NCBI RefSeq assembly: GCF_007826885.1 | Contig: NZ_ML675582.1 | Span: forward strand, 1-64,000 | DNA from: Candidatus Nitrosocosmicus arcticus | Lineage (GTDB): Archaea; Thermoproteota; Nitrososphaeria; Nitrososphaerales; Nitrososphaeraceae | DNA length: 64,000 nucleotides | Direction: 5' to 3' | Part shown: piece after piece, positions 1-64,000 of the stretch | Numbering within the stretch: the stretch's first letter is position 1 | How the letters are laid out: each line of letters starts with the position of its first letter | The notes under the pieces: generated by a model | Database searches by the model: none | Seen by the model: only the letters and a program-made list of their open reading frames with translations | What the model was told of the DNA's origin: nothing | Translations under genes and position numbers: made by a program

Positions 1-165
1 GACAAATCGACATTTGATGTTTTTAAGATTGAAAGCCAAGTAATGGTCATGGGAAACAACCAATTTGATGATTATTCAAACGCCTTGGAGAAATCATTTC
101 AAGTAACGAAGATTTTTCTGGCAATAACTTTTGTTGTATATATTCTAATGTTACTATTTACCTGA
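1..165 (+). CDS. 3' end of a membrane-anchored protein (partial)
   Basis: An open frame enters from the left edge and ends at TGA 163-165, giving about 54 residues. The last 20 or so (from KIFLAITFVVYILMLLFT) form one strongly hydrophobic segment ending at the stop codon, so the protein is probably tail-anchored or ends in a membrane helix. The part before it is polar (FDVFKIESQVMVMGNNQ). The start lies outside the window and no family can be named. Confidence 0.55.
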   Translation, partial: DKSTFDVFKIESQVMVMGNNQFDDYSNALEKSFQVTKIFLAITFVVYILMLLFT

Positions 166-190
166 TTTTAAATTAGTTTTTGAATTGCGA

Positions 191-265
191 TGGATGAGGA
201 GAGATTTGAACTCTCGACCACCTGTGTGTGAGACAGGTATCCTAACCAGACTAGACCACCCATCC
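191..265 (-). tRNA. tRNA-Val (CAC)
   Basis: Read on the minus strand, this folds into a full cloverleaf. The acceptor stem GGATGGG pairs with CTCATCC through one G-U pair. The anticodon loop CTCACAC carries anticodon CAC, and the T arm is GAGAG-TTCAAAT-CTCTC. The discriminator base is A and no CCA is encoded. I see no intron. Confidence 0.95.
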
Positions 266-370
266 AATAATGAATACTCTTCTAGAGATAAAATATGAGG
301 ATTAATTAACTTTTGGCTACATAGTCATCATTAAAATTAGTGGATAGTAGGATTGTGATACTCAAAATGA

Positions 371-1627
371 TTAGGTCCCCTCACCATATTCACTGAGATA
401 TTTATTTTGGACCTCAGACAATTTATCAATGTTAATTCCCATTGCCTCTAACTTTAGGCCAGCAATTAGCAGATCTTGGGCCCTATCAATATCGTAAATT
501 TTATTTTCCAATTTACCCTTGTTATTAACAAGGTTAAGCACTGATAAGAACTGGTTGGCAAAACTCATATCCATAACTTCGGATGGATGACCTTCTGCAG
601 CTACTAGGTTTACCAATCTTCCCTCTCCAATTACATTGATCTTTGTATCATTTATCAAAACAAATTGTTCCACATTTTCATTTACATGTTTTGAACTCTT
701 TGCCAACCCTTTGATCTCTTCAATGGAAATTTCTACATTAAAATGGCCTGCGTTAGCAAGGATCACACCATTCTTCATTTTTTCGATATGGGAACCAACT
801 ATAACATCCTTGCAACCTGTCGATGTAATAAATAAATCGCCAAGTGACGATGCTTCATCCATTGGAGCAACTATGAATCCATCCATCTTTGCTTTTAGGG
901 CATTTATAGGATCGATTTCAGTAACAATTACCGATGCGCCGAATCCTCTAGCCCTGCTTGCGATTCCCTTTCCAACATGACCGTATCCAGCAACGACAAC
1001 TGATTTACCAGCAATTAAAACATTAGTTGCCCGAATTATACCGTCTAAAGCAGATTGGCCTGTACCATAAACGTTATCAAAGTCATGTTTGGTTTCAGCA
1101 TCATTAACAGCTACTATAGGATAACTAAGTTTTGATGTTTTTTCAAGAGCTTTCAATCTTAAAACTCCTGTTGTAGTTTCCTCTGTCCCCCCAATGATAT
1201 TCTTTCCGTATTCTTTGAATGCTTTATGAAATTCAATTGTCAGGTCAGCCCCATCATCAATTGTAATATCCGGATTGAACTTTAGGACTGAGTATATATC
1301 TTCATAATATTCGCTAGTAGAAACTCCCCTGCTTGCGAAAATTGACAACTCTTCGTCATTTACAAGTGAGGCAGCAATATCGTCATTAGTGCTTAATGGA
1401 TTACATCCTGACCATGCTATTTTGGCCCCAGCTGCTGCTAGTGTTTTAGTTAAAACGGCTGTTTCTTTAGTTACGTGTAAACAGCCACCAACCACAAGAT
1501 CCTTCAACGGTTTTGTTTCTTCATATTTATTCTTTAAAGATAGTAATACAGGCATATTCGCTTCAGCCCATTCAATTTTTTTCTTTCCTTTATCTGCCAA
1601 GGAAATATCCTTAATTCTATATTCCAT
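371..1627 (-). CDS. ahcY: Adenosylhomocysteinase (S-adenosylhomocysteine hydrolase)
   Basis: This cytosolic NAD-dependent enzyme splits S-adenosylhomocysteine into adenosine and homocysteine, which removes the inhibitor left by methyltransferases. The 418-residue length fits archaeal AhcY. The substrate-binding part shows GCLHVTKETAVL and WSGCNPLST near residues 48-79. The cofactor domain has the Rossmann motif VVAGYGHVGKG near 210-220 followed by an acidic residue in VTEIDP, and NAGHFNVEI near 290. The ATG is 43 bp from the divergently read glycosylase gene, so the two promoters share a very short spacer. Confidence 0.96.
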   Translation of the reverse strand: MEYRIKDISLADKGKKKIEWAEANMPVLLSLKNKYEETKPLKDLVVGGCLHVTKETAVLTKTLAAAGAKIAWSGCNPLSTNDDIAASLVNDEELSIFASRGVSTSEYYEDIYSVLKFNPDITIDDGADLTIEFHKAFKEYGKNIIGGTEETTTGVLRLKALEKTSKLSYPIVAVNDAETKHDFDNVYGTGQSALDGIIRATNVLIAGKSVVVAGYGHVGKGIASRARGFGASVIVTEIDPINALKAKMDGFIVAPMDEASSLGDLFITSTGCKDVIVGSHIEKMKNGVILANAGHFNVEISIEEIKGLAKSSKHVNENVEQFVLINDTKINVIGEGRLVNLVAAEGHPSEVMDMSFANQFLSVLNLVNNKGKLENKIYDIDRAQDLLIAGLKLEAMGINIDKLSEVQNKYLSEYGEGT

Positions 1628-1670
1628 AGGTAAAAAAATATAGAAACCTTATATTACTTTAACACAATAA

Positions 1671-2315
1671 TTGAGGCTCAAAAAATCATTTTTTGATAAT
1701 GAAACGCTCAGGGTAGCTAGTTCCTTGATTGGAAAGGTTCTAGTCAAGTACACAAATTATATGGGTAACTTTTTCAAAACCAGTGGAATAATTACAGAAA
1801 CGGAGGCATATGGGTACACTGATGACCCTGCAAGCCATGCTTTTAAAAGACTGACTCTTAGAAATGCCTCAATGTTTGGAGAAGTAGGCCGACTTTATAT
1901 TTACTTCATTTATGGGAATCATCATTGTCTCAACATCGTCGCAAGGAATCACGAGCAATTGGCAGGAGCGGTCCTGATTCGGTCCATAGAGCCTATAGAA
2001 GGAATTAGTTTAATGAAGTTGTTTCGGAAGACAGAAAATATATATAATTTGACTACGGGACCAGGAAAATTGACTCAGGCATTTAAGATCACCATCAAAC
2101 ACAACAATCTAGATGTAACCGATCAGTTGATAAATAATCATTTTTATGTCGAGGAAAATGTGAGTATTTCTCAAATTCACCAATTCAAAGTCGCTCAAAC
2201 TATTCGGATTGGCATTTCAACGGGTATTGAAAAAAAATGGAGATTCATTATGTTAAGGCAAGATGGAAATAGTTTACAATATCAACCAAGCAAGTTTCTG
2301 TCCAGAAGAAGCTAA
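1671..2315 (+). CDS. 3-methyladenine DNA glycosylase (AAG/MPG family)
   Basis: A base-excision repair enzyme expected to remove alkylated purines. The 214-residue length and motifs match the AAG family: ITETEAYGYTDDPASHA near residues 41-57 (catalytic Glu region), GRLYIYFIYGNHHCLNIV near 73-90, GAVLIRSIEPIEG near 100-112 and TTGPGKLTQAF. The frame begins at a TTG directly after an in-frame TAA (1668-1670), so the start must be this TTG or a later codon. The domain begins within the first ten residues (FFDNETLRVASSLIGKVLV), which supports the TTG. Confidence 0.92.
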   Translation: MRLKKSFFDNETLRVASSLIGKVLVKYTNYMGNFFKTSGIITETEAYGYTDDPASHAFKRLTLRNASMFGEVGRLYIYFIYGNHHCLNIVARNHEQLAGAVLIRSIEPIEGISLMKLFRKTENIYNLTTGPGKLTQAFKITIKHNNLDVTDQLINNHFYVEENVSISQIHQFKVAQTIRIGISTGIEKKWRFIMLRQDGNSLQYQPSKFLSRRS

Positions 2316-2385
2316 AATATAATTACTAAACAGATTAAATCCATAGACTACATTCAATATATAGCTAATTGGAAATTATTTTAAA

Positions 2386-2712
2386 ATGCCTCTTAAAGAT
2401 TTCTTAGTACCTGAAGAACAAGTGAAATTTATTTGTCGAAGGGACATTGAATACGCCAACAAAAAGTATGACTTGTTCATCACAAACAAGAGGATTCTAC
2501 TATACAGGGAAAGTGGATTCATCAATAAATCAGAGGATGTTATTTGCGAAAAAATTGAGAGATTGCAAGGATTAGAATACAAAGAAAAAGGAGGGTTATT
2601 AAATCTAGCAAAAATATCGATTAATGGGGGAATTAAGATAGACATCAAGGGCCCTTCAAAAGAAGTAAGAAACATGTTCAAGATTCTTGAATGTCTAATT
2701 AATTCAAAATAA
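2386..2712 (+). CDS. Small PH-like domain protein
   Basis: A 108-residue soluble protein with the alternating strand pattern of short bacterial/archaeal PH-like domains. It has KYDLFITNKRILLYRESGF near residues 26-44, a pattern typical of the 'lTnkRli' turn of that fold, and ends in an amphipathic helix (EVRNMFKILECLINSK). It follows the glycosylase by 70 bp, with an AT-rich TATA-like stretch (aatatatagc) about 30 bp before the ATG, so it probably has its own leaderless promoter. Its biological role is unknown. Confidence 0.6.
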   Translation: MPLKDFLVPEEQVKFICRRDIEYANKKYDLFITNKRILLYRESGFINKSEDVICEKIERLQGLEYKEKGGLLNLAKISINGGIKIDIKGPSKEVRNMFKILECLINSK

Positions 2713-2728
2713 CAATATTCAATATGAA

Positions 2729-3646
2729 TTAAGACAAAACTGTGCTTATAATAGTCCTCAATTCATCTAGCTTATCATCTTTGTTATCATCTTTGTTATC
2801 ATCTTTGTTATCATCTTTGTTATCATCTTTGTTATCATCTTTGTTATCATCTTTGTTATCAGCCATCGCATCTGAATTTACATTAAGAAGTTTACTCAGA
2901 TTAGATTGAACTAAGTCAGAAAGGTTTCGATCATCGCTGTTTTCCGCAGTAGCTTCATGACTCATCTGTTCTGAATCAACATCCTCATCTGCTGGAGTTG
3001 GTTTGGTACTTATTTTCTTGAATGGGCTGGCAAGAGTGGTGGAAGTGGAAGTGGAAGTAGATTGAGTTTTCTCCGAATCAACATCCTCATCTGCTGGAGT
3101 TGGTTTGGTACTTATTTTCTTGAATGGGCTGGCAAGAGTGGTGGAAGTGGAAGTGGAAGTAGATTGAGTTTTCTCCGAATCAACATCCTCATCTGCTGGA
3201 GTTGGTTTGGTACTTATTTTCTTGAATGGGCTGGCAAGAGTGGTGGAAGTGGAAGTGGAAGTAGATTGAGTTTTCTCCGAATCAACATCCTCATCTGCTG
3301 GAGTTGGTTTGGTACTTATTTTCTTGAATGGGCTGGCAAGAGTGGTGGAAGTAGATTCTGGGCCGGTACTAGTATCATTCTTGCAACAAATGGCTTTTGA
3401 GGGAGTTATAATTTTTTTTTCATCTGTACTTATTTTCTTTAATGGGCTGGCAAGAGTGGTGGAAGTTGATTCTGGGCCGGTACTAGTATCATTCTTGCAA
3501 CAAATGGCTTTTGAGGGAGTTATAATGTATGGTTTATCAGCTGCCCCAAAAGAAACAGAACTAAATAAGCCTGCCAAGAAAAGTGTTGGAATAATTAGAA
3601 AAAGAATACTATAACATTTAAGATAATGCATCATTATGAAAAACAA
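2729..3646 (-). CDS. Secreted low-complexity repeat protein
   Basis: A 305-residue protein whose N-terminus (CYSILFLIIPTLFLAGLFSS, about residues 11-30) looks like a signal peptide or membrane anchor. ATG codons at residues 1, 5 and 6 are all possible starts. The rest is repetitive: two copies of a unit containing ITPSKAICCKNDTSTGPES, then about four copies of a 34-residue unit built on ASPFKKISTKPTPADEDVD plus a Ser/Thr run, then a Lys/Asp tail of DDNK repeats. The Ser/Thr-rich and acidic character suggests a cell-surface or exported protein. The CC pair in each early repeat could form disulfides. No family is recognised. The opposite strand also has long open frames, but they are by-products of the repeats. 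Confidence 0.65.
   Translation of the reverse strand: MFFIMMHYLKCYSILFLIIPTLFLAGLFSSVSFGAADKPYIITPSKAICCKNDTSTGPESTSTTLASPLKKISTDEKKIITPSKAICCKNDTSTGPESTSTTLASPFKKISTKPTPADEDVDSEKTQSTSTSTSTTLASPFKKISTKPTPADEDVDSEKTQSTSTSTSTTLASPFKKISTKPTPADEDVDSEKTQSTSTSTSTTLASPFKKISTKPTPADEDVDSEQMSHEATAENSDDRNLSDLVQSNLSKLLNVNSDAMADNKDDNKDDNKDDNKDDNKDDNKDDNKDDKLDELRTIISTVLS
2772..2861. repeat. 12-bp tandem repeat, 7.5 copies
   Basis: The unit ttatcatctttg occurs seven times in perfect tandem, plus a 6-bp partial copy. Being a multiple of 3 bp it stays in frame and encodes the DDNK tail of the minus-strand protein. Confidence 0.95.
2973..3357. repeat. 102-bp in-frame tandem repeat
   Basis: Units start at 2973, 3075, 3177 and 3279 with a constant 102-bp period. 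The last is shortened in its Ser/Thr-coding part. Copies are nearly identical at the nucleotide level, pointing to recent expansion. They encode the 34-residue units of the secreted protein. Confidence 0.93.
3313..3526. repeat. 114-bp direct duplication
   Basis: The stretch beginning tacttattttctt recurs 114 bp later (3313 and 3427; the internal tactagtatc at 3367 and 3481). It encodes the duplicated Cys-Cys-containing unit near the N-terminus of the secreted protein and overlaps the end of the 102-bp array. Confidence 0.85.
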
Positions 3647-4425
3647 TCTATAAAATATAGGGGTTTATAATAATTGCATAACAAGATGATTTTGTTATGA
3701 TATAAAATAAAATTATAGTGTGATCTTGTAGCAGTAAAGGAAGAATAATAGCAGCAATACTAAAACACAATACAGATTGAAAATTTATAATGGATGATCA
3801 AATTTTCATTTAGAAGTCATCCAAACGACATGTAGTAATAAGTTTAGAGGATAGGAACGATAAGATTGGGATACCAAAACCTCAATATACGAACCAGGGT
3901 TCAATAATCCAATTATGGAGATTAACGGTCATATTATGTTGGAATTTCCTGATAGTTTATCGTTCGGTTTGCGTTAAGCAAAGATAAGGACTCCAACAAC
4001 TCTTAGTATCCACTCCATATTCCTAGATGAAAGAATAATATTTGCGAAAGACTTCAAGAAGCGAATGTAACAAGATGATTGTTATCGAACAAATGAAGAA
4101 ATTTTCGTTTTGATAGTGGAATCTTTTCTCTGGATTCTCCGCTTAGCTACGAGTACTAGTTCCATGATTTGCACTCCAAGGTTAAACTTTTATTATTTCT
4201 GAGGCACAGAAATTTTTTTAAAATGCAAAATGTGGCAAGAATCGCATCAATCTATGTGCTACGGTTATTCCTTAGAATACCTTATCCAAAATTTTGGTTC
4301 GATGGAAATGGTTCAAGCGAAATAGGAATAATCAAGATTGATAAGATGGTACATGAAATAGTACAAAATAGCCTTCAATAGTTCGGTCTAATAAAAATGA
4401 AAAAAGCCAGCTACGACAACGTGTT
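3647..4425. other. Gene-poor stretch with a possible decayed gene
   Basis: No intact gene is recognised. A protein-like frame interrupted by a stop lies at 3864-4070 (separate entry). A 70-codon open frame at 4169-4381 (+) has no recognisable features and ends just before the convergent SSB gene. I do not accept it as a gene. Confidence 0.5.
3864..4070 (+). pseudogene. Possible coding remnant with in-frame stop
   Basis: One frame reads as plausible protein on both sides of a TAA at 3975-3977: IYEPGFNNPIMEINGHIML before it and SIHSIFLDERIIFAKDFKK after it. There is no start codon and a stop immediately precedes it, so at most this is the inner part of a dead gene. No family is recognised. A chance open frame in AT-rich DNA is a real alternative. 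Confidence 0.3.
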
Positions 4426-4725
4426 TTATTCATCCATAACTGCGATCTTTCCATATCGTCCAATGTTCAGACTATTCTCCCCCCTAAAAGCTTGGGTATA
4501 CCCATTCTCAATTGATATTTTATCTCCCTCTTTAACCATTTTTATTTGATCATCCCATAACGATAGCTTAATGCTCCCGGTATCATCGGAGATCATAGCA
4601 TCAGCAACAAGCGCCGAGCCTCCCGCACGCAAATTTACTGTCCTAGGTTCACTAATTTTTTCGATCTTACCTTCAATCGTAACATGCCTCATATCATTTG
4701 TTAGTTCATTTATCTTCATTGTCAT
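4426..4725 (-). CDS. Single-OB-fold nucleic-acid-binding protein (archaeal SSB type)
   Basis: A 99-residue protein covering one OB fold: MRHVTIEGKIEKISEPRTV near residues 12-30, then ADAMISDDTGSIKLSLWDD near 41-59, then GDKISIENGYTQAFRGE. This is the strand order of the short crenarchaeal/thaumarchaeal single-stranded DNA-binding proteins. It probably coats single-stranded DNA during replication and repair. It lacks the acidic C-terminal tail seen in longer SSBs. The ATG at 4725 may equally be the one two codons later. RNA binding is a possible alternative. Confidence 0.8.
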   Translation of the reverse strand: MTMKINELTNDMRHVTIEGKIEKISEPRTVNLRAGGSALVADAMISDDTGSIKLSLWDDQIKMVKEGDKISIENGYTQAFRGENSLNIGRYGKIAVMDE

Positions 4726-4861
4726 CTTTTTATATTGTTAATTCTAATTAATATAAAATTTATCATTCTTATTTTCAATATTTTTACCCGCATTTGAGAA
4801 ATTGGTAATCTGAAAGGATCAAAAGATTATAATACAGAGTTTTATTCAATAATTTTGCAAA

Positions 4862-4958
4862 GGAGGAGTCGCGTAGCCTGGTCAAACGCGCAGGACTCAA
4901 GATTAATTAAGAAATCCCGTCCTTTAGGGGTTCGTGGGTTCGAATCCCACCTCCTCCA
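4862..4958 (+). tRNA. tRNA-Leu (CAA) with a short intron
   Basis: The acceptor stem GGAGGAG (4862-4868) pairs with CTCCTCC (4951-4957), and the discriminator A is at 4958. Anticodon CAA is at 4898-4900. The long variable arm (GTCCTTTAGGGGTTC) fits the class II leucine type, and the T arm is GTGGG-TTCGAAT-CCCAC. Between G37 and the base before TCCCG there are about 12 extra bases (attaattaagaa, near 4902-4913), best explained as an intron at the canonical 37/38 site. With it removed the anticodon stem pairs except for one A-C mismatch. CCA is not encoded. Confidence 0.92.
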
Positions 4959-5053
4959 TCGCAGTTTTTGTTTTTAATACTGGGCACGGATAAAGAGATA
5001 AATATGCATTTCAAAGCCTTTGCTAAGGTTTGCAACCCCCCTTGTAAAATACA

Positions 5054-6442
5054 CTATTTTTTTATAACGTAAAAATCATATGATTTCAACTTATTGTGCC
5101 TTAGTAACTTATAGAAATAGTATTCGATGACTGAATAGAAGGCTGGAAACGATTCCAACAGTCCCAAAAATGGAGCAAGTATCAAAGTTTGAATGTGTAA
5201 AAATATTCGCTTCAATCGCCCAATCCTAGTATACTTGAGATTAAGAAAGAGCCCTACTTGATAAGACAGTAACCAAACTGTGCTTGAAAAGAGCAAGATC
5301 AACGCAAGTGTACTATCGAAAACTTGGATATCAAAAAGGGGTCTCAATATTTCGTTATATGAGCTGTTGATATGCATTATTCGATCAAACCATACAAACA
5401 AATCAAAACTTATGTTATTGTTCCAATCAAAACTCGCATATGAAAACACACTTATTAATTTTGGAATATTAATGTAAAAGGCCAAGGCTAAAGAAATTAC
5501 TCCTGATACAAACCCCAGAAAAAATGATGTACATTTGTATATTAATCGAAACTTAAACAGCCTTGAAAAATTCTCTATATTCTGTAGATTACCTATCACC
5601 CAGCGTCTCCTCTGCATAAAATGATCTTTGATGTTAAGGGGAGGTTGTTCCAAGAGAATTCCTCCATGCCAGCCCATTGAGTTCCTACCATATTTCTTAT
5701 ACAATTCGTATCCAAATCTTTGGTCCTCAGCCAAAATCGGTCCAAATTCCCACCCAATTTTGTCCTCAACGTCTGATCGAACGAGCAGATTACTCCCGTG
5801 CATATGTATTGGCGGAGGATTATGCATATGAGTGACACATTCAAAACAACCGAAAGCTCTCATAGATTCTGCCAGAGCAGTAATCCTATTAGCTTTTTCA
5901 AATTTTAGAGGATAAAATATTGGACCCTCACTTGCTATTCCCTTCTTTTCTCGTATAAATTTCAAAATAGAGAGAATGGTTTGTGGTACAACATAACTCT
6001 CATCATCCATATGAAAAATCCAATGGTCTGAATTCTGCTTTTTTAGTTTTCTCCTTGACTCTACTGCGAATTGCAAGGCTCGAGCTTTCTTGATGGCATT
6101 AGGTGAAAAGCTCTTTTCTACGCAAAGTACCTTACAAGGCATGAATTCCAATGTTTCAGTATCTTTAAGATCCTCAGTTACGACTAAAATCTCGTACTTT
6201 GAATATTTTGTGGATTTACAAGAGTCAACAATTGAATGGATTCCACGTTTTACAACGCTAGTCTTCGTAGCAGATTTGGTAGTAATTTGGAATATAATTT
6301 TTGGATCATTGGGGATTCTCCTAAGATCCTTTTCTATAAATTGTTTATTGTTCCTGACAAACCTATAGAATAATTTAACGGCGTTAGGTATAAAGAGTAT
6401 CCAAAGAATCATAGCTATCATTAAAGCAGGATTGTCAATCAA
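5054..6442 (-). CDS. Family 2 membrane glycosyltransferase, Egghead-like
   Basis: A 462-residue membrane enzyme expected to add a sugar to a lipid or glycan at the inner face of the membrane. An N-terminal membrane segment (residues 6-23) is followed by a GT-A domain: YEILVVTEDL near 84-93, the acidic HMDDES motif near 149, GPILAEDQRFGYELY near 234-248 and QRRRW near 277-281, the Q/RxxRW signature of processive GT2 enzymes. Three or four membrane helices follow. The arrangement resembles Egghead-type beta-mannosyltransferases. It stands alone, so the acceptor is unknown. S-layer or lipid glycosylation is an inference. Confidence 0.8.
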   Translation of the reverse strand: MIDNPALMIAMILWILFIPNAVKLFYRFVRNNKQFIEKDLRRIPNDPKIIFQITTKSATKTSVVKRGIHSIVDSCKSTKYSKYEILVVTEDLKDTETLEFMPCKVLCVEKSFSPNAIKKARALQFAVESRRKLKKQNSDHWIFHMDDESYVVPQTILSILKFIREKKGIASEGPIFYPLKFEKANRITALAESMRAFGCFECVTHMHNPPPIHMHGSNLLVRSDVEDKIGWEFGPILAEDQRFGYELYKKYGRNSMGWHGGILLEQPPLNIKDHFMQRRRWVIGNLQNIENFSRLFKFRLIYKCTSFFLGFVSGVISLALAFYINIPKLISVFSYASFDWNNNISFDLFVWFDRIMHINSSYNEILRPLFDIQVFDSTLALILLFSSTVWLLSYQVGLFLNLKYTRIGRLKRIFLHIQTLILAPFLGLLESFPAFYSVIEYYFYKLLRHNKLKSYDFYVIKK

Positions 6443-6614
6443 TTAAATAACTAATATTATTATTATATAATAATTTAATCGTTTTTCTTACGCAGAATAT
6501 CATGAAACTAGACTCAAAGTCATAGTAATATTATCAATAAGATAGATATACTTAATTTTTTGAAAAAATATAAATAATAACTGTTATAAGTAATAAAGGA
6601 TTGAATATAGCTTT

Positions 6615-7535
6615 ATGCATCCAGAAGGCAAGGTAGAAAATTCAAAGCCACTCGTATGTGAATTTTGTAAAAGTGATTCTGTTATTTTTGATAACGCATC
6701 TTTTGAATATGTATGCTCCGCTTGCGGGTGTGTATCAAGCCAGGACCCAAATACTGACTCGATGGCAAGCTTCAGAAATAATTCGGGATATAACGACAGG
6801 ACGAGAACAGGTATGCCTGAATCACTTGCAATCCATAACAAGGGGCTTTCAACACTAATTGGAATCGGGGATACTGATGCAAGAGGGAAAGCATTGGATT
6901 CCTCTCAAAAAAATAATATCCAAAGATTAAGGACTTGGAATAATAGAGCTCAACTTAATGACTCTGTTTCTAGGAATTTAGAAAAAGCATTAAAACTATT
7001 GAATAACTTTGGAGATAAATTATATCTCAGTCAGGCTGTGATAGAAGGTGCAGCTTACATATACAGAAAGGCAGCAATCAAGAAATTAGCCAAGGGACGT
7101 TCAACCCTAGGATTAGTAGGGGCAGCACTATATGCCGCATGCAGAGAAACTGCTACTCCTAAAACAATTACAGATATTGCTACTGCTTGCAACATAACCA
7201 CCAAAGATATAATGTCTCACTATAAATTAATATTAAAAGAACTCTCCCTCCAGATGCCAGTTTTGCGCGGGCCCGATTACGTTACTCTAATATGTAACCG
7301 CTTACAACTAAGCGAAAAGACAAAAAGGGAAGCTCTAAGAATTTTTTCACTGGTACAGCAGAACAGAATTTCAATCGGCAAGAATCCAAGAGCATTGGCA
7401 GGATCTATAATTTATCTCGCCTCCCAGAATTGCAACGAATTCTTAAGACAAGTGGAAATATGTCAAGTTGCAGAAATTTCAACTGTTTCACTAAGAAAAA
7501 GATGTAAAGAAATTAAGTTGAAGACAGAGCTCTGA
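6615..7535 (+). CDS. tfb: Transcription initiation factor TFB (TFIIB homolog), paralog 1
   Basis: TFB bridges the TATA-binding protein and RNA polymerase at archaeal promoters. This 306-residue protein has an N-terminal zinc ribbon (CEFC near residue 16, CSAC near 35), the B-reader/B-linker region (FRNNSGYNDRTRTGMPES) and two cyclin-like repeats (about 105-195 and 205-300). An A/T-rich element (aaatataaataataa) lies 30-50 bp before the ATG. A second TFB is encoded at 53757-54722, and the two differ clearly in sequence. Multiple TFBs are common in thaumarchaea and may select different promoters. Confidence 0.94.
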   Translation: MHPEGKVENSKPLVCEFCKSDSVIFDNASFEYVCSACGCVSSQDPNTDSMASFRNNSGYNDRTRTGMPESLAIHNKGLSTLIGIGDTDARGKALDSSQKNNIQRLRTWNNRAQLNDSVSRNLEKALKLLNNFGDKLYLSQAVIEGAAYIYRKAAIKKLAKGRSTLGLVGAALYAACRETATPKTITDIATACNITTKDIMSHYKLILKELSLQMPVLRGPDYVTLICNRLQLSEKTKREALRIFSLVQQNRISIGKNPRALAGSIIYLASQNCNEFLRQVEICQVAEISTVSLRKRCKEIKLKTEL

Positions 7536-7553
7536 GCACTATCAACAAATATA

Positions 7554-8489
7554 CTAAATCCCGTGGACAAATTCCTTAATATCAAGAGTTAGCTCCAGGG
7601 CTTCCATTTGTTTTTTTGAAATTTCCAGATAAGAGGATTCAAACTTCGGATATGGGTCTTTTGAAGAGAAAAGGGTCATTACTTTGTTGTCGTGATTGAA
7701 TTTATATCCCATGCACGGTTCATGGCCTCTTATTATCAACTTGGTGTTAGTATGATTTAGCCAATTCTTTGTAATATTGATTCCAAAGTATTTACCCAAT
7801 CCCCTATTTGAGGCCTGCCAATCTCGACCCGTAAATTCCCGAGGATCATTCCAAAGTATTTCTTCTAATAATCCGTCGTCTGATTTCATATCAGATAGTT
7901 TAAATTTATAATTTCTAAAAAACTCGATATCTTCTACCACAGGCAGGCCTCCATGAACCAAAAGAGAAAACCCTTTTATTTCGCAAATACCAGAAAGTGA
8001 ATCAAAAAACGGCACCATTGTATTTGTATAGAGTGTTTTGCCAGAATCATCAAATTTATTTTGGAGATCCCGGAGAAAATCAAAGGCTGAGAATGGAAAT
8101 CGATGATACGCTTCATGATTACCTCTGAGCATAAACATATTGTTAGGAAATGAAGATTTAATACAACATAAGAAAAGCAATACTTCCATAGAATAATTAC
8201 CTCGATCAATATAATCTCCCAACAAAATCAGTATGTTTGACTCGGTCTTTAAATAATCTTCATAGTTAATCTTATTCATTATCTTTTCCAGTGAAGTAAA
8301 ATCACCATGTAGGTCTCCAACCACCACTAAATTATCTGGCATTTGAAAATTAAGATAGTCACCTGAACTCATCCCAATATTTGAAAAGAAGCCCTGGAGT
8401 TTTTGATCATTGTGAATTGACGTTATATTTTCAATTAACTCTCTACTTTCCTCAAGGGTATAATCAAAAACAGAAAATAGATTATCCAT
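7554..8489 (-). CDS. PPP-family serine/threonine protein phosphatase
   Basis: A 311-residue metallophosphoesterase with the whole PPP signature: GDLHGD near residue 58, LGDYIDRGNYS near 90, RGNHE near 122, a metal-binding His in LVHGGLP near 178 and IRGHEP near 252. Proteins of this kind remove phosphate from Ser/Thr in a two-metal centre. Its start lies 58 bp after the RecA-like gene on the same strand, and it converges with tfb (18 bp between stops). The target is unknown. A diadenosine tetraphosphatase-like activity is a less likely alternative. Confidence 0.88.
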   Translation of the reverse strand: MDNLFSVFDYTLEESRELIENITSIHNDQKLQGFFSNIGMSSGDYLNFQMPDNLVVVGDLHGDFTSLEKIMNKINYEDYLKTESNILILLGDYIDRGNYSMEVLLFLCCIKSSFPNNMFMLRGNHEAYHRFPFSAFDFLRDLQNKFDDSGKTLYTNTMVPFFDSLSGICEIKGFSLLVHGGLPVVEDIEFFRNYKFKLSDMKSDDGLLEEILWNDPREFTGRDWQASNRGLGKYFGINITKNWLNHTNTKLIIRGHEPCMGYKFNHDNKVMTLFSSKDPYPKFESSYLEISKKQMEALELTLDIKEFVHGI

Positions 8490-8547
8490 TTGATAATGTT
8501 ACGATTTGATTAAATTAAATTTATTGACGAATGCAGATAACATATGA

Positions 8548-10053
8548 TCAAAGAACAGGACGCCATTCCACAAACAGGTGGGAACTATCGATAATAGTTT
8601 CAAATAAGATTATATCATTATTCACTAGTTGAATCAGAATATTTTTTCCTACCAAGTTCATTTTAAAGTGTATGCCTTTCTCTAAGAAGTGGAGATTTAA
8701 GTTCCGTTCAGGGTGCTTGACTATAATCACATTCGTAGCAAAGCTATCTTGTAATACATCTAAGAAAGATTCATCATTGATGAGTGATAATAAATTAGAA
8801 GCATTTAGAATGTTTAGTATATTCGTTTCATCTTGAAAAGGGATAGAATTATATTGTTTTGAATTCGTGGATGTCTCCGAACTTAATTTTATTGTATGTT
8901 TTAACTTTTCAAGATTGATTCTGTTATCGCCTCCATGTAATCCTTCCTTCTCGTAGCTGTCCCTAAGGATTCCAGATGAGCCTGCAAAATCAATCTCTTG
9001 TTTTAATAATTTGTCTCTAACTTTTTCTGCAGACAAGTGATAACTCAAGATTTTCTCACACAAAAACTTGAAATCTGGCCCAAAATTATTTAACATCATT
9101 TTATTATTGGTTTTATTCATCCAAAAACAAAGTGGTTTTAATAATAAAGATATCAACACTTCATTATTAATATCATTTCTCACAAAAATCGAAATGAAAT
9201 TGTTCTCTATAAAAAGTTCTTTTACATCAAAATCGAAGGTCTTCGATTTTGACTTGTTTGATGGTTTACTGACGGTCAAATTTGACCTCTCATAAAAGGG
9301 TTTTATTTTTTCAAAGGCTGAAAACAAGTTCAAATCCTTAACCAAGTCGGATGTGTAAAACACCCCGTTGTATAATGAATAAGAGTAACTACTACACTTT
9401 ATTGGTAACCCTCTGAGTTTATTTATTGTCAATTGTCTGTTGTTAGTAGATTCAAATATAATGTTATCCAAAGTAATAACTCCATCAACAATTGAATCTA
9501 ATATTCCAAGATCGAAAGTTTCGCTTAGAAAGATTAATTTAGCACCTGCCCTCTCCCTCCAAATCTGCAACACTCTCTCATTATTTAGTCTAGACTCTCG
9601 ATCCATAAATGAGGCTATAGTGTCCCACGTATCGATTATTATAACAGGAGATTTTACATCCATTAACTGATTAGTAATTCTTTCAAATAATGATTCAGGT
9701 TCATCTAGCCTGGCATCTTCAAATCTATAGCCAGATTTATTCTCATCTTTGGAGAAAAATTTTTCCACCCAAGGGTAATAAAATAATAGTTGTTTTAGAG
9801 ATAGACGAGTAGAAATATAAAAGTAGTTACTATCATCGTTAAGATTATCTAATAGAGTCAGTGCGAATGTAGTTTTACCAGTTCCAGGTTTACCTTTTAT
9901 AAGTAACGAATATGATTCGTTCTTGACAAATTTGAGGAGCTCAGATGGCAGATGACCCACTGTATTTCTCTTGCTCCGTCTCGGTCTATCGAAGTCCGTA
10001 TTATTAATGCTATTGTTATCATCATTGACAGTATTTCTGTTGTTCTCGGACAT
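8548..10053 (-). CDS. RecA/RAD55-type ATPase
   Basis: A 501-residue protein with a RecA-like core in its first 220 residues: Walker A GKPGTGKTTF near 54-63 and Walker B VIIIDTWDT near 136-144, then a Ser/Thr-rich switch region. The architecture is that of single-domain KaiC/RAD55-like archaeal ATPases. The C-terminal 280 residues match nothing I recognise and contain an Asn/Lys/Ser-rich linker (about 255-275). The N-terminal 30 residues are Asn-rich and probably disordered. It sits between dphB and the PPP phosphatase, all on the minus strand with gaps of 58-76 bp. Coupling to phosphorylation signalling is possible but inferred only from position. Confidence 0.75.
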   Translation of the reverse strand: MSENNRNTVNDDNNSINNTDFDRPRRSKRNTVGHLPSELLKFVKNESYSLLIKGKPGTGKTTFALTLLDNLNDDSNYFYISTRLSLKQLLFYYPWVEKFFSKDENKSGYRFEDARLDEPESLFERITNQLMDVKSPVIIIDTWDTIASFMDRESRLNNERVLQIWRERAGAKLIFLSETFDLGILDSIVDGVITLDNIIFESTNNRQLTINKLRGLPIKCSSYSYSLYNGVFYTSDLVKDLNLFSAFEKIKPFYERSNLTVSKPSNKSKSKTFDFDVKELFIENNFISIFVRNDINNEVLISLLLKPLCFWMNKTNNKMMLNNFGPDFKFLCEKILSYHLSAEKVRDKLLKQEIDFAGSSGILRDSYEKEGLHGGDNRINLEKLKHTIKLSSETSTNSKQYNSIPFQDETNILNILNASNLLSLINDESFLDVLQDSFATNVIIVKHPERNLNLHFLEKGIHFKMNLVGKNILIQLVNNDIILFETIIDSSHLFVEWRPVL

Positions 10054-10129
10054 TCCTTAATACATGTAGTCTAAGATATTCTATTAACAATTCTGAACTA
10101 TCAACTATAAAAAATTAGTATACAAAAAC

Positions 10130-11239
10130 CTACCAAGGATTCATATTTTTCTGAAATCTGATAGAATCGATTAGACCCTCAGCGTACCCGACGCTTAATA
10201 TAGCTAGTTCAAGCTTCCCTTGGTTGTAAAAAATTTGTGCATCGAGCAGATAGTTCTCGGCATTTTCAATCACAGGTGTATAATCTTTTGACAGTCCAGA
10301 TAACTCAGTTTTAATAAGCTGATACATGTTATCAACGGCGGCTTTTGTATTGGGGATGTATTTGTTTAACATCCTATGAGCGAGTCTGGAAATACGCTCA
10401 GTATTATCAGTTGGGTCATCAAACATACTAGTAAGATATTTGATCGAATCTACTTCGGTAAAATGCAATTTTCCAGGAATAATAATCGAATTGGGCCCAC
10501 CATCATATTCTAACTTCAATAGTGACTTTATTTTTCCGGAACTAAATGTTGACTCCTTATGTCCTATTTTAGTGGCTACCAGTCCATAGGTTTCAACAGA
10601 AAGATTCAGTAGTTTGATTTCTTTTTCTCTCTCAAGTAAGAGATCTATTACTCGGCTGGGAGACAAGAAAAAGGGATTAGAACTTGATTGAAAATTATTT
10701 TTTCCGTCATCATTATTGTACTCTGTAAGTATCAGTGTATGAAGCCCTAGGCACATGTTCTCATAGATTGTATTATAGACTGTTATTGAAGACATTGGAT
10801 CGTCCATCATGGTGACCATCTTCCCAAATTTGTAAGGTTGAAGCCCAGATTCACCCATTAATGAAAGAATCCCAGAAGAAGAATGAACAACTTTAAACTC
10901 TATGGATTGTTTTCTCGCCCTCACAAGTAGTTCATTGTAAGTAGTTGCTACCAACGGGTCCCCGTAGACTAGAATACAAACATTGGAATTCCGAGCATTT
11001 TTAAGGATCTCTCTTCCATCTTCGATAAACCACCTCTTAATGAATTTAATTTCGATATCGTTTGTTGATCTTGAACCGCTTGTATTTCGTAATATATAAG
11101 ATAGATTTTTCACAAATTCATCTGAAATAAATCCGGTAAATCTTTCAACATATACAATATCACTATTTTTTAATATTTCCATAGATCCAAGCGATAAGGA
11201 TTCGAACTCATTAATACCGATGCCAATTATATACAACAT
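10130..11239 (-). CDS. dphB: Diphthine synthase fused to a DUF357-like C-terminal domain
   Basis: DphB methylates the modified histidine of elongation factor 2 using S-adenosylmethionine, a step in diphthamide synthesis. The first 265 residues are the tetrapyrrole-methylase fold: LYIIGIGINEFESLSLGS at the N-terminus, DIVYVERFTG near 29-38, VYGDPLVATTYNELL near 92-106 and MVTMMDDP near 143. The protein is about 100 residues longer than usual. The extra helical tail (NAENYLLDAQIFYNQGKLE near 325-343, then a YAEGLIDSIRF motif) resembles DUF357, a small archaeal domain normally encoded separately. The gene follows lysK by 72 bp on the same strand. Confidence 0.9.
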   Translation of the reverse strand: MLYIIGIGINEFESLSLGSMEILKNSDIVYVERFTGFISDEFVKNLSYILRNTSGSRSTNDIEIKFIKRWFIEDGREILKNARNSNVCILVYGDPLVATTYNELLVRARKQSIEFKVVHSSSGILSLMGESGLQPYKFGKMVTMMDDPMSSITVYNTIYENMCLGLHTLILTEYNNDDGKNNFQSSSNPFFLSPSRVIDLLLEREKEIKLLNLSVETYGLVATKIGHKESTFSSGKIKSLLKLEYDGGPNSIIIPGKLHFTEVDSIKYLTSMFDDPTDNTERISRLAHRMLNKYIPNTKAAVDNMYQLIKTELSGLSKDYTPVIENAENYLLDAQIFYNQGKLELAILSVGYAEGLIDSIRFQKNMNPW

Positions 11240-11311
11240 TTTCTAATATTAATTCATTCTAGTAATTATTCTAATTTATATCAATTTATAATCCATGTCA
11301 CAAGCCCTACA

Positions 11312-12454
11312 TCAGCTGTTTGAATTTGATTTTTCTTGAAGATTCTTGTGAAGCCTAACCATGTTTAATAATGCGGCCTTGTAAATTTCTATACCAGTCA
11401 AGTAGTCAGGAACAAACACTTTTTCGTCAATTGTATGAGATGAATGAGGGTCGCCAGGCCCGTAAGTCACGACAGGGATATTTAAGACATTTCCCAAGAT
11501 ATTCATGTCACCCGTTCCAGTTTTCTTTAATAATAACGGTCTTTTTTTTCTTTGATCCAAGATGGATAAAACTAAGGCTCGTACTAACGGGGAAGACACG
11601 TTTGCTTGAAAGGGATCGGTTTTATCCTCTACTCGGTATTTAATCTTTACACCTTTAATGAAATCTTTAACCTCATTTATGCGTCTATCAATCAATTCTA
11701 ATACTTTATCACAAGATAAATTCGTGGGAATACGAATATCTATAGTTATTCTACATTTTTGTGGAGTAACATTATGACTCGTGCCTCCATTTATTTCGGT
11801 AACGCTATAGCTTATCTGATCAGCCTTATTTTTTCCGTTAGTGATCGCCTGGTTCCGAAATACACTTTTCAATTCTTTCCACACATGATATATTTCATCA
11901 ATTGCGTTTAATGACAACCAAGGGGCACTCGCATGAGCACTGTTATCAACATCACACATCAGACGAATTTCAAGGCGACCTTTATACGATATAGTGATAT
12001 TTTCTATTCCGCTGGGTTCTCCAAATATAGCATAGTCAGGATTTAAGGTGGTATCTTTTACCAGATTTTTTATCCCTGTAGCATTACCCTCTTCGTCAAC
12101 GACAGCAGCAAAAATAATTGTCCCCGCTTGTTTTGGAAAGTCCGCTGCTGCCAATAACATTGAAACCAACGGAGCCTTTGCATCAGAAGCACCGCGGCCG
12201 TACAGATAATCACCCTCAAGCCTTACAGGTATGTTCCCTGGGACGGTATCCATGTGGCCGCAGAGCAGAATAATAGGTTCCCCGTTTCCTCTAACTGCTA
12301 CCATGTTTCCAACGCTGTCAATGTTAGCCGTTTCAAATCCTAAATCCATACAAGTGTCTTTCAAGAAATTGGCAAGTTGGGATTCGGATCTGGATGGAGT
12401 ATAAATTTCTAAAGTATTTTTTAATAGTTCTATAGCAAAATTTGGTGATACCAT
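11312..12454 (-). CDS. lysK: [LysW]-lysine/[LysW]-ornithine hydrolase (M20 peptidase family)
   Basis: LysK releases the finished amino acid from the carrier protein LysW, the last step of carrier-bound lysine (and ornithine) synthesis. The 380-residue protein has the M20 zinc-peptidase signature: LLCGHMDTVPGNIP near residues 62-75, GRGASDAKAP near 86-95, the catalytic EEGNATG near 121-127, FGEPSG near 143 and a C-terminal YGPGDPHSSHTIDE with the last metal-binding His. It lies 11 bp after lysX in the lys/arg cluster, which makes LysK far more likely than a general dipeptidase. Confidence 0.92.
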   Translation of the reverse strand: MVSPNFAIELLKNTLEIYTPSRSESQLANFLKDTCMDLGFETANIDSVGNMVAVRGNGEPIILLCGHMDTVPGNIPVRLEGDYLYGRGASDAKAPLVSMLLAAADFPKQAGTIIFAAVVDEEGNATGIKNLVKDTTLNPDYAIFGEPSGIENITISYKGRLEIRLMCDVDNSAHASAPWLSLNAIDEIYHVWKELKSVFRNQAITNGKNKADQISYSVTEINGGTSHNVTPQKCRITIDIRIPTNLSCDKVLELIDRRINEVKDFIKGVKIKYRVEDKTDPFQANVSSPLVRALVLSILDQRKKRPLLLKKTGTGDMNILGNVLNIPVVTYGPGDPHSSHTIDEKVFVPDYLTGIEIYKAALLNMVRLHKNLQEKSNSNS

Positions 12455-12465
12455 TTTCTAGATTC

Positions 12466-13347
12466 TTATTTTTTAAGAATATTAACCATATAATCCACAA
12501 TTAAACCAGGTATATCAACCCCGGTTACTCGCACAGTATTTTTGAATTCAGTAGTATTATTTACTTCGTGAACTACTAATCCATATTTTTCACTTTCCAT
12601 CAGGTCCACTCCCACTATGTCCCCCTTAAAAATTTTTGACGATTTTATACAAATATCTTCCAACTCCGTCGTAATGGGACAAGGAGAAGCGTGACCACCT
12701 AATGCCATGTTAGTCTTCCACTCATTGTTCCCGGAATATCTGTAGATCGCGGCCACAACTTCGTCCCCTATTACGATGGCACGTATATCCCTAGGTGGTC
12801 TTTTTATGAATTCTTCGAAATAATTAATGTGATAAATAGGAAACATATGTTCTCTATCTTCCAAGACTGCCTTTACTGCTTCCTCATCGTTTAGTAATCC
12901 AATTAGTCGCCCCCAACTTCCTACGGTGGGCTTAATTACTATGGGATACCCAAATTTTTTGGCGGCTTCGATAGATGAACTAGTACTGAATGCACACATT
13001 GCATTCGGTGTCTGTATTCCATTTTTTTGAAGTTCTATATGAGAAATTAATTTATTACCGCACATAAAAGACGTATACAATGAGTTAATCATTCTTGCAC
13101 CTAATCCTTCTAGTCCGGCCGTTGAATGCAAACTTCTAAAATAGCTTATACATCGCTGTAAAATTACTCTATCCTTGAATCTTTTTGAATCTTCATTTAG
13201 AAAAAGTACAAGGTCTCTGCAATCAATAAGCCTTAGGTCTATTTGATTTTGCTTCGCTTTTTCAATGATAGATTTCTCCTCCCAACGAATATTGTCAAAT
13301 AAGATATAGAGAGAAGATTTATCTTCTTCTATATTTATTGTCCCCAA
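12466..13347 (-). CDS. lysX: Alpha-aminoadipate--LysW ligase
   Basis: An ATP-grasp ligase expected to join alpha-aminoadipate to the C-terminus of LysW. In 293 residues it shows the ATP-grasp elements PIVIKPTVGSWGRLIGLL near 135-152, RPPRDIRAIVIGDEVVAAIY near 187-206 and the metal-binding VGVDLMES near 245, ending with EVNNTTEFKNT and TGVDIPG. The FKN...TGVDIPG ending resembles bacterial LysX (from memory) more than its paralog at 18495-19367 does. The TTG start at 13347 overlaps the last 13 bp of lysW in another frame, so the two are probably translationally coupled. Confidence 0.88.
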   Translation of the reverse strand: MGTINIEEDKSSLYILFDNIRWEEKSIIEKAKQNQIDLRLIDCRDLVLFLNEDSKRFKDRVILQRCISYFRSLHSTAGLEGLGARMINSLYTSFMCGNKLISHIELQKNGIQTPNAMCAFSTSSSIEAAKKFGYPIVIKPTVGSWGRLIGLLNDEEAVKAVLEDREHMFPIYHINYFEEFIKRPPRDIRAIVIGDEVVAAIYRYSGNNEWKTNMALGGHASPCPITTELEDICIKSSKIFKGDIVGVDLMESEKYGLVVHEVNNTTEFKNTVRVTGVDIPGLIVDYMVNILKK

Positions 13348-13508
13348 TCTTCTCCAACTACTTGCGCAGGCTTTATACTGAATTCGTCACCAGATTTTAC
13401 CAATTCAAAACTTTCTCCACAGTCAGGACAGGTAACGATTTCACCTTGCATCGAGTCAGCTGGTATTGGAATTTCCGCATCACATTCCTTACAATTAACT
13501 TTTGCCAT
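13335..13508 (-). CDS. lysW: Amino-group carrier protein LysW (ends in Gln)
   Basis: LysW is a small acidic zinc protein that holds the amino group of alpha-aminoadipate or glutamate during synthesis of lysine or ornithine. From the ATG at 13508 it is 57 residues long. It has a zinc ribbon (CKEC near 6-9, CPDC near 27-30) and the signature tail EDWG. The frame stays open upstream to 13544, but that part lies in the end of lysS, and this ATG is 4 bp after the lysS stop. The last codon is CAA (Gln) before TAA, whereas characterised LysW proteins end in EDWGE, whose terminal Glu side chain carries the substrate. Confidence 0.93.
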   Translation of the reverse strand: MAKVNCKECDAEIPIPADSMQGEIVTCPDCGESFELVKSGDEFSIKPAQVVGEDWGQ

Positions 13509-13512
13509 TTTC

Positions 13513-14721
13513 TTATTCCTTATTAGTTTTGACATAATCCTCATTAAGTATTTTTCTCTCTAATTTTTCGTCCAAAAATAGCTCCAAAATATCACCCATC
13601 CGCAACTCTTTCAAACCCTTGGCCAAGGACTCTGCGTTTTCTTTGCTGGAATCCAGACCTAAAAGGGACAACAAATAGGCCGAACCATTTTTTCCGGACA
13701 ACTCACCAAATACTATTTTACGACGATTCCCTACTTGTTTTGGTTCAATAATTTCATATGCGGATGGATTTCTCAAGATAGCTGCTAGGTGGGTGCCTGC
13801 TTTATGTTTATAAGCACTATCTCCCACAAGCGGTTTTGATTCATGTATTGCAATCCTTGTGTAATCTGATATGGTTCGAGACAAGTCCTTCAGCAGGTGT
13901 AATCTAAAACTGTTATTGGATTTGTAAATTAGATTCAAGGCAACGGCAGTTTCAGCTAATGTAGGAATCCCGGTCCGTTCACCCAGCCCATCAATAGTTG
14001 TGTGAATTTGATCAGCTCCTCCGTCACACCCTGATAACGCATTGGAAAGTGCCAAGCCTACATCATTATGACAATGTACATCTAAAGAGGTTTTAGAGTT
14101 GTCTATATTGTCGTGTACCATTTTAACTAAGTTATACATCCCTCGTGGTCTCATGATCCCGACAGTATCAGGGATACTAATTCTTTCTATTCCTCTCTGA
14201 TTCATCTCTCTACACATTTCCAACAAAAATTCGGGATCCGTCCTGCTTGCGTCTTCCATAGTAAACCGCGATTTTAGGCCATGAGATTTGATATAATCAA
14301 CCACTTCAAGTGCCCTCTGTTTTGCCTCTTCTCTCGATATCCGAAGCTTTGCTAACAAATGAATATCAGAAATTCCCATGTATGTTGCAACCCAATTAGT
14401 ATCACAATCTAATGCCTTATCTACGTCAGATTTTATTGATCTTACATGCGCTACAATGTCAGCTTTTAAACCCTGCTTCATGATTATTTTTGTTGCTTCG
14501 TGATGATCGGGCGAAACAATCGGACTAATTTCTATCTGATCTACGCCAAAGGAATCTAACATCCAAGCTATTTGGATTCTTTGTTTAATGGAGAATGATA
14601 CACCTGGATGCTGTTCTCCTTCTCTAAGGGTAGAATCCAGAATTTTGATTTTCTTCTTATCTTTCTCGGAATCATTATACTGATGAGCGAAATAGTTAGG
14701 GTCATCTGTTTTTAGTGACAT
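13513..14721 (-). CDS. lysS: Homocitrate synthase (LysS type)
   Basis: Condenses 2-oxoglutarate with acetyl-CoA, the committed step of the alpha-aminoadipate route to lysine. The 402-residue protein is a DRE-TIM metallolyase: LDSTLREGEQHPGVSFS near 29-45, the metal-binding HCHNDVGLALSNALSG near 217-232 and GLGERTGIPTLAE near 246-258. Position just before lysW and lysX argues for homocitrate rather than isopropylmalate or citramalate synthase, although these families are hard to separate by motif alone. Homoaconitase and homoisocitrate dehydrogenase are not in the window. The promoter probably lies in the 176-bp gap to the lrp gene. Confidence 0.86.
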   Translation of the reverse strand: MSLKTDDPNYFAHQYNDSEKDKKKIKILDSTLREGEQHPGVSFSIKQRIQIAWMLDSFGVDQIEISPIVSPDHHEATKIIMKQGLKADIVAHVRSIKSDVDKALDCDTNWVATYMGISDIHLLAKLRISREEAKQRALEVVDYIKSHGLKSRFTMEDASRTDPEFLLEMCREMNQRGIERISIPDTVGIMRPRGMYNLVKMVHDNIDNSKTSLDVHCHNDVGLALSNALSGCDGGADQIHTTIDGLGERTGIPTLAETAVALNLIYKSNNSFRLHLLKDLSRTISDYTRIAIHESKPLVGDSAYKHKAGTHLAAILRNPSAYEIIEPKQVGNRRKIVFGELSGKNGSAYLLSLLGLDSSKENAESLAKGLKELRMGDILELFLDEKLERKILNEDYVKTNKE

Positions 14722-14897
14722 TAGATGTATAATATTACTATAATCGGTTATTTAATTTATGTTTTCGTTAAAAAGTAAATCTAATCAACTATATAATGTC
14801 TTATGACAAAAAAAACATGGCTGTTAAGTTTCAATTGTCATTTTGCTTATGAGTTAAGCGGATATTGAAAACAATAATCAAAGATAGATAACTCAAC

Positions 14898-15332
14898 TTA
14901 ATTTAGGCTTCCCAACGTCCTCAATATTATCACCGTATTAGTATCAGATACGCCATCAATTTTCCGTATTTCATCAATATACGAGTTTATTTCTAAGATA
15001 GTTGGAGCTACTATTATGGTTGCTATATCATATTGACCGGTTATCTCGTATACGATCTCCACACCTTTGAGCTTTAATAACTGGTCAGACACCTTAGATG
15101 TATCCGCTACAGAGCTTACCGAAATTAGTGTTATGGCACTCGTTTTATTTGAAGGACCCATGTCTATTGTAAATTTTCGTATCACACCAGTGTCTTGCAA
15201 GTTTTTTACTCTGCGACGAACGGCAGATTCAGACATTCCAATTGAATTTGCGATCTCAACAAACGACTTGCGTGAATCACTTTTCAGTAATCCTATTATT
15301 TTCTCATCTATACTATTCAAATTATCAGCCAA
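14898..15332 (-). CDS. Lrp/AsnC-family transcription regulator (LysM-like)
   Basis: A 144-residue one-component regulator: an N-terminal helix-turn-helix (IVGLLKSDSRKSFVEIA-type start, then GMSESAVRRRVKNLQDTG near 27-44) followed by a RAM ligand-binding domain (residues 65-140, with EITGQYDIATIIVA). It overlaps the start of the upstream lysJ by 8 bp, so it is transcribed inside the lysine/arginine cluster. In Sulfolobus an Lrp-type protein, LysM, controls the lysW operon in response to lysine. The same role here is an inference from position. Confidence 0.88.
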   Translation of the reverse strand: MADNLNSIDEKIIGLLKSDSRKSFVEIANSIGMSESAVRRRVKNLQDTGVIRKFTIDMGPSNKTSAITLISVSSVADTSKVSDQLLKLKGVEIVYEITGQYDIATIIVAPTILEINSYIDEIRKIDGVSDTNTVIILRTLGSLN

Positions 15333-16539
15333 ATCGTCTCTTCTCCTCGTTATAAATTAGCTTTTCAATTAATTCCAGAGACTTGTTCACTTCTTCTTCT
15401 TTCATGACTATTGGAGGTAGCAATCTTAAAATGTTTCTACCTGAATAAAGCAATAAGATACCGTTTTTAATACCATCAAGCAGGATCTCCTTCACATCAA
15501 ACCTCATTTCTACGCCTAGCATCATTCCAAGTCCTCTAACCTCACGAACAATCTTGTATTTTTCTTTAATTTCCAAAAGACCCGACTTAAAAATCCGGCC
15601 CATTGTTTCAGAGTTTGAAACGAGATTATCCTCAGCTAATGAATCTATCGTTGCAGAACCTGCTGCGCAGGCTAATGGATTTCCGGCAAAAGTAGAAGAA
15701 TGTTCCCCGACCTTCAGGCAGTCCAAAATTTCAGAACGCATGACTGTGAGTCCCATTGGAACACCACCTGCGATTCCTTTTGCCAAGCACATTATGTCAG
15801 GCTCAACATCCCAATGCTCCCCCGCCCACATTTTTCCAGTTCGCCCTAACCCAGACTGAATCTCATCAAAAATAAGTACCAAATCATTTTCATTGCAAAT
15901 ATTCCTAATTTCTTTAAGAAAATCGGGAGGGGGCATAATGATTCCCGTTTCACCTTGAATAGGCTCTACTATTACCGCACCTATCTTTTGATTTGTCGTT
16001 GTCACAATCTCTGAAATTGTGTTTGATTCAGAATATGGAATGAATTGCATATTCTCCAATAAGGGTAAAAATGACTTTCTATATTTCTCATTATAGGTTA
16101 CAGATAGAGATCCGAAAGTCTTTCCATGATACCCACCATTTAGGGCTAAAACGCCGGGCTTGCCAGTGTACTTTCTAGAAAATTTTAAGGCAGCCTCTAC
16201 AGATTCAGTTCCACTATTTGTGAAAAAGGTTTTTTGTAAATTCTTTGGAGCTATTTTGGAGAACTTTTTAAGAAAATTAAAGCGGACGTCATTATACACA
16301 GACATGTGACATGTAATTAAATTTTGGGCCTGACTAGTTATTGCCTTTACGACCCTATCATTGCAATGGCCTACCAAAGCCACCCCATATCCACCCATAC
16401 AATCTAGATATTCTTTACCATTGATATCCCAAACTTTACATCCTTTTCCTTTTGTGATATTAACAGGGAACCTCTGATACAAATCCCCGACAAAGGACTC
16501 TTCATTCTCTACACCTTGCATCATGAGATCACGGTACAA
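15325..16539 (-). CDS. lysJ: [LysW]-aminoadipate semialdehyde/glutamate semialdehyde transaminase
   Basis: A class III PLP-dependent aminotransferase that converts the LysW-bound semialdehyde into LysW-bound lysine or ornithine. In 404 residues it shows FTNSGTESVEAALKFSRKYT near 106-125, GGYHGKTFGSLSVT near 135-148, LIFDEIQSGLGRTG near 222-235 and the cofactor lysine in CLAKGIAGGVPMG near 251-263. Sequence alone would also allow acetylornithine transaminase. The overlap with lysZ (19 bp) and lrp (8 bp) places it in the LysW pathway, where one enzyme probably serves both lysine and arginine. Confidence 0.92.
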   Translation of the reverse strand: MYRDLMMQGVENEESFVGDLYQRFPVNITKGKGCKVWDINGKEYLDCMGGYGVALVGHCNDRVVKAITSQAQNLITCHMSVYNDVRFNFLKKFSKIAPKNLQKTFFTNSGTESVEAALKFSRKYTGKPGVLALNGGYHGKTFGSLSVTYNEKYRKSFLPLLENMQFIPYSESNTISEIVTTTNQKIGAVIVEPIQGETGIIMPPPDFLKEIRNICNENDLVLIFDEIQSGLGRTGKMWAGEHWDVEPDIMCLAKGIAGGVPMGLTVMRSEILDCLKVGEHSSTFAGNPLACAAGSATIDSLAEDNLVSNSETMGRIFKSGLLEIKEKYKIVREVRGLGMMLGVEMRFDVKEILLDGIKNGILLLYSGRNILRLLPPIVMKEEEVNKSLELIEKLIYNEEKRRFG

Positions 16540-17318
16540 TTCTTATTTTTAAGAGCAGACATTATAGGATTTTGTATTGAACCAGAGGCTATTATAGCTT
16601 TTTTTACACCCATTGATAGAGCTTCTGTGCAAGCAAGCACTTTTTTTTCCATCCCCGGTCCAATTTTGGGAAGGATGTTTTTTGCTTCCTCTAGCGAAAG
16701 ACTAGATACTAATTGATCATCCAGCATAAGCCCATTCACATTGGTAATGAAGATTACCACATCCGATTGTAACGCTCCGGCTACATTGGCCGCTGCCCGA
16801 TCGCCGTCTATATTCAGAAATTCAAATTCATCGCTAATGGCTATCGGAGAAATAACTGGCACATAATCGTTATCTAGTAAGCAATTTATTAATTTGGGAT
16901 TTACTCTTGAAACTTTTCCAGTGAACCCTCCTTCGATTAACATTTTTCTTCCCTTTTCATTTAATATCATCAATTTGTTTTTACGATCTGCCTTAATCAT
17001 TCCTCCATCAATGCCAGTTATACCTACAGACGCTATACCTTTACTTTCAAGCATCGCAGTAATGTTTTTACTAATCTTCCCTGACATTACCATTGTATAA
17101 ATCATAGCAGTCTCTTTATCGGTATATCTACTACGTTTACCAGCCGGGGACATTATGAACTTCTGTTCCTTTCCCATACTGTTTGCTATATTAGTAACAT
17201 CCTTACCGCCCCCATGAACTATTACAACTTTTTGTTCTTTTACTAATTCACTAAAATCATCTAAGATAGAAGGGTTTAATCCCCCCACTATGCTTCCTCC
17301 TATTTTGATAACAATCAT
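16521..17318 (-). CDS. lysZ: [LysW]-aminoadipate/[LysW]-glutamate kinase
   Basis: Phosphorylates the free carboxylate of the LysW-bound amino acid, preparing it for reduction. The 265-residue protein belongs to the amino-acid kinase family (ArgB-like): KIGGSIVGG at residues 5-13, VVIVHGGGKDVTN near 30-42, the substrate region GKRSRYTDKET near 59-69, and NIDGDRAAANVAGAL near 168-182. Its start overlaps the stop of lysY by 4 bp and its end overlaps lysJ by 19 bp, a tightly coupled set. Confidence 0.93.
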   Translation of the reverse strand: MIVIKIGGSIVGGLNPSILDDFSELVKEQKVVIVHGGGKDVTNIANSMGKEQKFIMSPAGKRSRYTDKETAMIYTMVMSGKISKNITAMLESKGIASVGITGIDGGMIKADRKNKLMILNEKGRKMLIEGGFTGKVSRVNPKLINCLLDNDYVPVISPIAISDEFEFLNIDGDRAAANVAGALQSDVVIFITNVNGLMLDDQLVSSLSLEEAKNILPKIGPGMEKKVLACTEALSMGVKKAIIASGSIQNPIMSALKNKNCTVIS

Positions 17319-18367
17319 ACTGGAGTAACTGGAGTGAATTTTAGTCCGGTCATTTCATCAAATCCTGACATTACGTTAAGGTTTTGAATTGCTGAGCCTG
17401 CCGCACCTTTCATTAGATTATCAGAAGCAGACATTGCTACGATTCGTTTATTATCTTCATCCAAGTCGAACCCAACATCGCAAAAATTAGATGCTATCAC
17501 AAACTTCGGATCTGGAAATTTGTATATACCATTCTTGTCTCTTATTAACCTCACGAAGGATTCATCTTTGTACGAATTCCTATACATTTTCCACAGTTCT
17601 AACTCACTTAGATCTTTATTTAAAAATGCATGATTAGTGGTCAATATCCCCCTCACCATATTAACGGCATGAGGAGTCATACTAACATGAATTTTCTTGC
17701 CGCCCAACAAACTTAGCTCCTGTTCTATTTCGCCGGTATGACGATGTTTGGCTGGTTTATAAGGACGGATAACTCCATAACGCATGGCATGATGTGTTGC
17801 AGAATTTGCCTGTGCGCCTGCGCCTGATGAGCCTATCTTACTATCCACCACAAGATGCTCGGTATCAATCACGTCATTCTCAATTAATGGTTTTAACGCG
17901 AGAAGGGAAGTAACAGCCATACAGCCAGGACATGAAACCAGTTTTGCATTTTTGATTTGATCGCGATGAAATTCTGGAACTCCATAAACCGACTTTGAAA
18001 GCATTTCAGGACAAGGATGTTCCCATCCATACCATTTAACATAATCCTCTGGATTCTTCAATCTAAAATCGGCAGAAAGATCAATTATTTTGACACCCCT
18101 CTTAAAAAGTTCGTTAACGATTTTATTAGATTTACCATGAGGAACAGAAACAAAAACTATTTCACATTCGTCAGTCAATTTGTCAAGATTAAGATCTGAA
18201 AATGTTAAATTAATAAAACTTTTTAGACTTGGATGAATTCTATGCACATATTCACCTACTCTTTGTCTCGATGTAACCATCGATATCTCCACCTTAGGAT
18301 GAGTTACTAACAGCCGCAGCAACTCTCCACCCACAAAACCTGAAGCTCCTATAACTCCAATTTTCAT
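17315..18367 (-). CDS. lysY: [LysW]-aminoadipyl phosphate/[LysW]-glutamyl phosphate reductase
   Basis: NADPH-dependent reductase that turns the acyl phosphate made by LysZ into a semialdehyde. The 350-residue protein is ArgC-like: GVIGASGFVGGELLRLL at residues 4-20, the catalytic Cys in VSCPGCMAVTSLLALKPL near 144-161, SSGAGAQANSATHHA near 180-194 and the HRHTGEIEQEL motif near 208-218. The order lysY-lysZ-lysJ with short overlaps is the standard processing block of the carrier-bound pathway. Confidence 0.93.
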   Translation of the reverse strand: MKIGVIGASGFVGGELLRLLVTHPKVEISMVTSRQRVGEYVHRIHPSLKSFINLTFSDLNLDKLTDECEIVFVSVPHGKSNKIVNELFKRGVKIIDLSADFRLKNPEDYVKWYGWEHPCPEMLSKSVYGVPEFHRDQIKNAKLVSCPGCMAVTSLLALKPLIENDVIDTEHLVVDSKIGSSGAGAQANSATHHAMRYGVIRPYKPAKHRHTGEIEQELSLLGGKKIHVSMTPHAVNMVRGILTTNHAFLNKDLSELELWKMYRNSYKDESFVRLIRDKNGIYKFPDPKFVIASNFCDVGFDLDEDNKRIVAMSASDNLMKGAAGSAIQNLNVMSGFDEMTGLKFTPVTPV

Positions 18368-18494
18368 TTAGAATTCCTCAATGTATATTCATTTACCTCC
18401 CTTTCAAATAAAAAGTATTTATCGACAATGAATTTCATAAATAATAAATCGTTCAATAATCCTCATTTAAATTTTTTGTCGATTGTAGTTATTC

Positions 18495-19367
18495 CTATCT
18501 TTTGTTACAATCCTTTACATATTCAATAATCATATCGGCAATATCAATTCCAGTAGCTAAACTTGCTCCCCTAAACTCCACGGTATTATTTATTTCGTGC
18601 ACTAATAGTCCCCGTTTTTGATCTTCCATCATATCTATACCTAGAACACCTGTACCTACCACTCGTGCGGCCTTTATAGCTAATTCCTCCAACTCGGAAG
18701 TGATTTCAATTAATTCAGCCTTTCCGCCTTTGGCTACATTCGTCCGCCATTCATCATCAGATGAATATCTATATACTGCTGCAATCAATTTTTCACCTAC
18801 TACAATGCAACGAATATCTCTTGGAGGCCTATGAATTAGTTCCTGAAAATAAAAAATACTTGAGAATGGGCTAGTACTTTCTTGCCTCATTTCCACAATT
18901 ATCTTCCCTATTTCTTTATTCCGTACAGGGAATACACCACGTCCCCAAGAGCCAATCACTGGTTTGAATACCAACGGATTCTGTTCCAAGTCCATAGTAT
19001 TTATAAAGTTAAAGGCAGAATCCGAATTAAATGAGAAATAAGATTTAGGGGTCTGGATTTTGTTTTTCTTGAGGATCATTGATGTCAATAATTTGTTTCC
19101 ACATACTTCTCCGATTCTTGAACTATTAATCACATTATAGCCACACATCTCTAAGCAATAGGTAAGAAATTGTCCCCGAAAGTAGCTTATGCTGCGTTGT
19201 AACAGTATATCTCCAAATTCAAATTCATTTGAATCTAAATCATCCGTATCAATAATGATATTTCTTGAATCGACTAATCTTACGTCGATTCCTTTTTTAA
19301 TTGCAGTATTATAGAGAGCCTTTTCTTCAAACCTTAATTTATCAAAAAGGATATCTAATTTTACCAT
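18495..19367 (-). CDS. argX: Glutamate--LysW ligase (second LysX paralog, ArgX type)
   Basis: A second ATP-grasp ligase (290 residues) sharing the design of the lysX product: LVFKPVIGSWGRGVFPVRN near 136-154, RPPRDIRCIVVGEKLIAAVY near 184-203, LGIDMMED near 245 and EINNTVEFRGA near 264. It follows argG by 2 bp, which in archaea with two such ligases is where the glutamate-specific ArgX sits, feeding arginine synthesis through LysW-glutamate. The residues after the NNT motif (VEFRGASLATGID) differ from the lysX copy (TEFKNTVRVTGVD), as expected if substrate choice differs. The argX assignment is therefore inference from context plus motif. Confidence 0.84.
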   Translation of the reverse strand: MVKLDILFDKLRFEEKALYNTAIKKGIDVRLVDSRNIIIDTDDLDSNEFEFGDILLQRSISYFRGQFLTYCLEMCGYNVINSSRIGEVCGNKLLTSMILKKNKIQTPKSYFSFNSDSAFNFINTMDLEQNPLVFKPVIGSWGRGVFPVRNKEIGKIIVEMRQESTSPFSSIFYFQELIHRPPRDIRCIVVGEKLIAAVYRYSSDDEWRTNVAKGGKAELIEITSELEELAIKAARVVGTGVLGIDMMEDQKRGLLVHEINNTVEFRGASLATGIDIADMIIEYVKDCNKR

Positions 19368-19369
19368 TT

Positions 19370-20557
19370 TTACTCCTTATTTTCCATAATTTTTGAATTT
19401 GCTGCGGTAGATTGTAGACCCCAAAGTGCGACAAATCCTCTCGCCAACGTTTGGTCGAAGTTAGAACTGGACAAATAAGTTACTGTATCATTATTATATA
19501 GCGAAAACATTGATTTTCTCCCTACCACTCGATAGGATCCGTTATGCATTTTAACCTTTATTTCGCCGTTTACCCTTTGTTGCGTTCGCTCGATAAAAGC
19601 ATTCAAGTCCGATAAAAGCGGGTCTAGCCACAACCCTGAATATGATAACCATGCCCACTGTTCATCGACTAGTAGTTTGAAACGAAGCTCAGAGTTAGTT
19701 AACACCAATTTTTCAAGATCTTTGTGAGCTTCTATTAATACAAGTGCAGCAGGAGCCTCATACACCTCACGGGATTTTATACCCACTATTCTATCCTCAA
19801 TGTGGTCAATTATGCCAACTCCATGTGATCCCGCAATATTATTGAGTTCGGTGATCAGTTTTTCTAAGTCCATTTTTTGATCGTTCATAGAAATAGGTAT
19901 TCCTTTTTCGAATCCGATCGTTACATAATCAGTAGAGGTATTGTCCTGATGAACGTACTTCAGTGAATCACTAGGAGGTTCGTTCTCTAAATTCTCTAGG
20001 AGTCCACCTTCAATAGCCCGACCCCATAGATTTTCATCAATACTATATTTCTTAGCTATTTCGCTTATTTTGATTCCAGTCTCATTGGCATATTTTAGTT
20101 CCTTATCCCTTGTAAGGTTCATATCTCTAATTGGAGCAATTATATTCAAATTAGGATCTAATGATCTAATTGTAAGATCAAATCTAACTTGATCGTTACC
20201 CTTCCCTGTGCATCCATGAGATATAGACATAGCATTATATTTTTTGGCCATATAAACAGCTTTACTAGCAATTAGCGGTCGAGCTAATGCAGTAGCAAGT
20301 GGATATTTTTGTTGATAAAGTGCGTTTGCCTTTATTGCTGGAGTTACATAGTCGTGAACAAATTCGTGTTTTGAATCAACATAAATATGCTCTACGGCTC
20401 CTAGTTCTGACGAAATTCTTTCAATTTCGTCAAAATCATCGTTTTGACCTACATCAATAGTAAGCGTAATTACATCAAGTTTATGAAGATTCTGTAAATA
20501 TTTCACACAAACAGACGTATCTAATCCACCCGAAAAAGCTAGAATTACTTTGCTCAT
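19370..20557 (-). CDS. argG: Argininosuccinate synthase
   Basis: Joins citrulline and aspartate using ATP, the penultimate step to arginine. About 395 residues: the PP-loop ATP site VILAFSGGLDTSVCVKYL near 4-21, ISHGCTGKGNDQVRFDLT near 111-128 and SREVYEAPAALVL near 267-279, all typical of ArgG. The frame also allows a start two codons earlier (20563). The ATG at 20557 (MSKVILAF) fits the family better. It is the first gene of the lys/arg cluster, so the main promoter should lie in 20564-20653. The partner argH is not in the window. Confidence 0.95.
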   Translation of the reverse strand: MSKVILAFSGGLDTSVCVKYLQNLHKLDVITLTIDVGQNDDFDEIERISSELGAVEHIYVDSKHEFVHDYVTPAIKANALYQQKYPLATALARPLIASKAVYMAKKYNAMSISHGCTGKGNDQVRFDLTIRSLDPNLNIIAPIRDMNLTRDKELKYANETGIKISEIAKKYSIDENLWGRAIEGGLLENLENEPPSDSLKYVHQDNTSTDYVTIGFEKGIPISMNDQKMDLEKLITELNNIAGSHGVGIIDHIEDRIVGIKSREVYEAPAALVLIEAHKDLEKLVLTNSELRFKLLVDEQWAWLSYSGLWLDPLLSDLNAFIERTQQRVNGEIKVKMHNGSYRVVGRKSMFSLYNNDTVTYLSSSNFDQTLARGFVALWGLQSTAANSKIMENKE

Positions 20558-20653
20558 TAACACGCGTCCGTAGCATAATTGATAATTTAATCTTTGTGAA
20601 ATAAAAAAAATAAAAATGTTCGGAATAAAAGATTTATCAATCCTTTAATAAAA

Positions 20654-20911
20654 CTATACTCCGATCTCCTTGGCTAATTTTATAATTTTCTTTCCTTCTT
20701 TAGTCAATTTATTATAAGTTTTGTTTTTCACGTTACTTCGTTCTACTAGTCCTTTTTCCTCAGCTTTTATGAGTAATTTATGACCATACCCATAAGCCCC
20801 CAATTTCTTCAACAAATCTCTTGTAGAATACTCCTTTTCTCCTATAGTCTTTATCAATTTCACTAAAGCTCTCTCTTCGATCATTATTTTTATTAAATTT
20901 GCGTCACGCAT
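20654..20911 (-). CDS. Small winged-helix protein
   Basis: An 85-residue protein that is mostly one winged-helix domain: LVKLIKTIGEKEYSTRDLLK near 17-36, recognition helix around GYGHKLLIKAEEKGLVERS, then a wing and KLTKEGKKIIKLAKE. It probably binds DNA. It lies 90 bp upstream of argG on the same strand and could regulate the lys/arg cluster, but that is only suggested by position. Confidence 0.72.
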   Translation of the reverse strand: MRDANLIKIMIEERALVKLIKTIGEKEYSTRDLLKKLGAYGYGHKLLIKAEEKGLVERSNVKNKTYNKLTKEGKKIIKLAKEIGV

Positions 20912-21145
20912 GATAGTAAAGTGATATTAAGGATATTTATGGGTTACTTTTTTTGGCAACAAATATCGATATTAATCATAGAATAGTTCAGTCATTGGAA
21001 AAAAATAACAGTAACAAATCAGAAAATCCTCCTACTTTTTTACCAGAGAACAAAATTGTTGGATCAAAATCTTATGATCGCCTATTAATCAAGTATAAAA
21101 CGGCTGAAACAAAAATTTTTAAACCTCGTAGAATTCAAGTTGAGT

Positions 21146-22228
21146 ATGAAGATCACTGTATCAGCAATAAAAGCAGACATTGGAGGAATCGGAGGACATA
21201 CGAGACCGAGTGATAAATTGGTTCAAACCGTTAAAGATTTTGTGCTAAAAAATGGAAAAGGAATGTTGATTGATAGTTACATAGGATATACCGGCGATGA
21301 TATCCACATTGTGATGACCCATACACTTGGCATAGACAATAAAGAAATTCACAAACTTGCTTGGGATGCATTTACTGAGGGGACAAAAATTGCTAAAGAG
21401 CAGGGTTTATACGGCGCGGGGCAAGATTTGCTTAAAGACTCATTTTCGGGAAATGTAAAAGGGATGGGACCCGGGGTTGCTGAAATAGAAATGGAAGAAA
21501 GACCTAGCGAAGTATTTTGTGTATTTGCAGCAGACAAAACTGAGCCAGGGGCTTATAATTTTCCCCTTTGGAGAATGTTTGTCGACGCAAGAAGTAATAC
21601 GGGGCTGATCATTAATGAGGAGCTGGCAGAAGGTGTAATATTTAGGATCATGGATGTAATGTCAGGGAAAATTGCTGATCTAAAATTATGGAACGATAAG
21701 CCAGAGTTAGAGGCTGCGTTGATGTATCCCGGTAGATATGTGGTACATTCTGTGTTAACACACCAACATGAACAAATTGTGTCAAGTTCCACCGACAGGC
21801 TTCATAATATCGCAGGAACTTATGTGGGAAAAGATGATCCAATTGCAATCGTAAGAACCCAAAAGAATTTTCCCGCCACAGAAGAAGCTGGTAGCGCTTT
21901 TAACGATCCTCATATAGTTGCCGGCAACACTAGGGGGAGTCATCACATGCCATTTATGCCCGTTTCATTAAACTCTGCAGCAAGTTTGAATTACTCCATT
22001 CCCATGGTATCGTGCTTGCTGTTTAGTATGCACAACGGAAAGCTTACAGGTCCTCATGATGGATTTGGGACAGCTGATTGGGAATACCAGCGTAGGTTAG
22101 CATCTGAGCGTGCAATGATGATGAGAGTTCAAGGATTTATCCATCCAGCAACACTTGTACCTGAAGAATTAGAATATAATAAAGGATATGAGGCCAGAAT
22201 GGCTAAATTAAATGAAAAATTCAAATAA
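21146..22228 (+). CDS. fbp: Fructose-1,6-bisphosphate aldolase/phosphatase
   Basis: The archaeal bifunctional enzyme makes fructose 6-phosphate from triose phosphates in two steps at one active site and so drives gluconeogenesis. The 360-residue protein has SAIKADIGGIGGHTRPSD at residues 5-22, TGDDIHIVMTHT near 50-61, PGAYNFPLWRMFVD near 131-144 and DPHIVAGNTRGSHHMPFMP near 253-271. A TTG two codons upstream (21140) is possible, but ATG 21146 gives the family's usual MKITVSAIKADIGG start. It overlaps the triosephosphate isomerase gene by 17 bp, linking two consecutive steps of the pathway. Confidence 0.95.
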   Translation: MKITVSAIKADIGGIGGHTRPSDKLVQTVKDFVLKNGKGMLIDSYIGYTGDDIHIVMTHTLGIDNKEIHKLAWDAFTEGTKIAKEQGLYGAGQDLLKDSFSGNVKGMGPGVAEIEMEERPSEVFCVFAADKTEPGAYNFPLWRMFVDARSNTGLIINEELAEGVIFRIMDVMSGKIADLKLWNDKPELEAALMYPGRYVVHSVLTHQHEQIVSSSTDRLHNIAGTYVGKDDPIAIVRTQKNFPATEEAGSAFNDPHIVAGNTRGSHHMPFMPVSLNSAASLNYSIPMVSCLLFSMHNGKLTGPHDGFGTADWEYQRRLASERAMMMRVQGFIHPATLVPEELEYNKGYEARMAKLNEKFK

Positions 22229-22919
22229 ACCAGCACAAACTAAAATGTCTAACAGAAAGGGACCGCTCATAATCAATTTTAAAAACTATCTAGAGATTTC
22301 AGGCGATAAGGCCTTGTCGCTTACAAAAGAAGCTGAACGAGTTAGCGAGCAGACGGATATTGAAATAGTTCTGTCTCCCCCCCAGGTCCTATTAGCGTGG
22401 CTGGCAAAAAATACAAAATTAAGTGTAATAGCACAACATTTAGATGTTCAACAACCAGGTCCAAGCACGGGTTTTTCAATTCCAGAGATTGTTAAAGATG
22501 TCGGTGGAGCCGGGTCGCTAATCAATCATAGTGAACATCCAATAAATCTGAATATTATAAGAGATTTGATTCCCAGATTGCGCTCGCTAGGTCTATTAAG
22601 CATTGTTTGTGCCAAAAATTTGGCGGAACTAAGAGATATTAGTTCTATAGGACCAGATTTTGTAGCCATAGAGCCCCCAGAATTAATCGGAACCAAAAAA
22701 TCTATTTCTACAGAAAAACCATCTTTAATTACTGATTCGTTTCAACATTTAAAATTAGAGGCAAGTCGATCCCAATTGATTTGTGGTGCCGGAATAAATT
22801 CATCGGAAGATGTAAGAATCGCAGTTCAATTGGGCTCAAAAGGGATACTCGCAGCTAGTAGTGTGGTAAAGTCAAAAAATTGGTACGAAAAGATTTATGA
22901 ATTGGCATCGCAATTTTGA
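22212..22919 (+). CDS. tpiA: Triosephosphate isomerase
   Basis: Interconverts dihydroxyacetone phosphate and glyceraldehyde 3-phosphate, supplying both substrates of the preceding aldolase. The archaeal short type is about 225 residues. Here 235 residues run from the ATG at 22212, or 224 from the ATG at 22245, where MSNRKGPLIINFKNY would begin; the second fits better. Catalytic residues are visible: Lys in NFKNY, His in INHSEHP near 109-115 and Glu in VAIEPPELIG near 153-162. The phosphate-binding CGAGINSSEDV and LGSKGILAASSVVKS complete the barrel. Confidence 0.94.
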   Translation: MKNSNKPAQTKMSNRKGPLIINFKNYLEISGDKALSLTKEAERVSEQTDIEIVLSPPQVLLAWLAKNTKLSVIAQHLDVQQPGPSTGFSIPEIVKDVGGAGSLINHSEHPINLNIIRDLIPRLRSLGLLSIVCAKNLAELRDISSIGPDFVAIEPPELIGTKKSISTEKPSLITDSFQHLKLEASRSQLICGAGINSSEDVRIAVQLGSKGILAASSVVKSKNWYEKIYELASQF

Positions 22920-22982
22920 AGTTAGAAAATATAGTACCGAAAAAATTCTTTTTAAATGATTCCAACCAAATCATTGTAACTA

Positions 22983-23891
22983 ATGTATAAGAAGTACGAT
23001 TTATCAGATATTCAGAAAAGAGTGATAGATCTCTTACAAAATAATAATCCTATGTCTAGTAGTGAAATTTCAATCAAACTAGGAACTAATCGTATTACCA
23101 TATCCAAATATCTCGATATATTATATTTCCAAAAAATTCTTAACAAGAAAAAAATAGGCTCAGTAAACTTTTGGTTTTTAGACCCTGGAATAATCAATTT
23201 AGATTTGAAAGATGAAAATTTCCTTGAGATTCAACAAAAGATCATAGAATCCTTAATCAATGGCCAAAAGGAATTCACAGATAATATAGTCCTAAGTCTG
23301 ATCAACCGGAATCTCAATTTGAGAAAAATTTTTACAGATGTTTGTTTCCCCGTTTTAAATACCATTCTGGAATTATATAGCAGAGGGAAAATAGGTAAGA
23401 CCGAAAAAATTCACTTACTTACTAATCTTACAGACTCATTCAGGTTATTGAGAAATATTATTAAAACCAATAATAGTTATAATCGAAGGTTCGGTAACTC
23501 CTTGCTTGTAATAGTATCTGGCGACGACGAATCTTTACCTATTTGCATAATGATTGATATATTGACAAGGCAAGATGGCCTAAATTCTACCCTTATAGGA
23601 AATGTTGAAAATTTTATTGATCCCTTTTTTGATATAGATTTTCAACGTTATATCAACAAATTATCTAAAAGAGCAAAGGGAAAAACCAGTATTATCGTTG
23701 TTTCACATAACGAAACGGCCATAAGATTTCTACACTCGGCTCTAGTCAATACGGATGCCATGGAAAAATATCAAATCATCGTTTTCTCAAATAAGGTAAT
23801 GAAAGAAAAATTGGAAAAATCAGTATCTAGCCCAATATATTCAGACATTGAACTATTCTTAAGCGAACTAGAGATAAAGAATACTAATTAG
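22983..23891 (+). CDS. Winged-helix regulator with an uncharacterised C-terminal domain
   Basis: A 302-residue protein. Residues 5-75 form a helix-turn-helix/winged helix (IQKRVIDLLQNNNPMSSSEI, then LGTNRITISKYLDILYFQK). Residues 165-300 look like an alpha/beta domain with hydrophobic strands (SLLVIVSGDDESLPICI near 172-188, KTSIIVVSHNETAIRFL near 234-250, YQIIVFSNKV near 260-269), recalling flavodoxin-like or receiver folds, but I recognise no known family. A TATA-like tttttaaatg about 30 bp before the ATG suggests its own leaderless promoter. It converges with the radical SAM gene (5 bp apart). Confidence 0.65.
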   Translation: MYKKYDLSDIQKRVIDLLQNNNPMSSSEISIKLGTNRITISKYLDILYFQKILNKKKIGSVNFWFLDPGIINLDLKDENFLEIQQKIIESLINGQKEFTDNIVLSLINRNLNLRKIFTDVCFPVLNTILELYSRGKIGKTEKIHLLTNLTDSFRLLRNIIKTNNSYNRRFGNSLLVIVSGDDESLPICIMIDILTRQDGLNSTLIGNVENFIDPFFDIDFQRYINKLSKRAKGKTSIIVVSHNETAIRFLHSALVNTDAMEKYQIIVFSNKVMKEKLEKSVSSPIYSDIELFLSELEIKNTN

Positions 23892-23896
23892 ATATC

Positions 23897-25621
23897 TTAT
23901 GCATATTGTGTCTTGATTTTTTCAATTACTTTCTCGTGTTCAGGGCTCTTCTTACGAGCGTATCTTTCCATAGCATTTAGAGGTACCCCTCCTAGTGTCC
24001 TAGCAAGTGATGCAAAGAAGAATTTCTTTACTGGATCATTTTGGCCAACTTTGTGCATGAACTTGTGAATCGCATATTTGAAGTTGTGTTGCCATGTTTT
24101 ATACATAACTCCCAATTTTGCTGGATCCATTGTGTTACCTATATCAAAAAAGTCGGACTTTTCTAACAGACCAATCGGAACAAAAGTCAAGGGCGTTACG
24201 GTAAATTTAGAATCAGGTTGTTCTTTTTCTAATTGATGAATAAGCTGGATGGTCTCCCAGCTATCCTCAGCAGTTTCATTGTTATCCAATCCCATGATAA
24301 GGGTAAATGCGGGTACCCAGTAATTTTCATTTAGTGTTTTTACACCTTCCTTCACCACCCAATGCCACTCAGATGGTCTAAAGGGGGCTAACTTTCTGTC
24401 GGCGTATTTCCCAATTAATCGAATGCTGCCCGTTTCTAATCCACATTGTACACCAATATGATTAGTAGGTCCAGCTTTGATTATCCGGGAAAGATTGGGT
24501 ATAAGTTTTTCATCTGCAATGGCACCAGCTAATGTTCCATGTGTAGGATTGGTATGTTCTACTCCTGTTTCCATGATTCCCTTGAATAGTTCTTCAATGG
24601 CTTCCCTATTAGGCTGCATATTTTTGGTCGTCCTTGGATTAAGGCCATAAACAAAGATATCATCGCTATGGATCCAAGCATTTTTTAAACCGCCATATTT
24701 CATATTGATTCGGATTTCTCTTTGCACTTTTTCTACTGGATAATAGCGTAATGGTCGAAGTGTAACATCGCAAAATTTGCATCCTCTCCCGCATCCTCTC
24801 ATTACCTCAACCATTCCATGCATACTGGGATTAACTATATCCGGAATTTCAGCTACACTTGGTTCTCTGGAATAATGAACAAACCTACCATGATATTTCC
24901 TCCCGTTTCTATCAAATTCTTTGATTTCGACCTTAAACTCAGATTTCTTAAAGGGATTAGCGGTTTCCAACTCATTATTGATCATTGCATCAAAGAACCT
25001 CCCGCCTGCGCCGTCGAGTTCAGGTCCAATGCCTCCCAAGTCTCCCTCGACGATTGCGTACAACCCATATTCTTCAATTTTGGCGGGGTCATAATTATAC
25101 TGCCACGTCCCGGAGGCCCCAACAACTACTTTGGCCTTGCTTCCATTCCTTTGTTTGGCAGCATTAATTCGATGATGAAGATCTCGGTTATAAAATTCAG
25201 CGTATGACATTTGTTTCCTCCCATAAGTAAACGTCATTGTAACAGGGCCCATTCCTAGTGGGTCCATTTCATAAGTACCTACGAATTCAGTTTGTGGACC
25301 AATAAATTTATCAATGTGATCGGGATGAGCAACAACTACGTCCTCCTTCGCATATCCGTCCCTCAATAAGGCGGCTTCAACTTTTCTCAAGCCATATGGT
25401 GCGTAATCGGCCAATCCGTTAGAATTAGCAATCGGGTTACAAATAAAATCAAAAAGCAATTTAGGGGTTACTTGATTTCCTAATATTTTATACCAAATAG
25501 AATCATGACTACGGTTTGGATCCAGTGCAGGAGCACACCCAAAAAATGATGCAAGTGAAATTCCTCGATAGGGAGACATTAATGTTCTATCAGCGGTAAG
25601 AACAACCTTTGGATACTTCAT
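23897..25621 (-). CDS. Radical SAM enzyme with N-terminal cobalamin-binding-like domain
   Basis: A 574-residue protein. Residues 1-210 look like the B12-binding-type domain that precedes many radical SAM enzymes (VLTADRTLMSPYRG at the start, then VVGASGTWQYNYDPA near 167-181). The radical SAM core follows with the 4Fe-4S motif in GCGRGCKFCDVT near 276-287 and partners such as AWIHSDDIFVYG near 317-328 and GVQCGLETGS. Families of this build include methylthiotransferase-like enzymes, the archaeal lipid ring-forming Grs proteins and peptide-modifying enzymes. I cannot tell which applies. It stands alone between convergent genes. Confidence 0.78.
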   Translation of the reverse strand: MKYPKVVLTADRTLMSPYRGISLASFFGCAPALDPNRSHDSIWYKILGNQVTPKLLFDFICNPIANSNGLADYAPYGLRKVEAALLRDGYAKEDVVVAHPDHIDKFIGPQTEFVGTYEMDPLGMGPVTMTFTYGRKQMSYAEFYNRDLHHRINAAKQRNGSKAKVVVGASGTWQYNYDPAKIEEYGLYAIVEGDLGGIGPELDGAGGRFFDAMINNELETANPFKKSEFKVEIKEFDRNGRKYHGRFVHYSREPSVAEIPDIVNPSMHGMVEVMRGCGRGCKFCDVTLRPLRYYPVEKVQREIRINMKYGGLKNAWIHSDDIFVYGLNPRTTKNMQPNREAIEELFKGIMETGVEHTNPTHGTLAGAIADEKLIPNLSRIIKAGPTNHIGVQCGLETGSIRLIGKYADRKLAPFRPSEWHWVVKEGVKTLNENYWVPAFTLIMGLDNNETAEDSWETIQLIHQLEKEQPDSKFTVTPLTFVPIGLLEKSDFFDIGNTMDPAKLGVMYKTWQHNFKYAIHKFMHKVGQNDPVKKFFFASLARTLGGVPLNAMERYARKKSPEHEKVIEKIKTQYA

Positions 25622-25718
25622 ATTATTTGTTATCTCAAAGTGTAGGAATCAAAAAAGATAATTAAAGTTTTCTTATTCAAAATTTAAAAAATTACAACAC
25701 CCTAGATCAACCAGTAAA

Positions 25719-25886
25719 TTATTTCTTTGCACCTAGGGTTCTATTCTTTAATCGCATTTGACTGCCGTGACACTTTCTACACCTAGTTCCGCCTATTGGA
25801 TTTTTTGCTCCGCAATTAAAACAAATTTTAAAAAACAATCGACGCTGCTGGGCAATAGTTCTTTTTGTTACATCGGTAATTGGCAT
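25719..25886 (-). CDS. rpl40e: 50S ribosomal protein L40e
   Basis: A 55-residue zinc-ribbon ribosomal protein without the ubiquitin fusion seen in eukaryotes. It has CFNCGAKNP and CRKCHGSQMRLKN, two CxxC knuckles as in archaeal L40e, and a basic C-terminus. The frame runs seven codons further (to 25907), but the ATG at 25886 gives the usual MPITD start. The gene is free-standing. Confidence 0.92.
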   Translation of the reverse strand: MPITDVTKRTIAQQRRLFFKICFNCGAKNPIGGTRCRKCHGSQMRLKNRTLGAKK

Positions 25887-25979
25887 AATAACTTTTTTAG
25901 AAATCAATCACATTTCTATCTTTCTATTAAGCTTATCAAACCACCTCATAAAATTTATTAATTATCTAAGTGCGGTTAC

Positions 25980-26288
25980 TTGGTGGCTGATTACTTTGAG
26001 GTTGACAGATTAGCTGAAGATATAGCAAAAATATACGCTTCACAACTAGCAGTCTCCATGTTCAAGGTCAACAATAACAAAAGACCCTCGAAAGAGGAAT
26101 TTAGAGGTTTAGTTATTGACTTTATGAACCAATTTGAATTTTCACTAAGCAAATTTCCAGATACAGAAGAGGGGATTAAATTTAAAGAGTATACCAAGAC
26201 TCTCTTAAAAAAAGAAATTGACATAGTTCGTGAAGGAAAGAATAAGGAAGTAGAGAAGAGGTATAAATACTACACAGAATATAGCTAA
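25980..26288 (+). CDS. Conserved-looking small helical protein
   Basis: A 102-residue, mostly helical, charged protein (LAEDIAKIYASQLAVSMFKV near 11-30; a Lys/Glu-rich C-terminus). The start is TTG at 25980 or the adjoining GTG at 25983, since no ATG is close. Base composition and amino-acid use look like genuine coding sequence. No family recognised. It may be transcribed with the genes toward dnaG, though a TATA element separates it from the next one. Confidence 0.6.
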   Translation: MVADYFEVDRLAEDIAKIYASQLAVSMFKVNNNKRPSKEEFRGLVIDFMNQFEFSLSKFPDTEEGIKFKEYTKTLLKKEIDIVREGKNKEVEKRYKYYTEYS

Positions 26289-26320
26289 ATTTCGGGATTT
26301 AGATGTCATGGGAAACATTT

Positions 26321-26330
26321 TATATATAAT
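26321..26330 (+). promoter_or_regulatory. TATA box for the zinc-ribbon membrane protein
   Basis: The element tatatataat lies about 30 bp before the GTG at 26358, the expected spacing for an archaeal promoter whose transcript starts at or next to the start codon. This supports a leaderless mRNA. Confidence 0.5.
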
Positions 26331-26357
26331 GTTTCTTAAATATAACACTGAGAGATA

Positions 26358-26660
26358 GTGATAGATAATAACAAACAATTCTTGTCACAACAATTATTGT
26401 GGATTGGTATATCCTTAGGAATAAGTCTTGCAATCTCGTTCTTGCTACCCTTCCCGTTATCTTTGCCAGTAATAATAGTAGTTTTCATTTTGCTTAGTTA
26501 TTACATTAGAAACAGAGCCATGAAGAAGATGGGCATGGCAGGCTCTGTATTTGGTGGAAATGGTAGTTCCGTGAGCTATTATTGCATGAGCTGTGGAACA
26601 AAACATAATCAATCCTCATGTCCAAAATGCGGATCCAAAATGAAGAGAGTAGGATCGTAG
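26358..26660 (+). CDS. Membrane protein with C-terminal zinc ribbon
   Basis: A 100-residue protein. Residues 10-48 form two close membrane segments (LLWIGISLGISLAISFLLPF, then VIIVVFILLSYYI). The tail carries a rubredoxin-like zinc ribbon (CMSCGTKH near 77-84, CPKCGSKM near 89-96), presumably in the cytoplasm. The GTG start at 26358 fits the TATA box 30 bp upstream. Function unknown. It is followed 18 bp later by the Toprim gene. Confidence 0.7.
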   Translation: MIDNNKQFLSQQLLWIGISLGISLAISFLLPFPLSLPVIIVVFILLSYYIRNRAMKKMGMAGSVFGGNGSSVSYYCMSCGTKHNQSSCPKCGSKMKRVGS

Positions 26661-26678
26661 TTAAAATAGAATGGAGTC

Positions 26679-27074
26679 ATGGATAAAACCCATCGCCTAG
26701 AGAAAATTAGAGAATTAAGAGAATTTATAAATCAGATTAACAACGAATCCACCAAAGATTCATTGATTTTGGTAGAAGGTAAAAGAGATTTGGAAGCATT
26801 ATCATATTTGGGCTGTGCTGGAAACATACGAATCTATCATAATTATAAGAATATTATTGATTTGGTAGATGATTTCAGAACTAAATATAAGAAATTAATT
26901 TTGCTTTTAGATTTGGATCATAGTGGTGAAAGAATGACTAGTAAAATTTCCCATTTATTAAATCAAAGGTATATAGACAATTATTACAGGAATAAAATAA
27001 TAAAAATTACACAAGGGAAAATACGGACCGTTGAGGAATTAAAATCGTTCTACAACAGTATGTTGGATAATTAA
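26679..27074 (+). CDS. Small Toprim-domain protein
   Basis: A 131-residue protein in which residues 27-105 form a Toprim fold: the acidic motif LILVEGKRDLEALSYLG near 30-46 and the DxD motif LILLLDLDHSGERMT near 72-86. Toprim domains occur in primases, topoisomerases and RNase M5-type nucleases. Short archaeal versions like this are uncharacterised. It sits 145 bp upstream of dnaG, whose product has its own Toprim domain, so a role in RNA or primer processing is conceivable. Confidence 0.78.
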   Translation: MDKTHRLEKIRELREFINQINNESTKDSLILVEGKRDLEALSYLGCAGNIRIYHNYKNIIDLVDDFRTKYKKLILLLDLDHSGERMTSKISHLLNQRYIDNYYRNKIIKITQGKIRTVEELKSFYNSMLDN

Positions 27075-27142
27075 GAAAAACAAAGATTTCATCTTATAAT
27101 TTCAATGTTAATACGATATAGACAATATAAACATTTGAAAGT

Positions 27143-27152
27143 GTATATAAAA
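27143..27152 (+). promoter_or_regulatory. Strong TATA box upstream of dnaG
   Basis: The sequence gtgtatataaaagcgg (27141-27156) contains a near-consensus archaeal TATA box with purines just upstream as a possible TFB-recognition element. Transcription would begin near 27177, giving a leader of about 40 bp before the dnaG ATG at 27220. Confidence 0.5.
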
Positions 27153-27219
27153 GCGGAAAAATTTTAAAACAAAAAACTTAATCAAGGTAAGCCATTATAG
27201 ATATGATAATCAGTGAAAT

Positions 27220-28596
27220 ATGACAAATAAAATTAATAATGAAATAATAAGAATGCCAAATACGGGTATTGTAAAATATCATGTCAAGTTAAAATTCGAT
27301 GTTGATGGACTGGTCGAGAAGGCCGACATTATTGGCGCAATATTTGGTCAAACTGAGGGTTTGTTAGGCCCAGAGATGAACTTAAACGAACTACAGAAGG
27401 TTTCAAAAGTTGGTAGAATTGAAGTAAACGTGGATACAAAGTCCAACTCAGCACGAGGAGACGCCTTGATTCCCATGAGTACCGATATCTCTACTGCTGC
27501 TTTAATTGCTGCGGCTATTGAAAGCATTGATAAAGTAGGACCTTTCCAGGCAAAATTTTCTTTGGTTGGAATTGATGATATTAGAGCGATAAAGAAGAAA
27601 GTAATAGTTGACAGGGCCAAAAAAATTGTTCAAGAATGGGCCACCAAAACCATTAGCGAAGGAGAAGAAATGTTAAAGGATGTGTACGATGCCAGCAAAC
27701 CAGGCAGATTAACAACATTTGGAAAGGCACAACTAGCATGTGGGGTCGGTGTTTTTGACAGCGATTGGATAATACTTGTAGAGGGTCGTGCGGATGTTAT
27801 TAATCTCTTAAGAGCGGGATATGATAATTCAATCGCGATCGAAGGTGCAAAAATTGACGAGACTATTTTAAAATTGACACAAGGTAAAAAGACTGTTGCA
27901 TTTATTGATGGCGATCGCGCTGGAGATTTGATACTAAAGGAGTTACAAGGGCTGGTAGATATAGAAAAAGTATACAGAGCTCCTGCAGGAAGAGAGGTAG
28001 AGGAGTGCACTCCACTGGAGATTTCAGAAATTCTGAAGGACGTTGAACAACTTATGATAGACAAAATCAACGACACTAACGCCGTCCCATCGAATGTACA
28101 ACAGATCAGGAACCCACGTAGAGTTGATAATAACCAGAATCAGTCAAATAATCAAGACCAAAATAGTACATTCCCATTTAATAGGGATTTTTCAAATCAA
28201 AGCTTAAACAAGCATGATAATTATGATAATATCAATCAAAGGCAAAGCCCAGATAATATGACTTCTAAAGAAGATGAAGAAGTTATTTCCACTGTGAAGC
28301 AAGTATTTCAGGAAATAAATGAAACTTTAGATGCAATGGTTTTCGATAAGTCAATGAGAAAGATAGTTAAAATTCCCGTATCTGAAATAATGAAGAAAAT
28401 ATCTGAGCTAAAGGACGGAAATTTACTGATATTAGACGGCATAGTTACTCCTAGGCTCGTTGAGGCTGCAAATAAATCGGGTATAAAGTACATAATAGGT
28501 CATAGAACCAGCAATTTGAAAAAGTTAACCCCGGATGTCCGTGTCCAAACATTTTCAGATATGGGTTTAATTAGTCAGCCTATCAGCAGCAGATAA
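27220..28596 (+). CDS. dnaG: Archaeal DnaG protein (primase homolog, exosome subunit)
   Basis: A 458-residue protein. The N-terminal archaeal DnaG domain (VKYHVKLKFDVDGLVEKADI near 18-37, then FGQTEGLLGPEMNL) leads into the Toprim domain (ILVEGRADVINLLRAGYDN near 187-205, FIDGDRAGDLILKEL near 227-241). An Asn/Gln-rich linker (about 295-345) joins a C-terminal domain (KKISELKDGNLLILDG). In archaea DnaG mainly serves as an RNA-exosome subunit that helps select poly(A)-rich RNA. A primase role is debated. The ribK gene follows within 7 bp. Confidence 0.95.
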   Translation: MTNKINNEIIRMPNTGIVKYHVKLKFDVDGLVEKADIIGAIFGQTEGLLGPEMNLNELQKVSKVGRIEVNVDTKSNSARGDALIPMSTDISTAALIAAAIESIDKVGPFQAKFSLVGIDDIRAIKKKVIVDRAKKIVQEWATKTISEGEEMLKDVYDASKPGRLTTFGKAQLACGVGVFDSDWIILVEGRADVINLLRAGYDNSIAIEGAKIDETILKLTQGKKTVAFIDGDRAGDLILKELQGLVDIEKVYRAPAGREVEECTPLEISEILKDVEQLMIDKINDTNAVPSNVQQIRNPRRVDNNQNQSNNQDQNSTFPFNRDFSNQSLNKHDNYDNINQRQSPDNMTSKEDEEVISTVKQVFQEINETLDAMVFDKSMRKIVKIPVSEIMKKISELKDGNLLILDGIVTPRLVEAANKSGIKYIIGHRTSNLKKLTPDVRVQTFSDMGLISQPISSR

Positions 28597-28602
28597 TGGC
28601 AT

Positions 28603-29361
28603 ATGATGGTTAAAGACCACTCAAACTTTAACTATTTTCATTTTCTAGTTCTGATTCATTTGCTGTCAAATGGAGGTAAGGACATTTATTTAGAAATTAC
28701 GAGTACACAAATAAGTCGTTTAATTAATAGATCCCAACAAACAGCATCGAAGTTACTGATCGACCTAGAGAAAGAAAACCTAATAGAAAGAGTAAAGAAC
28801 AAAAAGAAGTTTGGAATGAAACTGACAGGAACCGGTTTCGAAATATTACAGAATATTTATAATTTATTAAAAACATCTATGGAGAAATCCCATACTAAGC
28901 CTGTGCTTTTTAAGGGGAAGATCGTTACAGGAATGGGAGAGGGCGCCTATTATATGTCCCTAGATGGATACAAGAAACAGTTCCACCATAAATTGGGTTA
29001 TGAGCCATTTCCTGGAACGCTTAATGTAAAGATCGAGGATAAGAACTACGTAAATTCAAGAAAAGATTTGATAAATTACCCCTCTATTTACATTGACGGG
29101 TTCAAAAATTCAGATAGAACTTTTGGCTGGGTGAGATGCTATCCTGCCTCGATAGCTCAAGAATCCAAATTCTCTAGTGAGTGGATCGAATCGCAACTAC
29201 CTGATCCTTCAACTGATGTTCACGTTCTTTTATTGGAAAGGACCCATCATAACAACAACCTAATAGAGGTCATTGGCCCTTTGAACATAAAAGAATCATC
29301 CAATCTCAAAAATGGAGATAATGTAGTAATAAAGATTAAAGAGTCTGCGCGAAACACTTAA
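28603..29361 (+). CDS. ribK: CTP-dependent riboflavin kinase with winged-helix domain
   Basis: Archaeal RibK phosphorylates riboflavin to FMN using CTP. Here 252 residues contain an N-terminal winged helix (ISRLINRSQQTASKLLIDLE near 37-56, ERVKNKKKFGMKLTGTGFEI) and the C-terminal kinase domain (KGKIVTGMGEGAYYMSLDGY near 104-123, LGYEPFPGTLNVKI near 131-144, GWVRCYPASI near 175-184, VHVLLLERTHH). The HTH fusion suggests the enzyme may also regulate riboflavin genes, as found for related fusions (RbkR). The stop overlaps by 4 bp with that of the convergent FAD synthase gene, the next enzyme in the pathway. Confidence 0.92.
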   Translation: MMVKDHSNFNYFHFLVLIHLLSNGGKDIYLEITSTQISRLINRSQQTASKLLIDLEKENLIERVKNKKKFGMKLTGTGFEILQNIYNLLKTSMEKSHTKPVLFKGKIVTGMGEGAYYMSLDGYKKQFHHKLGYEPFPGTLNVKIEDKNYVNSRKDLINYPSIYIDGFKNSDRTFGWVRCYPASIAQESKFSSEWIESQLPDPSTDVHVLLLERTHHNNNLIEVIGPLNIKESSNLKNGDNVVIKIKESARNT

Positions 29362-30113
29362 AGATCATAAAAAGAGTTTCCCAGTTCGCTTTTAATTAAA
29401 GAACTTTTGAGTTCTGGAATTGGGGAAGACAATCTGACAACATCTAGATTCAAGCCTCGATCAAAACAGTTCTTTTTCATTGCTATTTCATCATGAATTT
29501 GATCATACCCTAAAGCGATCACGTCTGGCCTCACGAATTCAACCGTATCATATATTGATTTTTTTCTTCCAATGACGGCTTTATCTACAAATTTTATAGA
29601 TGAAACTAACTCTAACCTGCTTTTTTCATCATGGTAAATCTTGCGATTTTTTTTCAAGTTGCTAACTGTGGAGTCAGTTGCAACTACAATAATTAGGACA
29701 TCCCCTAATAATTTTGCAGATTTTAATGTATGAATATGGCCAACATGAAGTAGATCAAACACCCCGCCCACAAGCACAACTTTGATCTTTGCACGACCCA
29801 AGTTCGTAAGTGTGCAAGTCATATTGCTAAAGCTTTTTTTAGAATCTGGTTTATCGTGTTTTGTAACTATTAATCCAAGCTTTTCAAGTTCTGCTAGTTG
29901 ATTTTTGTAGATAGTCACATCGAGTTCCAATTTTTTCATTAAATCGGGCAATATGGGAATAGGAAGTCGGTTATCAACCAAATTATTGCTATATATTGAA
30001 CATAGTAGGAACCGTTGTATTGAGTTCATTAAATTTGATTTACCATGAACTTTCACCGTATATAATTTTACAGCCCGTAATCGATCGGTTCGCAGAATAA
30101 TAAAATTCAGCAT
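29358..30113 (-). CDS. ribL: FAD synthase with N-terminal winged helix
   Basis: A 251-residue protein. Residues 110-250 form a nucleotidyltransferase of the RibL type, which adenylates FMN to FAD: VVLVGGVFDLLHVGHIHTLK near 114-133 with the HxGH motif, VATDSTVSNLKKNR near 144-157, the conserved RLELVSSIKFVDKAV and RPDVIALGYDQ near 196-206. Residues 15-105 look like a winged helix (DVTIYKNQLAELEKLGLIVT). Archaeal RibL is usually about 150 residues, so the fused DNA-binding domain is extra. It mirrors the HTH on RibK, the convergent neighbour making its substrate. CDP-glycerol-type cytidylyltransferase is a less likely alternative. Confidence 0.85.
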   Translation of the reverse strand: MLNFIILRTDRLRAVKLYTVKVHGKSNLMNSIQRFLLCSIYSNNLVDNRLPIPILPDLMKKLELDVTIYKNQLAELEKLGLIVTKHDKPDSKKSFSNMTCTLTNLGRAKIKVVLVGGVFDLLHVGHIHTLKSAKLLGDVLIIVVATDSTVSNLKKNRKIYHDEKSRLELVSSIKFVDKAVIGRKKSIYDTVEFVRPDVIALGYDQIHDEIAMKKNCFDRGLNLDVVRLSSPIPELKSSLIKSELGNSFYDL

Positions 30114-30125
30114 CTAGAGAAATAT

Positions 30126-30184
30126 CTTAGCAAATATGGAGATTCAAATCCAATATTGCTAAGAATGTGCTATAATGGTAGCAC
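30126..30184. promoter_or_regulatory. Two adjacent inverted repeats between ribL and adh
   Basis: The first repeat (30126-30163) pairs CTTAGCAA with TTGCTAAG around an AT-rich centre. The second (30167-30184) pairs GTGCTA with TAGCAC across a 6-bp spacer. Both lie just upstream of ribL on a spacer shared by two divergent genes, where an operator would be expected. The rest of the 361-bp gap to the adh ATG shows no gene. A TATA-like aattaatatattc near 30406-30418 may serve the adh gene. Confidence 0.4.
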
Positions 30185-30474
30185 AAACCTTTATTGCAGT
30201 AACCTAAAGTGCCGACCAGTAAAGTGAGTATTATTGCAATGATTGTTTACTTGAATCCTATTTGCATCGAATGATCAGGTTAAAAAAACATCGACAATAT
30301 GCATTCTATCAAAGGTTTGATGTCTCAGTACTCATAATCTTCGTCACCATGTAATTTCAGACGGCTCTTCGACGTCATCATTGACATCAATAGTTGTGGA
30401 ATCTGAATTAATATATTCTTTTGAATACATTTTCGTTAGCAAAGATAATTAAACATGGGGACCTTGATTTTGAT

Positions 30475-31545
30475 ATGAAAGGGGCTCAAATTATTAAAAC
30501 AAATGAACCATTAGTAATTAACGAAGTAGAAAAACCCAAACCTGAAGGGAATCAAGTTTTGGTCAGAGTCGTTGCGTCTGGCGTATGTCATAGCGACCTT
30601 CATTTATGGGAGGGCGGATATGTTGGACTTAAAGGCGTCTTTATGAAGGTTGAGGACAGAGGGGTTAAGTTTCCTCTTATACCCGGCCACGAAATATCTG
30701 GAACAATAGAAGAAGCAGGTAGCAGTGTAACTAAGTTTAATGTTGGTGACAGGGTATTAGTTTATCCATGGCTGGGTGAAGAAACCTGTCCCGCCTGCTT
30801 ATCTGGTGAACAAAATCTTTGTGATAGTCCAAGAACCCTTGGAATTTATCAAAATGGCGGATATGCTCAATATGTTTTGATCCCAGATTCAAAGTTTTTG
30901 ATAAAACTTGATCGTCTTGAGTTTGATTCAGCTTCTTCACTGGCCTGCTCCGGGTTGACAGCATACAATGCAGTAAAAAAAGCAAAGCCAATTCCCGGGT
31001 TAGAAGATAAGCATAACATTGTAATAGTAGGTGCAGGTGGACTAGGGCTTATGGCTGTGCAGGTCGCTAACGCTATATCCAAATCAAGAATAACTGTTAT
31101 CGATGTCAATGACCAAAAATTGGCAGAGGCTAAAAAGCTTGGTGCAGATAATATTATCAACACCAAAGAGAAGCAAGATGTAGTAAAAGAGGTCAAAGAT
31201 CTTACCGATGGTTCTGGAACAGATGTCGTCATAGACTTTGTAAATAACAACATCACGTCTGTAAACTCATTTAATATGCTGCGAAAGCGTGGTAGGATGA
31301 TTATGGTTGGACTATTTGGCGGATCAATGGAATTGAATTTACCAATGATTCCATTGCGAGGATATACATTGACGGGAGCTTACACCGGAACTTTTCAAGA
31401 TTTGACAGAATTAGTGGACCTTGCATCCAGCGGAAAGGTACGCACAGTCTTAGATAGAAGATTCTCTCTCGACCAGGTAAATGAAGCCTTAAACGATTTG
31501 AAGAATGGTAAAATCATTGGTCGTGCCATAATAAATCCCAATTAA
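30475..31545 (+). CDS. Zinc-dependent alcohol dehydrogenase (Sulfolobus ADH type)
   Basis: A medium-chain NAD(P)-dependent dehydrogenase of about 356 residues from the ATG at 30475. The frame extends to a TTG at 30421, but the domain starts at the ATG (MKGAQIIKT). Catalytic zinc ligands are in ASGVCHSDLH and IPGHEISG. The structural zinc site reads GEETCPACLSGEQNLC, with Glu in place of the first Cys, as in the well-studied Sulfolobus solfataricus enzyme. The cofactor domain has IVGAGGLGLMAVQ followed by DVNDQKL, where Asp favours NAD. Substrate unknown. Monocistronic. Confidence 0.9.
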   Translation: MKGAQIIKTNEPLVINEVEKPKPEGNQVLVRVVASGVCHSDLHLWEGGYVGLKGVFMKVEDRGVKFPLIPGHEISGTIEEAGSSVTKFNVGDRVLVYPWLGEETCPACLSGEQNLCDSPRTLGIYQNGGYAQYVLIPDSKFLIKLDRLEFDSASSLACSGLTAYNAVKKAKPIPGLEDKHNIVIVGAGGLGLMAVQVANAISKSRITVIDVNDQKLAEAKKLGADNIINTKEKQDVVKEVKDLTDGSGTDVVIDFVNNNITSVNSFNMLRKRGRMIMVGLFGGSMELNLPMIPLRGYTLTGAYTGTFQDLTELVDLASSGKVRTVLDRRFSLDQVNEALNDLKNGKIIGRAIINPN

Positions 31546-31569
31546 TGAGTAAAAATTTATTAGTTTGTA

Positions 31570-31731
31570 TCCCGCGAGCAGGATTTACTCCAAAAAATAA
31601 TCTCTCATTTTTTGATTGAGCCTGCGACTCTTCGGTTACTGTTGAATGTAAGCCTGATAGGCTGATGTACGATTAGCAATAATCTGCCAACAACTACAGC
31701 CGAAAGCTCTACCAGGCTGAGCTACCGCGGG
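31570..31731 (-). tRNA. tRNA-Tyr (GTA) with two introns
   Basis: Read on the minus strand, acceptor stem CCCGCGG (31731-31725) pairs with TCGCGGG (31577-31571), including the C1-G72 pair typical of archaeal tRNA-Tyr, with discriminator A at 31570. Anticodon GTA is at 31697-31695. A 57-bp insertion (31637-31693) follows G37, the canonical intron site. A second insertion of about 31 bp (near 31585-31615) splits the T loop. Its ends flank a perfect 8-bp hairpin (CAAAAAAT/ATTTTTTG), as in bulge-helix-bulge introns. With both removed, a normal 74-base tRNA remains with T arm GCAGG-CTCAAAT-CCTGC. Confidence 0.93.
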
Positions 31732-31822
31732 ATATTTAGTTTTTAAAAGTATTGATATATAATCTAATCGTAAAGCCATAAATCAATGATTATATAGCGT
31801 TTTTTTTCAATAAAATATCTTA

Positions 31823-32275
31823 ATGAATCTGGATTTTGCCCACAATAAAGTAATATTCATAATTCTTTTATCTATTGGATTTACTTTGGCGATGTACTGG
31901 GTATTAAGCTACTCAATAAGTCAGCCCAACTCTACTTCTGGAAGACTTATACCAGAAGAAGCTTATATCATAATTCTACACGATGTATTTAATCAATCTT
32001 TAGATCATTTGAGGAATATTACTTTTGAAGATCTTGATGGGAAATTTACAGCGAAATATGTAATGGTAAAAGCTGATGGGACCATATATCAAGCAGATCA
32101 AGAAACTCACGAATTAGGTAAAATACTAGGCAATACCGCTGAACCCCTAACTGGTGGTATCCATTATGGCTGGGAAATTACGGCAAATAATACAAATTAT
32201 TATATCGATTCTACAAGTGGTCAGATGATCTCTTACCCAGAAATATCCAATCAGAATCAGAATTCAGATTCTTGA
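31823..32275 (+). CDS. Membrane-anchored exported protein, possibly PepSY-like
   Basis: A 150-residue protein with one N-terminal membrane segment (IIFIILLSIGFTLAMYWVL-like, residues 10-29) and an extracytoplasmic part of about 120 residues. The repeated pattern of a strand plus Asp-Gly turn (AKYVMVKADGTIYQAD near 73-88) and the ending YYIDSTSGQMISYP resemble a PepSY-type domain, as in secreted inhibitor-like proteins. Similarity is weak. The last 19 bp overlap the end of the convergent HemB-like gene. Confidence 0.6.
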   Translation: MNLDFAHNKVIFIILLSIGFTLAMYWVLSYSISQPNSTSGRLIPEEAYIIILHDVFNQSLDHLRNITFEDLDGKFTAKYVMVKADGTIYQADQETHELGKILGNTAEPLTGGIHYGWEITANNTNYYIDSTSGQMISYPEISNQNQNSDS

Positions 32276-33303
32276 TATAGACGTTTATCAAATTCATCAA
32301 GTAAATCGAGCATTAAATAAGAAATTATTTTATCGGCACCAGCCCTTTTTAAACTTTTGAAATATAGAATTATCCATTCACGCTGGTCAATCGGGTCTAT
32401 TTTTGAACCTGCTTTTAACAACGCATACTCGCCTGAGACATTTTGAACCACCAAAGGGACGTCTATTAGATTTTTAGTCAATCTTACCAGATCCATATAC
32501 CATAACGAAGGTTTTATCATTACCCAGTCTGAACCCTCCTGTACATCATGCAAAATTTCTCGTATTGACTCCCTAGGATTATTGAAATTACTTTGGTAGC
32601 TTGATTTATCTATAAAGTTAGGATTAAGATAATTATAATTACGAAACGGCGAGTATAAACAAGAATTTTGTTTAGCGGAATAACCCATAATTTTGACTTT
32701 TTTGAACCCATTCCGGTCTAACAGATTTGAAAGGTACAAGATTTGACCATCCATCATGGATGATGGGGCTATAAAATCGGCTCCACTCTCGCAGTGACTT
32801 AAAGAAATCTTTCCCAGGATATTTAGAGTCTTGTCATTATCTATCCTTATTCCACGCTCTTGTTGTTTAGCAGTATCTACGTATCCATTTGTCACACCAC
32901 AGTGACCGGTTATGTTGTATTGGCATATACATACGTCTGATAGTATGTTTAATTTCTTATCAAAAGTTTTTTTTATCGTTTGGATCGCCCGTTGGATCAC
33001 ACCAGTCTTATTAAAAGCTTCACTACCCAAGCTGTTTCTTTTTTTTGGAATCCCAAATAACAACAAATTGGAGATTTTTAGCTTAGCCAACTCTTCAACC
33101 CTATTGGTTAAATTCTTTGAAAATATCTTTGAGTTATTCATATATCCAGAATTTAAGCTTTGATTGTAGGCGTGTTCGTCTTCATAAACGAATACTGGAA
33201 AAATTAGATCATCCTGTATACGTTCAAGAAATGTCAATAGATTTTTAATAAGTGGGTCAAATGATATAATAAATCTAACTGCAAGGGAGAGAATAGATAG
33301 CAT
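32257..33303 (-). CDS. Divergent porphobilinogen synthase (HemB-like)
   Basis: Porphobilinogen synthase condenses two 5-aminolevulinates into a pyrrole. In this 348-residue protein the core is recognisable: LIFPVFVYED near 33-42, LLLFGIPKKRNSLGSEAF near 80-97, the three zinc-type cysteines in SDVCICQYNITGHCG near 122-136, FIAPSSMMDGQI near 176-187, the two Schiff-base lysines in GYSAKQNS and VMIKPSLWYMD, and VSGEYAL. Surrounding residues differ from typical HemB (YSAKQNSCLYSPFRNY instead of the usual YSAKxASxFYGPFR), and the usual arginine-rich N-terminal arm (RxRRLR) is missing. It overlaps the GNAT gene by 29 bp, far from any other haem gene. It may be a true HemB or a paralog that condenses other aminoketones. 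Confidence 0.8.
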   Translation of the reverse strand: MLSILSLAVRFIISFDPLIKNLLTFLERIQDDLIFPVFVYEDEHAYNQSLNSGYMNNSKIFSKNLTNRVEELAKLKISNLLLFGIPKKRNSLGSEAFNKTGVIQRAIQTIKKTFDKKLNILSDVCICQYNITGHCGVTNGYVDTAKQQERGIRIDNDKTLNILGKISLSHCESGADFIAPSSMMDGQILYLSNLLDRNGFKKVKIMGYSAKQNSCLYSPFRNYNYLNPNFIDKSSYQSNFNNPRESIREILHDVQEGSDWVMIKPSLWYMDLVRLTKNLIDVPLVVQNVSGEYALLKAGSKIDPIDQREWIILYFKSLKRAGADKIISYLMLDLLDEFDKRLYQESEF

Positions 33304-34123
33304 TAGTATAAACTTTTTTGAAATGTCGTCTTTGATAAAATCCTAGTTTGTGGTCACTATGCAGTGCCTGAAGTCCTATAAGATCAAACCCATTTATTTG
33401 GGCATAATTTATTGCATAATCTATGATGCTCGAAGCGATGCCCTTATTTCTATGCCTCTGATCGGTACCTAAACAGTACACGCCCAGGGCTTCATTTGTT
33501 GGAAAAAGCAAGCAACATCCTATTGGTTTTAAATTTTGCCTGGTTCTAGTATAGTCCGATTTTTGTTTATACAAAATAAATTTACTGTCTCTAAAATTCT
33601 CTTTTTGAAGAATAGCCCGTATAGGAGCTCTTTTTTCCATGTTGATCCCAAATGCCGACGAATAAACATTTAGCCAATCATCTAATTCATCGGTGAAGCT
33701 GACCAACTCATATGTTTCTCTTTTAGAGAGTGGTTTTTGTAATTCAAATTCATTTAGTGGAAAAGGTTTTTGATCTTTAACGACATTGACTAATCCGTTC
33801 AATTTATCAATTCCTCTTAAGCCGTTCTTTTCAAGTATTGATTTAAAGGATGAAAAGTTATCATCGATATGGACATAAGCATCAATTACTTGTTGTTTGG
33901 AAACTTCTTTTAGTTTTGATATAATTGATGATATTTTCCGCTCATTCCTATTAGAGACCCCGATTACATTTGTTAAAATGACTCGGTTAAGAAAATAGTC
34001 GCCTTTTAGATCTCGGTTAGATAAAACATGGAAGGAATTCTTTAAGTCGATTGTATTATTACTCCAATTCTTACAGAATTCAAGTTCATTCGATTTCAGT
34101 TTCTCAATGATACTGCAATCCAA
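33275..34123 (-). CDS. GNAT-family N-acetyltransferase
   Basis: A 282-residue protein. The C-terminal half carries a GNAT domain with the acetyl-CoA loop in GTDQRHRNKGIASSIIDYAI near 219-238, preceded by a strand (GCCLLFPTNEALGVYCLG) and followed by LIGLQALHSDHKLGFYQR near 248-265. The N-terminal 140 residues form a separate, unrecognised alpha/beta region, perhaps a second degenerate GNAT half. It overlaps the CysRS-like gene by 20 bp upstream and the HemB-like gene by 29 bp downstream, so all three are likely made together. The substrate is unknown. A small amine from the same pathway is plausible. Confidence 0.8.
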   Translation of the reverse strand: MDCSIIEKLKSNELEFCKNWSNNTIDLKNSFHVLSNRDLKGDYFLNRVILTNVIGVSNRNERKISSIISKLKEVSKQQVIDAYVHIDDNFSSFKSILEKNGLRGIDKLNGLVNVVKDQKPFPLNEFELQKPLSKRETYELVSFTDELDDWLNVYSSAFGINMEKRAPIRAILQKENFRDSKFILYKQKSDYTRTRQNLKPIGCCLLFPTNEALGVYCLGTDQRHRNKGIASSIIDYAINYAQINGFDLIGLQALHSDHKLGFYQRRHFKKVYTNAIYSLPCS

Positions 34124-35255
34124 GTAAATCAGTCATTTTCTTTATGTTACTAACATTTTCTAGATCTCTTATACACTTTATGATATACCTTATTGCTGAT
34201 TTTGTGTCATAATTATTATTCAACATTCTCAAAAACTTGGAAAATTTTTGTCTATCGGATTCGTTCACAGATTCTGTTATTTTTCCGTTTTTCACAAATT
34301 CCGATATGAAATACGATGAAATTTCATTGTCTGCAAGAATAGCGTTTTTCAATTTTGTTTCATGAAAACTAAAGTCGTTGTCGTAGATCTCACCCAAGAA
34401 AAGGAGTTTGAGAGAATTTGGAGAATATTTGTTTAGAAAATCACTGATAGTAATAGTATTGCCGCTTGAATTTGACATCTTCTTAGACTTAATTTTCAAA
34501 ATACCTACATGAATCCACTTTGGTTTTTTTTCGTTTTCCTGGGTAATCCGCTGCATCTGACGAGAAATTTTAAAAATGAATTCGTGGTGAGGATATACCA
34601 ACTCTTCTGCCCCACCATGTATATCATAGTAATTGTTAAAAACAGATTTAATGATTTGAAAATCTTGATAGTGCCATCCGGGGATACCGCTAACTAAGTT
34701 CTTAAAATAGAATTCAGAGCGTTCATCGCCCATTATAGCGAGTTCATAAAAATTCTCCGCATTCCAAAGCATTATATCTTTTTGATCTAGTTTACCTGAC
34801 GAGATATCAATAGGCATATTGTCCAACTCTTCAGTTGTGAAGCCAAAAGGACTCTTGATATCTGAATCTATTTTAAGATAAACATTACCTCCATAAGAGT
34901 AAGCCTTCTTGAGTTTAAGTAAGTTTATTATTTGGTTCATCATTTGAACCTGGAAATTAGACACTCGGGTGAACGTGAAATTTTCAATAACTTGCAATTT
35001 TTGTAAATCCTTGGTCAGTTGGTTCAGATGATGGGAAGTCATATTATCAAGTGAAACATTATTATCATCTGTCCTCATTTTAGCGAATATTTTTGGGTCT
35101 ATATCAGTTAATTGTACGACAGCAATGGGACATTGGCCCAAATATTTGTAATAATTGATGAGAAAATTAAAAAAAATAAAAATTCTGGCATGTCCCAAGT
35201 GGCTTTTTTCATACAAGGTTGGCCCGCAGATAAAAATTTTCATTTTTTTATGCAT
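34104..35255 (-). CDS. CysRS/MshC-like ligase lacking two zinc ligands
   Basis: A 383-residue class I ligase related to cysteinyl-tRNA synthetase. Present are FICGPTLYEKSHLGHARI near 8-25 (HIGH motif HLGH and the first zinc Cys), DIHGGAEELVYPHHE near 215-229 and a KMSKS variant, KKMSNSSG. Typical CysRS has four zinc ligands that read the cysteine thiol. Here the segment GWHYQDFQI lacks the Cys of the usual GWHIECS, and the Glu of HHENE is absent (HHEFI). The protein ends at LLGLQYH, without the C-terminal anticodon-binding part, as in the mycothiol ligase MshC. It probably ligates an amino acid to a small molecule. An in-frame TAA lies just upstream of the ATG. Confidence 0.82.
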   Translation of the reverse strand: MHKKMKIFICGPTLYEKSHLGHARIFIFFNFLINYYKYLGQCPIAVVQLTDIDPKIFAKMRTDDNNVSLDNMTSHHLNQLTKDLQKLQVIENFTFTRVSNFQVQMMNQIINLLKLKKAYSYGGNVYLKIDSDIKSPFGFTTEELDNMPIDISSGKLDQKDIMLWNAENFYELAIMGDERSEFYFKNLVSGIPGWHYQDFQIIKSVFNNYYDIHGGAEELVYPHHEFIFKISRQMQRITQENEKKPKWIHVGILKIKSKKMSNSSGNTITISDFLNKYSPNSLKLLFLGEIYDNDFSFHETKLKNAILADNEISSYFISEFVKNGKITESVNESDRQKFSKFLRMLNNNYDTKSAIRYIIKCIRDLENVSNIKKMTDLLGLQYH

Positions 35256-35349
35256 AATTTAAAAATAAGGAACACTAAATTATTTCTCCGAGTTTACAGA
35301 TATGGAAGGTCGCCATGAAATTCAAATAGAAGATCACAAATATTTTTGG

Positions 35350-36168
35350 CTAAATATTCTTAATGTTACCAGCATTTGTACTATCATACCGCTTTAGGGT
35401 CTTTACTATCATATAAACATCTTCTTTACTATTACAAATTCGACCTATTTTGATACAGTCTCTTATATCTCTGGATTTCAGTTTAATCCAAACTAATTGA
35501 GCAATCAGAGTTGAGATTTCATAATCAATATTACACTCACTTGCTAAAATATGGTTTGATATCTTTTCAAATGTAGCGTAATCATATTTCTTAAAGTAGA
35601 GGACAAAAAAACGTGATAACAGTGGGGTTAAAAGTTTTTTTTCGTCATTGCAAGATGCAAAAACCCATGTCCTCATGATTGATTTTCGAGTTTTTTCATA
35701 CTTGGTTTCACTTAATATTCCAGTTTCCATTAGACTCAACAAGGCTGCCTGATCCTTGATTGCCATGTATTCAATTTCATCGATTATAAGATTTTTTGGT
35801 CTGTTATTGAATAAATAATCTAACATTCCGGCTTTTGTGCTATGACTACCTAATGTAAAATAGGAACGTGAAAGTTTCATACATTCCATCAAGAATAGCG
35901 TTTTGGCTGATCCGGGGGGACCCACTAACAATATATGGACGGGCAATGATGAATTAAATGCATAATTAAAAATTTTTTTAATGTCATCATATCCAACTAT
36001 GTTTGCAAATAAGTTTTCTGATATTTCCATGGAATTTTTTTCAATCTGAGGTGCCTCTAAATTATCATGATAATTCTTATTCTCGATCTTTTTTCGAATC
36101 CTCATCTTATTACTGCTGCTAATTGAGTTCATTCCATTCTCTTGCACATCAGTAGAATGGTCTTGCAT
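35350..36168 (-). CDS. AAA-type ATPase
   Basis: A 272-residue ATPase. Residues 55-215 hold the AAA+ core: Walker A VGPPGSAKTLF near 80-90, Walker B LIIDEIEYM near 124-132, sensor ASCNDEKKL near 172-180 and the arginine finger region LLSRFFVLYF near 184-193. A short C-terminal helical lid follows. The N-terminal 45 residues are polar and probably disordered. It resembles RuvB- or clamp-loader-like archaeal AAA proteins of unknown role. It is 94 bp upstream of the CysRS-like gene on the same strand and could lead that transcription unit, though the gap allows an independent promoter. Confidence 0.8.
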   Translation of the reverse strand: MQDHSTDVQENGMNSISSSNKMRIRKKIENKNYHDNLEAPQIEKNSMEISENLFANIVGYDDIKKIFNYAFNSSLPVHILLVGPPGSAKTLFLMECMKLSRSYFTLGSHSTKAGMLDYLFNNRPKNLIIDEIEYMAIKDQAALLSLMETGILSETKYEKTRKSIMRTWVFASCNDEKKLLTPLLSRFFVLYFKKYDYATFEKISNHILASECNIDYEISTLIAQLVWIKLKSRDIRDCIKIGRICNSKEDVYMIVKTLKRYDSTNAGNIKNI

Positions 36169-36595
36169 GAATTCTAATAATCGATAGTCTATAAAAATAT
36201 ACTTGTGAAATCTAGTATGCTATTTCTGCTTTTATGGATTTAGACCTTGCGGCTACACTCTCTCCATGATTCAGCCGAGTTTCAATATATCCACATCAAA
36301 TAATATCTAGAGGCGTTCAAGGTTTTAGATATCAAATTAATTCATTTGTCCTTTTGATATTATAGTAGTAACTTATACTGATGTAGTTATAGGTCAATAT
36401 GGATTTTTAGTACATATTTGTAAGTTTGGAAGTCCAGAATATTACATCTAATCCAGGTTTAAAGATTGAAATGCAGAATTTGGTTAAATAAACTAAATAT
36501 CCTCTTTATTAACCCAGGCATTAAACACTGAATTTTTTTCCTGAGTATACTTACAGAATTAACAAATAATATAGCAGTAATCCGATAGACAATAA
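36169..36595. other. Intergenic spacer, no gene seen
   Basis: A spacer of 427 bp between two divergent genes. It should contain both promoters. I see no open frame with coding character and no repeat. Confidence 0.5.
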
Positions 36596-37588
36596 TTGTT
36601 AAAAAAGACTAAACCGATTGTATTGGTAACAAGACCGATTCCAGAAGTAGGTCTGAAAATCTTAAAAAATCATTGTGATATTATAATGAATCAAAAAAAG
36701 GCTCCCCTTCGATATCCGGAACTGATGAATAAGGTGAAAGGGGTAGATGCAATTTTATGCTTTCTTAATGACAAAATAGACAATCAAATAATGGACACTG
36801 CTGGTCCATCACTTAAAGTTATAAGCACTTTTAGTACGGGCTACGAGCATATCGATGTCTCTGAAGCACATAGCAGAGGAATAAAGATAGGTTATACTGG
36901 AGACATTCTAACCGAAACAACGGCTGATTTAGGATTTGGATTATTGCTTTGTCTTGGCAGGAGAATAGTTGAGGGTGACAAATATCTAAGAAAAGGTAAA
37001 TGGAAATATGGCTGGAATCCTGATCTAATGATTGGAAGGGATTTGCATCACAAGACATTAGGAGTTATAGGGTTAGGAAAAATTGGGAGAGCAATTTGTA
37101 GGCGTGCAGTTGGGTTTGGAATGGAAATACTTTTCACAAAAAGAAACTTTGATCAAAATAATTTTAGGAATGAAAAATTTTGCAACAAAATGGAATATTG
37201 CAATTTACAAAGACTTGTTTCGGAATCAGACTATATTGTCATCTGCTGTACGCTAAATAAAGATAGTCATCATTTAATAGACTATGAAAAGATAAAAATG
37301 ATGAAAAATACTGCTTATTTGGTAAATATATCAAGGGGCAAAATTATTGAAGAATGGGATTTGATTCGTGGCTTAAAGGAGAAATTGATTGCAGGAGCTG
37401 GCCTAGACGTCTTTGAAGATGAGCCAATCCAGAGTAATAATCCATTACTCAAAATGCATAATGTAGTTCTATTACCACATATAGGTAGCGCCAGTCTCGA
37501 TACTCGAAATAGAATGTCGGAAATTGCGGCCTCTAATATAATTCACGTATTAAAAGGTCGTGAAGACAAGGCATTATTGTTAAGATAA
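36596..37588 (+). CDS. D-2-hydroxyacid dehydrogenase (glyoxylate/hydroxypyruvate reductase type)
   Basis: A 330-residue NAD(P)-dependent dehydrogenase that interconverts 2-oxo and D-2-hydroxy acids. The cofactor motif is VIGLGKIGRAICRRAVGFG near 157-175. The catalytic set is Arg in NISRGKIIEEWDL near 243-255, Glu in GLDVFEDEPI near 267-276 and His in LLPHIGSASLDTR near 290-302. GyaR and PGDH-like enzymes share this layout, and the absence of the ACT tail argues against phosphoglycerate dehydrogenase. The start is TTG at 36596. No ATG lies nearby before the domain (IVLVTRPIPEVG). Confidence 0.88.
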   Translation: MLKKTKPIVLVTRPIPEVGLKILKNHCDIIMNQKKAPLRYPELMNKVKGVDAILCFLNDKIDNQIMDTAGPSLKVISTFSTGYEHIDVSEAHSRGIKIGYTGDILTETTADLGFGLLLCLGRRIVEGDKYLRKGKWKYGWNPDLMIGRDLHHKTLGVIGLGKIGRAICRRAVGFGMEILFTKRNFDQNNFRNEKFCNKMEYCNLQRLVSESDYIVICCTLNKDSHHLIDYEKIKMMKNTAYLVNISRGKIIEEWDLIRGLKEKLIAGAGLDVFEDEPIQSNNPLLKMHNVVLLPHIGSASLDTRNRMSEIAASNIIHVLKGREDKALLLR

Positions 37589-37600
37589 CAATATTACCAC

Positions 37601-37888
37601 TCACATATCTAGCCTTTTAATCTTAACCTCTTCCTCATCTTCGTGAGTGCCTTTAATACAGTCCGTGTGAATAATTCTTATATTTGTCAATGTTATCTTA
37701 CCCGAAGGAATAGTGTTATTTTTTTGTAGTAAACGGAATCTGTTCTCCAATACGGCTCTGTGATCAGAACAGGTTAATCCTATCATAAATTTACTGTTAT
37801 CAGTCTCATCTTCTACCTCGATAATAAACTCTGGTGGAAGGGGGCATTTAGTGCCTTCGGATACAAAAGAGCAATGTTCAGGAATCAA
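37601..37888 (-). CDS. Small cysteine-containing protein of unknown function
   Basis: A 95-residue protein from a TTG start. Residues HCSFVSEGTKCPLPPEF (5-21) and GLTCSDHRAVLENRF (37-51) contain three Cys and two His at spacings that could bind zinc. The C-terminal half is beta-rich and ends in a charged tail. The composition looks coding and no family is recognised. It converges with the dehydrogenase gene, 12 bp apart. Confidence 0.6.
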   Translation of the reverse strand: MIPEHCSFVSEGTKCPLPPEFIIEVEDETDNSKFMIGLTCSDHRAVLENRFRLLQKNNTIPSGKITLTNIRIIHTDCIKGTHEDEEEVKIKRLDM

Positions 37889-38758
37889 CTATTAAAATAA
37901 TTCACGTTATCCAATTAAAGTTCTTTGTTTCTAAGGATAGCACATTATACTCCAAGATCAGTTTCTCAATGTAATAGGCCAGATATTGATACTGATTAGA
38001 TTGAACTAAACCTAACTACCTGGGACCAATTGAATATATAATATTATTTGAATTCTTGCTTTAGTGTTATTACTATCTGTAAATGTCTTGAAATGTAGTC
38101 TTGTTAACTAATTCTTATTCAACAAAGTAACAAATTTGGTGACGGTTCAGCTAACTCCATGTTGAACCTGAATTGACAAATAGGTAATCTTATTTCGCCT
38201 ACTTTGAAATTCATTGGAATTATCTCATCCTAAAAATCATTATCATTGAATTTATAAGTGTTTTTTAAATTTTTCTCCATTACCTCTACTATCAAATATG
38301 TTTTAACATTCTCTGAATTCTCCAATTCGATTGGTGCTCTACTTGGAACAATAAAGCAGAGCTAAGAGCAATCTCTAATTACAAAATTAGGTTCACTATT
38401 GTATGTAAACCTCATCTTAAAAGGGGGATAGGTTCAATTTAATAAAGATAAACAAGTTCATCTTTTTTTTAATTCCAGATACTAAGTTACTAGAGGTGTA
38501 ACGTAATACTAATTTTTATTAGTTTCTGCAACAAGGAGATCAGTAAAGCGTCATAGTCATTTTAACAGTTTGCTCGTGTCGATACTTTTCTATTAACCAT
38601 ACCCCTATATTTTATATCAGTCCCTACCCTAGGAATTCCTTAATATGTGATAAACTACCAAATACGCCTAGTTGATGATAATTTCGACAATAATAAGTTT
38701 CCAAGGCCTTCTAACTTACTTTGAGACCATCTGCAGTGTTTTGTGACAACTTAGTTCG
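37889..38758. other. Gene-poor stretch containing a decayed gene
   Basis: Apart from the minus-strand pseudogene at 38119-38415, I see no coding frame, tRNA or repeat here. The right part (38520-38758) presumably holds regulatory DNA for the plus-strand genes that follow. Confidence 0.5.
38119..38415 (-). pseudogene. Unidentified gene interrupted by two TAG codons
   Basis: On the minus strand one uninterrupted reading frame runs from an ATG (38415) for 98 codons to TGA (38121-38119), broken only by TAG at 38364-38362 and TAG at 38232-38230. All three segments read like real protein: RFTYNSEPNFVIRDC, then IVPSRAPIELENSENVKTY and IVEVMEKNLKNTYKFND, then IIPMNFKVGEIRLPICQFRF. Staying in one frame through two stops argues for a recently inactivated gene rather than chance. 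No family is recognised. Recoding of TAG is a remote alternative. Confidence 0.6.
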
Positions 38759-38893
38759 TTGAAACATAGGTTAACTTTTCCAGTAGAGATGTACTTCCTG
38801 ATCAGAGGTTATCTGGACCCTAATTCTTTACAACGAGGCAACAAAACATATACGATATATAACGTTTCATGTAATTATATTACCGTATCAAAA

Positions 38894-39223
38894 ATGAATC
38901 AATTAAACAATAACCTAAATAAGATAACTCATAAAATATCAGAAGAGGGTGCACCCATTTTAGAACAATTAATTGAGAAGTTAACTGGAAAAGGTGCGAT
39001 CATTACCTATTCATTTAATAACCTCAATATAGAGATGCCCAAGGCCCAGGGTCCTGAAGGACGCCAGCTCGGGGGCGGTAAGCTCACTGTGAACGGTACG
39101 ATCAGAATTTCGGCCGAAGTTCATAAGAAAAATGATGACAATTTTGAAGAAACGAAAGGTATGGAAATGCCGAGTAAAGTGGACATTCAAGGCTATGATA
39201 GCAACAATGATGTTATCCACTAA
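38894..39223 (+). CDS. Small protein of unknown function, first of a pair
   Basis: About 109 residues from the ATG at 38894. The frame is open back to a TTG at 38759, but the upstream part looks less coding-like and contains TATA-like elements (atatataac near 38860), so the ATG is preferred. The N-terminal part is helical (LNKITHKISEEGAPILEQL) and is followed by beta-type segments (GAIITYSFNNLNIEMPKAQ, a Gly-rich loop, LTVNGTIRISAEV). No family recognised. Its partner gene starts 62 bp downstream on the same strand. Confidence 0.55.
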   Translation: MNQLNNNLNKITHKISEEGAPILEQLIEKLTGKGAIITYSFNNLNIEMPKAQGPEGRQLGGGKLTVNGTIRISAEVHKKNDDNFEETKGMEMPSKVDIQGYDSNNDVIH

Positions 39224-39285
39224 TGGAATCCAGTCTAGAATGCGTGGACCGCAGGTTGACAAGACTCCGCACAAATAATTGAGAT

Positions 39286-39852
39286 TTGGTTGGATTGACT
39301 CACGTCGACGATAAAGAAATTGAGAATTCTAGTAATCCTTTGATTGATATTTTTGTAAAAACAGTTAAAGCAGTTAAGAGTGGAAACTTACAGGTTAAAA
39401 TCCAGAACAAATCAGCAATAGATATCGTAGCGACTTCAGACAATGAATCAAACAAGATTGATATCGATCTACTGGAACCTGAATTATTCGATCTCTTCAA
39501 AATAAGTAGTAGCGATGCTCATAAAGATAAGAACATACCACATGATAAAGAAACCGACAGTTCGGTAGATAAGATATTGGAAAAACTGGATGGTGCCAGG
39601 GAATTTATACACTCCATGACCGATAAAGAATCAACTTTTCAACTCCAGTTGGATTTAGCCAAGACTTTTGCACATAAATTGACAGAAAATAACGTTACGG
39701 TTGTATTAATGCGAAAGGGTAAGGAGGCCATGGTATTAGGAAAGGAGGCAAAACCAACTGTGTCGAAGATCATCTCGGGTAGCGATGATTTACAGATTAA
39801 AAGTGTAATTGAATCCTCAAAGCTAATTGGTGATATTAACCCAGAAAACTAA
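39286..39852 (+). CDS. Protein of unknown function, second of a pair
   Basis: A 188-residue protein from a TTG (39286). It is acidic in the middle (NKIDIDLLEPELFDLFKI near 62-79, then a Lys/Asp-rich linker). Its C-terminal 85 residues contain a helix and strand unit, FQLQLDLAKTFAHKLTENNV then TVVLMRKGKEAMVLG. The pattern 'helix, strand, Lys-Gly-Lys-Glu' recalls small regulatory domains, but I can name none. Same strand and close spacing suggest it works with the preceding gene. Confidence 0.6.
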   Translation: MVGLTHVDDKEIENSSNPLIDIFVKTVKAVKSGNLQVKIQNKSAIDIVATSDNESNKIDIDLLEPELFDLFKISSSDAHKDKNIPHDKETDSSVDKILEKLDGAREFIHSMTDKESTFQLQLDLAKTFAHKLTENNVTVVLMRKGKEAMVLGKEAKPTVSKIISGSDDLQIKSVIESSKLIGDINPEN

Positions 39853-40016
39853 TCTAACCCCTCTCCTTCAATTATCATTGCAAGAATTATAGTAATACTG
39901 ACAATTCGACTCCGAGAATTATAACATTATTAGATGTAGGGTCTCATTAATAGAATCCAAACACTTTGTTTAATTTATATACAATGATCCCTACTGCTTA
40001 ACCTTAGGTACCGCAT

Positions 40017-41060
40017 ATGTCAGATAATTCTATTGTTATAGTTAACCCCAATTCCAAGGGTGGACAAACAGGAAAAAATTGGGAGTCCATTGAACAAATA
40101 TTAGTAAAATATTTTGGTAATGACTTAAAAATTGTGTTCACAGAGAAAGCAGGCGATGGAATAGTGCTCGCTCGAAAGCACCTACATAAAGGATCCACAC
40201 AGATAATACCCATAGGGGGTGACGGAATTATTAACGAAGTTACTAATGGATTTTTCAAAGAAAATATTAACAGAAACATTGACTCTGTAGATTTTAAAGA
40301 TATCAAACATGATGATTTATTATCAGTTACGAATGTTGAACCCATTAATCCAGATGCCATTTTGACAATACTTCCAGGGGGAACGCGCAATGTATTAATT
40401 AGGTCCCTAGGTTTATCGCCAGATTTTGATGACTGTTGTAAGAACTTATCAGAATCCAAAAATTTTAAAAAGATTGATGTTATTGCTGCATTAGTAATGG
40501 CTAACAACGAAAAAGATTCGAGACCTGAATTCAGATTATTCCTAAATGCTGCTGAGATAGGATTGGGTGCGGAAATTATTGATAAATCTAAACTGGTAAG
40601 AGATCAAATTAGTAGTCGACTACTTTCTACTGTTACTGGAATACTTGCAACGCTTCCTACTTATAAAAGTAATGTATGTGAAATAATTGAAGGATCACTT
40701 GAAAGCAAGAGTACAAGTAATAGGCTTTTGACAAAAATGACCATGGGCATGGTATCTAATGGCAGTTATTTAGGGGGTGGATTCCAAGTTGCAACTAAGG
40801 CGGACGTAACTGATGGACTACTTGATACAATAGTAATAAAAAATTCGGACAGTTTCAAAATCCTACATAAATTAATAAATATAAAGAAGGGTGAGGAGGC
40901 CATTTCAAATGAGAACGATATCTACTATAGTCAGTCTCAGATAGTAAAGTGGATAACTGAAATTCAAAATAATATAACTGTGTCTGTTGATGGAGAACCT
41001 ATCGGAATTTTACCTGGTTTATTTAGAATCCACCCACAAAATTTAACTATCCGATTATGA
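40017..41060 (+). CDS. Diacylglycerol-kinase-family lipid kinase
   Basis: A 347-residue protein of the DAGK/sphingosine-kinase/YegS fold, expected to phosphorylate a lipid alcohol at the membrane. Motifs: IVNPNSKGGQTGKNW near 8-22, the nucleotide site PIGGDGIINEVTNG near 65-78, ILPGGTRNVLIRSLG near 119-133, then AAEIGLGAEIIDKSK near 177-191 and a C-terminal VSVDGEPIG. Archaeal phospholipid synthesis makes ether lipids, so the substrate may be archaeol-like rather than diacylglycerol. A TATA-like tttatatac lies about 40 bp before the ATG. It is a single gene. Confidence 0.86.
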   Translation: MSDNSIVIVNPNSKGGQTGKNWESIEQILVKYFGNDLKIVFTEKAGDGIVLARKHLHKGSTQIIPIGGDGIINEVTNGFFKENINRNIDSVDFKDIKHDDLLSVTNVEPINPDAILTILPGGTRNVLIRSLGLSPDFDDCCKNLSESKNFKKIDVIAALVMANNEKDSRPEFRLFLNAAEIGLGAEIIDKSKLVRDQISSRLLSTVTGILATLPTYKSNVCEIIEGSLESKSTSNRLLTKMTMGMVSNGSYLGGGFQVATKADVTDGLLDTIVIKNSDSFKILHKLINIKKGEEAISNENDIYYSQSQIVKWITEIQNNITVSVDGEPIGILPGLFRIHPQNLTIRL

Positions 41061-41318
41061 CCTGTTAAACAGATTGATATATACTCAAACATTTCAACCT
41101 CTTTCCCTTTAATGGTAATTATGTGTACATTTATTTGACAAAATGTGAACAAGCGGATGGATTGTCTTACAGGGAGTAGAGTCTACGACGAATTATTGTT
41201 TCGATGGCATTATTAAGATGTCACTAGGTCAAAGCATGCATCACCCCTGATATAGGATGTTACTTTAGAACTTTCAAACATAGTCAATATCAATTTAGAT
41301 AATAGCAGTTTGTCTAAA

Positions 41319-41477
41319 ATGTGCCCAGTATCAATAAGAGGGCTGGATCTCCCATGTGAAAGAATAAGCAACTATAGTGGTTTCGAAACTGTGAAAGTTC
41401 CGTTCTATGACAGCTTCTTTGTGCCGAGGATATATTCTGAACAGGTATACAGAAAAAATCATAGTGGGATATATTAA
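41319..41477 (+). CDS. Possible 52-residue protein or gene fragment
   Basis: ATG to TAA with protein-like composition (VSIRGLDLPCERISNYSGFE, then VKVPFYDSFFVPRIYSEQVY). No family recognised. It is surrounded by decayed genes and may be another fragment. Confidence 0.3.
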   Translation: MCPVSIRGLDLPCERISNYSGFETVKVPFYDSFFVPRIYSEQVYRKNHSGIY

Positions 41478-41519
41478 TGAAATTAATTAGAGGAAGAGGG
41501 AACTCAAAATATTTTGATC

Positions 41520-41768
41520 ATGCAAGCGGTTATCTTCCATCCTATCTTGTTGATGTGTTTGAAAGGAGCCTCAATTCAGAAGATTTGTTCGATTGTTCAT
41601 AGATTATTGCCAATCTCAGATGAATTGATCAAAAAATATTTGTTTTACATAATTGAATACGGACTGGTCTCTTCTAACGGTAGCAGTTAGTTCTATTTTT
41701 CAAGCCAGGATGGAATAAACTTATTATTCAAAATAGAGCGCAAGAAATTGACAGAAACTGACCACTAG
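41520..41768 (+). pseudogene. Winged-helix regulator with in-frame TAG
   Basis: The frame from ATG 41520 reads ILLMCLKGASIQKICSIVHR, then LIKKYLFYIIEYGLVSSNG, then TAG at 41688-41690, and continues in the same frame with FYFSSQDGINLLFKIERKK to a stop at 41766-41768. The order (repressor-like helix, KxxI turn, LIKKYL recognition helix, 'YGLVS' wing, 'Y-x-S-x-DGI-x-LL' helix) matches the small winged-helix proteins that are abundant in thaumarchaea, where the wing would continue directly through the TAG position. A nonsense mutation is the simplest reading. Confidence 0.6.
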
Positions 41769-42122
41769 CGAGATTCTCTTGTATTTGAAGTGAACTAGTC
41801 CAAACAGAGATAATAGTAAAAAAGGCTTATCTTGCTAGCGAAATTGCAAAATCTCCCTAGTGGTATCCAATCCCACCTCACAACATTATAAGATAAATGC
41901 AGTCTAAAATATCTTAAAATGCTGTTATGGCTTTTGAGATTTAATAGAAATTAAGTTCTCGTAATTTGCCTTTGTGATAAAATAAAATTTGGGATATTAT
42001 TGCTGATAACGATAGCCGGAGAAAATGAATTTGAACGTATACATTAGACTAATAGAATATCTTTGAGACGGTAATCCTATTGTAAAAATACATGACGAAA
42101 TGGCAGACCGCAGGGGTAGTTT

Positions 42123-42312
42123 ATGAAAAATTTTAATGAAAATAAAAATAATGAAAAAATGGAACAATTGCTTTCTGAGTTAAAGTTTTTGGAAGATGAG
42201 AACAGGCAGCTCAAAGCGAATGAGGATTCTTAAAAGGATTTACAAATCATTACCGTTCTTGAATTAAGGACACCATTACAAACCATTTTAGGATATGTTG
42301 AAATGATAAAGC
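42123..42312 (+). pseudogene. Sensor histidine kinase remnant
   Basis: From ATG 42123 a coiled-coil-like stretch (MEQLLSELKFLEDENRQLKA) ends at TAA 42231-42233. In the same frame the next codons read LQIITVLELRTPLQTILGYV, the HisKA dimerisation motif in which the phospho-accepting His of the usual HELRTP is Leu. Similarity ends near 42312. The stop, the lost His and the missing ATPase domain show a dead kinase. An intact response regulator lies 164 bp downstream. Confidence 0.75.
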
Positions 42313-42475
42313 TTCGAATTTTTTTTGTATATATGTGTTGCCGATACTTTTTGAACCGTTGACAATTAGAGTAAATCTTTTGCCATATTGTATTGAACTC
42401 GCGTAACTGAAAACAAATTCTTGGTTATCCTCCATATTGTAAACGGTTAAATATTCACTGATTAAAATATTAAAT

Positions 42476-42856
42476 ATGTCGGGATCTTCGTCTGTTATGG
42501 TAGTTGAAGACGAAAAGGAACTGGCTTCACTATTTAAGGCCTTTGTAGAAAAGATGGGCTATGATGCAGTGTCCTTCACAGATCCGTTGATTGCGCTAGA
42601 ATTCTTTAAGCAGAGTACTAAAGAGTTTTCACTGATACTTACTGATCTAAGGATGCCAGAAATGTCAGGAATAGAGTTAGCTGCTGAAATCAGAAAATTA
42701 AATGATAAGATCAAAATCATTCTGATCACAGCATTTATGGTTGATGATTTAATATTGAGTGAGAGCTATAAGGCTGCCAAGATAAATGAAATAGTCCAAA
42801 AGCCAGTCAAAATTGCAGAATTAAGAGAAATCATCAGTATGGTATTACAGGAATGA
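42476..42856 (+). CDS. Single-domain response regulator (CheY-like)
   Basis: A 126-residue receiver domain: acidic pocket VVEDEKE near 9-15, phospho-acceptor Asp in LILTDLRMPEMSGIELA near 52-68, Thr in IILITAF near 80-86 and Lys in VQKPVKI near 108-114. There is no output domain, so it acts by protein contact or as a phosphate relay. Its likely partner kinase immediately upstream is broken, so it must now be served by another kinase or be orphaned. Confidence 0.9.
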   Translation: MSGSSSVMVVEDEKELASLFKAFVEKMGYDAVSFTDPLIALEFFKQSTKEFSLILTDLRMPEMSGIELAAEIRKLNDKIKIILITAFMVDDLILSESYKAAKINEIVQKPVKIAELREIISMVLQE

Positions 42857-43306
42857 TAATAGCTATGGACTGTTAATACCACGATATTAGTATTATTTTA
42901 GCAATTATAAGATCAATTTTGGATATATATTTGAACATGCGTTGGGCTCTAGCATTTAACTCCAAGTTCTTTAAAGAGATTATAATTCATCGGACTACCT
43001 TTTATTATAATTCCGTTGTTGGGAAAGAAATAGATTGTTTCATACAATCTATTTGCTTAGGTTACTATATATTCAATAGATGATAAATTTTTTCTGCTGT
43101 ACTTTATCTATCAAAATACAACGAATGTTTTATACATTAGTAATATGACAGGTGTCAATTCTGAATCATTTCATTAAGAAAAACATCTATTCTTTATGTT
43201 ATATGCAGTTACGAGTAGTCCTTTACTGATCCAAAAGAGCCAGATCAGGGTACAATCTATGATTCTCTGTACTTTATATTATTGAACAGGGATTCATTCG
43301 TTAAAG
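42857..43306. other. Intergenic spacer, nothing firm
   Basis: 450 bp. A minus-strand stretch of about 35 codons near 42945-43050 reads ETIYFFPNNGIIIKGSPMNY and could be a gene scrap, but it is short enough to be chance. No repeat or RNA seen. Confidence 0.4.
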
Positions 43307-44011
43307 TTGAAAGGGATCTTATTTGACATGGATGGCGTATTAATAGATGCAATGCCATTTCATGCAGAGGCTTTTCAAATTGCATTTAGAGAAATAGTTA
43401 AGCTTGAGATTGACAAAAGAGACGTGTTCTTACTTGAGGGGATGCCAGGTCCTGAACTTATCAAGGAAATTTTCAAAAGAAACAAGGTCAAATCGCCTGA
43501 TGAGAAACTTGTAGAAGGCATTAGTAATCGGAAAAAAGAATTATTTGAAGAGCTCCAAAGAGCAAGAGCTTTTACTGGGGTAAAAGAATTAATTGAATCA
43601 CTCAATTGTGAGAATTGCTTAAAAGCTGTGGTGAGTGGGGCGTCTAGAAAAGAGGTTGAATCCCTGTTAGAACAAAACAACCTCGGTAAATTTGATTTAA
43701 TAATATCGGGCGATGACTTGGAAGAAGGAAAACCAAGCCCTGAACCGTTTAGCACGGCGCTTTCTAAACTTGGACTAATGTCTTCGGAAGCTCTGGTTGT
43801 CGAAAATTCACCACTAGGTGTTGATTCAGCTGCGAAGGCCAATATCGAGTACATTATTACACTTAATAATACCCCACTTGAACTTTCAGATTTTCATGGC
43901 ATTCCAAATGATATATATTTTACAAGTAAAAGGATTTTTGAAGATACTCAATCAGCCAGAAAATTTTTAATTGATTGGTGCTGTCATGATTATGAACTGA
44001 ATATGATATAA
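43307..44011 (+). CDS. HAD-superfamily phosphatase (beta-phosphoglucomutase/Gph-like)
   Basis: A 234-residue haloacid-dehalogenase hydrolase. Motif I is ILFDMDGVLIDAMP at residues 4-17, motif II AVVSGASRKEVE near 107-118, motif III Lys in EEGKPSPEPF near 138-147 and motif IV VVENSPLGVDSAAKAN near 164-179, with a helical cap between motifs I and II. Such enzymes act on sugar phosphates or phosphoglycolate. Which one here cannot be told. The start is a TTG directly before the first strand. The C-terminal tail (after residue 215) is longer than usual and Cys-containing. Confidence 0.87.
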   Translation: MKGILFDMDGVLIDAMPFHAEAFQIAFREIVKLEIDKRDVFLLEGMPGPELIKEIFKRNKVKSPDEKLVEGISNRKKELFEELQRARAFTGVKELIESLNCENCLKAVVSGASRKEVESLLEQNNLGKFDLIISGDDLEEGKPSPEPFSTALSKLGLMSSEALVVENSPLGVDSAAKANIEYIITLNNTPLELSDFHGIPNDIYFTSKRIFEDTQSARKFLIDWCCHDYELNMI

Positions 44012-44552
44012 ATAAAGATCAAAGGTTGTAGAGTATTATGCGAAGTTTAATAAGATCTGTGCAGACAAGGTTCTATCGTTATTATTCTTAGTAAGAGATT
44101 AATTTATAAATGATATTTATTGAAAAATTTGACTATTACACAGCAGGTGGAATATTAATGAGCACTGGGCAGTGTTCCTTCAGATCGCGATTATTAACAG
44201 ATAGCTGACCTTCCTTTTGCACTTTTGGTATGAAAAGACGTTGTCAAACTTCCAACTGAATTCTTACAACTTTCTAATTTACAATTAACGTTCATATCAA
44301 ACTATACTAACAAGACTTGTAATGTTCTAGAAAATCAAGAATAAAATAATTAACCTTTGCAATGAAATTATTTTGATGAAATCCCATCGTAGATAAGGTA
44401 ACTATCTGGAGATGTCAAGATCTTTAATTAATGGTAAATATGTGCATGTAGGACAATCTCAAAAACTATTATCCAATCTTTGGATAGGTTTCCAAGATAA
44501 TAATTTAAATTATAAAAAATATTTATAATTTGGATCATATGCGAGATGTTGT
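44012..44552. other. Intergenic spacer, no gene seen
   Basis: 541 bp without a convincing frame. AT-rich TATA-like sequence (aaattataaaaaatatttata near 44506-44526) just upstream of nadE probably contains its promoter. Confidence 0.45.
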
Positions 44553-45344
44553 ATGCAGAAGGGGTTAATGAAGTTGGATGAAAGAAAAGTGTTAAATAAA
44601 ATTTCAAGATTTTTGAATAGAGAGGCAAAGTCAAGAAATGCAAAATGTGTTGTCATTGGAATTAGCGGTGGAATAGATTCAACTGTGACGACATATCTCT
44701 CAGCACAGTCTTTGGGTTCTGATAAGGTTCTCGGCCTGTTACTTCCGGACTATTCTGTAACACCCAAAATCGATGTAAAGCATGGATTAGAGATCTCAAA
44801 AAAATTGAAAATTAATTATGAGTTAATAGATATCGGCAAGGGTAAAAATCAAATTATAAAGAAATTTCCCCGGAATAAACTAGCAAAAGCCAACTTTCTA
44901 GTTAGACTCAGGATGGCAATCCTATACTACTACGCTGCAGCCAGAGAAGGCATAGTAGTAGGAACCGCAGATAAAAGTGAATTGCAACTGGGCTACTTCA
45001 CAAAATATGGAGATGGAGGAGCAGATATATTTCCAATTGCAGACTTGTATAAAACAGAAGTTAGGAAAATTGCAAGGTACATGAAGGTTCCTCAGGATAT
45101 TATTGAAAAACAAAGCAGTGCAAGGCTGTGGAAGGGACAGACCGCCGAAGGTGAAATCGGAGTGTCATATGAAACTATCGACAAAATTCTTAATCAGATA
45201 AATTTTAACAAGATTTTAAAAAACTCTCCAGTCCCTGAGATAATGGGCGTGGATAGAAAAGACGTGAATACCGTTATTGAATGGATAAAAAGCAACAGAC
45301 ACAAACATGAGTTACCAATTCCCAGGTGTAATTTTAATTTTTAG
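44553..45344 (+). CDS. nadE: NAD synthetase, ammonia-dependent
   Basis: Amidates deamido-NAD to NAD, the last step of NAD synthesis. The 263-residue length means no fused glutaminase domain, so free ammonia is the nitrogen source, which fits an ammonia-oxidising host. Motifs: the PP-loop VIGISGGIDSTVTTYL near 32-47, RLRMAILYYYAA near 117-128, GTADKSELQLGYFTKYGDGG near 136-155 and DLYKTEVRK near 162-170, then SARLWKGQTAEGEIG. ATG codons at 44553 and 44568 are both possible starts. Confidence 0.95.
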   Translation: MQKGLMKLDERKVLNKISRFLNREAKSRNAKCVVIGISGGIDSTVTTYLSAQSLGSDKVLGLLLPDYSVTPKIDVKHGLEISKKLKINYELIDIGKGKNQIIKKFPRNKLAKANFLVRLRMAILYYYAAAREGIVVGTADKSELQLGYFTKYGDGGADIFPIADLYKTEVRKIARYMKVPQDIIEKQSSARLWKGQTAEGEIGVSYETIDKILNQINFNKILKNSPVPEIMGVDRKDVNTVIEWIKSNRHKHELPIPRCNFNF

Positions 45345-45688
45345 TAACAGATTAAGTTTTGTTTCACAATCTCTTTGTTTTTCTTATAGATAATACCTAG
45401 GGAAACGACTCGGCCATTATACGTACTGCTATATAAGAATCTATTTCAAAAGGTTATCATTAAGATCGATTAAGATCGACTAAATTTAAATTACTACTAG
45501 AACCTAGCACATTTTATCGATTCCCGAGGTAATAATTCATTATAAGAATGGGTAATAATAATTTCGTTCTGAAATATATCAATAAGTAGTATAAGTGGAA
45601 TATAAATAGAAATTGAATTTATACATTAAAAAAATCACTGTTAGACCATTTGAAATTGCTGCTCAAAAGGCTGGGTTATTTAACGAAA
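45345..45688. other. Intergenic spacer, no gene seen
   Basis: 344 bp between the nadE stop and a convergent small gene. It contains a direct duplication of about 11 bp (aagatcgatta/aagatcgacta near 45462-45482). Nothing else noted. Confidence 0.45.
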
Positions 45689-46009
45689 TCAACCGCTATC
45701 ATCTTTGACCAAAATCATTTCATTGTTTATCTCTATTGCAATACTCTTTTGCTTTAAAATCTTTCTGAGATCATTTGCCTGTTTGATCAGGCTCTTTTCG
45801 TTAAGTTTATTCTTATGTACTTCTACCCTAACATACTTTGTGGGTTCGATTTTTTTTTCAAAATATCCATCAAACTCGATCAGAGTCATGCCTTCAAACT
45901 CGCTTGATAACTTTTTTACAACTTCAAGATATCCTTCTATCCTAGGTAAGTAAAATTTTATTGAATTCCTTAGTTTCTGTATCCTGAAATCCTTTGCATT
46001 TTTGGTCAT
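45689..46009 (-). CDS. Small charged protein of unknown function
   Basis: A 106-residue basic protein with an N-terminal helix (KLRNSIKFYLPRIEGYLEVV near 12-31), beta strands (MTLIEFDGYFEKKIEPTKYV) and a second helix plus strand (SLIKQANDLRKILKQKSIAI). No catalytic motif seen and no family recognised. Amino-acid use looks like true coding sequence. It is isolated in a gene-sparse region. Confidence 0.55.
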   Translation of the reverse strand: MTKNAKDFRIQKLRNSIKFYLPRIEGYLEVVKKLSSEFEGMTLIEFDGYFEKKIEPTKYVRVEVHKNKLNEKSLIKQANDLRKILKQKSIAIEINNEMILVKDDSG

Positions 46010-46551
46010 ACTCCATGTTCTGTTATATAATAAATAAGCGAATAGGGCATCTATACCTCCTTACAGGAGCGTAAAACTTTTCTTATTTCCTGCTTTTTTG
46101 AAGATTATTGAAGTTTATCGGATTAAGACGATATACTTCCTGATATAATAATGCGAAAGCCCTATACAAATGAGAGAAACTATTCTTGAGTCACGCGATA
46201 AGATAAGAATATCAGTTGCGTCGACAATTAGCATGTCTAATGTAGAGATCATACAATTAAATACTGATAACGGTTGCGAATCTGTCACACAGAAATGCGA
46301 CAAAATAAGGGCTTGTATGGCAAATAATACAATATAGCGAAAGTAATGCTATAGGTCCACGTCTAACTTATTGCTAAGAATAATAGTAGATAATCAGACC
46401 TAGCATAGAATTTTAGTGGTGAATGTTCTGGTATAACCGTACTATGGCATTTCTATTTATTATGGTTTGAAAAAAGGATCGTGCAAGGTATATTCAATAG
46501 AGTAATTATTCCATGTACTTATTATATTATTTAACATATTTTTAATAGTAA
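46010..46551. other. Intergenic spacer, no gene seen
   Basis: 542 bp. Short open frames exist on both strands around 46115-46335, but neither has features that distinguish it from chance. The right end should hold the promoter of the next gene. Confidence 0.4.
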
Positions 46552-47055
46552 GTGAAATGGAGAGTTGATAAAATTAACAGGATCCTCAGAAATGCTTATT
46601 TGAAATACTACAATACCTTTTCCTTAAATAAGAATTTATTAATTTCAGGGATTTCCGGTTTCCTTCTTAGTTTGGTCGTTGCATACTTTTCTGCTGAATA
46701 TTCTGTCGATTTTGTGCTAAACTCAGCATTGACAGTGATAACTGGTTATCTTACTTATAAGACAATTTTTGCGATTCTCTTTCATCGAGACAATAAACGA
46801 AGTTATACAAAGAAATTGACTGGAAAATTAAATTTTCAAAAATTGAAACAAATTCTGTTCAAAATGCTTTTCGCTAGTTCCGTTTTTGATATTGTAAATA
46901 ATATCACAAGATTCATTCTCATAATTCAGCTCTTAAAGTTAGAATATTCAGCAGTAGAATCTGCAACCATCTCTTCTATAATTGCGTCCATATTATCATA
47001 TGCCGTTATAAATCTTATTATAAGATATATTCATGTTTTCGGTTCTAAGAAATAA
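46552..47055 (+). CDS. Four-helix membrane protein of unknown function
   Basis: A 167-residue protein with four predicted membrane segments: near residues 29-46 (LISGISGFLLSLVVAYF), 53-75, 105-127 (MLFASSVFDIVNNITRFILI) and 137-160. The N-terminus and the central loop (residues 77-98) are rich in Lys/Arg, suggesting they face the cytoplasm. The start is GTG (46552). No family recognised. The arrangement resembles GtrA-like or small permease-like proteins only in a general way. Confidence 0.65.
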   Translation: MKWRVDKINRILRNAYLKYYNTFSLNKNLLISGISGFLLSLVVAYFSAEYSVDFVLNSALTVITGYLTYKTIFAILFHRDNKRSYTKKLTGKLNFQKLKQILFKMLFASSVFDIVNNITRFILIIQLLKLEYSAVESATISSIIASILSYAVINLIIRYIHVFGSKK

Positions 47056-47275
47056 TAGATTTTCGGGGTCATGTATCATTGACTTTATGCAAGGAGATCA
47101 TAGCAATATTTGATACAAGACCACTCGCATATTCTTAGGATTGAGACAATGGAGTAGGTGCAGACTGATTATGGGAAGGCTCGAAAATATGAAAGATCAT
47201 CTAATATATTGTAAATATATTATCTGATAAAAAAATTGTTTGTATTGCATCTAGTTTGATATCCTTCGCAAAAGT

Positions 47276-47461
47276 TTACAAAGGTAAAGCCAAACCAAAT
47301 GCAACTCCTAAAGCTGCTAGCACAATTAAGATAACACCTATGATCGCCAAGATAATTCCTAGGATCCTAGCAATTTTTGTGGCAACGGGTGGTAACATTC
47401 CAGCTACTGCGTACAAAATAATTCCTATTATTAATAGAATTATTCCTCCAACTAAACTCAT
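47276..47461 (-). CDS. Small two-helix membrane protein
   Basis: A 61-residue, almost wholly hydrophobic protein with two membrane helices (GGIILLIIGIILYAVAGML, then ILGIILAIIGVILIVLAALG) joined by a short PPVATKIAR loop, probably a hairpin. The plus-strand frame opposite looks unlike protein. Tiny hydrophobic proteins of this type are frequent in archaea, and function is unknown. Confidence 0.55.
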   Translation of the reverse strand: MSLVGGIILLIIGIILYAVAGMLPPVATKIARILGIILAIIGVILIVLAALGVAFGLALPL

Positions 47462-48464
47462 ATCTTCTTATTATACAAAAAAGGTTATTAACATCTAGTA
47501 CATCTCGTTTCTGATTCAATAGGTTTGTTCACGGAATATGTTGCCACGTATTATCAGCCTATTCGGTTTTGACGCAGCGATCATTGTACCCTATATTGTA
47601 TCTGAGAATAAAAGAGTACTTTTGCAATGACTGTGTTTAATCTCTTTTTAGTTGATAGAAAATCGGCATGCGATTAAAACATTGACTATTTCTATTTGAT
47701 TCATCCTTATTGCGTATTTATCATCTGTAAGGATCTGACTATTATCCCTTTTGTACTCCATTAAGCAGCCATTGCCTTACTTGTGCAAACTTCGCATTCC
47801 CTCTCTGAAGCATCAGTTGGTAGGAATGAGGATTTAGTAATTTTTTTGCTTTCCCTTCCTATTTGGAATCAACCGAGCTATGTCTTCATCAGCTTTATTG
47901 CCGAAATTGTTAAGCGGTGCATCACTGGCCTTAGGGCCAAACCACCCCGTGGATGACACATGAAGATGTACATGGCTCGGGGTTACAAATTTACACTGCT
48001 TCTCAAACATATATCAGGAAGCAACTGCATGATATGTACTGCCAAACTATACTAACCCGATTGCCGAAAATCATAAATTTGTTATTAAATTGAAATGGCA
48101 ATAGGATACTTTTAAAAATTTATAAAGTTATGCCCGAATAGAGTGAGGAACTACTATTAGCACATACAAATTTCATCGAAGAAACGATTATGTGGATATC
48201 CTGAGTAAAATGTTTAGATATATAGTAAAAAAATTTTAGAGAAATATCATCGATCCATTAATTAATTGTAATAGACAGAACAGGACACAACATTAATAGA
48301 GTTCAATCCCTAAGCTCCTACGTACTTATGGTATATTTCGGACTACATTGTCATTTTTCTGCATTAAATGAGGATCCTAAGCAGTTTATTCTCTACTTCA
48401 CAAACATTGATTCAAATAAGTTCATCTATTTGAACTTTGTTGCAAATTAATAGGTATTAGCATT
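47462..48464. other. Gene-poor stretch with a decayed gene
   Basis: 1 kb with no intact gene. It holds the frameshifted minus-strand remnant at 47742-48046. A hairpin TGGCC-TTAG-GGCCA inside that remnant (near 47929-47942) is part of its coding sequence rather than a separate element. Confidence 0.5.
47742..48046 (-). pseudogene. Unidentified gene with a stop and a frameshift
   Basis: The minus strand from 48046 reads FGSTYHAVAS, TGA (48016-48014), then from ATG 48010 VTPSHVHLHVSSTGWFGPKA and APLNNFGNKADEDIARLIPN, ending NRKGKQKNY at a stop in a run of seven A. In the +1 frame the same run continues as LLNPHSYQLMLQRGNAKFAQ and VRQWLLNGVQKG to TAA (47744-47742). Slippage in the A run plus one stop explains the break. 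The rejoined product would be about 100 residues. It has the look of a conserved soluble domain, but I cannot name it. Confidence 0.6.
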
Positions 48465-49736
48465 TTGTTACCTAAATTAAAAATCTTAATGGTAAGTACG
48501 GAATACCCTCCAATGCATGGAGGAGTGGGACGATATACCGAGAACTTGGTTAAATCTCTGCTTTTGCGGGGTTTAGAGGTAGATGTGGTCTCCGATTCCC
48601 ATGGCGCTGGTAGATATCACGGTTTGTCGCCTTACAAGAGGAAAAATTTGAATTCAAATGTCTTAACAGCATTGATTAAGAAAATTATGCCCGATATCGT
48701 TCATGTCCAGCATGAACATGGATTATATTACTATAATCAAAATCCAATATATCCCCTTCAATCCTACACAGGTCTAGACGATTTTTACGAACGCTGCAAT
48801 GTTCCCATTGTAACTACGTTTCATACATCCATGTATTTTAAGCAGTGGATGCAACTCGTAAATGTATCAAAGAAAAAGAAGGACCTATTAAATCTAAAGA
48901 CATACTACAAATTATGGAGGCAGTTCATAAACTATCACAAATTCCATTCCATAAATAGACATATAATGGCTAAAAGCTCATGTGGTATAGTTTTTTCCAA
49001 TTATTTGAGACAGCTTATCCCTGATACAACAGTGGTATACCATGGGTCAGAACCGTTTTGCCAAACAGTAATTTCTAAGGCTGAAGCACGGAACAAACTC
49101 CGTTTGCCTCAGAATGGCAGACTAGCTCTAGCTCAAGGATTCTTTACTAATACTAAAGGATGGGATATGATTAAAAAAATTCAAATGCCAAAGAATTGGA
49201 AACTGGTGATAAACTTTTCCAAGAATTTCTATAACAAAGAAAATATTGAAATAAAGTTACCGGAGAAGAATATCATTAATTTAAATAAAGATTATCTTAC
49301 AGAAGAAGAGCTCTCATTGTTACTCTTTGCAGTTGATGCGCTATTCTTGCCTTATAAGGTCAGTTCTGGTTCGGGAACAATGTTCGACGGATTGGGCCAC
49401 GGGAAACCATTTATAGCATCTGATCTTGGATTTTTTAGAGAATTTTCCAACATGAATTTAGGTATAGTTTCCAAGAGGGATCCTAAATCTTTTGAAAGGG
49501 TATTTATGGAACTGGACCAAAACTATCAAAAGTTTGAGTTGCATGCAAAGGAATTTGGAAGGAAAATCTTGTGGGATAATATTGCAAGGCAACACATCCA
49601 AATATATACAAATCTAGCTGAAAAAGCAAAAATCTCAATGGGAGTAACTCATTTCCATTCAGAAGACTCGCTGTATAATAAAATCACAGCCCCAAAGCCT
49701 ATTCATAAGGATATAAATAACAAATTATCGCCATAA
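48465..49736 (+). CDS. Family 4 glycosyltransferase
   Basis: A 423-residue GT-B glycosyltransferase using a nucleotide sugar. The N-terminal domain opens with KILMVSTEYPPMHGGVGRYT near 5-24, the classical GT4 start, and has DIVHVQHEHGLYYYN near 77-91. The C-terminal donor domain is less typical: LAQGFFTNTKGWDMIKKIQ near 224-242 and the PYKVSSGSGTMFDGLGHGKP region near 297-316, in place of the usual E-x7-E pair with 'SxxE...EA'. The start is TTG (48465). It stands alone, so the product (S-layer glycan, exopolysaccharide or compatible solute) is unknown. Confidence 0.85.
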   Translation: MLPKLKILMVSTEYPPMHGGVGRYTENLVKSLLLRGLEVDVVSDSHGAGRYHGLSPYKRKNLNSNVLTALIKKIMPDIVHVQHEHGLYYYNQNPIYPLQSYTGLDDFYERCNVPIVTTFHTSMYFKQWMQLVNVSKKKKDLLNLKTYYKLWRQFINYHKFHSINRHIMAKSSCGIVFSNYLRQLIPDTTVVYHGSEPFCQTVISKAEARNKLRLPQNGRLALAQGFFTNTKGWDMIKKIQMPKNWKLVINFSKNFYNKENIEIKLPEKNIINLNKDYLTEEELSLLLFAVDALFLPYKVSSGSGTMFDGLGHGKPFIASDLGFFREFSNMNLGIVSKRDPKSFERVFMELDQNYQKFELHAKEFGRKILWDNIARQHIQIYTNLAEKAKISMGVTHFHSEDSLYNKITAPKPIHKDINNKLSP

Positions 49737-50232
49737 ATCTCGATAAAACAGTTTGCATCCTCTAATAATGCTATTTTTATATACTTAGAATCGTAGTGAT
49801 AATAGGGATTTAAAAAAAAGAATTCAGATTATCTAAATGGATAACATTAGGATCATTCAGGTTATGAAAGTTCAAGATCCTAACTTCTCACATTTAGGGT
49901 ATCTGATTTTACGCGGTTTAGGATATATAATTAATGTCTGTAGATTGTCAACCCCTTTGTTTGACTTTAAATCCCCTAAATAGGTAAATATCTTAAGGGA
50001 GAGACATCCTTCACAAGATACATGAAGCAGAGAAGGGCCTCTAAATTCCTTTTGTTATCTGACATATGCTTTGTCCAAGAGGTTTTCTAATAAGACAATT
50101 TGTTGTATATATTTTTCCTGATAAAATTAATATCTCCTTTGAGAATTTAATATGTGGATTTCGATGCAAATTGGTTAAAAATCCAAATGCCATAAGCTAC
50201 AACACACTTCTTCCCTAGATATTTTCATAATA
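49737..50232. other. Intergenic spacer, no gene seen
   Basis: 496 bp. It contains a few open stretches of 30-40 codons (for example near 49865 and 49995) that look mildly protein-like but carry no recognisable motif. It may hold further gene remains. Confidence 0.4.
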
Positions 50233-50496
50233 ATGAGACGACATATTAATATCAGATGTATTTATTCTCCATTATCAGAAATTAAATCCTTGCAAGCAAA
50301 GCGATATACGTACTATAATTCAAATGGAATTAAAAACGAGCAGAATAGATCCCCAGTTAAAGAAACAGACAAATTGTGGATTGATATAAGCGATCCTTTG
50401 TCCGAAGATCTGAAATCCATTGCAAAAGAATTTGATCTCGATGAAGACAGTCTAAGACGGATTAGTCAAAAAACTGAGATTGAATATAAAGATTAG
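50233..50496 (+). pseudogene. Truncated CorA-type magnesium transporter (N-terminal fragment)
   Basis: An 87-residue frame whose second half, LWIDISDPLSEDLKSIAKEF then LDEDSLRRIS, matches the conserved start of the cytoplasmic domain of CorA Mg/Co transporters. Full CorA is about 320 residues and ends in two membrane helices with a GMN motif. None of that follows. The stop at 50496 is 14 bp before a broken dehydrogenase gene. It most likely remains from a deleted transporter. A short functional protein cannot be excluded. Confidence 0.6.
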
Positions 50497-50510
50497 AGGT
50501 GATCATATTA

Positions 50511-51308
50511 TTGAAGTGTCACTTAGGTAAAGTAGCCATAGTCACTGGTTCAAGTAAAGGGATTGGATTTGCGATAGCAAAGGAGCTCTCAGAAAGAGGA
50601 CTTATAATCATAGTCTGTTCTTGAAATCTGGATCAATCGAAGTCGGCATCTGCAAAGATGAGCGGTACATCCCTTGCACTCAAAGTCGATGTTAGCGATG
50701 AATAAAGCGAAAAAAAATATCGAAGACATTATAAACAAATATCAGAAAATTGAGATCTTGGTAAATAATTCCGGTTATCCATTTGACGACATCAAATGGA
50801 ACAAAAAATACATGAGGTATCCGATTATGAGATTGAAAAGATAATTAAAGTCGACTTGCTTGGGTCAATAAGACTTTGTCGATCTGTCCTTCCAGTCATG
50901 ATGCAAACATCATCTACCAAAAATCAAAGTAGCAACATAACAGGTCCTGGAGGAATGGGCGGTGTAATTATTAATATTTCCTCCACACCGGCTATTTCCG
51001 GAAATGCCGGAGGTTTCCCCCACTCCATTGCTAAATCGGGAAATATAACATTAACAAAATGTATCGTCAAGGAGTAAAGCAGCTACGGGATAAGAGCATA
51101 CACTCTCGCATTAGGTAATATCGCGACACCTGTAACATTAGATTCAATGACAGAGCAGATTATCTTCATGGCCGCTCTTGAATCTCCAATGAAAAGAGGG
51201 GTCAACCCTAACGAAGTAGCTATGGGTCCTGCGAGCCTAGCGGATGATAGTTTCTCTTTTGCTACAGGGAATATCATCGTTATAGACGGTGGAACTGTAT
51301 TAATTTAG
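50511..51308 (+). pseudogene. Short-chain dehydrogenase/reductase, disrupted
   Basis: From TTG 50511 the frame reads HLGKVAIVTGSSKGIGFAIA and KELSERGLIIIVCS, the SDR cofactor site, then TGA, followed by pieces in shifted frames: KVDVSDE, KIEILVNNSGYPF (the NNAG region), VDLLGSIRLCRSVLPVM, IINISSTPAISGNAG and GNIIVIDGGTVLI at the end (TAG 51306-51308). At least two internal stops and frame changes are needed, and the catalytic Tyr of YxxxK is His (PHSIAK). The whole length of a 250-residue SDR is still traceable, so inactivation is recent. Confidence 0.85.
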
Positions 51309-51365
51309 TTGTCAATAAAACAGGATTGTATATGAGTAAACATGTTAGGAATAGGGCTTTTAACC

Positions 51366-52571
51366 CTACTGTACTATTTCAAAATTTATTTTTTCTTTTT
51401 TAAATAAATCCATTAAAGTATTGGCTTGGTCCTTATTCTCCAGCTCCAAACTCAGGTATACTCCCGCAGTACCAGCTGGTATGTTTGAACTAAGTCGATC
51501 GTGTTCTACCTCAACGATATTGACACTAGCCTTTGATATCGCATCAACAATTTTTTTTAGGGCTCCAGGTTTATCGTTAAGATCTACAAATATTTTCAAT
51601 AATCTACCTGTTTGCATTAAGCCTTTAGCAACGATCTGTCCTAAGAGATACATGTCAACATTTCCACCAGAGACAATAGAGACCAAATTCTTGCCTTGTT
51701 CCTTATTTTTCTTCTTAGAAATAAGGTAGGCAAGAGCAGCTGCACCAGCAGGTTCTGATACGATTTTTGATCGTTCCATCAACAAAAACATGGTCTTTAC
51801 AATAGCACTATCATCTATCAAAACAATACTATCAACGTATTTCTTTACGATTTCAAAAGTTAGTTTACCAGGAGTTTTGATAGAAATACCATCAGCTATT
51901 GTGTAACCCTCTATAGCTTTTGTTACCTTATTTGTAGAAACTGATTTTTTCATAGTCGGAAAGGCAGCAGATTCAACACCGATAATTTTAACTCTTGGGT
52001 TGATTGATTTTATCGCCACAGATATTCCCGAAATCAATCCGCCCCCTCCTATAGGAACATACACCTCGTCCACGTTTTCTAAGTCTTCCATAATTTCCAA
52101 GCCAATTGTCCCCTGTCCTGAAATTATATCTGCATCTTCAAAAGCAGGAATAATAGTTTTATTTTCTTTCTCAGCAAAATCTTTGACAGAATTAGCAGAT
52201 TCATCGTAACTGTTTCCTTCCAAAATTACTTTGGCCCCGTAAGACTTTGTGGCCACAATCTTACTTGGAGATGCATTTTTAGGCATAACAATCGTGCATG
52301 AAATATTATGAAATTTGGAAGCAAAAGCTACCGCTTGAGCATGATTGCCTGCCGAAGCCGCAATTACTCCATTCTTTTTTAACTCTTCTGACAAATTATG
52401 TATTTTTACCATCGCTCCTCGAACTTTAAAAGATCCAGTTTTCTGAAGACATTCGAGTTTCAAATAAACATTGTTACCATTTAATTTAGAAAACGTTGCC
52501 GATTTTATCAGATCTGTTCTTCTGATATTATATTTTGTTAGTAGCTTTTGAGCCTCCTTAATCTTATTCAA
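51366..52571 (-). CDS. ilvA: Threonine ammonia-lyase with ACT domain
   Basis: A PLP enzyme that deaminates threonine to 2-oxobutyrate, the first step toward isoleucine. The 401-residue protein has the cofactor Lys in KTGSFKVRGAMVKI near 44-57, SAGNHAQAVAFAS near 72-84, the phosphate-binding VPIGGGGLISGISVA near 170-184 and VSGGNVDM near 306-313. A C-terminal ACT domain (FVDLNDKPGALKKIVDAIS near 330-348) suggests feedback control by an amino acid. The length fits the short regulated or catabolic type. Serine could also be a substrate. It is monocistronic, and the broken SDR gene lies downstream. Confidence 0.93.
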   Translation of the reverse strand: MNKIKEAQKLLTKYNIRRTDLIKSATFSKLNGNNVYLKLECLQKTGSFKVRGAMVKIHNLSEELKKNGVIAASAGNHAQAVAFASKFHNISCTIVMPKNASPSKIVATKSYGAKVILEGNSYDESANSVKDFAEKENKTIIPAFEDADIISGQGTIGLEIMEDLENVDEVYVPIGGGGLISGISVAIKSINPRVKIIGVESAAFPTMKKSVSTNKVTKAIEGYTIADGISIKTPGKLTFEIVKKYVDSIVLIDDSAIVKTMFLLMERSKIVSEPAGAAALAYLISKKKNKEQGKNLVSIVSGGNVDMYLLGQIVAKGLMQTGRLLKIFVDLNDKPGALKKIVDAISKASVNIVEVEHDRLSSNIPAGTAGVYLSLELENKDQANTLMDLFKKEKINFEIVQ

Positions 52572-53304
52572 GTCTAAGTTGGAAATTTCTTATCCTTGAA
52601 AAGAGGATCGGTGGTTTATTTAAATCTGTTGTATATAACCTTACCTGTTTAGTCATGCTTACTGCAGATGATACTTGAGAATAAGTCACGATTTGTATTG
52701 CATTTCTTAAGTAGGTCTAAAGATATCAAAATCTTGCTATAACCGAGAAATCACTATAATGCATGTTAGTTCATTTAAGAAACTAATTTTCATATTACGG
52801 GATTTTGCTCAACTAATAAGTCCAAATTTATAGTCACAATGACCCTAAATCATTCCGATATAGATTGATTCAAGAGAGCAGTGGTAGTGAATCATACAGT
52901 AGAGTCAAATAGCAGATTAATATCAACAAAGGCGGGTTGGTAAACACATATATCAGTTTTGGTATCAATTCTTTACTATTTCAAGTATCTTAATCAATTA
53001 CGGAGAAGTGGCCACTACATATCGGTTTGATCGCTCTAACTTGGCTCACCCAAGAGTAGGTTTACAAAGTACATGTTTCGTCATATAAATTAAAAGAAGG
53101 GTTTACAGGATTAAAAGAGAGGGATCCCCGAGTTGTTAAATTATAATGATATGCCTTTTAAAAATGGTGTGCTGGAAGTATTTAAGGCCACTTCGTATCA
53201 TTTTCCGCGCGTTTACTACAATCTATTTTCACACTTCTCATGCGAATTCCACCAGAAGGAAATATGGACTTTAAATAAACCTATAATACCCAGGAAGTTT
53301 GGCT
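52572..53304. other. Intergenic spacer, no gene seen
   Basis: 733 bp. A 61-codon open frame at 53133-53318 (+) has no recognisable feature and overlaps the next small gene. I regard it as chance. No repeat or RNA noted. Confidence 0.4.
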
Positions 53305-53448
53305 ATGTATATGCTTGAAATGATGAAATGTTATTGTGGAGAACAAATTATTATTGAGCCAGAAATTAACGAAACCATAGAACAACATATTAATAGAAGA
53401 CAGTGTCCCCAATGCGAAAGAATTGGTCAATGGACTACAACCGCGTGA
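53305..53448 (+). CDS. Small zinc-ribbon protein
   Basis: A 47-residue frame, or 41 from the ATG at 53323, containing CYCGEQIIIEPEINETIEQH followed by INRRQCPQCERIGQWTT. Two CxC/CxxC pairs 25 residues apart make a single treble-clef or ribbon zinc site likely. ATG codons occur at four nearby positions. It looks coding and may bind nucleic acid or protein, but it is too short for confident naming. Confidence 0.45.
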   Translation: MYMLEMMKCYCGEQIIIEPEINETIEQHINRRQCPQCERIGQWTTTA

Positions 53449-53756
53449 CTCTTCAAAAAAGAGATATATAATATCATTATTTTTGAAAAATGTCTTAAAA
53501 TTGTTTGAAAGAACATTTATGCTGCCAAGCAACACTTCTTCTTGGAAATTGTAACGATGATCCTAAATAACGGTGTAATATGTCGGGGCAGATAAACATC
53601 TGTAGAGCACTTAGTAGTAACTTTATCCAATAAAATTAATTCGTACTTTAATTATAATCAAATGACTTTCTTTAATTTGAAAAGTTTGTTAGTAAAATTT
53701 ATTATTGTAGTAATTATTTGCAAGGTTTCTGGATTTGTAAAAAGATGAAAAGTGTT
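53449..53756. other. Intergenic spacer, no gene seen
   Basis: 308 bp, very AT-rich, running into the end of the convergent TFB gene. Nothing recognised. Confidence 0.4.
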
Positions 53757-54722
53757 CTAGACATTCGTTTTAATACTCGGCATAGTCTGGGTCAGTTCCA
53801 AGATTATATCTAAATCATGCCTTAGAGTTACTTCAGTAACACCTGCAACTCTTGCAATCTTGCTTTGAGTAATTTCCTCATTATATTCCTTACATGACAA
53901 GTAAAGAACAGCTCCAGCCAAACCCATAGGATTTTTCCCGGCAGAAATCCCTGTTTTCATTACAGTCATCATCACTTTGATGGCGCGTCGTTTGGCCCTC
54001 TCTGAAATCCCGCAAATATTTCCTATTTTAATTATTTCTTTTAGCGCATCGACTTGAGGTACTTTGAGATCCAGTTCAAACATTACCTTTCTGTATATTC
54101 TTGCTAATTCTTTTTCCTTAAGATTAGAAATTTTTGCAATTTCCTTTAGTGTTCTTGATATCCCTAATTCTCTGCATGCAATATATGAAGCGACTGCTAA
54201 AGCTCCCTTTATTGTTCTTCCTTTTATTAATTTTCGTTCCTGAATCTTCCTGTAAAGATATGCAACCTTTTCAACTGCCGATTCTGGTAAACCAAGTACA
54301 TCTTTCATTGTGTATAATTGAATAAATGCAGTTTGGAGATTCCTCTTAGAAGGATCTTTTGTTTGAGATCTGGCATCCCATGTTCTCCACCGACCTATTC
54401 TACTTTTCATTGCTAGGTCAATTTGACGGCCAGATGCATCTTTGTCTATTTTACCTATGACAGTCGAAAGGCCACGATCGTACTTAGCCAATGAAGTGGG
54501 TGCGCCAGTTCGATCCCTAAAATCTGAGTCCTGAATATTTGAAGATGTCCACTCAGACCTTGTTGCTTCAGTATTATCAATTATAACACTCCCACAGGTA
54601 GTGCAAATCAATTCACCAGAATTCTGATCGGTAATTATATTACCGTGCTTATTACATAAAGGACATAAGACCGATAAATAGGAATTAATTAATTTTTGAT
54701 ACACTTCGTTTTTTTCCTCCAC
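53757..54722 (-). CDS. tfb: Transcription initiation factor TFB, paralog 2
   Basis: A 321-residue TFB. The zinc ribbon is CPLCNKHG near 20-27 and CTTCGSV near 40-46. The B-reader region DFRDRTGAPTSLAKYDRGLS near 67-86 is closer to canonical archaeal TFB than that of the paralog at 6615. The two cyclin folds follow (AYLYRKIQERKLIKGRTIKG near 149-168; GISERAKRRAIKVMMTV near 234-250; TEVTLRHDLDIIL near 297-309). The canonical features suggest this may be a general TFB and the other a specialised one. That is inference. Confidence 0.95.
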   Translation of the reverse strand: MEEKNEVYQKLINSYLSVLCPLCNKHGNIITDQNSGELICTTCGSVIIDNTEATRSEWTSSNIQDSDFRDRTGAPTSLAKYDRGLSTVIGKIDKDASGRQIDLAMKSRIGRWRTWDARSQTKDPSKRNLQTAFIQLYTMKDVLGLPESAVEKVAYLYRKIQERKLIKGRTIKGALAVASYIACRELGISRTLKEIAKISNLKEKELARIYRKVMFELDLKVPQVDALKEIIKIGNICGISERAKRRAIKVMMTVMKTGISAGKNPMGLAGAVLYLSCKEYNEEITQSKIARVAGVTEVTLRHDLDIILELTQTMPSIKTNV

Positions 54723-55394
54723 ATTTTAGTTCTTATTATAATGTGTGCCCTTCATTTTATCGTTTCTAATGTAATAATCATCACGTTATCGATATATCGA
54801 TTACGAATATGCGTGTTTTAAATGTTAGAATATGAAAATATTGTTAATATACGTCGTTAAAGTCTAAAAATATGATAAAATAAATCGTCCCGTGTCTTGT
54901 ATTGATTATGAAACACATGTAGAAGATAAGAAGATAAGTGGTTGCTCGTAGTACTATTCTCCTGTAATTGCCCCCTATAGCAGTTTATTCATCGCCTAAG
55001 ATAGGAATAATCCATGAATTGGCATGTTTTTATTAATGATAGGAATTTGACGATTATCATTGGCTACACCAAAGGAGAAAAGAAATACTTGTTGCTCCAT
55101 AGCTAATACTTACATACAGATAATACATAAGCAACGTTTTAATATAGAATTAGGGAATTCAGTTCACTTAATTTTATACAAAACAGTAATGTATTGAAAG
55201 AAAATCGTTTTAACAATAAATTAGTCGAGTTGTAAGAATAACAATTAGTAACGTTCAAAGTAGGAACACGGCAATGAGAATTGTCAAAATGGTATGGTCT
55301 ATGCCGGAGCCAGTCTTGATATAGCAAACGCTACTTTTAACACAAAATAAGAATATAGTCATAAACCTTGTCGTCCAATTTATATTGGTTATTT
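54723..55394. other. Intergenic spacer, no gene seen
   Basis: About 670 bp between two divergent genes. The left part is AT-rich and should hold the tfb promoter. A 30-codon frame from the ATG near 55014 reads HVFINDRNLTIIIGYTKGEK but is too short to accept. Confidence 0.4.
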
Positions 55395-55727
55395 ATGGAT
55401 ACTTATGACGACAGCAAGAATGATGCTAATCCTCAAGAATCATGGGTGGACTCTTCTGTAGAACGGATCGGGTCCCTAACAAACGAACCTGCAGAGAATC
55501 AAACAAAGGATAAAAAAGTCACATCTAAATTAGCAAACCTACTAGAAGGCATAAAATTCCCGGCCAAGAAGGAAGAAATCCTAGACCACATCAATAGAAA
55601 ATCACCGCAAATGGGAAATAGAACAAACGACGTTTTTGAGAGCATCAATAACAATTTAGAAGAAGGAATCGAATACAAGAATGTTTACGAAATCGGACTA
55701 GCTGCACAGGTTGTAGAAAAAAAATAA
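55395..55727 (+). CDS. DUF2795-like protein
   Basis: About 110 residues from the ATG at 55395. The frame allows an upstream ATG at 55368, but MDTYDDSKND is the better start. The N-terminal half is polar and probably disordered. The C-terminal 60 residues resemble DUF2795: LANLLEGIKFPAKKEEILDH, a short linker, then VFESINNNLEEGIEYKNVYE and IGLAAQVV, with the typical 'fPa-K-e-il' and 'Y-n-v-y-E-i' anchors. DUF2795 proteins are small, helical and uncharacterised, often seen in stress-related settings. Confidence 0.65.
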   Translation: MDTYDDSKNDANPQESWVDSSVERIGSLTNEPAENQTKDKKVTSKLANLLEGIKFPAKKEEILDHINRKSPQMGNRTNDVFESINNNLEEGIEYKNVYEIGLAAQVVEKK

Positions 55728-56109
55728 AATATCTAACAAGCGGCGGTCTCTTGAAGTAGTTAATCTTTATATGGATATTCTTTTTCCTTATTATTTGCAG
55801 AGACTGTTCATGCAAAAATGACTGAGTAGGTTATGTACGGTATTTATAATTTTATCTCTACTGACGAATACTATTTTAGTAGGCATTTGATCGAAGTATC
55901 ATGATTTCGGTAATGTTGTGCTTATTTCGATTCAGGATAGAGGCTATCGTGGCTTGTCCATAGTCGTAATAATAATTTTTATTGGACCGTATTTTTGACA
56001 AATTTTAGATCTTCGTTTTTGTTTAATCTTTGAATTCAGTGTGGAATTTACTAGGTTTACGAGCAAATATAACGAAATTATTTTATATCACAAATTTATA
56101 GAAGATGAT
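55728..56109. other. Intergenic spacer, no gene seen
   Basis: About 380 bp. The repeat-protein frame stays open back to a GTG at 56041, but the residues between 56041 and 56110 do not look like a signal peptide extension. The promoter is probably near 55970-56080. Confidence 0.4.
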
Positions 56110-56793
56110 ATGAAAATTTCTAATTGGGTCATTCTTGTTTTGCCACTACTAATGATTGGACTTCCCGCCGTGCTTGCTCAATCTAACAATACCAGCATAA
56201 TCAATAACACTGGAGGATTATCCTCAGAATCAGTAGACGCTGCACTTACTAACTCTACCTCAAGTCCTGCAAATTTGATTGTTAATTCCTCGTCACCGGG
56301 TGATGCTCAAAATAACACTGGAGGATTATCCTCAGAATCAGTAGACGCTGCACTTACTAACTCTACCTCAAGTCCTGCAAATTTGATTGTTAATTCCTCG
56401 TCACCGGGTGATGCTCAAAATAACACTGGAGGATTATCCTCAGAATCAGTAGACGCTGCACTTACTAACTCTACCTCAAGTCCTGCAAATTTGATTGTTA
56501 ATTCCTCGTCACCGGGTGATGCTCAAAATAACACTGGAGGATTATCCTCAGAATCAGTAGACGCTGCACTTACTAACTCTACCTCAAGTCCTGCAAATTT
56601 GATTGTTAATTCCTCGTCACCGGGTGATGCTCAAAATAACACTGGAGGATTATCCTCAGAATCAGTAGACGCTGCACTTACTAACTCTACCTCAAGTCCT
56701 GCAAATTTGATTGTTAATTCCTCGTCACCGGGTGATGCTCAAAATAACACTGGAGGATTATCCTCAGAATCAGTAATTGAATCAAAGAATTAA
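56110..56793 (+). CDS. Exported protein of identical 36-residue repeats
   Basis: About 227 residues from the ATG at 56110 (MKISNWVILVLPLLMIG), which gives a clean signal peptide ending near PAVLAQS. The mature part is five identical copies of a 36-residue unit (NNTGGLSSESVDAALTNSTS followed by SPANLIVNSSSPGDAQ) and a partial sixth, then a short VIESKN tail. Each unit carries three Asn-X-Ser/Thr sequons (NNT, NST, NSS), so the protein could be densely N-glycosylated. There is no anchor at the C-terminus. A secreted or cell-surface matrix protein is likely, and no family is known to me. Confidence 0.75.
   Translation: MKISNWVILVLPLLMIGLPAVLAQSNNTSIINNTGGLSSESVDAALTNSTSSPANLIVNSSSPGDAQNNTGGLSSESVDAALTNSTSSPANLIVNSSSPGDAQNNTGGLSSESVDAALTNSTSSPANLIVNSSSPGDAQNNTGGLSSESVDAALTNSTSSPANLIVNSSSPGDAQNNTGGLSSESVDAALTNSTSSPANLIVNSSSPGDAQNNTGGLSSESVIESKN
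56203..56775. repeat. 108-bp perfect tandem repeat, 5.3 copies
   Basis: Units begin at 56203, 56311, 56419, 56527, 56635 and 56743 with an exact 108-bp period. Copies compared by eye are identical even at silent sites, implying very recent expansion or ongoing homogenisation. The unit keeps the reading frame of the exported protein. Confidence 0.96.
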
Positions 56794-56826
56794 TCCTCGA
56801 GAACATCTATTACCTCTTTTATATTT

Positions 56827-57432
56827 ATGCCTAAATTGAATTCTCAAACTGAATCATTAGAATCAATAAAAAACAAAGTAATTCATTGTGTCTTATGCGG
56901 GTTATCAGCAACTAGAAAGAATGCTGTACCAGGAAGCGGTAGCGTCACCAAAAAAATAATGCTTGTAGGGGAAGCCCCTGGAAAAAATGAGGATGAAAGG
57001 GGTAATCCATTTGTGGGGAGTGCAGGTAAAGTATTGGATCAAGCACTGATCGATGCAGGAATAGAAAGAAAAGAGATTTACATCACAAATGTGGTCAAAT
57101 GTAGACCACCTAACAATAGGGTTCCGACTGAAGAAGAAATCAAAATATGCACTAATCAATATCTGAAAAAAGAGATCGATATTATTTCACCTATAGTCAT
57201 TTGTATTTTGGGCGCAACAGCATTAAAGTCATTACTCGGACTAGAATATATGACACCATATCGCGGAAAAATAGTTAATAGACCGCCATTAAGATACTTT
57301 ATAACATATCATCCAGCAGCTACTATTTACAATAACAAATTAAAACAAGTTTTCTTTAAAGATATCGAAATGCTAGCAAAAATAGTGAATGCTGAAGAGC
57401 AGAGACTAGATAGATTTTTCCTACCTAGCTGA
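56827..57432 (+). CDS. Uracil-DNA glycosylase, family 4 (Fe-S)
   Basis: Removes uracil produced by cytosine deamination. The 201-residue protein has the family 4 active site VGEAPGKNEDERGNPFVGSA near 47-66, VVKCRPPNNRVP near 87-98 and the C-terminal HPAA motif in ITYHPAATIYN. Four cysteines expected to hold a 4Fe-4S cluster are present: CVLC near 21-24, the Cys of VVKCRPP and that of IKICTNQY. It starts 33 bp after the repeat-protein gene on the same strand with a short TATA-like ttttatatttatg overlap, so it probably has its own promoter. Confidence 0.93.
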   Translation: MPKLNSQTESLESIKNKVIHCVLCGLSATRKNAVPGSGSVTKKIMLVGEAPGKNEDERGNPFVGSAGKVLDQALIDAGIERKEIYITNVVKCRPPNNRVPTEEEIKICTNQYLKKEIDIISPIVICILGATALKSLLGLEYMTPYRGKIVNRPPLRYFITYHPAATIYNNKLKQVFFKDIEMLAKIVNAEEQRLDRFFLPS

Positions 57433-57804
57433 GAAAAAAAAGTTAAAGATAATTTTCGAATCTTCCAATGGATTTAAATACCAACATTCAAAGCAAAATA
57501 AAATAATATAATATAATCTGGAGAATCACACATTGGTTTTTGATCATATAAGATACTCGGGATCTAAAATAAACTTTCCTAGTTCTGGTAACTAAACGTT
57601 ATTAGTAAGAATTCGTTGTTCATTTTTTGATCACGTTTTAGGTTTTACACGTCTCATAATTAAAGAAATACCTCCATTATTACTAGTTCTAAAAAAATCA
57701 ACATGAACTAAGATTTAGATTTAGTAATAATATAGGACGGAGGAACAGAATGAGGAGGCAGAGGTAAGGGAAGAAGGGATAATGGGTAGAAAAACAGATG
57801 CATA
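57433..57804. other. Intergenic spacer between convergent genes
   Basis: 372 bp between two stops. T-rich and A-rich runs could act as terminators on both strands. No gene or repeat recognised. Confidence 0.45.
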
Positions 57805-59304
57805 CTATCTGGCACTAATTAAATGCGTCAAATCATTAGGCACAGCCATTGATGCTAGGTCAAGCAATGGTCCGTACCAGATACCAAATATTATCATAAA
57901 CCCTAATGCAAAAAGCAATACAGCAACTATTGACTTTGGTTCTTTCTGTCTAACTCTATTTTCGCCTTCTTCCATGTACATTTTCCTTATAATCCAAGCG
58001 TAATAACCCAGAGAAAGTGCACTATTTAGAACACCAGCTATTGCAAGATACGGCCCCCACCATACCAGCTGGCCACTGTCTATGGCTGCCCCAAATATCA
58101 AATACTTACCCCAAAAACCGTTTAGAGGAGGTACCCCAGCAAGCGCAAGCAACGAAATTGTAAGCACCAAGGCAGTGATAGGCATCCTAAATCCCAATCC
58201 TTTATACTTTTCTAGTGTATATCCTGCTAGGGTAATAATTACACCTGCGGCAGCAATAAACGCGGCAGATTTCATCACTGCATGATTCATTATTTGTAAT
58301 AAAGAAGCATCTAAACCAATATTAGAATATGGAGCCACTGCAAGTCCTATCAAGATATATCCAGCCTGAGCAATACTGGAATACGCAAGGATTCTTGGAA
58401 TACTTTTTTGAGTCAGGGCTCCAAGATTACCTAACGTCATGGTAAAAATGGCTATTATTGCAAGGGTAAATGTCCAGTGGACATTAAGGGCTATCAAGCC
58501 AATAACTATGACCCTAATGGCAGCTGCGAATCCAGCTTTTTTAGTTCCAGCTGCAAGCAGGGTAGCAACGGTTGTTGGAGCTCCAGAATATGTGTCAGGC
58601 AACCACATGTGAAATGGAACTAGACCCATTTTGAATCCAAAGCCCGCAATAAATAGCCCTACTGCAAGCAAGGCAAATGGGATCAAACCTGTATTCAGCT
58701 GCGACATTGCAACAATAGAATCGTAAATATTAGTAGTTCCGGTTAATCCGTATACAATTCCCATTGCCAAAATAATGATTGCCGACGATAGGGCTCCAAA
58801 CAAAAAGTACTTGATTGAAGCCTCGTTTGATATGGGATCTTTTTTGTTAAAGGCAGCTAACGCATATGTAGGGATGGACATTAGTTCCCAAGCTACTAGC
58901 AACATTACGAAATCAGTTGAATAACCTATAAGGATCATTCCTATGCTTGACAATAATATTAAAGAATAGTATGCAGCATGATTGCTTTTTTTCTTCATGT
59001 AACTCCACGAAGAAACGGTCACCATAATGGATACTATAAGAAATGCTATAGAAAAGAATGCACCAAAAATATCGTCTGCTATCACCCCATTATTTGTTGT
59101 TGACAAAGCAGGAAGATTTTCTCCTGTAAATATCCTGAATATTACAATGACAAGCGCCAAAGCTAGAGCGCCAAAGGCTATAGCGCTATAAACCTTATTC
59201 TTGGAGCCTCGCTCTTTATTCAGGGCATCTATTATCGGGATTAATAAAGCTACGCCTCCTAAGACGATGGTCACTAAAGCAGGCGTCGAAAATATATCAA
59301 TCAT
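57805..59304 (-). CDS. nuoN: NADH-quinone oxidoreductase-like subunit N (complex I membrane arm)
   Basis: A 499-residue antiporter-like subunit with about 14 membrane helices. The conserved Lys-containing segments are visible: LLVAWELMSIPTYALAAFNK near 131-150, FGFKMGLVPFHMWLPDTYSG near 222-241, and KRxLAYSSIAQAGY-type sequence (IPRILAYSSIAQAGYILIGL near 305-324). It translocates protons as complex I oxidises its donor. In thaumarchaea the NADH-oxidising module is missing, so the electron donor is uncertain. It is the last gene of the minus-strand block, 17 bp after nuoL. Confidence 0.95.
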   Translation of the reverse strand: MIDIFSTPALVTIVLGGVALLIPIIDALNKERGSKNKVYSAIAFGALALALVIVIFRIFTGENLPALSTTNNGVIADDIFGAFFSIAFLIVSIMVTVSSWSYMKKKSNHAAYYSLILLSSIGMILIGYSTDFVMLLVAWELMSIPTYALAAFNKKDPISNEASIKYFLFGALSSAIIILAMGIVYGLTGTTNIYDSIVAMSQLNTGLIPFALLAVGLFIAGFGFKMGLVPFHMWLPDTYSGAPTTVATLLAAGTKKAGFAAAIRVIVIGLIALNVHWTFTLAIIAIFTMTLGNLGALTQKSIPRILAYSSIAQAGYILIGLAVAPYSNIGLDASLLQIMNHAVMKSAAFIAAAGVIITLAGYTLEKYKGLGFRMPITALVLTISLLALAGVPPLNGFWGKYLIFGAAIDSGQLVWWGPYLAIAGVLNSALSLGYYAWIIRKMYMEEGENRVRQKEPKSIVAVLLFALGFMIIFGIWYGPLLDLASMAVPNDLTHLISAR

Positions 59305-59321
59305 TCTTACTCATTCTCTCC

Positions 59322-61436
59322 TTAACTCAATAATAACATGGTAATTAGAATTATACCAGCCGAAAATACATAGAGATAAGTCTGTACGTTACCTGATTGT
59401 GCAGCTTTTGCCACTCTTGACATTAACACCATTGAATGTTGAACTGACGGATTAATTCCATACATCAAGATATTCTCAAAATACTTGTATATTCGTCTGT
59501 AAGCCGCCAATGGTATGACAACACCTACCCAATAAAGAATGGAATTGAGATACCATCGGTTGTAAAGGAACTTCCATAAAGCCTTTGAAACAACGTTGTC
59601 GTTGATCTTCTTTGGATCGGCAATCTTTTTTATGTAAAACAAATAACCAAGGAACCCCCCAATGCCAAATGCTGATACCGATGCAACAACCGCAATTGGA
59701 TTTAGTTCCAATGCTTGCTGTTCAGATCCTCCTGTAGAAGATGTCCCTGATTCTGTTAAGCTTCCTTGACTCTCGGTGACTGCAGAGCCTTCCAATGGTA
59801 TAACTCCGCCATCGATGATTCCAAATGAACTGGCAAGATAGGTTGCAAATAAATGATGCAGTTGGCCCTCAAAAGCAAAACCTACCACCCCTATCACAAT
59901 CGATGCTATTGCCAAAACGGCGAAAGGAAGCCACATGATTTTATTCACTTCACGTATATGATGACCTTTATTTTCAATTTTGACCACATTTTGGCTCGGT
60001 TTCCCAAAAAATACAAGTCCTACCATCCTGAATGTATAAAAGGCGGTCATGACAGCTACCGTGACAGCAATAAAAAAGACATAGGATGAAAATTCATAGT
60101 TAGATTCAAGAATAGAAGCAAAAATTGCATCCTTGCTCCAAAATCCTGAGGTTATTAATGGAGCACCCGCTAGTGATAAGCTTGCTAGAAGCATGAAAAT
60201 GTAAGTTTTTCTCATATTCTTTTTTAGCCCACCCATATTGTTCATGAACCTAGAGTGAACGGTGTGTATTATCGCACCCGCAGCCATGAACAATGAAGCC
60301 TTAAACAATGCATGGCTAATCAAGTGAAAGAATCCTGCAGTATACCCATCTACAAAGTTTGTCGACAGACCTGCAATTCCCAAAGCCATCATCATATATC
60401 CAATCTGCGATCCTGTAGAATAAGCCAAGACTTTTTTTATTTCAGGGTTAACGATTGCTTGAGTAGCTAGTAAAATAGCAGTTATCGCTCCAACCCATGT
60501 AACAATCTCAAAAAACTGCGTCATGTTAAATACAGATAACGCAAAAAATAAGGGACCTATTCTCGCCACAAGAAATACACCTGCTTTTACCATTGTAGCA
60601 GCATGAATAAGAGCCGAAACGGATGTAGGCCCCGTCATTGCCTCCAATAACCATTCATTTAGTGGAAATTGAGCTGATTTACCTATCGCTCCTCCAAAAA
60701 TTAGGACGGCCGCAGGCACCAATAGATTTTGTTGCATCATCTCATGAGCCCAGGTTTGATCTGCCAATAATTCTCTAAATCCAAAGGTACCCGCGTACAT
60801 AAAGATCATAAACATGCCAGACAGCATCATGACATCCCCGGCCCTGTTAAGTAAGAACGCCTTTATCCCAGCGTGTGTAGGTGATGTCCACTGAGGTATA
60901 CCCCAAGCAGTATGTCCTTCCTTGCCAACATAATCTTTCTTCCTATCCGTGTACCAAAATCCTATAAGGGCATAAGACGCAAGTCCCACACCTTCCCAAC
61001 CGAAAAATACCATCAGCAAATTGTCGGATAATACAATAAGCTGCATTGATCCAATGAAAAACAGCATAAAGAACCAATACCTTATCAGTGACTTTTCTCT
61101 GTGCATGTAGGAAACAGAATACACAAATATAGCCGCTGATATCCAAGCGACCAGATTACTCATGATTATAGCAAGTGGGTCAGCTAGTACACCTGCGTCT
61201 AAATTCAACGCTGAAAACCAAGGGATTTGACTATGTATTTCCCCATTTGTTAAGCCTAAAGGCAGGATGCTTAATGCCAAAAACGCACTAAGTAATGAGA
61301 AGGCAACAGCAACATAACTTTTAACTTTTTCACTCTTTTTTCTTAAAATTGGAATGAATGCAGCTCCTATAAATGGAGTCATCCAAATTAACCATGCAAT
61401 TACACCTAGTCCTTCAAAACCTAAAACTTCAACCAC
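59322..61436 (-). CDS. nuoL: NADH-quinone oxidoreductase-like subunit L (complex I membrane arm)
   Basis: A 704-residue subunit with about 16 membrane helices and the long lateral helix that couples the membrane arm. Signature sequences: MVFFGWEGVGLASYALIGFW near 143-162, SAQFPLNEWLLEAMTGPTSV near 256-275 (in place of the usual PLHxWLPDAMEGPTPVSALI), LIHAATMVKAGVFLVARIGP near 278-297, and KKVLAYSTGSQIGYMMMALG near 336-355. A Ser/Gly/Thr-rich loop near 555-575 is unusual. It sits 10 bp after nuoM. Confidence 0.95.
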   Translation of the reverse strand: MVEVLGFEGLGVIAWLIWMTPFIGAAFIPILRKKSEKVKSYVAVAFSLLSAFLALSILPLGLTNGEIHSQIPWFSALNLDAGVLADPLAIIMSNLVAWISAAIFVYSVSYMHREKSLIRYWFFMLFFIGSMQLIVLSDNLLMVFFGWEGVGLASYALIGFWYTDRKKDYVGKEGHTAWGIPQWTSPTHAGIKAFLLNRAGDVMMLSGMFMIFMYAGTFGFRELLADQTWAHEMMQQNLLVPAAVLIFGGAIGKSAQFPLNEWLLEAMTGPTSVSALIHAATMVKAGVFLVARIGPLFFALSVFNMTQFFEIVTWVGAITAILLATQAIVNPEIKKVLAYSTGSQIGYMMMALGIAGLSTNFVDGYTAGFFHLISHALFKASLFMAAGAIIHTVHSRFMNNMGGLKKNMRKTYIFMLLASLSLAGAPLITSGFWSKDAIFASILESNYEFSSYVFFIAVTVAVMTAFYTFRMVGLVFFGKPSQNVVKIENKGHHIREVNKIMWLPFAVLAIASIVIGVVGFAFEGQLHHLFATYLASSFGIIDGGVIPLEGSAVTESQGSLTESGTSSTGGSEQQALELNPIAVVASVSAFGIGGFLGYLFYIKKIADPKKINDNVVSKALWKFLYNRWYLNSILYWVGVVIPLAAYRRIYKYFENILMYGINPSVQHSMVLMSRVAKAAQSGNVQTYLYVFSAGIILITMLLLS

Positions 61437-61446
61437 ATCTATTCAC

Positions 61447-63234
61447 CTATATAGTATTGGAATGACCAACCTGGTTTTCTGACATCAGTTGTGTCCTCTG
61501 GAGCTCACCGCCGCCTGGAAAAGCAACATTACTAGGCTGTGTATTATTTGTGAGTTTTTCATCTACTTGGCCTATTCCAGGTTTGATCTTTACTGGGATA
61601 ATCTCGTTTGAATTATCATACAGGTTTTCAACATACCCTATAATTGGTTTGTAAAATAAATCAGGATATAATCCCAGAATCAAAGTTAATGAAGCCAAAA
61701 TCCCCATGGTCACTAAAACATACTTACTCGATTCACGTACATTTTTTAATGTTTCTGGAGTAATACCATAGAAAATTCTTTTGTACATCCACAATATATA
61801 AGCAGAAGTCAATATAGTAGTAGTAATAGCCAAAGCAAAGGATACTGCCTTTAGAGTGCTCCAGTCAACTACAGCATTTTGCAAAGCACCGTTAAAAAGT
61901 ACCCATTCAGACATAAAGCCACTTGTTATTGGTACACCAATGATTGTTAATCCTCCAATCATTGCAAATACAGCAGTATATGGCATTTTTCCTCCCAGTC
62001 CACCTAATTTATCCATGTTTCTTGTTCCTGTTTGTAAAATAATTGAGCCGGCCATCATAAACAACAGTCCTTTACCTAAAGCATGAGTCACGTACATAAA
62101 GATTGCACCACTAATACCAAGAACACTTTCTGATCCTATCCCAAAGAGCAGATATCCCATCGAACTTATACTAGAGTAGGCCAATACTCTTTTGATATCT
62201 TTTTGCATTAGAGACATAGCACCTCCGTAAATCATTGTTGCAACCCCCCAGATGCTTACGTAAACACTATAATCGGTATAGTTTCCAGGGCCCGACAACA
62301 GTTCAATCCAAATTCGTATCAGACCATACGCGCCTATTCCAGTCATTATTGACGATATCAGTACTGTAATAGGAGTTGGAGCATCCGTATATGTATCAGG
62401 CAGCCATACGTGGACAAGGAAAGCAGCAAGTTTTACACCAAATCCGATAACAAGCGCTGCTACAATGACAGCAATCCATGCTTGTGGAATTTGAGATGCA
62501 TTTGCCTTAACAATGTCATAATCAAATCCACCGGCTAGAAAACCCATTGCCATTAATCCTAATAGTAGGATAACTGCGCCAACGTGAGCCCAGAAAAAGA
62601 ACATCAATGAGGTTCTTTTCCTTTTTCCGTATCCGAAGAAAGCAATCAAAAAGAAAGACGGAACTAACATGAGTTCAAAGAACACATAAAATTCGAACAA
62701 ATTAGTTGCCAAAACAGTACCAAGCATCCCCATTGCAAAGACAAGGTAAAGCGAATAATACAAGCCCATCTGGCTATTTAAGTAGGATTTTTGATCGGTT
62801 GATGAAATCAAAGAAGATAAAGGTTTTCCATCCTTAAAAGAATACAACTCGCTTTCAGCATCATTAATTTCCAGTTCAGAGGAATTCTTAACCTGGTCAT
62901 ACTGAAGAAGAATTTTTCTTATCATATACGGTTTTGAATAAATCACTACAATAGTTGATAACAGATAAATCGTAATAGCGAAAGGTATGCTTAAACCATC
63001 CAATTTTAACCCGAAATGACCCAATTGACTCCAATTAAAGACTTCTTGATACGACCCTCCAGAACCTAGGTCCACAGCTGGAATTATCACAAGCGTTGTG
63101 GAGATAGCCAAGATTCCAAATGTTAACCACGTTGTAATGTTTATTCCATTTCGTTTACCCAAAAAATAAACTACAGGAGATAATATCAAGGGCATAAATG
63201 TTGCCACCATAAGATAATAGGAAGAATCCACCAT
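61447..63234 (-). CDS. nuoM: NADH-quinone oxidoreductase-like subunit M (complex I membrane arm)
   Basis: A 595-residue proton-channel subunit with about 14 helices: FFELMLVPSFFLIAFFGYGK near 181-200 carries the conserved Glu, LAAFLVHVWLPDTYTDAPTP near 271-290 and KRVLAYSSISSMGYLLFGIG near 345-364 the channel residues. It is about 90 residues longer than typical. The extra parts are a polar loop near 110-150 (LKSSELEINDAESELY-like) and a C-terminal polar tail of about 60 residues. Gene order nuoK-M-L-N is the usual one for archaeal 11-subunit complex I. Confidence 0.95.
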   Translation of the reverse strand: MVDSSYYLMVATFMPLILSPVVYFLGKRNGINITTWLTFGILAISTTLVIIPAVDLGSGGSYQEVFNWSQLGHFGLKLDGLSIPFAITIYLLSTIVVIYSKPYMIRKILLQYDQVKNSSELEINDAESELYSFKDGKPLSSLISSTDQKSYLNSQMGLYYSLYLVFAMGMLGTVLATNLFEFYVFFELMLVPSFFLIAFFGYGKRKRTSLMFFFWAHVGAVILLLGLMAMGFLAGGFDYDIVKANASQIPQAWIAVIVAALVIGFGVKLAAFLVHVWLPDTYTDAPTPITVLISSIMTGIGAYGLIRIWIELLSGPGNYTDYSVYVSIWGVATMIYGGAMSLMQKDIKRVLAYSSISSMGYLLFGIGSESVLGISGAIFMYVTHALGKGLLFMMAGSIILQTGTRNMDKLGGLGGKMPYTAVFAMIGGLTIIGVPITSGFMSEWVLFNGALQNAVVDWSTLKAVSFALAITTTILTSAYILWMYKRIFYGITPETLKNVRESSKYVLVTMGILASLTLILGLYPDLFYKPIIGYVENLYDNSNEIIPVKIKPGIGQVDEKLTNNTQPSNVAFPGGGELQRTQLMSENQVGHSNTI

Positions 63235-63335
63235 CTACATTCTCGTGCTCCGAATACCCCTACCTCAACGACATTAACTCCTTTTATATATTATACGGTT
63301 GAATATTCAGAAAAAAAATACCCGGTGCATAAAAG

Positions 63336-63638
63336 TTAATTTTTAAGGTTCTTGTATTCGGTAACGTCTATATCTTTATAGAATCTATAAGCTACAATTA
63401 TGATTCCTAGGCCCACAGCAACCTCAGCAGCAGATATAGCGATTGAGAAAAGCACAAAAACCTGGCCCTGAGGGCTAGGTAGCATTCTTGAAAACGCAAT
63501 TATTACGAGATTTACAGCATTTGCTATTAACTCGATTGAAAAAATTAGTCTTAGCGCATTTCTTTTTACAACTAATCCATAAATTCCTATAGATATCAGA
63601 ATTATAGCTATATAAAGAAAATCAGTTGGCTGGTTCAT
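63336..63638 (-). CDS. nuoK: NADH-quinone oxidoreductase-like subunit K (complex I membrane arm)
   Basis: A 100-residue subunit with three helices. Conserved glutamates lie in RLIFSIELIANAVNLVIIAF near 30-49 and ISAAEVAVGLGIIIVAYRFY near 68-87, which form part of the proton path next to the quinone site. Length and motifs match NuoK exactly. The start overlaps the end of nuoJ by 17 bp. Confidence 0.95.
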   Translation of the reverse strand: MNQPTDFLYIAIILISIGIYGLVVKRNALRLIFSIELIANAVNLVIIAFSRMLPSPQGQVFVLFSIAISAAEVAVGLGIIIVAYRFYKDIDVTEYKNLKN

Positions 63639-64000
63639 TTCTTTCCTCGATATCCTCTCTACGGGCTAAGGCCAGGGCACCTATTACCGCTGCTGCCAAT
63701 GTTAACGCCAATACTATCAATACCGGTGAGTAGTATGTCATTAATTCTTTCCCTATTGCCTGTACATCAAATACTGGAACCGTATCATTAAATTTCAGCT
63801 GGGTTGCAGCAGAGTTCCCTAAGATGGATCCAGCTAAAACAAGAAAAGATAATCCAAGTAAAATGCCTGCAACCTTTCTTTTTCTCGTTTCTTTTTTCGT
63901 AACTGTATTTGGAGCCCTTACCAGCATTACTGTAAATATTATAAGAACCGCAACCGCACCCACATACACAGCTATTTGAAACATTGCAACGAAAGGAGCG
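63622..64000 (-). CDS. nuoJ: NADH-quinone oxidoreductase-like subunit J (partial, start outside window)
   Basis: The visible part is about 126 residues. It includes the conserved FQIAVYVGAVAVLIIFTVML, the glycine-rich helix whose twist transmits coupling in complex I, and two more helices. NuoJ is normally about 160-170 residues, and the frame stays open through APFVA before the internal ATG (63984) to the edge, so the true start lies beyond 64000. The protein ends in a charged tail (RREDIEERNEPAN). Confidence 0.92.
   Translation of the reverse strand, partial: APFVAMFQIAVYVGAVAVLIIFTVMLVRAPNTVTKKETRKRKVAGILLGLSFLVLAGSILGNSAATQLKFNDTVPVFDVQAIGKELMTYYSPVLIVLALTLAAAVIGALALARREDIEERNEPAN

Follow-up and report, generated by a model that had tools for sequence, protein, structure and literature searches.

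Four neighboring genes in the genome of Candidatus Nitrosocosmicus arcticus bring together an AAA ATPase, an amino-acid ligase, an acetyltransferase and a porphobilinogen-synthase-like enzyme. Do they encode one pathway, and, if not, which of them belong together and what might they make?

Two units within one gene cluster

Within the window, by which we mean the whole stretch of 64,000 nucleotides that was analyzed, an open reading frame check recovered all four genes on the minus strand and exactly where the initial annotation had placed them. A small AAA+ ATPase of 272 amino acids (35350..36168; Pfam AAA/MCM-type P-loop) is separated by the annotated 94 base pairs (bp) from a ligase of 383 amino acids (34104..35255; Pfam CysRS catalytic domain), which is derived from cysteinyl-tRNA synthetase (CysRS) and has no anticodon-binding domain. 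The ligase gene overlaps by 20 bp, again as annotated, with that of a tandem GNAT acetyltransferase of 282 amino acids (33275..34123; Pfam GNAT), and an overlap of 4 to 65 bp is kept in many relatives. HemB2, the porphobilinogen-synthase-like protein, has 348 amino acids when read from the first ATG (32257..33303; Pfam ALAD). That ATG also sets the 29-bp overlap with the GNAT gene described initially, which is probably a start-codon artifact because close relatives start at a TTG 22 codons later; the same TTG stands here at 33237, is probably the real start and would leave a gap of 37 bp. Near the genes in the window we found no RNA families, only snoRNA-like matches below threshold.

The initial annotation proposed that all four enzymes cooperate to make one acylated or pyrrole-containing molecule. 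Such a pathway would fit the shared strand, the short distances, a gene order kept within the genus and the state of HemB2, which scores 307 bits against Pfam ALAD and retains both catalytic, Schiff-base lysines and the zinc cysteines (YSAK, MIKP and DVCICQYNITGHCG are present). However, four genomes of the same genus lack both the ligase and the GNAT and retain the AAA ATPase and HemB2 as adjacent genes, with 276 to 449 bp between them, in the same syntenic region. The four-gene set was seen in the window's genus only, inside a region that is syntenic throughout; in the other families examined among the compared loci, the ligase and GNAT genes occur without HemB2 and the AAA ATPase beside them. 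The AAA-HemB2 arrangement is thus unaffected by the presence or absence of the ligase-GNAT cassette, which argues for two units and not one pathway. HemB2 and the AAA ATPase are neighbors of the ligase-GNAT system, not members of it. Neighborhood comparison across Nitrososphaeria shows that the four genes are not conserved together outside the genus, a pyrrole-containing product finds no support, and we regard the four-gene pathway as very improbable.

The window's genome, which is 98% complete, also encodes a full-length CysRS, on C1, whose zinc motif (WHIEC) is of the ordinary kind. The genome's other HemB, on C8, has HemA and a siroheme-type NAD protein next to it and HemL and HemC at a distance of about 3-5 kb, whereas HemB2 lies outside this heme gene cluster. 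Given a full-length CysRS and a heme-cluster HemB elsewhere, neither the ligase nor HemB2 is the housekeeping enzyme. The possibility that they are the only tRNA and heme enzymes of the genome, raised by the initial annotation as a danger to its proposal, is thereby ruled out.

The ligase-GNAT pair and its ancestry

We fetched 40 ligase-bearing loci, compared their neighborhoods and later added further loci. Ligase and GNAT genes were paired, mostly overlapping, in about 34 of the 40 first-round loci, which cover many families, and likewise in most of the added ones. Recurrence across many families of the order argues that this adjacency is not due to chance; the pair is a conserved two-enzyme unit of Nitrososphaeria. 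All 15 genomes of the window's genus have either both genes (11 genomes) or neither. A few genomes of two genera and one further locus yielded no GNAT next to the ligase. Ligase presence was taken for each genome from E-values and match counts; read in this way, most sampled Nitrosopumilaceae are without the ligase, many genomes being incomplete and absence having been double-checked by synteny in the window's genus only. Cultured Nitrososphaera species presumably carry the pair, and we take N. viennensis, N. gargensis and N. evergladensis to be among the relatives.

That the ligase has a CysRS fold without the anticodon domain, as first annotated, was confirmed by its length, profile match and structural model. 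CysRS of the same order are 464-508 amino acids long; both the profile match and the model of the ligase stop after the helical bundle, and the last 80-100 residues of CysRS are missing. Along its whole chain the AlphaFold model (mean pLDDT 87) matches structures of CysRS and of MshC, the ligase of mycothiol synthesis. Scores against the corresponding NCBIfam models are below cut-off for both cysS (TIGR00435; 174 bits, cut-off 340) and mycothiol_MshC (TIGR03447; 100 bits, cut-off 485). A HIGH motif (HLGHAR) and a KMSNS motif are present, and in an alignment of ligase relatives HIGH, KMSKS and the amino-acid-pocket residues W194 and H213 are near-invariant.

The ligase had been called zinc-less, a description that holds only in part. 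Instead of the Cys/Cys/His/Glu of CysRS, it has Cys10, Asp198, His223 and a variable fourth position. The second Cys is replaced by Asp198 in 40 of 40 relatives, and the fourth ligand, Glu in basal members, is His, Ile, Leu or another residue elsewhere and is lost in many; Cys10 and His223, on the other hand, are kept throughout. Asp/Cys/His zinc sites can bind a thiolate, as in protein farnesyltransferase. Full-length CysRS with the same Cys-to-Asp change are present in other archaea of the phylum, and in 11 genomes this Asp type is the only CysRS found (E below 1e-50), with the SepRS cut-off reached in none. Because these genomes offer no other CysRS match and no SepRS above cut-off, the Asp type is probably functional as a cysteine enzyme. 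The label zinc-less is therefore not justified, and the altered site loses force as proof against cysteine. Conserved pocket residues, together with an Asp site common to CysRS, suggest cysteine as the likeliest amino acid for the ligase, a view toward which we incline slightly; the Cys-to-Asp change could nevertheless alter amino-acid specificity within the ligase branch.

In a maximum-likelihood tree, all 37 ligases form one group (SH-aLRT 100) adjoining the Asp-type CysRS. The same tree places MshC outside the ligase group, with the translational CysRS of Nitrososphaerales and bacterial CysRS, a position of moderate weight because MshC is a single sequence on a long branch and its exact place is uncertain. 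This phylogeny does not support a common origin of the ligase and MshC. With MshC falling among ordinary CysRS and the ligase beside the Asp type, an MshC-like ligase appears to have arisen twice from CysRS, and we favor the explanation that the present one descends from an archaeal Asp-type CysRS. A search of plasmids with the ligase returned only distant relatives, the best of them annotated as CysRS.

The initial annotation saw in the ligase and acetyltransferase an echo of MshC and MshD. This likeness holds for domain content, for the missing anticodon domain and for the tandem-GNAT fold, and the pair is conserved far beyond this genome. By alignment and model (pLDDT 87), the acetyltransferase (ACETYLTRANSFERASE) consists of two GNAT domains: the N-terminal one is degenerate, and the C-terminal one looks active and carries the acyl-CoA motif (LGTxxxxRxxGIA). 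Its best Foldseek matches are mostly tandem GNATs, MshD (2c27 and 1ozp) among them, with TM scores of about 0.57-0.59. The NCBIfam MshD model was not matched by the window's GNAT; just 3 of 29 GNAT members matched an MshD model, with E near 3e-4, and other GNAT models scored equally well or better. As modeled, the acetyltransferase resembles MshD in fold and not in sequence. Profile comparison showed the ligase and the GNAT to be unrelated to each other.

A co-inherited small protein ending in tyrosine

A gene for a small protein of 82-129 amino acids, for which we found no Pfam or PDB match, lies immediately upstream of the ligase in many lineages, in divergent orientation. A profile search detected homologs in 97 of 201 relatives, a set that nearly coincides with the ligase-positive genomes. 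In most Nitrososphaeraceae the gene is unlinked to the ligase, as it is in the window's genome, where it lies at 110120-110428 of C10. Even so, among Nitrososphaeraceae 34 genomes have both ligase and small protein, 2 the ligase only, 4 the small protein only and 30 neither; in those at least 90% complete the corresponding counts are 25, 0, 1 and 13 (Fisher 1.7e-9). The 40 sampled Nitrosopumilaceae divide into five with both and 35 with neither, and none has the ligase or the small protein alone. On a CysRS tree of 52 genomes the ligase and the small protein each change 9 times, and in independent pairs on well-supported branches the two agree in 6 of 6 (p 0.031). In the window's genus the gene resides in the purC-to-ilvD interval, which is intact in the four genomes that lack the ligase but contains no open reading frame for the small protein there. 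This co-inherited protein is a new finding, and it gives an immediate handle on the pathway.

All 50 homologs that we read end in Tyr. The most divergent ones match the profile without its last columns and still have the Tyr end, which is therefore not only a search artifact. The hydroxyl of this Tyr is the only invariant nucleophile of the protein; with no known fold to go by, any role assigned to it is a guess. Some lineages have a further associated protein of about 165 amino acids, which contains an HExxH motif (HELVH) and weakly matches M78. In several genomes of one family its gene comes directly after the GNAT gene or overlaps it, and one genome encodes a fusion of this protein to the GNAT. 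Of the 40 sampled Nitrosopumilaceae, the five ligase-positive genomes have the protein and the other 35 do not; searches of Nitrososphaeraceae did not detect it.

Candidate products and known systems

The explanation that accounts best for the whole, and that we consider somewhat probable, is a two-enzyme ligase-GNAT unit with the small protein as its obligate partner. Starting from the observed gene content, relationship, domain loss and co-inheritance, we infer the substrates, acceptor, reaction order and role of the small protein as follows. Using ATP, the ligase would turn an amino acid, with cysteine the likeliest, into an aminoacyl-adenylate. Because the ligase has no anticodon domain, we propose that the aminoacyl group would be passed to an amine or other nucleophile and not to a normal tRNA. 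The tandem GNAT would then acetylate the product, probably at its free amino group, in the way that MshD follows MshC, and the small protein may serve as acceptor or carrier, as a subunit or as a regulator. The product that we favor is an N-acetylated conjugate whose aminoacyl part is probably cysteinyl. More tentatively, ligase, tandem GNAT and Tyr-ended protein could make up an undescribed three-component system of Nitrososphaeria whose N-acetyl-aminoacyl conjugate, protein-bound or released, serves as a thiol cofactor or tag.

If the small protein were merely accessory, the pair could instead make a low-molecular-weight thiol, an archaeal counterpart of mycothiol, with the ligase joining Cys to an amino sugar-inositol or similar compound and the GNAT acetylating it. 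The MshC/MshD-like domain pair, the fold matches and the continuing plausibility of cysteine as substrate all suit this idea, and in several Nitrososphaeraceae and Nitrosopumilaceae a gene for myo-inositol-1-phosphate synthase lies directly downstream of the pair. That adjacency hints at an inositol acceptor, but synteny, which a neighboring SMC gene shares, confounds it, and the synthase also serves archaeal lipids. The distribution of MshB-type (PIG-L) deacetylases speaks against mycothiol proper, since it does not track the ligase: they are absent from several ligase-positive genomes, and two or three are present in ligase-negative ones. Mycothiol and its genes have not been found in archaea, in which a single MshD match was reported (PMC7278568). 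Nitrososphaerales already have other thiol genes; one study gives gamma-glutamylcysteine ligase and the ergothioneine genes as the thiol acquisitions of ammonia-oxidizing archaea, and the passages of it that were searched make no mention of the ligase-GNAT pair (PMC7554672). As the small protein is also left unexplained, we think a mycothiol-like thiol possible but doubtful.

We hold in similar doubt the proposal that the small protein is itself modified: the ligase, with the GNAT, would place an acetylated amino acid on this Tyr-ended protein or use it as a carrier, and in some lineages the HExxH protein would be the releasing peptidase. This would accommodate one-to-one co-inheritance at unlinked loci, the uniform C-terminal Tyr and an HExxH protein adjacent or fused to the GNAT, and class II ligases that resemble aminoacyl-tRNA synthetases (aaRS), lack a tRNA-binding domain and act on carrier proteins do exist (PMC9437257). 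A Tyr hydroxyl would, however, be an unusual acceptor, and the absence of the HExxH protein from the searched Nitrososphaeraceae does not fit. Less probable still is a specialized tRNA synthetase that charges one odd tRNA, with the GNAT acetylating the aminoacyl-tRNA. An anticodon-less CysRS is known in such a role, the bacterial CysRS* acting on SelC* (PMC9437257), but 50 scanned loci had no tRNA gene beside the pair save scattered ordinary or doubtful ones, and the coupling to the small protein would go unexplained.

Text searches of the open-access literature returned no description of the ligase-GNAT pair. The CysRS paralogs listed in one review of the field are MshC and CysRS*, with MshC given as the metabolic use of the CysRS fold beyond tRNA (PMC9437257), and another paper has asked if MshC stands alone among aaRS-derived ligases (PMC2922099). 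A second CysRS-derived ligase that works with an acetyltransferase, apparently of independent derivation, would add to MshC, and Asp in place of a zinc-binding Cys in an apparently working archaeal CysRS is a testable point on cysteine recognition. Removing HemB2 and the AAA ATPase from the hypothesis redirects experiments. If the three-component reading is true, soil ammonia-oxidizing archaea would have a new thiol cofactor or protein tag.

Among known enzymes, MshC (L-cysteine:GlcN-Ins ligase; PDB 3c8z and 8hfm) shares with the ligase a CysRS catalytic domain and helical bundle without an anticodon domain, the HIGH and KMSKS motifs, the first zinc Cys and the His, a fourth ligand other than Glu and a place before a GNAT; unlike MshC, the ligase has Asp for the second zinc Cys and groups beside Asp-type archaeal CysRS. 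MshD (mycothiol synthase; PDB 2c27 and 1ozp) has the same tandem architecture as the window's GNAT, which lacks an MshD-level sequence match. Full-length Asp-type archaeal CysRS have the catalytic domain and the Asp in common with the ligase; unlike CysRS, the ligase lacks the C-terminal portion, and the window's genome encodes a full-length Cys-type CysRS besides it. The aaRS-like carrier-protein ligases are class II enzymes and CysRS* uses a tRNA, and neither is reported in that source with a GNAT and a Tyr-ended protein; yet, like the ligase, they are aaRS homologs in which a tRNA- or anticodon-binding domain has been lost and a different acceptor taken on (PMC9437257).

HemB2 and flavin genes of the window

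HemB2, the second porphobilinogen-synthase-like protein of the genus (window 32257-33303), still shares with porphobilinogen synthase its lysines and its zinc cysteines. Within its GDRxSYQ motif, Arg is replaced by Lys in all 15 of the 15 aligned genus members, and SGEY is followed by a long insert of low complexity in the clade that lacks the CysRS-derived ligase (G002, G003, G005 and G007) as well as in G009. Elsewhere in the window, two archaeal flavin genes lie back to back (28603-30113), one for a CTP-dependent riboflavin kinase (DUF120) that begins with a winged helix, the other for a cytidylyltransferase whose N-terminal part is winged-helix-like; their synteny holds across the genus.

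Cluster genes and their neighbors in relatives

One genome, from a different order, has the acetyltransferase (GNAT) fused to an HExxH (M78-like) metalloprotein (L105:9752-11068), and in genomes of family f10 this HExxH protein is encoded by a separate, overlapping gene. Genera g3 and g12 have a radical SAM gene (c24, 357-436 aa) immediately, or nearly so, upstream of the ligase (loci L049, L052, L053, L055, L056 and L063). The AAA+ ATPase gene of G001 is split into two ORFs (L042:7800-8800) and is a pseudogene or an assembly error. G014 belongs to the window's genus, within the Nitrososphaeraceae; one of its contigs and the public record JACDCB010000019.1 appear to be one and the same (L035 / L036), and the record's title, 'Nitrosopumilus sp.', appears to be wrong.

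Full-length archaeal CysRS of the Asp type

In full-length archaeal CysRS (loci L089-L104, L122 and L123), the second zinc-binding Cys is replaced by Asp, giving the motif WHIED. This Asp type was the only CysRS found (E below 1e-50) in 11 genomes in which no SepRS reached the cut-off, and in family f13, of the same order, SepRS and the Asp-type CysRS are both present.
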